Both the position numbers and the translations under genes were made by a program. Source: a virus. From it: a stretch of DNA of 23,087 nucleotides. This document shows, piece by piece, positions 1 to 23,087 of this stretch. A model generated the notes under the pieces. That model was given only the letters and a program-made list of their open reading frames with translations, searched no databases and was not told the origin of the DNA. Every line of letters begins with the position of its first letter. Positions within the stretch are counted from its first letter, which is position 1. The stretch is from positions 1 to 23,087 of IMG/VR virus record IMGVR_UViG_3300038701_001312, one strand, 5' to 3'.

Positions 1-1
1 T

Positions 2-400
2 GAGCGTATCCAGTCCGAAATTGACGAACGCAACGCGGACAAGAAGGAACTCTATGCAGAAATGAAGGGTGTTGGCTTCGATACGAAAGTCTTCAAGGCT
101 GTGGTCAAGCGCATCAGGGCCGAGGACGACAATCTCCTGAAGGTTCAGGAGGAGGATCATCTTCTGGAACTCTACCTGAATGCGATCAGGGGGACTTCTG
201 GCACGTCAATTGCTACGCGCGCACCCGCACAAGAGCATGACCCGGAGACCGGAGAGATTGCCGAGCCTCCAAAGCCCGCAGCGGTGAAGACCTCCGTCAT
301 CAAGCCAGCAACCCAGAAGACAGAGGACATGCCGGACATACCGACAATCCTCCGGAGAGGTCATCCTGACTGCACTGTCGGGAGTAAGGATAATGGCTGA
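2..400 (+). CDS. GapR/DUF2312 (UPF0335) family DNA-binding protein, 5' end outside window
   Basis: The reading frame is open from base 2, so the gene begins upstream; the first in-window ATG (base 62) lies inside the conserved domain and is not the start. The visible residues begin ERIQSEIDERNADKKELYAE and continue through GVGFDTKVFKAVVKRIR and EEDHLLELYLNAI, which is the signature of the DUF2312/GapR family. Known members are small alpha-helical nucleoid-associated proteins of Alphaproteobacteria; Caulobacter GapR binds overtwisted AT-rich DNA and helps replication. Cellular members are about 80-90 residues; here about 70 further residues follow the domain, low in complexity and rich in Pro, Glu and Lys (with DPETGEI). 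That tail is unlike the compact host proteins. The stop overlaps the next start by 8 bases. The family call is firm; a phage role in replication or nucleoid remodelling is inference. Confidence 0.85.
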   Translation, partial: ERIQSEIDERNADKKELYAEMKGVGFDTKVFKAVVKRIRAEDDNLLKVQEEDHLLELYLNAIRGTSGTSIATRAPAQEHDPETGEIAEPPKPAAVKTSVIKPATQKTEDMPDIPTILRRGHPDCTVGSKDNG

Positions 401-1415
401 AAACTCAAATATCGAATGGACCGACCACACGTTCAACGGCTGGATCGGCTGCACCAAAATCAGCGCGGCCTGCGACAACTGTTATGCCGAGAACTGGGGC
501 AAGCGGTTTGGTGTCGAATGGGGCGCAGGCAAAGAGCGCCGACTGACCAGTGATGCCTACTGGCGAAAGCCGCTGGCATGGAACAGGAAGGCCGCAAAGG
601 AAGGCACTCGCCCGAAGGTCTTTGCGAACAGCCTGTCTGATGTGTTCGACGCGGAAGTGTCGGATGAGTGGCGCGACCGGTTGTTCGCACTGATCGCGCT
701 GACGCCAAACCTTGATTGGTTGGTTCTGACGAAGCGACCAAAGGTGGCACGGGATTACCTGACGGCGGAAGACAGAGACGAAGCGATCGGCTTTGCTGCT
801 CATGAAGCCTGCGAACAGCGGGGAGCAGATTATCATCGAGTATCAGCGTTGCTGCATAAGGGGCACTCTCCTGATGGCTCATGGCCGCTGCCAAACCTCT
901 GGCTCGGCACCACGGTTGAAAATCAGGCTATGGCGGAACTGAGAATTCCGCTGCTGCTGGATACTCCGTCAGCAAAGCGATTTCTGTCATGTGAGCCGCT
1001 GATTGGACCGATCAAACTAGATGCGGCATGGCCCCGCGCCAGAGCAATCGCCGGGGCTGGCATTGATCTCGTTATAGCCGGTGGCGAGAGCGGCAAAGGT
1101 TCACGCCCTTCACACCCTGACTGGTTTCGCGGCTTGCGCGACCAGTGCGATGCAGCGGGCGTGCCGTTCTTCTTCAAGCAATGGGGGGACTGGCTGCCCT
1201 GGGAGGAAGGCTCAGTACCAGAATGGATGTCACAGACTGGCCAGACGCAGGACAGCCATACGTTGTTTCCGGCTTTTATTGAAGATGACCCGAAGTGGGA
1301 CGATGGCTTGGCCTTCGTCATCGAAGGGGAGCCATTCGCAACCTTCCAACTCGTCGGCAAGAAAGCCGCGGGCCGTCTGCTGGATGGGCGGGAATGGTCG
1401 GAGATGCCGACATGA
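393..1415 (+). CDS. DUF5131 (phage Gp37/Gp68) family three-cysteine protein
   Basis: A 340-residue protein with the N-terminal pattern WTDHTFNGWIGC...CDNCYAE, giving cysteines 20, 27 and 30 (C-x6-C-x2-C). Together with the later FANSLSDVFD, LTKRP, LGTTVE, FLSCEPL, VIAGGESG and FFFKQWG blocks this identifies the PF07505 family (phage Gp37/Gp68). The cysteine cluster recalls radical-SAM iron-sulphur ligands but is spaced differently; the biochemical activity of the family is not established to my knowledge. In many genomes it sits beside a three-Cys-motif partner protein (TcmP); no such partner is seen in this window. The start ATG overlaps the end of the GapR-like gene, and the stop overlaps the next ATG, so it is co-transcribed. 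The length is normal and all conserved blocks are present, so it looks intact. Confidence 0.88.
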   Translation: MAENSNIEWTDHTFNGWIGCTKISAACDNCYAENWGKRFGVEWGAGKERRLTSDAYWRKPLAWNRKAAKEGTRPKVFANSLSDVFDAEVSDEWRDRLFALIALTPNLDWLVLTKRPKVARDYLTAEDRDEAIGFAAHEACEQRGADYHRVSALLHKGHSPDGSWPLPNLWLGTTVENQAMAELRIPLLLDTPSAKRFLSCEPLIGPIKLDAAWPRARAIAGAGIDLVIAGGESGKGSRPSHPDWFRGLRDQCDAAGVPFFFKQWGDWLPWEEGSVPEWMSQTGQTQDSHTLFPAFIEDDPKWDDGLAFVIEGEPFATFQLVGKKAAGRLLDGREWSEMPT

Positions 1416-1594
1416 GTACCAACCGTCTCACATCAGAAGAGCGCGAAGCCCTTCGCTGCGTCCGGCAATGGTTCAACCACCAGACCCCTGAAAATCTGAA
1501 CCATCTTCGGAAGGCCGCGAAATCCTATGGCCGCGCTGAAAACAAGCCCTTCCTCATTGATGACAGGGCTTCACTACGGAGGGCTGCGGAATGA
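1412..1594 (+). CDS. Small hypothetical protein, 60 aa
   Basis: The frame is open further upstream, but the start chosen is the ATG at 1412, which overlaps the stop of the preceding gene as ATGA and has GGAG about 10 bases before it. The product begins MSTNRLTSEEREALRCVRQW and is small, charged and predicted to be helical (repeated Arg/Glu/Ala). No family is recognised. It ends with RRAAE and its stop overlaps the next ATG by four bases, so it lies tightly between the DUF5131 gene and the DnaA-domain gene. Its reality rests on gene packing rather than on homology. Confidence 0.55.
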   Translation: MSTNRLTSEEREALRCVRQWFNHQTPENLNHLRKAAKSYGRAENKPFLIDDRASLRRAAE

Positions 1595-2043
1595 ACATCG
1601 AGAAAGTCAGGATACTGGAAATTGCTCACGCCAGACACCCGGATGATGATGACGCTTTCCGCAGGTGTGCTGAGTGGATGGCCGGGTTCTCCGGTGTTCA
1701 CGTTTCCTTTAAGCCGACGGTAGATCACATCGTTCAGGCAACAGCCAAGCGGTTCGATATGGAGCCTGACGTTCTGTACGGAGATGCCAGAGCGCAGCGG
1801 ATTGTCATTCCCCGGCATCTGGTCTGCCACGTCGCACATGAATGCTTCGGGCATGGACTTGCTCATATCGGGCGGGAACTCGGAGGCCGGGACCACACCA
1901 CCATACTGCACGCCCTGCGGACTGTTCAGGTGCATGCAGAGAGAGACAGAACCTACCCGGACCACATTCAGCATATAGCTGACCGGGCGATGGAGATTTC
2001 TGTTGCAGAAGCAAATGCACGGTTCGGGGAGCGGGCGGCTTGA
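1591..2043 (+). CDS. Stand-alone DnaA domain IV-like DNA-binding protein
   Basis: A 150-residue protein whose central and C-terminal part carries the DnaA box-binding domain: DHIVQATAKRF, then RIVIPRHLVCHVAHE, then GRDHTTILHALRTV near residues 110-123. GRDHTT with the following His is the diagnostic DnaA signature that contacts the DnaA box; the upstream PRH segment matches the PRQ of E. coli DnaA, with His replacing Gln. There is no AAA+ ATPase domain (no Walker motif), so it cannot itself melt an origin as DnaA does. Plausible roles are binding DnaA boxes on phage or host DNA, or competing with host DnaA. A Shine-Dalgarno-like GGAGGG lies 9-14 bases upstream of the ATG. It is flanked by a methyltransferase and, downstream, the phage replication genes, consistent with a replication or takeover role (inference). 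Confidence 0.85.
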   Translation: MNIEKVRILEIAHARHPDDDDAFRRCAEWMAGFSGVHVSFKPTVDHIVQATAKRFDMEPDVLYGDARAQRIVIPRHLVCHVAHECFGHGLAHIGRELGGRDHTTILHALRTVQVHAERDRTYPDHIQHIADRAMEISVAEANARFGERAA

Positions 2044-3077
2044 GCATTCGCATAATCAACAGCGATGTCCTCGCGGGTCTCGCAAGTCTTCCTGACAATA
2101 GCGTCGATTGCTGCGTCACCAGTCCGCCTTATTGGGGGCTGCGGGACTACGGCGTTGAAGGGCAGTTAGGTCTGGAGCCGACGCTCGTTGAACATATCGA
2201 AGCGATGGCTCGCGTGTTTGAGGAAGTGCGCCGGGTGCTGAAACCCGAAGGCACATGCTGGATGAATTACGGGGATTGCTATGCGACAACCCCGAACGGG
2301 CGTTCCGCTGCCGCAACAAAGGCTGCGGGCAATGATGACCGGACATTCCGTGACAAACCGTTTTCCACGATTGGCGGCGCATTAAAGGCGAAAGACCTTT
2401 GCATGATTCCAAACCGAATGGCTATCGCCTTGCAGGAAGCGGGCTGGTGGGTCCGGTCTGAAATTATCTGGCACAAACCAAACCCGATGCCGGAAAGCAT
2501 CACAGACCGGCCCGCAACGGCGCATGAGAAGGTATTCCTGCTGACTAAATCGGCGCGGTATTTCTATGACGCGGAGGCAGTGAGAGAGCCAGCGTCTGAA
2601 TCTTCTGTTGCCCGATGGTCGCAGAATATTGATAGCCAAGTTGGTTCAGATAGGGCGAACGGCGGCGCAAAAACAAATGGCAAAATGAAAGCCGTAGGCG
2701 GCCCCAAGAAAGACAAACAGCGTGGTCACTCTCGTCGCCATGCTGGGCTTAATGACCGGTGGGATAAAATGACCAAGGCGGAGCAGATGGCAAACGTCCG
2801 CAATCTTCGCAATGTCTGGACGATATCAACCGCGGCTTTCTCTGACGCTCACTTTGCCACATTTCCGCCCGCTCTGGTGGAAAACTGCATCAAGGCTGGA
2901 TGCCCGAAAGGCGGTCTTGTGCTGGATCCGTTCGGCGGTTCCGGAACAACGGGCATGGTGGCTGACAGGCTCGGTCGAGACGGAATTCTCATTGAACTCA
3001 ACCCTGAATATGCGGAAATGGCGCGTCGGCGGATATCGGCTGATGCTGGCATGTTCGCGGAGGTCGCAGCCGAATGA
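2040..3077 (+). CDS. Site-specific DNA methyltransferase, beta class (N4-cytosine or N6-adenine)
   Basis: A 345-residue protein with catalytic motif IV as TSPPYWGLRDYG at residues 27-38 and SAM-binding motif I as DPFGGSGTTG near residue 296, followed by IELNPEYAEMARRRI. The catalytic motif preceding the SAM motif is the beta-class order, with a target-recognition region between. SPPY is commonest in N4-cytosine enzymes, but base specificity cannot be read with certainty. The start is a TTG overlapping the preceding stop (TTGA) with GGGGAG about 10 bases upstream; no ATG occurs before motif IV, so the TTG is well supported. No restriction endonuclease is seen nearby, so this is an orphan phage methyltransferase, probably protecting phage DNA or affecting regulation (inference). 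Confidence 0.9.
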   Translation: MSIRIINSDVLAGLASLPDNSVDCCVTSPPYWGLRDYGVEGQLGLEPTLVEHIEAMARVFEEVRRVLKPEGTCWMNYGDCYATTPNGRSAAATKAAGNDDRTFRDKPFSTIGGALKAKDLCMIPNRMAIALQEAGWWVRSEIIWHKPNPMPESITDRPATAHEKVFLLTKSARYFYDAEAVREPASESSVARWSQNIDSQVGSDRANGGAKTNGKMKAVGGPKKDKQRGHSRRHAGLNDRWDKMTKAEQMANVRNLRNVWTISTAAFSDAHFATFPPALVENCIKAGCPKGGLVLDPFGGSGTTGMVADRLGRDGILIELNPEYAEMARRRISADAGMFAEVAAE

Positions 3078-4477
3078 CCGACACCATCGTCCTCCCCTCG
3101 GCGTTTGAAGCAGAGAACGCCGTTATCGGGACCATTCTCTCCGGCGTCAGAAACGCCTACGAACTTGCAGCCGAAACCCTGACCCCCGAGCATTTCGCGG
3201 ACCCGGCCAACGGTCGCATCTTCGAGATAGCTGGTTCACTCTATGACCAGTCCCGGGATGTAAACGCGGTTTCAATCCGCCCGATGCTGGAAACAGACCC
3301 GGTATTCAAAGACCTGGACCCGGGCAGGATTGTTGCCGGTCAGGTCGCGTCCATGGTTTCGACCCGGCAAATTCCTGATTACGCCGGAATGATCTTCGAC
3401 GCATGGCTGCGCCGGGAAATGATGTCAGCCGCAGACGAACTGAAATCTGATTCCGCGATCACCAGCCCTGAACGAGGGGGCCGGGATATTCTGGCGGAGC
3501 ACGAACAGCGCCTGACCAAGATCGCCGACAGCCGCCGCCGGGATACGCAGTATTCCATTACCCAGACCTCGCAAACCGCCCTTGCGAACATTCGCCGGAA
3601 CATGGCCGAGAAGGGCGTTGTTATCGGGGTAAGAACAGGACTTCACGCTCTCGACAAGCGCCTCGGTGGCATGCGGGCGGGGCAGTTGATCATTCTGGCT
3701 GCGCGTCCGGGCATGGGCAAGACAGCCCTTGCCGGATCCATTGCGTTAAACGCCGGTATGGATAACGCCGTCGGGTTTCTCTCGCTGGAAATGGAAGCCG
3801 AAGAACTCACAGAACGGAAACTCGCCACCATCGCCGGTATCGACAGCAAGAAGATCGGAGAGGGCAATCTGACCGATGCTGAACTTGAGCAACTGGAGCG
3901 CGCTGCCGAAACCCTCGATGCCCGAAGGATATTCTATGACGATGAAGGCGGTCTGACGCTCTCACAGATACGCTCCAAGGCCCGGAAGATGAAGCGCCGG
4001 CAGAATATCGACCTGCTGATCATCGACTACCTGCAACTTATCAGAGGGTCAGGAAGACGGGACGCAAACCGGGTTCAGGACGTGACAGAGATCACCGTCG
4101 GTCTGAAGGCGCTCGCAAAGGAACTGAAAATTCCGGTACTGGCGCTCTCGCAGCTCTCCCGTCAGGTCGAAGGAAGGGACGACAAAAGACCACTTCTGTC
4201 TGACCTGCGGGAATCGGGATCAATCGAGCAGGACGCCGACGTGGTGATCTTCATCTACCGCGAGGAATATTACCTGCAGAACGAAGAGCCGGTCCAGAAG
4301 GCCAATGAGACACAAGAGAAATTCACCGGCCGCACCGCCGACTGGCGCGAGTGCATGTCCGAAGTCACCGGCAAGGCTGATCTGATCATCGCCAAGCAAC
4401 GCCGGGGAACGACAGGTTCTGTAAAGACCGGCTTCGACGGCCCCACCACACGCTTTTATGACCTGGGAGGCTTATGA
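3074..4477 (+). CDS. dnaB: Replicative DNA helicase, DnaB family
   Basis: A 467-residue protein of normal DnaB length. The N-terminal domain (about residues 5-115, PSAFEAENAVIGTIL start) is the DnaB primase/loader-contact domain. The RecA-like domain has Walker A ARPGMGKT at 210-217, Walker B LLIIDYLQL at 314-322, the LSQLSRQVEGR segment at 358-368, and the KQRRGTTG arginine-finger region at 441-448. It would unwind the phage replication fork as a hexamer. The ATG overlaps the methyltransferase stop by 4 bases and its own stop overlaps the winged-helix gene, so it belongs to one transcription unit with the putative initiator downstream. Residues about 399-433, before the last strand, are longer than I expect for bacterial DnaB, perhaps a phage-specific loop. 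Very sure of the family. Confidence 0.95.
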   Translation: MTDTIVLPSAFEAENAVIGTILSGVRNAYELAAETLTPEHFADPANGRIFEIAGSLYDQSRDVNAVSIRPMLETDPVFKDLDPGRIVAGQVASMVSTRQIPDYAGMIFDAWLRREMMSAADELKSDSAITSPERGGRDILAEHEQRLTKIADSRRRDTQYSITQTSQTALANIRRNMAEKGVVIGVRTGLHALDKRLGGMRAGQLIILAARPGMGKTALAGSIALNAGMDNAVGFLSLEMEAEELTERKLATIAGIDSKKIGEGNLTDAELEQLERAAETLDARRIFYDDEGGLTLSQIRSKARKMKRRQNIDLLIIDYLQLIRGSGRRDANRVQDVTEITVGLKALAKELKIPVLALSQLSRQVEGRDDKRPLLSDLRESGSIEQDADVVIFIYREEYYLQNEEPVQKANETQEKFTGRTADWRECMSEVTGKADLIIAKQRRGTTGSVKTGFDGPTTRFYDLGGL

Positions 4478-4794
4478 TGGAGTGCCCCTGCTGCAAAAGA
4501 GAGGGATGGAAACCCGCTTTCGACACGGTCTACGGGGATACCCTCTTTGTCGGCGGTGATGAAATCCACCTGACGAAGACTGAACTCGATATCTTCGCCA
4601 TGCTCCGCGCCAATATTGGTCAGGTCGTTCCGAAAGATCGTCTCCGGGTGTTCTGGGCGGTTTCCCGAGTATCAGAAGAGCATATCGACAGAAATATACC
4701 GGTTCAGATTTCGCACCTGAGAAAGAAGATCAGGGGGCATTTCACAATCACAGGCTTGCAGGGTCACGGCTACCGAATGGATGCCCTAAAATGA
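4474..4794 (+). CDS. OmpR/PhoB-type winged-helix protein with N-terminal CPCC motif
   Basis: A 106-residue protein. From about residue 22 it carries the effector domain of OmpR/PhoB regulators (Trans_reg_C): LTKTELDIFAMLRANIGQVV, then VQISHLRKKIRGHFTI as recognition helix and GLQGHGYRM as the closing wing. There is no receiver domain, so it is not a classical response regulator. It starts MMECPCCKREGW, a CPxC pair that may bind metal or form half of a zinc knuckle. GGGAGG precedes two adjacent ATGs (4474 and 4477); the second has the better spacing. It sits between the helicase and the initiator-like gene and overlaps both by 4 bases, so binding to the phage origin or an operator is the simplest idea (inference). 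Confidence 0.8.
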   Translation: MMECPCCKREGWKPAFDTVYGDTLFVGGDEIHLTKTELDIFAMLRANIGQVVPKDRLRVFWAVSRVSEEHIDRNIPVQISHLRKKIRGHFTITGLQGHGYRMDALK

Positions 4795-5756
4795 GCAGGT
4801 CGAACCCCTGGATGAAGTTTTACCCCGCCGACTGGCGGTCAGATCAGGCGCTGCGGATATGCAGTGTCGGAGCGCGAGGCGTGTGGATAGACATGCTTTG
4901 CATCATGCATGAAGCCGACCAGTATGGCTTCCTGAAGGTCAACGGACTACCCGTGACTGATGCACAATTAGCGATGCTTCTGGGCGTGGCCGAAACCGAG
5001 GTCTCCGGATATCTGGAGGAATTGGAGAAGGCGGGCGTTTTCAGCCGTAATCGCAACGGTGACATCTACTCACGGCGCATGACCCGTGACAGCAAACGGA
5101 AGAAAGACGGTGAAAAGGCTTCAAAAACCGGGCAGATAAACGGAAGCAGAAGGAACAGGCAACACACTGAAAATAAAGACAAAAAATCACCACCCCCCGG
5201 GGTGGTCGATAAACCACCCACACACCCAGAAGCCAGAGACCAGAAGCCAGAAAGAAATAACATTGTAGCTGGTGCTTTAATCTCTGAGTCAGAGAGCGTC
5301 AGGGAAGATGCGGCGGCAGCTTTCCGGATGTGGAACGATCTGGCGAAGTCGGTCGACCACGTCCCGCCCTGTGAAGCCGTCACCGAAATCCGGCAACGCA
5401 AACTGCATCAGGTTCTCTCGCATATCGGTGGACTTGAGGGCTGGACCCGACTGCTCGAAAAACTCGGGGAGTCCGAATATTTCCGGGCGAGGCTGGTCAC
5501 AGGCTTCAAGCCGGGCATCGACTGGGTTCTGTCGGATGCAAACTATCCGAAGATCCTCGAAGGCAATTACGACCAGAGTTTCGAGAACAGGCCAAAAACC
5601 CCGGAAATTGTGGTTCGGCGGGAGGCAAGCCAGTGGATCGAGCGGATGAACGGATTCCGGGAAACCGGCTTCTGGACATCAAACTGGGGACCGAGGCCCG
5701 GCGAAGAGGGCTGCGAAGTCCCGAGCGAATTTCTCTCAACGGAGGCTGCGGAATGA
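4791..5756 (+). CDS. Putative phage replication initiator (winged-helix N-terminal domain)
   Basis: A 321-residue protein. Residues 1-100 (NPWMKFYPADWRSDQALR, then GARGVWIDMLCIMHEA, QLAMLLGV, YLEELEKAGVF, YSRRMTRD) form the winged-helix region typical of phage replication proteins such as DUF1376/replisome-organiser N-terminal domains. Residues about 105-165 are a charged, Pro- and Lys-rich linker, and 170-250 (AFRMWNDLA, GFKPGIDWVLSDANYPKILEGNYD) form a second domain common at the C-termini of such proteins and likely to contact the helicase or loader. It follows the DnaB-family helicase and the winged-helix gene with 4-base overlaps. The DNA encoding the linker holds repeats and an AT-rich stretch, as at the lambda origin in gene O. 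The family level is fair; the precise role is inferred. Confidence 0.7.
   Translation: MSRSNPWMKFYPADWRSDQALRICSVGARGVWIDMLCIMHEADQYGFLKVNGLPVTDAQLAMLLGVAETEVSGYLEELEKAGVFSRNRNGDIYSRRMTRDSKRKKDGEKASKTGQINGSRRNRQHTENKDKKSPPPGVVDKPPTHPEARDQKPERNNIVAGALISESESVREDAAAAFRMWNDLAKSVDHVPPCEAVTEIRQRKLHQVLSHIGGLEGWTRLLEKLGESEYFRARLVTGFKPGIDWVLSDANYPKILEGNYDQSFENRPKTPEIVVRREASQWIERMNGFRETGFWTSNWGPRPGEEGCEVPSEFLSTEAAE
5189..5219. repeat. Inverted repeat with three CCACCC-type arms
   Basis: ACCACCCC (5189-5196) and GGGGTGGT (5199-5206) are exact reverse complements separated by two bases; ACCACCC at 5213-5219 is also complementary to the middle arm with a 6-base loop. The middle arm can therefore pair with either neighbour. 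The sequence is coding (linker of the initiator-like protein), so this may be a protein-binding site or a switchable mRNA hairpin. Confidence 0.75.
5226..5253. repeat. Two tandem 14-base direct repeats
   Basis: Units at 5226-5239 and 5240-5253 are identical except for the next-to-last base (ccagaagccagaga and ccagaagccagaaa). The unit length is not a multiple of three, so a change in copy number would break the reading frame of the initiator-like gene. Iteron-like; followed by an AT-rich stretch. Confidence 0.75.
5281..5295. repeat. Perfect 15-base palindrome (7+1+7)
   Basis: tctctga, one central g, tcagaga: the two arms are exact reverse complements. It lies just downstream of the AT-rich stretch of the candidate origin and could be a dimeric protein-binding site. 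Confidence 0.7.
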
Positions 5757-6304
5757 AACCATCCCGAGAGCAGATCATCTTCGAGACAGCCCGCCTCAAG
5801 CGCGAGAGGGAGGAGCGGATATACCGCCACGGGGAAAACCCGAACCGTATCAAGCCGACACAGGAAACGCTCAGGAAGCGGAAAAAAGACGTGATCGTCG
5901 AAATGCAGGACCGCAAGCACCTGGATAAAGATCACGTTGATGCCGCTCTGGAAATCCGCGAGATATTCGAGAAACTGTCCGCCGGCATGTTCGCGTCTGC
6001 TTCGTATGATTTCTCCGGAACCGGTTCAGGGCGAGGCGTTGCAAGACAGCCCATTGATCGCCTGACCGACAGGCAGGGGCTGATTTATCAGCGATGCTAT
6101 ACCCCGTGGATGAACAGCGTTTCGAAGCGTTACGCCAGACCCGGCCTCCGCCTGAGCGAAATTGTCATGACCGTGATCATCGATAACTACGGATGTCAGC
6201 AGATAGCCGACGCCAACGGTATGGCACTGAAAACCGTCAGAGGACTGATCGCCGATGCTCTGGATGAATACGTTCATCTGATGCGAAACAGCAGGAGGGG
6301 GTGA
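5753..6304 (+). CDS. Hypothetical phage protein with probable C-terminal helix-turn-helix
   Basis: Start chosen at ATG 5753, overlapping the previous stop as ATGA with GGAGG about 8 bases upstream (5741-5745); the open frame extends further upstream but without a site. The product is 183 residues: a very basic N-terminal half (KREREERIYRHGEN, LRKRKKD), then a globular part ending LSEIVMTVIIDNYGCQQIAD and GMALKTVRGLIADALDEY, which has the spacing of a sigma-like or RinA-like helix-turn-helix (QQIADANGMALKTVRGLI). It sits at the end of the replication block, the usual place for a late-gene activator or antiterminator, and terminator-like hairpins precede the late genes at 7160-7303. That role is inference; no family was recognised with certainty. 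Confidence 0.6.
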   Translation: MKPSREQIIFETARLKREREERIYRHGENPNRIKPTQETLRKRKKDVIVEMQDRKHLDKDHVDAALEIREIFEKLSAGMFASASYDFSGTGSGRGVARQPIDRLTDRQGLIYQRCYTPWMNSVSKRYARPGLRLSEIVMTVIIDNYGCQQIADANGMALKTVRGLIADALDEYVHLMRNSRRG

Positions 6305-6307
6305 GAA

Positions 6308-6475
6308 GTGTTTCTCAAACACATCCCAGGCGATCCCCTGCCGTGGCAATGGCACAGCGAGACGCAGTGGCGGGATCCTGTGATGGGAATTCCAGTGAGT
6401 TACTACTCCAGCTTTCCGACAGAGGAATCAGCCATCGAATACGGAAAACGGAACGGGTGGATCAATGACGACTGA
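6308..6475 (+). CDS. Small protein resembling NDUFS4/ETC complex I subunit (PF04800-like)
   Basis: A 55-codon gene with a GTG start preceded by GGAGGGGG (6294-6301) at good spacing, the strongest ribosome site in this stretch. The product runs MFLKHIPGDPLPWQWHSETQ, then DPVMGIPVSYYSSFPT and EESAIEYGKRNGWIND. The order DP-x-MG, FPTEE-x-AIEY, RNGW matches the end of the NDUFS4 (mitochondrial complex I 18 kDa) fold, in which DPLMGW is followed by F-T-E-AIAYAERNG. PF04800-type proteins are about 100 residues, so this would be a truncated or minimal version. A phage would not run complex I; the fold may have been reused. It ends overlapping the ATG at 6465. Real gene likely; family assignment tentative. 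Confidence 0.6.
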   Translation: MFLKHIPGDPLPWQWHSETQWRDPVMGIPVSYYSSFPTEESAIEYGKRNGWINDD

Positions 6476-6521
6476 GACAATCGAAATGGCGCAACTGCAG
6501 GCAAAGAACTGGATGATCTGA
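6465..6521 (+). CDS. Mini-ORF (18 aa), possible broken N-terminus of the next gene
   Basis: ATG at 6465, overlapping the previous stop, encodes MTTETIEMAQLQAKNWMI and ends at a TGA sharing its last base with the ATG at 6521. If one base were gained (or the ribosome slipped by -1) near 6503-6507, the frame would run into ELDDLMDDILKDW of the next gene, making a continuous helical protein of about 97 residues. Alternatively it is a short translationally coupling leader. Evidence is limited to the open frame and the smooth join. Confidence 0.3.
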   Translation: MTTETIEMAQLQAKNWMI

Positions 6522-6766
6522 TGGATGATATTCTCAAGGACTGGACAGATACGGCTCAGCAGACGGCAGCGCGGTTTTCTGTGTTGACCTACACACCGAT
6601 GGCGTTCGACAGCGGGAATTGCTGCAGTCCGATAGAGCAAGCCGAGACCGACAAAAGGTCAGCTGAGTCGCTGAACAAATACGCCAAGCACCTTCTCGAC
6701 AGGCCGCTGGTGTGGACCAAGCCCCGCGTCAGGGTCAAGGCAATCTCCCGGAGGATCGAACGATGA
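6521..6766 (+). CDS. Hypothetical protein, 81 aa
   Basis: Begins MDDILKDWTDTAQQTAARFS and ends RPLVWTKPRVRVKAISRRIE, with a strongly basic C-terminus and one adjacent cysteine pair in the middle (NCCSP). No family is recognised. The ATG shares a base with the TGA of the mini-ORF before it, and no convincing ribosome site of its own is present, so translation is either coupled or comes from the ATG at 6465 by a frameshift. The stop overlaps the next ATG as ATGA. Confidence 0.5.
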   Translation: MDDILKDWTDTAQQTAARFSVLTYTPMAFDSGNCCSPIEQAETDKRSAESLNKYAKHLLDRPLVWTKPRVRVKAISRRIER

Positions 6767-7125
6767 TTGGACGACGAGGGCTATTCAGAGGCGCAATGGC
6801 GCTGATCGGGGGAGGGGCTGCGGCAAAGGTGGCGGAGGCATTACCGATGAATGTGGAGAGATCGTTCAGTCTGGACGACATGGGAACGGCTTGCGAACCT
6901 CAAGAGACCCCCCTTTTGCCAGACTGGTGGCGGAAACTAGACAGAGAAAACAATATGAGGGAGGAGCGTAAATACCTGACGACTTTTGACCTCGACCTGC
7001 AAGCAAACAGGTCTATGTCACGGGCTGCAAAAAGCATCATTCAGTACAGGCGCGACAAGGCAAGACGCTCATGGCTCGATAAAATGCGCGAGAAGGCAAT
7101 GAAGGAGATCGGTCTCAACTCTTGA
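6763..7125 (+). CDS. Hypothetical protein with twin-arginine-like N-terminal leader, 120 aa
   Basis: Start at ATG 6763, overlapping the previous stop, with GGAGG 8-12 bases upstream. The N-terminus MIGRRGLFRGAMALIGGG followed by AAAKVAEA has an RR pair, a short non-polar stretch and small residues, reminiscent of a Tat signal peptide, although the RR-to-F spacing is one residue longer than the SRRxFLK consensus and the non-polar stretch is short. The rest is basic and helical (WWRKLDREN, SIIQYRRDKARRSWLDKMRE). Similar small Tat-like proteins occur in phages of Alphaproteobacteria as far as I know, function unknown. It is the last gene before the structured non-coding region. Confidence 0.6.
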   Translation: MIGRRGLFRGAMALIGGGAAAKVAEALPMNVERSFSLDDMGTACEPQETPLLPDWWRKLDRENNMREERKYLTTFDLDLQANRSMSRAAKSIIQYRRDKARRSWLDKMREKAMKEIGLNS

Positions 7126-7159
7126 CCACAGTGAGGTTTTCTGCGATTGATTCACCATA

Positions 7160-7204
7160 CTGCCCGAAGTGACCGCAACAGTCGCCTCGGGCAGAACTGT
7201 TTTC
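7160..7204 (+). terminator. Strong hairpin, possible terminator or attenuator
   Basis: CTGCCCGA (7160-7167) pairs exactly with TCGGGCAG (7187-7194); inside, GTGAC pairs with GTCGC (one G-T wobble) across a single A/C mismatch, leaving a 7-base loop. That is 13 pairs in one stem. The following sequence has only a short T4 run (7200-7203), so it is a weaker terminator candidate than the one at 7272 and may instead be a regulatory RNA structure. Confidence 0.45.
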
Positions 7205-7243
7205 AGGACATTCTCATCGTCCCGTTGTTCTCAGCGAGACAGG

Positions 7244-7263
7244 CCCGGCGTTAATCGTCCGGG
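7244..7263 (+). repeat. Short GC-rich inverted repeat
   Basis: CCCGGCG and CGtCCGGG form a stem of five plus two pairs with one bulged T and the loop ttaat. It lies between the two larger hairpins of the spacer. No T-run follows, so it is not called a terminator. Confidence 0.5.
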
Positions 7264-7271
7264 TTCAATTC

Positions 7272-7303
7272 AAAGGCTCGTCATCTCGGTGGCGGGCTTT
7301 TTT
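7272..7303 (+). terminator. Rho-independent terminator before packaging genes
   Basis: AAAGGCTCG (7272-7280) pairs along its whole length with CGGGCTTTT (7293-7301), two of the nine pairs being G-T wobbles, with a 12-base loop, and six T run from 7298 to 7303. It would end transcription from the early/replication block and would have to be bypassed, or followed by a new promoter, for late expression. Confidence 0.7.
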
Positions 7304-7317
7304 CGTGAGGTGGTGTG

Positions 7318-7491
7318 ATGAAATTTACTGCTAAACCGCCTCGCTTATCAGGTGAAGACCGTAAGCGTCGGGACGCAACCCTTTTGAGGCAGGTTGCTGA
7401 AGCATTAGAACGGCGCGGATCAGTATTCGCCAACGCGGCAAGGAGCAAAGCGGAGCAAGCAGCGGCGCGCACTAAGGCGGCGCAGTCATGA
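7318..7491 (+). CDS. Small basic hypothetical protein, 57 aa
   Basis: ATG at 7318 is preceded by GAGGTGGTG within 11 bases, and the stop overlaps the next ATG as ATGA. The product starts MKFTAKPPRLSGEDRKRRDA, then LLRQVAEALERRGS, and ends with an Ala/Arg/Lys-rich helix (SKAEQAAARTKAAQS). It is strongly basic and mostly helical. No family is recognised. It is the first gene after the terminator at 7272-7303. Support is the ribosome site and the tight overlap. Confidence 0.6.
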   Translation: MKFTAKPPRLSGEDRKRRDATLLRQVAEALERRGSVFANAARSKAEQAAARTKAAQS

Positions 7492-7919
7492 CCGAGCAGA
7501 CGATATACGCCAAATGCCCACTTGCGGAATTTCCAGATGAGACAGCAGCGCGCAGATACCTGACCGGGTTAATCTGTGGTGGTGCTCGTCGGCGCGGGTT
7601 CAGCGAGCCGGGTCCACTGACCTTTAGCTCAATCAGGGAGCACCGTGGAACTACAATTCAAGCGGAGGCGAGAGTAATGACTGACCCCCTCAATCTGGAA
7701 GACCGTCTCTGCATCGGCTCAATCGTCTTTCTGAATTCAGACGGCCCTCCGATGACAGTCATCCGAACAACCAGCAGATCAGAGGTCACTTGTGCATGGT
7801 TCACGGAAGACGGTGAGTACCATCAGGCATGGTTGCCTGCCGACGCTGTCATGACATTGAGTGAGGCGCGGGAGGCTGACGACCGCGCCGATGACAGCCT
7901 GAACGCGGTTGTTAACTGA
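7488..7919 (+). CDS. Protein with C-terminal YodC-like (DUF2158) domain
   Basis: A 143-residue protein in two parts. Residues 1-63 (MTEQTIYAKCPLAEFPD onward) match nothing I recognise. Residues 66-125 contain IGSIVFLNSDGPPMTVI, then VTCAWFTEDGEYHQAWLPAD, the pattern of DUF2158/YodC proteins (G-x-V-x-L-x-S-G-G-P-x-MTV then C-x-WF). The function of DUF2158 is unknown. An in-frame ATG at 7677 (residue 64) has GGAGG 8 bases upstream and would make an 80-residue stand-alone DUF2158 protein of the usual size, so two products from one frame are possible. The next gene, TerS, begins 10 bases after the stop. Confidence 0.7.
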   Translation: MTEQTIYAKCPLAEFPDETAARRYLTGLICGGARRRGFSEPGPLTFSSIREHRGTTIQAEARVMTDPLNLEDRLCIGSIVFLNSDGPPMTVIRTTSRSEVTCAWFTEDGEYHQAWLPADAVMTLSEAREADDRADDSLNAVVN

Positions 7920-7929
7920 GAGGTGAGTG

Positions 7930-8547
7930 ATGGCGGGTAAAGGGAGGCCAAGCACTTTCTCTGCCGAAATCGCCGCTGTGATATGCGGTCAGTTGGCAGA
8001 GGGTCAGAGCCTGCGGTCTATCTGCAAGGCGGAGGACATGCCCCCTGAAAGCACGGTCAGAGGATGGGTTGTCGATAACGTGGACGGCTTTGCCGCGCAA
8101 TACACCCGCGCGCGAGACCTTGGCCTTGATGCTGTCGCTGATGAACTTCTCGACATTGCAGACGATGGAACAAACGACTGGATGGAGCGGAACAGCGAGG
8201 GCAATCCGGGGTGGGCGGTAAACGGCGAACATGTCCAGAGGTCGCGCCTCCGTCTTGATGCCCGCAAGTGGTATCTCTCAAAGCTGGCCCCGAAGAAATA
8301 CGGCGACAAGGTACAGCAGGAAATTACTGGTGCTGATGGAGGTCCGATACAGACGCAAGATGTCTCTGAACTTACCCCCGTTGAACGAGCTCAACGCCTG
8401 GCTGCAATCCTTGCCGCTGGACGAACTGAGGCTGGTGGATCAATTACTGACGCAGGATGTGATGGAGACGCCGTGGCGTCCGATGCTCGACCTGCAAAAT
8501 CCGGAAACTCCGACACCGCAAAGGCAGGCCCACGACAGCAAGGCTGA
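7930..8547 (+). CDS. terS: Terminase small subunit, Sf6 gp1 type
   Basis: A 205-residue protein that recognises phage DNA and hands it to the large terminase. The order GRPSTFSAEIAAVICGQLAEGQSLRSIC, PESTVRGWV (helix-turn-helix), FAAQYTRAR, ADELLDIADD, RLRLDARKWYLSKLAPKKYGDK, GADGGPIQ closely follows Shigella phage Sf6 gp1. Sf6 gp1 is about 140 residues; here about 60 more follow, in the section that overlaps TerL. ATG 7930 is preferred over GTG 7927 because of its spacing from GAGAGGT. The relation to Sf6 suggests headful (pac) packaging, with the pac site possibly within this gene (inference). Confidence 0.92.
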   Translation: MAGKGRPSTFSAEIAAVICGQLAEGQSLRSICKAEDMPPESTVRGWVVDNVDGFAAQYTRARDLGLDAVADELLDIADDGTNDWMERNSEGNPGWAVNGEHVQRSRLRLDARKWYLSKLAPKKYGDKVQQEITGADGGPIQTQDVSELTPVERAQRLAAILAAGRTEAGGSITDAGCDGDAVASDARPAKSGNSDTAKAGPRQQG

Positions 8548-9934
8548 TATTCTGCTTTACGGCGGCGCGGCCGGCGGCGGCAAGACCGACCTGATTGTCG
8601 GGTTGGCCTTAACGCAGCACACCAGATCCATTGTATTTCGGAGGGAGCACAAGCAACTCGATGGCATCGTTGAGCGGGTGCTGGAGGTTCGCAAAACTCG
8701 GGACGGGTATAACGGGCAGGAGAATCGCTGGAATTTGCCGGACGGTCGCCTGCTTCGCCTTGGAGGTATGCAGCATCCAGGGGATGAGCAAGCCTATCAG
8801 GGGCGCCCGTTCGACCTTATGGCGTTCGATGAACTGACTCAATTTCAGGAGCAACAGTTTCGCTACGTCCTGACGTGGAACAGAACAACAAACCCGAACC
8901 AGCGCTGCAGGGTGATCGGGGCGACCAACCCGCCAACCACAGCCGAGGGTGAGTGGGTAATCCGGTTCTGGGCTCCATGGCTTGATGATACGCACCCGAA
9001 TCCGGCGCTGCCAGGCGAGTTGCGCTGGTTTATTTCCACAGAGGACGGAGACAGGGAGGTTGACGGCCCGGAGACCGTGATCGTTGGCGGCGAAGAGTTG
9101 GTGCCCCGGTCACGGAGCTTCATTCCGTCCTCTGTTGAGGACAACCCGTTCCTGATGGCAACGGGTTACAAGGCGTCGCTGCAATCCCTGCCCGAGCCGC
9201 TACGCTCGCAAATGCTGAGAGGGGATTTCACGGCAGGGCGCGATGATGATCCGTGGCAGGTCGTGCCAACGTCATGGGTTAAGGCCGCTCAGGATAGATG
9301 GACGCCACAAAGACCCAGAATGCAGATGTCCTCTCTCGGAGTGGATGTTGCGATGGGCGGGAAAGACAACACTGTCCTGCAGGCAAGGTACGGAGATTGG
9401 TTTGCCGAGCCGGACATTACCCCCGGGGTTGATACGCCAAACAGCGGCATTACGGCGGGAATGGTGGTTGCGGCGCTAAGGGACGGCGCGCCAGCCTGCA
9501 TCGACGTTGTGGGGCCGGGTGGCGAGGTCTACGGACACTTGAACGGACAGGGGGTTAATGCGGTGGCTCTCAACGGGGCCAAGCCTTCGCTGCAGAAATC
9601 AAAAGACGGGCGGCTCGGTTTTGTGAACCTCCGGGCGCAGCTTTACTGGAGAATGAGGGAGGCGCTAGACCCGACGGCGGAGTTTCCGATTGCCCTTCCT
9701 CCGAACGCCTCATTGAGGGCTGATCTCTGTGCGCCGCGATGGAAAATAACCCCAAGGGGCATCCAGGTGGAAGCTAAGCCGGACATCATTAAGCGGTTAG
9801 GCCGGTCTCCCGATCTTGGAGATGGGGCGGTTTACGCCCTGTTTGATGCCCCTGTCGCGAGAAACAGAAACAAGGGCTCGATGCCGACGCGAACCAACAG
9901 CCTCTACAACCCGCACAAATTCAGGTCACGATGA
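8360..9934 (+). CDS. terL: Terminase large subunit (ATPase-nuclease)
   Basis: A 524-residue packaging motor. Walker A is GGAAGGGKT at residues 68-76, Walker B FDLMAFDE at 151-158, coupling motif GATNPP near 187-192; the RNase H-like nuclease has LGVDVAMGGKDNT with Asp 329 and a late acidic motif LGDGAVYALFDA. The open frame extends upstream to 8231, deep in TerS. ATG 8360 gives an N-terminal helical segment (LNELNAWLQS) but lacks a good ribosome site and overlaps TerS by 188 bases; ATG 8462 has AGGA at good spacing, gives 490 residues and overlaps by 86 bases. Even the shorter form overlaps extensively. The stop overlaps the next ATG as ATGA. Family is certain, start is not. Confidence 0.93.
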   Translation: MSLNLPPLNELNAWLQSLPLDELRLVDQLLTQDVMETPWRPMLDLQNPETPTPQRQAHDSKADILLYGGAAGGGKTDLIVGLALTQHTRSIVFRREHKQLDGIVERVLEVRKTRDGYNGQENRWNLPDGRLLRLGGMQHPGDEQAYQGRPFDLMAFDELTQFQEQQFRYVLTWNRTTNPNQRCRVIGATNPPTTAEGEWVIRFWAPWLDDTHPNPALPGELRWFISTEDGDREVDGPETVIVGGEELVPRSRSFIPSSVEDNPFLMATGYKASLQSLPEPLRSQMLRGDFTAGRDDDPWQVVPTSWVKAAQDRWTPQRPRMQMSSLGVDVAMGGKDNTVLQARYGDWFAEPDITPGVDTPNSGITAGMVVAALRDGAPACIDVVGPGGEVYGHLNGQGVNAVALNGAKPSLQKSKDGRLGFVNLRAQLYWRMREALDPTAEFPIALPPNASLRADLCAPRWKITPRGIQVEAKPDIIKRLGRSPDLGDGAVYALFDAPVARNRNKGSMPTRTNSLYNPHKFRSR

Positions 9935-10191
9935 GCGATTTCACATCTCTCGGCGAGAAACTGTATCGCGAGCTTGATGCAACACAGCGTTCAGCACTTG
10001 AAGGTCAGCCGCTTATAGAGCCGACGGAAGAGGAAAAGCGCAACGGCTGGACTGCCGAGACGCTGACCGATTACCTCGCAGGACGACGCGCCGGGCAGTC
10101 CCTCACTGCAGACCCGAACAGCCTGCACAGAAAGGCAGGCAATCGACCCTCGGTACAGAACACGACTTATTCCCCGCACCGGTGGAGGTGA
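9931..10191 (+). CDS. Hypothetical protein, 86 aa
   Basis: ATG overlaps the TerL stop by four bases. Product begins MSDFTSLGEKLYRELDATQR and ends with Arg-rich NRPSVQNTTYSPHRWR; the centre TEEEKRNGWTAETLTDYLAGRRAGQ is charged and likely helical. No family is recognised. Small genes between terminase and portal are common in podoviruses of Alphaproteobacteria. Support is packing: no gap on the left, and the ribosome site of the next gene lies in its last codons. Confidence 0.65.
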   Translation: MSDFTSLGEKLYRELDATQRSALEGQPLIEPTEEEKRNGWTAETLTDYLAGRRAGQSLTADPNSLHRKAGNRPSVQNTTYSPHRWR

Positions 10192-10193
10192 CG

Positions 10194-10655
10194 ATGAGGC
10201 TGGGCGACACCATGGAGGCGGCAATATGGCTGGCCGGATCGGAAACACCGGAGCAGCGGACGCGGTACGAAGCCGATGTCCGCAAAGCCATCTCCCGGGC
10301 GAGCAGAGACAGCGGACTGCTTCACGGTCCCGTGGTATTCACTGAACTGAAGCCCGGCGACCCGAGAGTGCCCGAAGTGCCGGCGCATATCACCGGCCCG
10401 GATGTTCGCCTGCTGGTCGCTGAGGCCGATGCTGTTGATCATCTGGTCGTGATCGAGCGACCGGGGTTTGTCTCTGATCTGGATCCGATTGACCTTGAGC
10501 GATTGAGGCTTATTACCCGGCGCCAGCATGAACGCTCCGAGCCGGGCGCGGCAAGACTGACAGACGAACAGGCCGACAGCATTATAGAGGCGCTTGGCCC
10601 GGATGCCGCAGCAGACGCCGTCAGGGAAGCGGTAAACCGAGGCACCCTTCATTGA
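10194..10655 (+). CDS. Hypothetical protein, 153 aa
   Basis: ATG 10194 was chosen over the upstream GTG 10182 because GGAGGTG lies immediately before it. The product has an N-terminal part of helices and strands (MRLGDTMEAAIWLAGSETPE, then VVFTELKPGDPRVPEVPAHI) and a central stretch VRLLVAEADAV, VVIERPGFVSDLDPIDLERL, followed by a C-terminal helix-rich part LTDEQADSIIEALGPDAAAD. No family is recognised. It overlaps the next gene, which starts with TTG inside its stop region. Confidence 0.65.
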   Translation: MRLGDTMEAAIWLAGSETPEQRTRYEADVRKAISRASRDSGLLHGPVVFTELKPGDPRVPEVPAHITGPDVRLLVAEADAVDHLVVIERPGFVSDLDPIDLERLRLITRRQHERSEPGAARLTDEQADSIIEALGPDAAADAVREAVNRGTLH

Positions 10656-11017
10656 AGGCTTTGGTTGTTTTCCACGATGAAGGCGAGCGGCATCACGTCC
10701 TGAGCCCGCTTCTGAAGAAAGGTTTCTGGCATTGCTTCGTGGTGGTTGAGCGGAACGGCCTCTGGCTTCTGGTCGACGGTCGCGACGGCACGCCGGACGT
10801 TAAGTATATCTGCAATTATGATGATGACTTCGACCTCGCGGCGTTCTACCGCGACAAGGGAATGACCGTCATAGAGACGGCACAGCGTCAGGGTGGCTCA
10901 CCTTGGCCGCTCTGCCTCCGCAACTGCGTCGGGCTGGTGAAGACACTGCTCTGCCTGCGCTCATGGGCTTTGACGCCCTACCAGCTTTATAAACATATCG
11001 AGAGGACACAGCGATGA
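10652..11017 (+). CDS. Conserved phage protein, possible permuted papain-fold (NlpC/P60-LRAT-like)
   Basis: A 121-residue protein with TTG start overlapping the previous stop (TTGA); a GAGG lies about 10 bases upstream. It reads LKKGFWHCFVVVERNGLWLLVDG and later CLRNCVGLVKTLL and ALTPYQLYKHI. A His (27) on an early strand, an acidic residue (Asp 42) on the next, and a Cys (92) at the start of a helix preceded by Asn is the order of permuted papain-fold proteins such as LRAT and YiiX; the NCVGLVK helix start is typical of NlpC/P60-like cysteines. Such proteins occur between terminase and portal in podoviruses, with no established role known to me. Enzyme activity is inference from residue order only. 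Confidence 0.65.
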   Translation: MKALVVFHDEGERHHVLSPLLKKGFWHCFVVVERNGLWLLVDGRDGTPDVKYICNYDDDFDLAAFYRDKGMTVIETAQRQGGSPWPLCLRNCVGLVKTLLCLRSWALTPYQLYKHIERTQR

Positions 11018-11265
11018 AACAGTTTCTGCCGGGAATGGGGGGCGGTGCGCCTTCTCCACCGCCGCCACCTCCGCCGCTGCCGACACGGGACGACCCCGCT
11101 GTTGCCGAGGCGAAGGAAAAGCAGCGCATGTCGGAACTCCGCCGCAAGGGTCGCCGCGCCTCCATCCTGACATCAGGATCGGGCGTTGAGGACGAACTCG
11201 GCACCGCAGCACGACCGACGGCGCAGGCTGGTCCGGCCCGCTCCTCGCAGCTTCTGGGGCAGTAG
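11014..11265 (+). CDS. Proline-rich conserved podovirus protein, 83 aa
   Basis: Start ATG 11014 overlaps the previous stop; GAGAGGA lies 8 bases upstream. The protein begins MKQFLPGMGGGAPS, then a run of seven prolines, then AEAKEKQRMSELRRKGRRAS, ILTSG, and ends ARSSQLLGQ. The pattern polyproline, RRKGRRASILTSG, terminal LLG recurs in small podovirus proteins encoded beside the portal gene; their function is not known to me, a minor head component being a guess. The polyproline run should stall ribosomes without EF-P. Confidence 0.7.
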   Translation: MKQFLPGMGGGAPSPPPPPPPLPTRDDPAVAEAKEKQRMSELRRKGRRASILTSGSGVEDELGTAARPTAQAGPARSSQLLGQ

Positions 11266-11268
11266 GCA

Positions 11269-12912
11269 ATGGACCGTCGCCCCGACTCCCTGATCAGGCG
11301 CTACCAGGCACTCAAAGGCAAGAGAGGCGTCTGGGATCAGCATTACGATGACCTTGCAAGGGTCATGCTGCCGCGTCGCATGGGGTTCGTTACGTCTGTT
11401 ACAGATGGAGAGCGACGGACAGAGGATATCTTTGACGGCACGCCGATGCAGGCCGCGCGGGGGCTGGCAAACGCCATCGGCGGTATGCTTCGTCCAGACG
11501 GGCAGGACTGGTTTGAAATCAAGGCCGAGGGCACGGAGTCCGATGAAGAGGGTCAGATGTGGCTGGAAGAGTCTGCTCTTCGCCTCCGTGCTGCCATCGA
11601 CAATCCGAGGGCGCGGTTCCGGCAGGCAACAGGTGAGGCAGACCACGACCTGACTGTTTTCGGCACCGGTGTTGTCTATATCGGGGAGTCAAAGACGCTT
11701 GACCGTCTGATCTTCCAGTCCGTCCACCTGAAAGATGCGCTGGTCTATTTCGGGGAAGAGGGCGAGCCCGAGGGTATGTTCCGCACCCGCCGATACACAA
11801 TCCGGCAGGCTGTCGAGAAGTTTGGTGTTGAGAATCTGAGTGAAGAGTCCCGGAAGAAGGCGAAAGACAACAAACTGGATGACAGCATTGACGTGCTGCA
11901 CGCCATCGTGCCGCGCGAAGAAGGGTACGTAGGCGCAATGCTCGCTTCGAACATGCTCTATGCAGATATTGCCATCGAAATGGCGTCAAAGTATGAGATC
12001 GTCGCTGGCGGGTTTCATGAGTTCCCGTTCGCTGTTCCCCGGTGGGATACTTCATCCGGCGAAGATATGGGCCGGTCCCCCGGTATGATTGCTCTGCCTG
12101 ACGCAAACACCCTGCAGGCAATGGGAGAGACTATGCTTGTTGCCGGGCAGAGGGCTGCGGACCCGCCGCTAATGGCTCCGAATGACGGTTCGTTCGGTGA
12201 AATCAACGCATTCCCCGGCGGTCTGAGTTACTACGATGTCGAGACCGCCGCGATGGTCAGCGGCAATCCGTTCTTTCCGCTCGATACGGGCTCAAACATG
12301 CCCCTGACGCGTGAAATGCAGGAAGATATGCGCAACCAGGTCTTCGCTGCATTCTTCCGCAACGTCCTCAACCTGCCCACTCAGGGACCGCAGATGACGG
12401 CCTACGAAGTGATGCAGCGGAAGGAAGAGTTCATTCGTGAAATTGGCCCGGTCTTCGGGCGACTGGAAAGCGATTACACAGCGCCGATGGTTGAGCGTGC
12501 ATTCAACATCATGCTCCGGGCCGGTGCCTTTCCGCCGGTGCCGGACTCGCTCGCGGGCAAGTCAGTGCGCTTTGAATATGTCTCTCCGGTCAAGCGGATC
12601 AGAGAGCAGGCAGAAGCCGTGGCTGCGTCACAATGGGCGATGGAACAGCAGAGCCGGGCGCGGGCATTCCCCGAAGCCCTCGATCTGGTCAATGTCGACG
12701 CGCTCGGAAGGTTCGAGGCTGAGGCCTATTCACTTCCTGCTGGCATTGTGAACTCCCCGGAGAGAGTGGAGCAGATGCGCCAGCAGAAAGCGCAGGCCGC
12801 ACAGGCACAGCAGGAAATGGAAATGATGCAGCAGGGCGCGCAACTGGCAGACAGTGTTGCGGGCACGGCTGACAAGGCCGGGCTTATCCCGGCGAACGAT
12901 CAGGCAGCATAG
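11269..12912 (+). CDS. Portal / head-tail connector protein (T7 gp8, Bbp21 type)
   Basis: A 547-residue protein of normal portal length. The start SLIRRYQALKGKRGVWDQHY, PRRMGF, FDGTPMQAARGLANAIGGML, DGQDWFEI, FGTGVVYIGE and RTRRYTIRQAVEKFG, then VPRWDTSSGEDMGRSPGM, follow the Head-tail_con family (PF12236) of T7-like and Bordetella phage BPP-1-like podoviruses. It forms the dodecameric ring at the capsid vertex through which DNA enters and leaves, and binds the tail tubular proteins. The C-terminal 60 residues are Gln/Met/Ala-rich (QQKAQAAQAQQEMEMM), a helical barrel region. It begins three bases after the preceding stop. Confidence 0.95.
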   Translation: MDRRPDSLIRRYQALKGKRGVWDQHYDDLARVMLPRRMGFVTSVTDGERRTEDIFDGTPMQAARGLANAIGGMLRPDGQDWFEIKAEGTESDEEGQMWLEESALRLRAAIDNPRARFRQATGEADHDLTVFGTGVVYIGESKTLDRLIFQSVHLKDALVYFGEEGEPEGMFRTRRYTIRQAVEKFGVENLSEESRKKAKDNKLDDSIDVLHAIVPREEGYVGAMLASNMLYADIAIEMASKYEIVAGGFHEFPFAVPRWDTSSGEDMGRSPGMIALPDANTLQAMGETMLVAGQRAADPPLMAPNDGSFGEINAFPGGLSYYDVETAAMVSGNPFFPLDTGSNMPLTREMQEDMRNQVFAAFFRNVLNLPTQGPQMTAYEVMQRKEEFIREIGPVFGRLESDYTAPMVERAFNIMLRAGAFPPVPDSLAGKSVRFEYVSPVKRIREQAEAVAASQWAMEQQSRARAFPEALDLVNVDALGRFEAEAYSLPAGIVNSPERVEQMRQQKAQAAQAQQEMEMMQQGAQLADSVAGTADKAGLIPANDQAA

Positions 12913-12921
12913 AGGCGAGCA

Positions 12922-13305
12922 ATGGAAAGAAAGTCGATACTTACAGCCCCGCAGAAGCCGGCACCCCCCCCGCCTCCAAGGGGTTCTCGGCTTGTCCCAT
13001 CCCCCTCTGACTACCGCCCGTTACGCGGTGGTGAACGGAGGGAAAATAAAGACGGCACCTACAGCACCGAGATCACTATCACGGTTCCGTCAACCTCCGG
13101 GAAGTGGATAAACATTCCGAGCCTTTGGATGGGGCCGAAGGGACCTGTCGAGTTGACTGAGGATGAGGCCGTTCGGGCCGCGAAGGAGCACGAGAAGAGA
13201 ACAGGAAAGAAATTCCCGGAATTTGGGACCGTAAAAGAAGCCGTTAGTGAGGCGATCAAGCGGTCAAAAGCCGGAGGGGCCACATCTGTTCCCTTAGAAA
13301 AATAG
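12922..13305 (+). CDS. Conserved phage protein, 127 aa, with polyproline N-terminus
   Basis: ATG 12922, GAGG about 8 bases upstream. The N-terminal 25 residues are Pro-rich (QKPAPPPPPRGSRL). The rest contains DGTYSTEITITV, KWINIPSLWMG, LTEDEAVRAAKEHEKRTGKK and FPEFGTVKEAVSEAI, a block I know from phage structural proteins, where it is often a C-terminal segment of a large internal virion protein; here it stands alone. It may be a minor virion component (inference). It lies between portal and the next small head gene in the + strand operon. Confidence 0.7.
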   Translation: MERKSILTAPQKPAPPPPPRGSRLVPSPSDYRPLRGGERRENKDGTYSTEITITVPSTSGKWINIPSLWMGPKGPVELTEDEAVRAAKEHEKRTGKKFPEFGTVKEAVSEAIKRSKAGGATSVPLEK

Positions 13306-13331
13306 ATCGGAATCATATCATAGGAGAGAAC

Positions 13332-13607
13332 ATGTCAGACCACTGGATCGAGCGCGCGCAGTCAGCAGAGGCGAAGCTGGCGGCACTTAGTGGCAGCACG
13401 GACAAACTCAAGGAGAAGGTCCGCACCGTCACGGAAACCCTTGGCGCCCGGGAGCGTTCAAACGGATCATTTGAAATCGACTTCGAGAAGCTGGTAGCCA
13501 ATCTGGGGCCTGAAAACGCCCTCGAAGTCCGCCGCATCATCGACGAGCAATACGGCATTACCGGAGCGGCTGGCGTAAAGCCGAAGATGAAAGCCCGCGC
13601 CGCGTGA
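13332..13607 (+). CDS. Small coiled-coil hypothetical protein, 91 aa
   Basis: ATG 13332 is preceded by AGGAGAG at good spacing. MSDHWIERAQSAEAKLAALS and DKLKEKVRTVTETLGARE form a likely coiled coil in residues 5-45; FEIDFEKLVANLGPENALEV follows, and the C-terminus is Lys/Arg/Ala-rich. Proteins of this shape are commonly encoded between portal and scaffold genes in Bordetella phage BPP-1-like podoviruses (a Bbp20-like position), but I cannot assign a family. Its stop overlaps the GTG start of the Bbp19-like gene. Confidence 0.7.
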   Translation: MSDHWIERAQSAEAKLAALSGSTDKLKEKVRTVTETLGARERSNGSFEIDFEKLVANLGPENALEVRRIIDEQYGITGAAGVKPKMKARAA

Positions 13608-13948
13608 CCGAGGAAGACAGCGAAGACCTCGCGGCAGGGATTGATGATACCGGACGGTTTTTCGAGACCGTTAACGCACTCCCCTCCGGCGACACCTATA
13701 CGGAAATGGACAGGTACAGAGATTTCCGACGGGTATTTCTCGACACGGAGGAAGGCAGACGGGTGTTTAGAACACTCCTCCAGTGGGGGCATATGTTCCG
13801 GACATCGATGCCGCCGGGGCATGTTGCTGACCCGCTTAAACTGGCCTTTTCGGAGGGAGAGCGAAACCTCGCCCTGCGCATGGTCGACACCATCAACCGG
13901 GAACCGCGCTCCAGGCCGGTGACCGCTAACCGAAAGAAAGGTGATTGA
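13604..13948 (+). CDS. Bbp19-like conserved podovirus protein
   Basis: GTG start overlapping the preceding stop (GTGA); no separate ribosome site, so coupled translation is likely. The core DRYRDFRRVFLDTEEGRRVFR, LLQWGHMFRTSM and FSEGERNLALRMVDTINREP is the conserved block of the Bbp19 family (Bordetella phage BPP-1 gene between portal and scaffold). The role is unknown; its constant place in the head module suggests an assembly function. 114 residues, with a 25-residue acidic N-terminal extension and a basic end (RSRPVTANRKKGD). Confidence 0.85.
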   Translation: MTEEDSEDLAAGIDDTGRFFETVNALPSGDTYTEMDRYRDFRRVFLDTEEGRRVFRTLLQWGHMFRTSMPPGHVADPLKLAFSEGERNLALRMVDTINREPRSRPVTANRKKGD

Positions 13949-14913
13949 TGTTTATCGGAAAGAATTATCTCGAGCCGTTCGACTACGAGCGTAAATACGG
14001 ATTGTTTGCCGAAGGCGAAGAGGGTGACGCAGGCGCAGGCGGGGAAGTCGTCACTGACGCCCCTGCGGCCGATGCGGCTGCCGCAGTTGATGAGCCGGCA
14101 AGGGCAGGGGCTGACTGGCGCGACGCGATCAAGGATCCGGACGCCCGAAAGTTTGCCGAGGATTCCGCAGACCTCGATCATTTCGTCAAACGCGCTGTCG
14201 ATATGCGCAAGAAACTCTCCGGCGCCATCGTCAAGCCGGGCAAGGATGCTGGCGAGGCCGATATCGCGGCTTATCGCAAAGCGATGGGTATTCCCGAAGC
14301 GCCGGACGCCTATGAGTTTCCCGACCTCCCTGAAGGTGTCGAGATGTCAGACGACATCAAGGCATCTCGCGAAGCGTGGGCCGGTCGGTTCCACGAACTG
14401 GGGATTTCCAATGATCAGGCGAAAGCCCTCGCCCGGATGGTGAATGAAGACGAGCAGGCCATGAAGACCGCGATGGTTGAGGCCGACAAGAGATATGCCG
14501 AAGAGCAGGAAGCTGAACTCAGGAAGGACTGGCAGGGCGCGGAATTCGACAAGAATAAAACCTACGCAAATCGCGCCATCGCCGATCTGGCCGAGCGCGC
14601 CGGTGTTGAGTTTGACGGACTGCGGCAGATTGAGACGAAAGACGGTCGGTTCCTGATGGACAACGCCGACATGCTTCGAATGTTCGCAGCCCTTGGTCGC
14701 GAAATGGGAGAGTCCCGCCTTGGGGTGGTGCTTTCCGACAACGACAAGGCTGCGGCAGAAACCCGGATCGAGGAGGTCCGCAAAGGCATTTCCGAGGCGC
14801 AGTCTCGTGGCGACAGCAAAAAAGCCAACGAACTGTATCAGGAAGAACAGAAACTGATTTCGAGCCTCAAAGGCAACCAGACGGTTGTCGGCTCGCAGGG
14901 CAGGGCCGCTTAA
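13948..14913 (+). CDS. Scaffolding protein
   Basis: ATG 13948 with GAAAGGTG 5 bases upstream; it shares one base with the previous stop (TGATG). A 321-residue, acidic, mostly helical protein: an Ala/Asp/Gly-rich low-complexity N-terminal region (about residues 20-55), then MGIPEAPDAYEFPDLPEG, a motif typical of podovirus capsid assembly scaffolds, then long charged helices (RFHELGISNDQAKALARMVN, AEEQEAELRKDW) and a C-terminal helix with basic residues (EEVRKGISEAQSRGDSKKAN) likely to contact the capsid protein. It lies directly upstream of the capsid gene. It would guide procapsid assembly and then be lost or degraded. Confidence 0.85.
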   Translation: MFIGKNYLEPFDYERKYGLFAEGEEGDAGAGGEVVTDAPAADAAAAVDEPARAGADWRDAIKDPDARKFAEDSADLDHFVKRAVDMRKKLSGAIVKPGKDAGEADIAAYRKAMGIPEAPDAYEFPDLPEGVEMSDDIKASREAWAGRFHELGISNDQAKALARMVNEDEQAMKTAMVEADKRYAEEQEAELRKDWQGAEFDKNKTYANRAIADLAERAGVEFDGLRQIETKDGRFLMDNADMLRMFAALGREMGESRLGVVLSDNDKAAAETRIEEVRKGISEAQSRGDSKKANELYQEEQKLISSLKGNQTVVGSQGRAA

Positions 14914-15083
14914 AGGCTCTCCCGCCCCGGCGGCTCGCCTCACGGTCCCGCCACACCCCAGACTAACAAGCACGTCCCGAAGTCCCGAGTGAGTGACAAG
15001 CGGCCCCGCAAGGCTCGCCGCAACGCATGAACCCGGCTCGCAGAAGGCATGCCTGATCCTCAAAACATCTTTGGAGACAGGAT
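14914..15083 (+). other. Non-coding leader upstream of the capsid gene
   Basis: No supportable gene. The stretch is GC-rich, with ggctcgcc occurring twice and short self-complementary segments, and a perfect 10-base palindrome AGGCATGCCT at 15045-15054. The capsid ribosome site GGAG lies at 15073-15076. I could not find a convincing promoter. A long leader before the most highly expressed gene could stabilise or regulate its mRNA. Confidence 0.5.
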
Positions 15084-15977
15084 ATGTCCACATCTATCGA
15101 TACCGCCTTCATCACCTCTTACGAGGCGAAGGTTCACGAGGTCTTCCAGCGGAAGGGTTCGTACCTCAAAGAAGCCGTTCGCATGAAAACCGACGTTGTC
15201 GGTTCGACTACGGTATTTCAGAAGATCGGCACCGGCACTGCGACGACGAAAGCGCGTCACGGCACCATCACGCCGATGAACCAGACCCACACCGCGCCGT
15301 CCTGCACGCTCGCAGACTTCTATGCCGGTGACTGGGTCGACAAACTCGATGAATCGAAAACCAACATCAACGAACGCGATGCTCTCGCGTCCGGCGGTGC
15401 GATGGCGCTTGGCCGCAAGGTCGACGACCAGATCGCCACGGTTCTCGATACCACCACGCAGGGCACGGTCACGCTCACGGTTACGTCAAAGGCTGCGATT
15501 CTTGCAACGGCGATTGGCTTCACCGAAGCGATCTGGGCCAACGACGTGCCGAACGATGGTGAGGTCTTCGCGGCGGTAACGCCCCGCTACTGGTCGCAGT
15601 TGATGACTGTCGATCAGTTCCAGCGTGCCGAATATGTCGGCGCGGATGGCCAGGCTTTCAAAACCGGCCCGTCAATCGGCCCCAGTAAATGGAAGGACTG
15701 GATGGGCGTCAAATGGAAGATGCAGACAGGTCTTCCGGGCGCCGGCACAGCGACTGCGAAGTGCTTTGCGTGGCACAAGCAGGCCGTCGGTTATGCCTCT
15801 GCGGCATGCGCCGGAAACGTCGCCGGTAACGAAGCCGTTGCCGCCGATATTACGTGGCACGGTGATCGCGCCGCGCATTTCGTCAACCACATGATGAGCG
15901 GTCAGGCCGTCCTCATCGATGACACGGGCGTCATCGAGGGCAACCTGAATGACACCACCGCCATCGCAACATCGTAA
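15084..15977 (+). CDS. Major capsid protein (Bbp17-like, podovirus type)
   Basis: A 297-residue protein. SIDTAFITSYEAKVHEVFQR, SYLKEAVRMKTDVVGSTTVF, ARHGTITPMNQTHTAPSC, DWVDKLDESKTNINERDALA, AVTPRYWSQLMTVDQFQRAE and the end HFVNHMMSGQAVLIDDTGVI are the hallmarks of HK97-fold capsid proteins of the PF19821 type from BPP-1-like podoviruses. It follows scaffold directly, and the ribosome site is GGAG, 7 bases from the ATG. The length is normal, with no internal break. It forms the icosahedral shell. Confidence 0.93.
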   Translation: MSTSIDTAFITSYEAKVHEVFQRKGSYLKEAVRMKTDVVGSTTVFQKIGTGTATTKARHGTITPMNQTHTAPSCTLADFYAGDWVDKLDESKTNINERDALASGGAMALGRKVDDQIATVLDTTTQGTVTLTVTSKAAILATAIGFTEAIWANDVPNDGEVFAAVTPRYWSQLMTVDQFQRAEYVGADGQAFKTGPSIGPSKWKDWMGVKWKMQTGLPGAGTATAKCFAWHKQAVGYASAACAGNVAGNEAVAADITWHGDRAAHFVNHMMSGQAVLIDDTGVIEGNLNDTTAIATS

Positions 15978-15990
15978 GGAGGGCTGAACA

Positions 15991-16359
15991 ATGGCTTTCA
16001 AGCTCAACGGTACCGGCGCAAACGGCACCAAGTTCTATCTCTGGCAGACCGCAGACATGGGGAACGGCATGAAGGAATGGTGCTATGTCACCGCCGACAC
16101 GCCCGCCGCCGTGGCTGTCTCTGGCTACCTCGATGGCGATGATGGTGACGAAGATCAGGACATGGCCATTTCCATGCTGTCGGTCGGTGACCGCATCTGG
16201 GTCTACCAGGTCGCGGCGATCGACGATACGCAGACCGTTCAGGCGGATATGGCAGGGGGTATCACCGATATCTCCCTGCACGCTGTTCTGATCAACAACG
16301 GCTCTTACGTGGACCTCTCCGAGGATCTGCTGGGGGCCACGGTGACCTACACCGCTTAA
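15991..16359 (+). CDS. Hypothetical protein after capsid, possible decoration protein
   Basis: A very strong ribosome site (AAGGAGGG, 7 bases before the ATG) suggests high expression. The 122-residue product is acidic and predicted to be beta-rich: MAFKLNGTGANGTKFYLWQT, WCYVTADTPAAVAVSGYLDG, DRIWVYQVAAIDDTQTVQAD, ending ATVTYTA. No family is certain; small beta proteins directly downstream of the capsid gene in podoviruses are often head decoration proteins, but that is a guess from position. A strong terminator follows 6 bases after the stop. Confidence 0.7.
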   Translation: MAFKLNGTGANGTKFYLWQTADMGNGMKEWCYVTADTPAAVAVSGYLDGDDGDEDQDMAISMLSVGDRIWVYQVAAIDDTQTVQADMAGGITDISLHAVLINNGSYVDLSEDLLGATVTYTA

Positions 16360-16365
16360 CAGACT

Positions 16366-16391
16366 GGCGGGGGCTTCGGCTCCCGCCTTTT
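16366..16391 (+). terminator. Rho-independent terminator with UUCG loop after capsid genes
   Basis: GGCGGGGGC (16366-16374), loop TTCG, GCTCCCGCC (16379-16387): nine pairs with one G-T wobble, then TTTT. The flanking CAGAC (16360-16364) and GTCTG (16394-16398) extend the symmetry. The position, between capsid and tail genes, is the same as Tphi behind gene 10 in T7, where a leaky terminator sets capsid excess. Confidence 0.85.
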
Positions 16392-16410
16392 CTGTCTGAA
16401 AGGAGACATA

Positions 16411-16608
16411 ATGCAGACCGGAAAAATGAAACGCATGGCGCTTTCCCGGGAGCCGCAGGTCGTCCGCGCCGTTATCGAGACGGAAGGCGAGGCTGAGGTT
16501 GTTATCGGAAAGACCATCAAGCATGTCGGCGGGGGCTTTTACGAACTCCCTGACGGCACGAAAATCAAGGGCAAGGCAAAGGCCGAGGCCGCTCTTGCCG
16601 ACCTCTGA
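16411..16608 (+). CDS. Small hypothetical protein, 65 aa
   Basis: ATG 16411 with AAAGGAG 5 bases upstream, the first gene after the terminator. The product is small and basic: MQTGKMKRMALSREPQVVRA, then EAEVVIGKTIKHVGGGFYEL, PDGTKIKGKAKAEAALADL. The pattern of a beta-hairpin (GGGFYELPDGTKIKGK) with a C-terminal helix is seen in small podovirus proteins next to the capsid genes; no function is known to me. Its last 14 bases overlap the TTG start of the next gene. Confidence 0.7.
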   Translation: MQTGKMKRMALSREPQVVRAVIETEGEAEVVIGKTIKHVGGGFYELPDGTKIKGKAKAEAALADL

Positions 16609-17155
16609 GCCCGCCTATCCTCACAGTCACTCTGGCACGGCTCTCGTCTGCGGCAACGCATTCTGCCTGATGGATGACGTGAGAAAAGCCAGAGAATTGT
16701 TCCCCGACGCTCCGGCGATTGTCGTCAATGGGGCCTCGGGGAACCTCAAGGCTATAGCACTATTTTCCATGCATCCCCAGAAACTGCCGGTCTGGGCTGA
16801 TCTGCAGCGCAGGAAATTCGGCGAGGGATTCAATCTGCACGGCAGAGCCAAGGCAAACTACTTCGAGCGCGCCCGCAAGAGTATGCCATGGGTTGATTAC
16901 TGGTGGCAGGACTGCTCCGGCGCGACCTCGACATGGGCGGCCCGCAAGGTCGCTGCGGGCATGGGTTTCGATCAGGTCATTCTCTGCGGCATGCCGCTGG
17001 AGAAAGGCACCTATCAGGGTGGGAAGATCGCCAAGGATTTCATGCGAGACGACGTTCTCGCGCATTACCGCCGGCTGCTCGAAAGAGACACCGGCTGGCA
17101 TGAGGGAGTCAAGTCAATGAGCGGCTGGACAGCAGAATTACTGGGGTCTCCCTGA
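16595..17155 (+). CDS. DUF115/MptE-like Rossmann protein, possible sugar-transfer enzyme
   Basis: The frame is open further upstream but the best start is TTG 16595, with GAGG 6 bases before it; an ATG at 16670 would cut off the first strand. 186 residues: GTALVCGNAFCLMDDVRKAR (15-34) opens a Rossmann-like fold, FPDAPAIVVNG follows, and DCSGATSTWAARKVAAGMGF then DQVILCGMPLEKGTY (107-140) match the S-G-x-x-A-x-x-A-x-x-LGF-x-x-I-x-L-x-G-M pattern of the DUF115/MptE-like family, which includes flagellin-glycosylation MAF-type proteins. It heads a four-gene cassette with a methyltransferase and two glycosyltransferases. Exact activity is unknown. Confidence 0.6.
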   Translation: MPTSEPAYPHSHSGTALVCGNAFCLMDDVRKARELFPDAPAIVVNGASGNLKAIALFSMHPQKLPVWADLQRRKFGEGFNLHGRAKANYFERARKSMPWVDYWWQDCSGATSTWAARKVAAGMGFDQVILCGMPLEKGTYQGGKIAKDFMRDDVLAHYRRLLERDTGWHEGVKSMSGWTAELLGSP

Positions 17156-17709
17156 TGGTGGCCGTCAGACGAAAAGACCGGTCGAGGGTGATCTATGAAC
17201 TTGTGAGAAAACACGGCTGGAAGACTGGCGCTGAACTCGGTGTGTTTTCCGGAAAGACCTTTCTCTATCTGTTGGAGACCTGCCCGGACCTGAACATGGT
17301 CGGAGTGGACACATGGGAACCGGCGCCGGAGACCGTGGAGAAGGCCCCCGGCGGTCGCAGTTATGCCTCTCACAACCTCAACGGATACTATGAGGCCCTT
17401 AAGCGCGACATCGGGCCTTATTCCGAACGGGCCGCCCTGTTGAGAATGCCGACGGTCGAGGCTGCGTCGAAGTTTCCGGACGGGCATTTTGATTTCGTCT
17501 TCATCGACGCCGATCACCGGGTCGAAGGGGTCTCCGCCGACATTCTCGCATGGGGTCCGAAAGTCTCGGACAGAGGCTGGCTCATGGGGCATGATTTTCA
17601 GCGGAAGTTTCCCGGCGTGATTCAGTCCGTCAGAGAAATGCTGCCTCGCTACAGGCTCTATTCCGACAGCGTCTGGGCGGTGTCAAAAGCCGACACGGTG
17701 TTCGCATGA
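17155..17709 (+). CDS. Class I SAM-dependent methyltransferase (Methyltransf_24-like)
   Basis: 184 residues. Motif I AELGVFSGKTFLYLL at 26-40, acidic end of strand two VGVDTW at 49-54 (Asp 52), and FDFVFIDADHRVEGVSADIL, the motif IV/V region in which the D-A-D-H is typical of Methyltransf_24 small-molecule and sugar methylases; later LMGHDFQRKFPGV. It lacks the NPPY or PC motifs of DNA methylases, so a sugar or polypeptide target is more likely. ATG shares a base with the preceding stop (TGATG), and its stop overlaps the first glycosyltransferase gene. It probably methylates a sugar in the same pathway (inference). Confidence 0.85.
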   Translation: MVAVRRKDRSRVIYELVRKHGWKTGAELGVFSGKTFLYLLETCPDLNMVGVDTWEPAPETVEKAPGGRSYASHNLNGYYEALKRDIGPYSERAALLRMPTVEAASKFPDGHFDFVFIDADHRVEGVSADILAWGPKVSDRGWLMGHDFQRKFPGVIQSVREMLPRYRLYSDSVWAVSKADTVFA

Positions 17710-18383
17710 TTGTCGTCTGCTTTCTCTGGTCTGACCCTAAATACCGGTTCGGACTCCGATACACAGCGGACCATGTGAACCGGTTGAACAGGATGCTCGG
17801 ACGGCATCTGAAATCACATGAACTGGTTTGCGTCACGGATACGCAGGAGGGCATCGACAGTGATGTGAGAATCGTTCCGCTCTGGGATGACCACAGGAAT
17901 ATCGGCGGCACCTATGTCCGGATGAAACTGTTTTCCCCGGAGATGAAAGACCTGATCGGCGAGCGGTTTGCGCTGATGGATCTGGACTGCGTGATCACCG
18001 GGCCGCTCGATCCATTGTTCGAGACGGATGCGGACTTTGTAACGACCCGAAGCTCTCACCATGCGACGCATTACAATACAGGGTTCTTTCTGCTCAGGGC
18101 GGGGGCGAGAAAGGAAGTCTGGGAACGGTTCAGCCCCCCTGGCTCGCTCCGGGATATAGCACTTTCAGGGGCCATCGGATGGGAACAGGCATGGGTTTCG
18201 CTGGTTCTCGGGCCGAACGAAAAGACATGGGGCGAAGGCGAGGGCATTTTGAACTTCCGCCGCGACGTTGAGGGTCGCAATCTCCCAGATGGGGCGAGGG
18301 CTGTGTTCTTCCCCGGCGATTACGACCCGTCTGACGAAAAACTCCGGGCCACAAACCCATGGATTGAGACGCACTGGTGCTGA
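17706..18383 (+). CDS. GT8-like glycosyltransferase, first of a tandem pair
   Basis: A 225-residue protein, MIVVCFLWSDPKYRFGLRYT start, VCVTDTQEGIDSDVRIVPLW, then ALMDLDCVITGPLDPLF with the DxD metal/nucleotide-sugar motif at 92-94, then FFLLRAGARKEVWE and the end VFFPGDYDPSDEKL. The architecture is a compact GT-A fold as in LgtC-like GT8 enzymes. It is clearly paralogous to the next gene over its entire length. In the final motif the paralog has HG where this copy has PG (Pro 203), the position that in GT8 enzymes is a metal-binding His; so metal use or activity may differ. ATG overlaps the methyltransferase stop by four bases. Confidence 0.8.
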   Translation: MIVVCFLWSDPKYRFGLRYTADHVNRLNRMLGRHLKSHELVCVTDTQEGIDSDVRIVPLWDDHRNIGGTYVRMKLFSPEMKDLIGERFALMDLDCVITGPLDPLFETDADFVTTRSSHHATHYNTGFFLLRAGARKEVWERFSPPGSLRDIALSGAIGWEQAWVSLVLGPNEKTWGEGEGILNFRRDVEGRNLPDGARAVFFPGDYDPSDEKLRATNPWIETHWC

Positions 18384-19111
18384 CGGTCGTCTGCTGGCTC
18401 TGGAGAGACGAAAACTACCGGTTCAACAGCCTGTTCAGATATGGGCCTGAGCATGTCAACACGCTGCGGGCAATGGTTCGCCGTAATCTGTCAATTGACC
18501 ATGAATTCGCCTGCATTACCGATGATCCGCAGGGGATCGATGAGGATATCCGCATTATTCCGCTCTGGGATGACCTGAAGGAACTCGGGGGCTGTTACCG
18601 GCGGCTGAAGGCCTTCGCTCCGGAGATGAAGGAGATTATCGGCAAGCGTTTCGTCTGGATCGACGTTGACTGCGTGGTCACCGGTGATTTGACGCCTTTG
18701 TTCACTCGCACGGAACCCCTCGTGATCTGGTCGAACGGCTACGGCGCAAACCCTTACTGCGGCTCTATGGTGATGATGGACGCCGGCGCTCACGAAGAGG
18801 TCTGGTCCGGGTTTGACCCGACGGACTCCATACGGGCGGCGTGCGCCAAAGGGTATGTTGGGACCGATCAGGCGTGGATTGCCACGAAGGTTCCCGACGC
18901 AGCGACATGGACCCGTAAAGACGGGGTTCTGAGCCGCTACGACGTTGGAGTTGTTAACTCGAAACTTGCCGGACGCGCCCGGCGGCTCGGGGGGACGCAA
19001 AGCCCCCCGGAGGATGCGCGGATTGTATTTTTTCACGGACCTTTCGACCCGTCGCACGCCGCGACGCGCGACCGCTGTCCATGGCTCACCGACCATTACA
19101 GGAAAGACTGA
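18377..19111 (+). CDS. GT8-like glycosyltransferase, second of a tandem pair
   Basis: A 244-residue protein with GTG start overlapping the stop of its paralog by 7 bases. TVVCWLWRDENYRF, FACITDDPQGIDEDIRIIPL, FVWIDVDCVVTGDLTPLF (DVD at 96-98), MVMMDAGAHEEVW, GTDQAWIA and the end VFFHGPFDPSHAAT. DxD plus the late HG-x-x-x-P (His 220) match the Mn-binding and sugar-nucleotide residues of GT8-type GT-A enzymes, so this copy looks catalytically complete. Blocks shared with the previous gene (YRF, HVN-x-L, TD-x-x-x-GID, PLWDD, PEMK, DCV-x-TG) show an ancestral duplication. The donor and acceptor are unknown. Confidence 0.83.
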   Translation: MLTVVCWLWRDENYRFNSLFRYGPEHVNTLRAMVRRNLSIDHEFACITDDPQGIDEDIRIIPLWDDLKELGGCYRRLKAFAPEMKEIIGKRFVWIDVDCVVTGDLTPLFTRTEPLVIWSNGYGANPYCGSMVMMDAGAHEEVWSGFDPTDSIRAACAKGYVGTDQAWIATKVPDAATWTRKDGVLSRYDVGVVNSKLAGRARRLGGTQSPPEDARIVFFHGPFDPSHAATRDRCPWLTDHYRKD

Positions 19112-19597
19112 ATGATGCTGAAGATTGCCCCGCAGGAATTCCACGTTCTCAACGACCGCTTTGTGATCAAGACCCGCGTACCGGTGGAAAGCATTGCCGA
19201 CGCTGACCTGATGCTGCGTATCCGCGCCGCCAATCTCGCGCCGGGCGATCAGGTGACGGTTCAGAGTTTCGACCACGGCTACGACAACCTGCTTGCCGAA
19301 GCGGAATACCGGGTCACAGGCAGGCGCGACGACCTGAAACTGATCGATGATGTGCGCGGCCCCCGGCAGGTCACCGAGACGGCGTTTCTGATTGCCCGCA
19401 AGGGTGAATGGTGGATCGCCCCGAGTGCAGATGCGAAGGGCGCAGAGGCGGCAGGACTGTCGCTGTCTCACAAAGGGGGCGGCACCTTCGTTGTCCTTGA
19501 TGGAGAGGGCGGGGAACAGGCCGTCTTCACCAAAGAGGACGGCGGCAAGTCCGCAGCAGAAGCCTTCCTCGCCGAAGCGCAGAAGGTGGCGGCGTGA
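19112..19597 (+). CDS. Conserved phage protein, 161 aa, function unknown
   Basis: ATG 19112 immediately follows the preceding stop; GGAAAG lies 5 bases upstream. It begins MMLKIAPQEFHVLNDRFVIK, a start I associate with small conserved proteins in podovirus tail regions, then LAPGDQVTVQSFDHGYDNLL and AEYRVTGRRDD, AFLIARKGEWWIAP; the final third is Gly/Ala-rich with GGGTFVVLDGEGGEQAVFTK. Probably beta-rich. Its position after the glycosyltransferases, rejoining the tail genes, suggests it belongs to the virion module rather than the cassette. No firm family. Confidence 0.65.
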   Translation: MMLKIAPQEFHVLNDRFVIKTRVPVESIADADLMLRIRAANLAPGDQVTVQSFDHGYDNLLAEAEYRVTGRRDDLKLIDDVRGPRQVTETAFLIARKGEWWIAPSADAKGAEAAGLSLSHKGGGTFVVLDGEGGEQAVFTKEDGGKSAAEAFLAEAQKVAA

Positions 19598-19887
19598 TGC
19601 CCTGGTTCATAGCAGTCTCCGCCATCTTAGCGACGGTGGTACTCTGCGTTCTCTCGTATCGCTCAGAAAGGCGGGCGATCACGCTGCGGGCGGATTTTCT
19701 CCGGCGCGTGATGTATTGCCGGGCGCTGCGTCGAGACAGCAGGAGCAAGGCCCATCCGAAACCCGACCCGTTTCGCGCGTATGCGGACAGCATCATAGAC
19801 CACCCGGCATGGCTGTTTAAGCGGACGATATCGCTCGAAACACCCGCACCCCTCGATGAAAACGCCGGAATTCCAACGGGAACCTGA
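19597..19887 (+). CDS. Single-membrane-span hypothetical protein, 96 aa
   Basis: ATG 19597 shares a base with the preceding stop (TGATG); a GTG three bases earlier is an alternative. Residues 3-21 (WFIAVSAILATVVLCVLSY) form one membrane span, followed at once by basic RSERRAITLRADFLRRV, so the positive-inside rule predicts N-outside, C-inside topology. The rest is hydrophilic. Lysis proteins with one span exist, but i-spanins have the opposite orientation and pinholins are shorter, so I make no lysis claim. It lies between a conserved small gene and tail tubular protein A. Confidence 0.6.
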   Translation: MPWFIAVSAILATVVLCVLSYRSERRAITLRADFLRRVMYCRALRRDSRSKAHPKPDPFRAYADSIIDHPAWLFKRTISLETPAPLDENAGIPTGT

Positions 19888-19890
19888 TCC

Positions 19891-20505
19891 ATGACCGCAG
19901 AAACGGACATCGTCAACGTCGCCCTTCGACTGATCGGTGCGCAGCCTATCACGTCATTAAGCGACGGGACAAAAAGCGCCAACGCAGCCGACGACATTTA
20001 TACCGAACTGCTCGACGATGTTCTGCGCACGCATAACTGGAACTTTGCAACAAAGCGCCAGAAGCTCGCCAGATCATCGACAGCCCCTGCGTTTGAATTC
20101 GACTATGCCTATGCCGTACCGAGCGACTGGTTGAAGACAGTTTCCGTCCATGACAACGACGCCGGAACAGGAACGCTTTTCTACCGGGAGGAACTGGTCG
20201 CAGATCAGAGGGTGATTTGCACCAGCGCCAGCGAAGTATACCTCCGGTATATCGGCAGGGTTACTGACCCGAACTTAATGCCGGCCGATTTCCGCAGGGT
20301 GTTTCAAACTGCCCTTGCGCGCGATCTGGCCGTCCCGGTTGCATCATCAAACACACTCGCCGACCTGATGGCGCGCGATCATCGCCGGGCGCTGGCAAGG
20401 GCGCGATCTGGTGACGCCATGGGATCCTTTCCCGAACAGCGCCCGCGAGGGTCCTGGGCTTCTTCTCGCGGCGGCAGATGGCCTCGCGGCTCGGCCGGGG
20501 GTTAA
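19891..20505 (+). CDS. Tail tubular protein A (T7 gp11-like)
   Basis: A 204-residue head-completion/tail protein. TAETDIVNVALRLIGAQPIT, SLSDGTKSANAADDIYTELL, DVLRTHNWNFATKRQKLA, YAVPSDWLKTV, LRYIGRVTDPNLMPADFRRV, FQTALARDLAVPV are the conserved blocks of the gp11/tail tubular A family, which forms the dodecameric ring joining portal to nozzle. The last 25 residues are a Gly/Arg/Ser-rich tail (RPRGSWASSRGGRW), longer and more basic than I expect for the family. It begins three bases after the preceding stop and lies just before tail tubular protein B. Confidence 0.93.
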   Translation: MTAETDIVNVALRLIGAQPITSLSDGTKSANAADDIYTELLDDVLRTHNWNFATKRQKLARSSTAPAFEFDYAYAVPSDWLKTVSVHDNDAGTGTLFYREELVADQRVICTSASEVYLRYIGRVTDPNLMPADFRRVFQTALARDLAVPVASSNTLADLMARDHRRALARARSGDAMGSFPEQRPRGSWASSRGGRWPRGSAGG

Positions 20506-20508
20506 GAT

Positions 20509-23010
20509 ATGCCGCGCGTTCATGATTACTGGCCCAGTTTCAACGCCGGAGAACTGAGCCCGCGCCTCCATGCCCGGACGGATTTTGCAAAATACAGGAA
20601 TGGTCTGGAAATTTGCGAAAACCTGATTCCCCTCGGCGAGGGTGGATTGATGCGCCGTTCCGGAACCCGCTATGTTGCCGCAGTCAAGACATCTTCCGTG
20701 AAGGGAAGACTGAAGCAGTTTCAGTTCTCCACTACTCAGGCCTATATGCTGGAGTTTGGAGAGGGGTCGCTCCGGTTCTTCCGCCATCAGGCGCAGATTA
20801 CCGTAGCCAATACAGACGCAGCAATCAGCAACGGTACATTCGACTCAAACATCACGGGATGGGATGACCGCTCCACCGGTGGCGGTTCAAACCAGATCAG
20901 CCATGATTCAACGAATGGCAGGCTGACGCTGGAGCCAGATGGAACAGCCTCTGACGATATCGGGTGGGCAGAACAGGACGTGACCACGACAGCGACGGGG
21001 GTCGAGCATGTCATCAGGTTCCGGGTGGTCGGAGCGCCGGGTGACAAGATCGAGTTTCAGGTTGGCACAACCTCCAGCGGAGCGGAAACACTCGCCCCGG
21101 TGGAGAAGTCAACCGGGTATCATTGTGTTGCCTTCACGCCGACCACGTCACCCTTCTATATCCAGTTCCGGAACAAAGGGTCCAACGCAGACAAGGATGT
21201 TCAGATTGACGACGTATCGCTGATCGACAATGCACCGGTTGAGATTTCCACACCCTATGCAGAATCCGATCTCTATGAAATCGAAGGCCCGCAGTCTGCG
21301 GATGTTCGATATCTGTTCCACGGGGATTATCCGGCCTACAAAATCGAACGCTACGGACACACAACATGGTCACTGGTGGAAGTGGCGTGGCAGGACGGGC
21401 CGTACCTCGACCTGAACACGTCGACCACGACCCTGACGCCTTCCGCCGCTTCGGGGCTGGGAATCACTCTCACCCTTTCTTCGACGAAGGGCGTGAATGA
21501 CGATCAGGGGTGGCTCTCCACGGATGTCGGAAGGACTGTCCGGTACAAGAAAAGTTCTGCCTGGGGATGGGCTGTAATCACGTCAATCACCTCGACAACA
21601 GTAGCTGTTGCGGACGTGAAGGCATCCTTCGAAGCATCCCCGGATGCACAGACCACTTTCAGGCTCGGGTCATGGTCCGGAACAACCGGATATCCGCAGA
21701 CTGCTGCATTTTTTGAGCAGCGACTCTATGTCGCGGCGACCGCTGAACAGCCACAGACTTTCTGGGCATCGCAGACAGCGGATTTTGAGAATATGACTCC
21801 GGATAACCGGGACGACGATAACGACGAAACCGTCGAAGCTGACGATGCTCTGGACTACACGATTTCTGCCGATGATGTGAACGCTATCCGGTGGCTTTCG
21901 GCAGGAGAGGATACGCTCGCAATCGGAACCGTCGGCGGAGAATGGGTGCCGTCCTCCGAAGGTGCCGTCCTGACGCCTCTCGATATTACGGTCAGACGGC
22001 AGACGACGCACGGGTCGGCAAGAATTCACCCTGTCCGGGTTGGCCCGGTCGTGCTTTTCGTCCAGCGGGCAAAGCGCAAGATCCGGGAGTTCGGCTTTTC
22101 GTTCGAGATCGACGGTTACCGCGCCCCAGACATGACCCGATTGTCTCAGCACATCACCCGGGGCGGTATTGTCGAGATGGACTATGCCGAAGAGCCTGAT
22201 GCTCTGGTCTGGGCAGTGAGAAGTGACGGGCAGTTGCTGTCGATGACCTACCGCAGGGATGAAGACGTTGTCGGGTGGGGCAGACATATCGTCGGAGGCT
22301 CGTTCGGCTCTGGTAATGCGGTGGTTGAGTCTATCGCGGTCATTCCCGGAGACGCTGGCGCTGGGCAGGTGCAGGACTCATCCTCGCGTGATGAGGTCTG
22401 GCTGATTGTAAAGCGAACGGTCAACGGAGAGACGGTTCGCTATATCGAGGTTCTGGAAAGAGACTTCGAAGATGGCGACGATCAATCCGATGCGTATTAC
22501 GCCGACTCCCTGATTACCTATGACGGATCAGCAGCGTCATCCATAACCGGACTGGACCATCTTGAGGGGCAAACGGTTAAGGTCTGGGCGGACGGGGCTA
22601 TTCAGGCAGACAAGGTTGTCGCCTCTGGCGCGATCAGCCTGGATATCGACGCCTCTACGGTTCAGGTAGGACTTGGGTTTACCCATAAGGCAAAGCCGCT
22701 CAAGATCGATGCCGGAAACCCGGCAGGTACGGCGGTCGGCAAGGTGAAGCGAATCTACGGACTGACCTTTGTTCTCCTGAACAGCCATACCGTGAAATTC
22801 GGAGAAACACAGACAGCACTGATCGAGAAAGAGTTCCGCGTCGTTTCCGATGCGATGGACGCTGCGGCCCCCTTGTTTACCGGTGAGTTCATGGTTGATT
22901 TCCCCGGTGATTACTCGACCGACGCCCGCATAATTATTCAGTCAGATGCGCCGGCGCCCTTCACCCTGATTGCGCTGGCCCCTGAAATAGCTGTGAACCC
23001 GCTGAAATGA
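20509..23010 (+). CDS. Tail tubular protein B (T7 gp12-like) with inserted jelly-roll domain
   Basis: An 833-residue nozzle protein. The N-terminus YWPSFNAGELSPRLHARTDF, KYRNGLEICENLIPLGEGGL, RRSGTRYV is the family hallmark; later LYVAATAEQPQTFWASQTAD, WLSAGEDTLAIGTVGGEWV, ITRGGIVEMDYAEEPDALVW, TYRRDEDVVGWGRHI are also typical. About residues 104-241 interrupt the family pattern with AAISNGTFDSNITGWDDRST, DVTTTATGVEHVIRFRVV, PFYIQFRN, DVQIDDVSLID, which looks like a CBM4/9-type carbohydrate-binding jelly roll. It forms the hexameric tail nozzle; the insertion may face outward and touch host polysaccharide (inference). GGTTAAGATATG gives only a weak ribosome site. Confidence 0.93.
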   Translation: MPRVHDYWPSFNAGELSPRLHARTDFAKYRNGLEICENLIPLGEGGLMRRSGTRYVAAVKTSSVKGRLKQFQFSTTQAYMLEFGEGSLRFFRHQAQITVANTDAAISNGTFDSNITGWDDRSTGGGSNQISHDSTNGRLTLEPDGTASDDIGWAEQDVTTTATGVEHVIRFRVVGAPGDKIEFQVGTTSSGAETLAPVEKSTGYHCVAFTPTTSPFYIQFRNKGSNADKDVQIDDVSLIDNAPVEISTPYAESDLYEIEGPQSADVRYLFHGDYPAYKIERYGHTTWSLVEVAWQDGPYLDLNTSTTTLTPSAASGLGITLTLSSTKGVNDDQGWLSTDVGRTVRYKKSSAWGWAVITSITSTTVAVADVKASFEASPDAQTTFRLGSWSGTTGYPQTAAFFEQRLYVAATAEQPQTFWASQTADFENMTPDNRDDDNDETVEADDALDYTISADDVNAIRWLSAGEDTLAIGTVGGEWVPSSEGAVLTPLDITVRRQTTHGSARIHPVRVGPVVLFVQRAKRKIREFGFSFEIDGYRAPDMTRLSQHITRGGIVEMDYAEEPDALVWAVRSDGQLLSMTYRRDEDVVGWGRHIVGGSFGSGNAVVESIAVIPGDAGAGQVQDSSSRDEVWLIVKRTVNGETVRYIEVLERDFEDGDDQSDAYYADSLITYDGSAASSITGLDHLEGQTVKVWADGAIQADKVVASGAISLDIDASTVQVGLGFTHKAKPLKIDAGNPAGTAVGKVKRIYGLTFVLLNSHTVKFGETQTALIEKEFRVVSDAMDAAAPLFTGEFMVDFPGDYSTDARIIIQSDAPAPFTLIALAPEIAVNPLK

Positions 23011-23087
23011 TGACACGTCCCGCAGACCTTGAAAAAGACGCACTGGCCATTCTTGATGGTGCACGGGATTTCGTGTCCCGGATGGAC
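23007..23087 (+). CDS. Start of a further late gene, cut by the window end
   Basis: ATG 23007 overlaps the tail tubular B stop as ATGA; a second ATG follows at 23010. The 27 visible codons (MMTRPADLEKDALAILDGAR, then DFVSRMD) stay open to the edge and suggest an N-terminal helix. In this place podoviruses usually encode an internal virion protein or another tail gene, but there is too little sequence to name it. Confidence 0.6.
   Translation, partial: MMTRPADLEKDALAILDGARDFVSRMD

Follow-up and report, generated by a model that had tools for sequence, protein, structure and literature searches.

A probable virion-glycosylation cassette in an exchangeable slot beside a podovirus capsid gene

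Here, we find that four consecutive genes of a podovirus, termed A to D, occupy a variable slot between g22 and g28/tail tubular protein A (TubA), which relatives with a 79-86% identical major capsid protein (MCP) leave empty or fill with other sugar operons. On balance, we think it probable that the cassette builds a methylated glycan in the cytoplasm on a virion protein, with g22 or MCP as the most likely acceptor, and that the slot is exchangeable. This suggests that these phages give their own virions sugar coats that can be swapped. The window, by which we mean the whole stretch of DNA analysed (IMGVR_UViG_3300038701_001312, 23,087 bases), encodes terminase, portal, protease, a Phage_capsid_2 capsid protein and tail tubular proteins A and B. 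It is probably a fragment, because the sequence stops short of the remaining tail genes. No DNA similarity of the window to named phages was found.

The original prediction placed a four-gene sugar/methyl modification cassette at 16595-19111, and four open reading frames are indeed found there, with overlaps of 1 (A/B), 4 (B/C) and 7 (C/D) bases (Table 1). Each has homologues with conserved residues; therefore, these are not chance reading frames. The GC content of the cassette (0.583) is like that of its flanks (0.58-0.59) and thus gives no hint of recent import. The layout around the cassette had to be revised in two respects. The strong terminator said to lie directly before it is real, but adjoins g22, with g23 between terminator and A; the tail genes do lie downstream, but g28 and g29 intervene. 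It is plausible that the terminator allows abundant production of capsid protein and g22, with the enzymes made in lower quantity by read-through. A starts with TTG and overlaps g23 by 14 bases. No g23 homologue was found among the fetched loci of relatives, and g23 is not clearly a member of the cassette. As a separate observation, the C-terminal stretches of g23 and g28 are alike (GGGFYELPDGTKIKGKAKAEAALADL / GGGTFVVLDGEGGEQAVFTKEDGGKSAAEAFL), perhaps representing one small structural domain used twice.

Table 1. Features of the cassette and its surroundings in the window.
Feature	Position	Strand	Basis
Major capsid protein MCP (Phage_capsid_2), upstream anchor of the slot	15084..15977	+	PF19821 E 2e-52; phrog_3437; PDB 9eg4_A E 9.2e-27
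g22, putative capsid decoration protein, candidate glycan acceptor	15991..16359	+	40-member profile versus 9eg4_H
Intrinsic terminator after MCP-g22, UUCG tetraloop	16366..16395 (hairpin 16366-16387 plus U tract)	+	-25 kcal/mol, z -5.6
g23, 65 aa	16411..16608	+	C-terminal match to phrog_6480
A, MptE/DUF115/GT42-like putative glycosyltransferase	16595..17155	+	family alignment, model, Foldseek, weak sialyltransferase profile matches
B, class I SAM methyltransferase (Methyltransf_24), putative sugar O-methyltransferase	17155..17709	+	Pfam, motifs
C, GT8-like glycosyltransferase paralogue	17706..18383	+	DLD 92-94, H to P at 203, E160-Q161
D, GT8-like glycosyltransferase, GTG start	18377..19111	+	DVD 96-98, D164-Q165, H220
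g28, downstream boundary of the slot	19112..19597	+	38-48% identity to L106 and L103 proteins
g29, last gene before TubA	19594..19887		
Tail tubular protein A (TubA), downstream anchor	19891..20505	+	PF17212 E 7e-6; phrog_394

A had been labelled a DUF115/MptE-like protein, and this label is right at the level of fold, although the Pfam match is not significant. A scan with the single A sequence (186 aa) gave no match, and Pfam MptE-like (PF01973) scored E 0.31 (11.3 bits versus a gathering cut-off of 34.6). We gathered and aligned 55 members of the A family from viral contigs, 3 of which match PF01973 at E<=0.1 (best 3.8e-6). In the predicted structure of the family (pLDDT 92.9), A shares the fold of the MptE-like/DUF115/GT42 superfamily: Foldseek matches the model to archaeal MptE/HPPK (8sd5, E 2.5e-5), sialyltransferase CstII (1ro7, E 3.0e-4) and a Maf glycosyltransferase (5mu5, 2.4e-3), each with prob 1.00 and TMq of 0.52-0.59. 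Invariant or nearly so across the family are G20, H60, G110 (Ala in the A of the window), S112, G132-x-P134 and a C-terminal SMSGWT motif (174-179). CMP-sugar synthetase was considered as a partner of A and rejected, being present in only 3 of 25 records, all 3 lacking A, so that the idea of a CMP-activated donor comes from the fold alone. In the records of L108 and L121, A is broken by one stop codon (G029:9200-9730, G009:20369-20863), and in L242 (3365-3610) B is shortened to 81 aa; these lesions suggest that parts of the cassette may be decaying in the three loci.

The SAM methyltransferase of the original prediction is borne out by gene B, which matches Methyltransf_24 (PF13578) at E 2.6e-16, with 60.9 bits against a gathering cut-off of 26.3, and carries the motifs AELGV (26), GVD (50), FIDADH and GHD. 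The 'DNA methyltransferase' label that phrog_2675 attaches to B is misleading, as B is a small Methyltransf_24 protein with no DPPY/NPPY motif. The two paralogous DxD glycosyltransferases stand as such (C and D are 43% identical and both have DxD), but they are not necessarily equivalent as catalysts. Each matches the glycosyltransferase family phrog_1962 at E of about 1e-16. The modelled structure of D has a GT-A fold of GT8 type, like that of LgtC and glycogenin (Foldseek E 3.8e-9), which makes D GT8-like at the level of fold. The profile of the glycosyltransferase (GT) family matches Skp1 galactosyltransferase (1.5e-5) and glycogenin (about 5e-4), both of which have protein or protein-linked acceptors. 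GT8 enzymes are marked by DxD plus a C-terminal HxxGxxKPW motif; D has H220-G but DPS in place of KPW, and in C the metal-site histidine that most family members carry in HxG is replaced by Pro203, with EQ replacing DQ. Because of these two substitutions, C and D may differ catalytically, and C may have a changed activity or work as a helper subunit. A recent duplication giving rise to C and D is unsupported: on weakly supported branches, D groups more closely with the lone GTs of L002 and L242, whereas the GT of L241 is the nearer one to C. The mixed GT alignment is too diverse for a pattern search.

Do these genes travel together? Non-co-occurrence would have spoken against a common function, and we observe the opposite. 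In the same slot, A, a methyltransferase (MT) and a GT recur in L002 (47, 47 and 55% identity to the window, respectively), L142 (42, 49, 51%) and L241 (42, 49, 53%), the last with an added gene judged by eye from its sequence to be sulfotransferase-like. A and GT also occupy the slot in L242, with the truncated MT, and in L247 and L033, with unrelated MT-like genes. The families were delimited by an HMM search with length limits, which keeps MT and GT labels apart in view of an MT-GT fusion. Of 54 de-duplicated A loci, 23 have the GT family, adjoining or fused to A in 12. The fusions comprise GT-A (L052, L056), A-GT (L039, L061) and MT-GT (L024). Recurrence and fusion together are strong evidence that A, MT and GT would act in one pathway. 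The cassette is nonetheless a toolkit and not a fixed set; C is optional, and most relatives have one GT. The genes neighbouring the A family encode head and neck proteins. The A and GT families of siphoviruses likewise have capsid, neck and tail-completion genes around them; in L004, the interval from head connector to head closure contains two GTs, an MptE-like protein, methyltransferases, an SIS-domain isomerase, an APS kinase and a sulfotransferase. A Pfam tally of the genes just downstream of the A cassettes (L002-L079) also includes the anti-CBASS protein Acb1 (5 members) and the ADP-ribosyltransferase domain ADPrib_exo_Tox (2).

To view the slot independently of A, we anchored a survey on the capsid gene. 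Among the contigs that span the slot from end to end, there are 20 in which no more than one or two small genes separate MCP/g22 from the tail tubular genes. The empty-site relative L106 has the order g22, g28, TubA, with g28 the sole gene between g22 and TubA and A absent from the record; its proteins are 64% (portal), 79% (MCP), 38% (g28), 66% (TubA) and 72% (TubB) identical to those of the window. In other close relatives (MCP 80-86%; L083, L084, L094 and others), A-GT is followed by a sugar operon encoding a B12-radical SAM protein, E1-alpha/E1-beta-like TPP proteins, an RfbH-like aminotransferase, a 4,6-dehydratase, a cytidylyltransferase-like protein and a heptose-kinase-like GHMP kinase. 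L144 and L115 have a different set, with CTP_transf_3 in both, and WbuX and a His_biosynth protein in L144; genes of WbuX type are acetamidino-sugar genes. Across slots, the Pfam tally includes DegT aminotransferase, GDP_Man_Dehyd/Polysacc_synt_2, GHMP kinase, cytidylyltransferases, B12-radical SAM and E1/TPP families, and individual genes can be likened to RfbH, HddA and WbuX. Apart from the building of a glycan, we can think of nothing that would explain why such genes are gathered in this slot. Mapped on the MCP tree, slot occupancy requires at least 8 changes, only 3 of which are forced by well supported branches.

Two further observations concern the contents of these loci. Nine of them (L083, L084, L094, L096, L102, L107, L110, L111, L121) carry B12-radical SAM, E1-alpha/E1-beta TPP, RfbH-like aminotransferase, dehydratase and sugar kinase genes in varied combinations, which looks like a phage-borne route to an unusual and perhaps branched deoxysugar. 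Another group (L169-L240), from Azospirillum, Micavibrio, Roseospira and other alphaproteobacterial genomes, has a compact MCP-g22-TubA-TubB cluster with the slot nearly or wholly empty, possibly a conserved prophage or gene-transfer-agent-like element.

In relatives, g22 lies directly 3′ of MCP. With a profile of 40 g22 members, the sole PDB match below E 0.02 is 9eg4_H, 'orf16' (E 0.0086, weak); the g22 sequence of the window alone does not match orf16. The sole match of the MCP profile is chain A of the same structure, which contains 7 chains each of capsid protein and orf16. Because orf16 partners an MCP homologue in 9eg4, g22 is probably a capsid decoration protein. It varies far more than the capsid: window and L085 are 84% identical in MCP versus 28% in g22. 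The nearest neighbour by g22 predicts slot occupancy in 39 of 42 cases, versus 32 of 42 by MCP, and an insert in g22 is found in 15 of 24 occupied loci and 0 of 18 empty ones. On the MCP tree, the association between insert and cassette is not significant, with 3 supported independent pairs being too few, and a composition test found no Ser/Thr enrichment of g22 in occupied slots. The link between g22 and cassette thus makes g22 a candidate acceptor, and plain linkage could explain it as well. Variants of g22 in L085, L106, L112, L144 and L115 are about 190-225 aa long with an extra C-terminal region, like orf16 of 9eg4 (269 aa); this region may be displayed on the capsid.

From these data we infer activities, donors, order of steps, acceptor and benefit as follows. 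The four genes would constitute a compact glycan cassette within the late operon. D, and perhaps C, would transfer a hexose from host UDP-sugars onto a newly made virion protein in the host cytoplasm; A, with its sialyltransferase/Maf/MptE fold, would add a further sugar, perhaps CMP-activated; and B would O-methylate the glycan. The acceptor would most likely be a capsid surface protein, either g22 next door or MCP. The cassette of the window lacks sugar-nucleotide genes, which suggests the use of host donors, while relatives bring their own pathways. Since the slot is exchangeable, related capsids would bear different sugars or none. The benefit could be shielding from receptors, antibodies or predators, or could lie in adsorption. 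A bolder proposal, which we advance only tentatively, is that the slot is a serotype-like locus, in which a g22-type decoration protein and a sugar cassette are exchanged as one unit on a near-constant capsid. Its contents would range from nothing, via simple methylated-hexose sets as in the window, to complete routes to rare 6-deoxy or acetamidino sugars that are possibly branched, and phages would thus vary their surface glycans much as bacteria vary O-antigens.

The original prediction had named the virion, modified DNA bases or the host surface as the target of a sugar/methyl modification. That the enzymes cooperate is well supported by co-occurrence, fusions and the sugar-nucleotide operons of the slot, and position favours the virion, although late-operon genes can serve non-virion targets too. 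The enzymes might, for example, alter LPS or capsule sugars of the host late in infection, blocking superinfection or re-adsorption of progeny to debris. GT8 enzymes such as LgtC, whose fold D matches, build lipooligosaccharide, CstII-like sialyltransferases work on the same molecule, and RfbH- and WbuX-type proteins belong to O-antigen pathways in bacteria. We nevertheless regard this explanation as unlikely, because A-D have no predicted membrane segment (their highest Kyte-Doolittle mean over 19 residues is 1.24) and because, in the annotated slots, we could recognise no gene for a flippase, membrane anchor, polymerase or lipid-carrier transferase. A-D include none of the components of gtr-type seroconversion (membrane flippase, membrane-bound transferases GtrA and GtrB), and the position of the cassettes is fixed within virion genes in both podo- and siphoviruses.

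It is also conceivable that a tail or neck protein, and not the capsid or its decoration protein, is glycosylated. The cassette adjoins g28, g29 and the tail tubular genes too, and capsid and tail-tube subunits are both described as glycosylated in mycobacteriophages (PMC12619734). Yet it is g22 that varies with the cassette, as in the comparison with L085, and not the tail genes, TubA and TubB of the empty L106 being 66-72% identical to those of the window; a tail or neck acceptor is therefore rather improbable. Hypermodification of DNA is known for phage glycosyltransferases (Pyle 2024, as cited in PMC12619734; PMC12838424), and the window has a DNA methyltransferase gene at 2040-3077. That the cassette puts sugars on virion DNA to evade restriction we nevertheless consider very improbable, because no base-hydroxymethylating partner was found: a thymidylate synthase/hydroxymethylase homologue (PF00303) occurs in 1 of 21 cassette records, many of them incomplete, and in none of the annotated genes of the window, itself a fragment. 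Moreover, the cassettes sit among head genes, not replication genes.

Glycosylation of a virion protein thus remains our preferred reading, and it would matter in several ways. Sugar coats of phage particles are documented in few systems. Close relatives in which this widespread slot is empty or filled with different sugar pathways are natural matched pairs for studying what virion glycans do in shielding, adsorption, stability and avoidance of antibodies or predators, and the slot cassettes are a source of new protein glycosyltransferases.

Several known systems bear comparison. In phage P1, the late cluster pmgO-pmgP-ppp-pmgQ encodes two DUF115-type relatives of A, PmgO and PmgP, as well as PmgQ, which is distantly homologous to the GTs (23% identity). 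The homologies are weak, however, and the P1 cluster has no methyltransferase, has the phosphatase gene ppp in between and is not next to the capsid gene. CRISPRi and knockouts show that P1 can do without pmgO, pmgP and pmgQ (PMC10695390). Our cassette offers a testable function for these three unassigned genes. Tetraselmis viridis virus S20 / SI1 has a GT (40% identity to D), an annotated sialyltransferase and a methyltransferase between capsid-region genes and head closure Hc1, but differs in its siphovirus-type gene order, in having more GTs, and in that its MT and A are only distantly related. Like the fusions, these relatives in P1 and S20 tie the enzymes together in function. Maf flagellin glycosyltransferases and CstII sialyltransferases have a fold in common with A (5mu5, 1ro7), whereas A measures only 186 aa, reaches no Pfam-level match and carries an SMSGWT motif of its own. 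Megavirinae encode clade-specific pathways for rare, bacterial-like sugars of capsid fibrils at the particle surface (PMC10117803), but these are eukaryotic giant viruses with unrelated particles and genes. A further parallel is found in mycobacteriophages, whose virions are glycosylated by phage GTs, with MTs named alongside (cited in PMC12619734, PMC13313380, PMC12691614). Phage-encoded GTs are proposed there to decorate capsid and tail proteins (Freeman et al. 2023, via citing papers), and the cassette of the window likewise has phage-encoded GT genes (C, D) and an MT gene (B). The hosts differ, and the accounts in those citing papers describe neither an A-type enzyme nor an exchangeable slot on the capsid side. 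In the open-access literature, we found no paper that describes DUF115-type proteins by phage capsid genes or a phage slot for exchangeable glycan genes on the capsid side. Virion glycosylation itself is thus known from mycobacteriophages, and the exchangeable capsid-side slot appears to be new.
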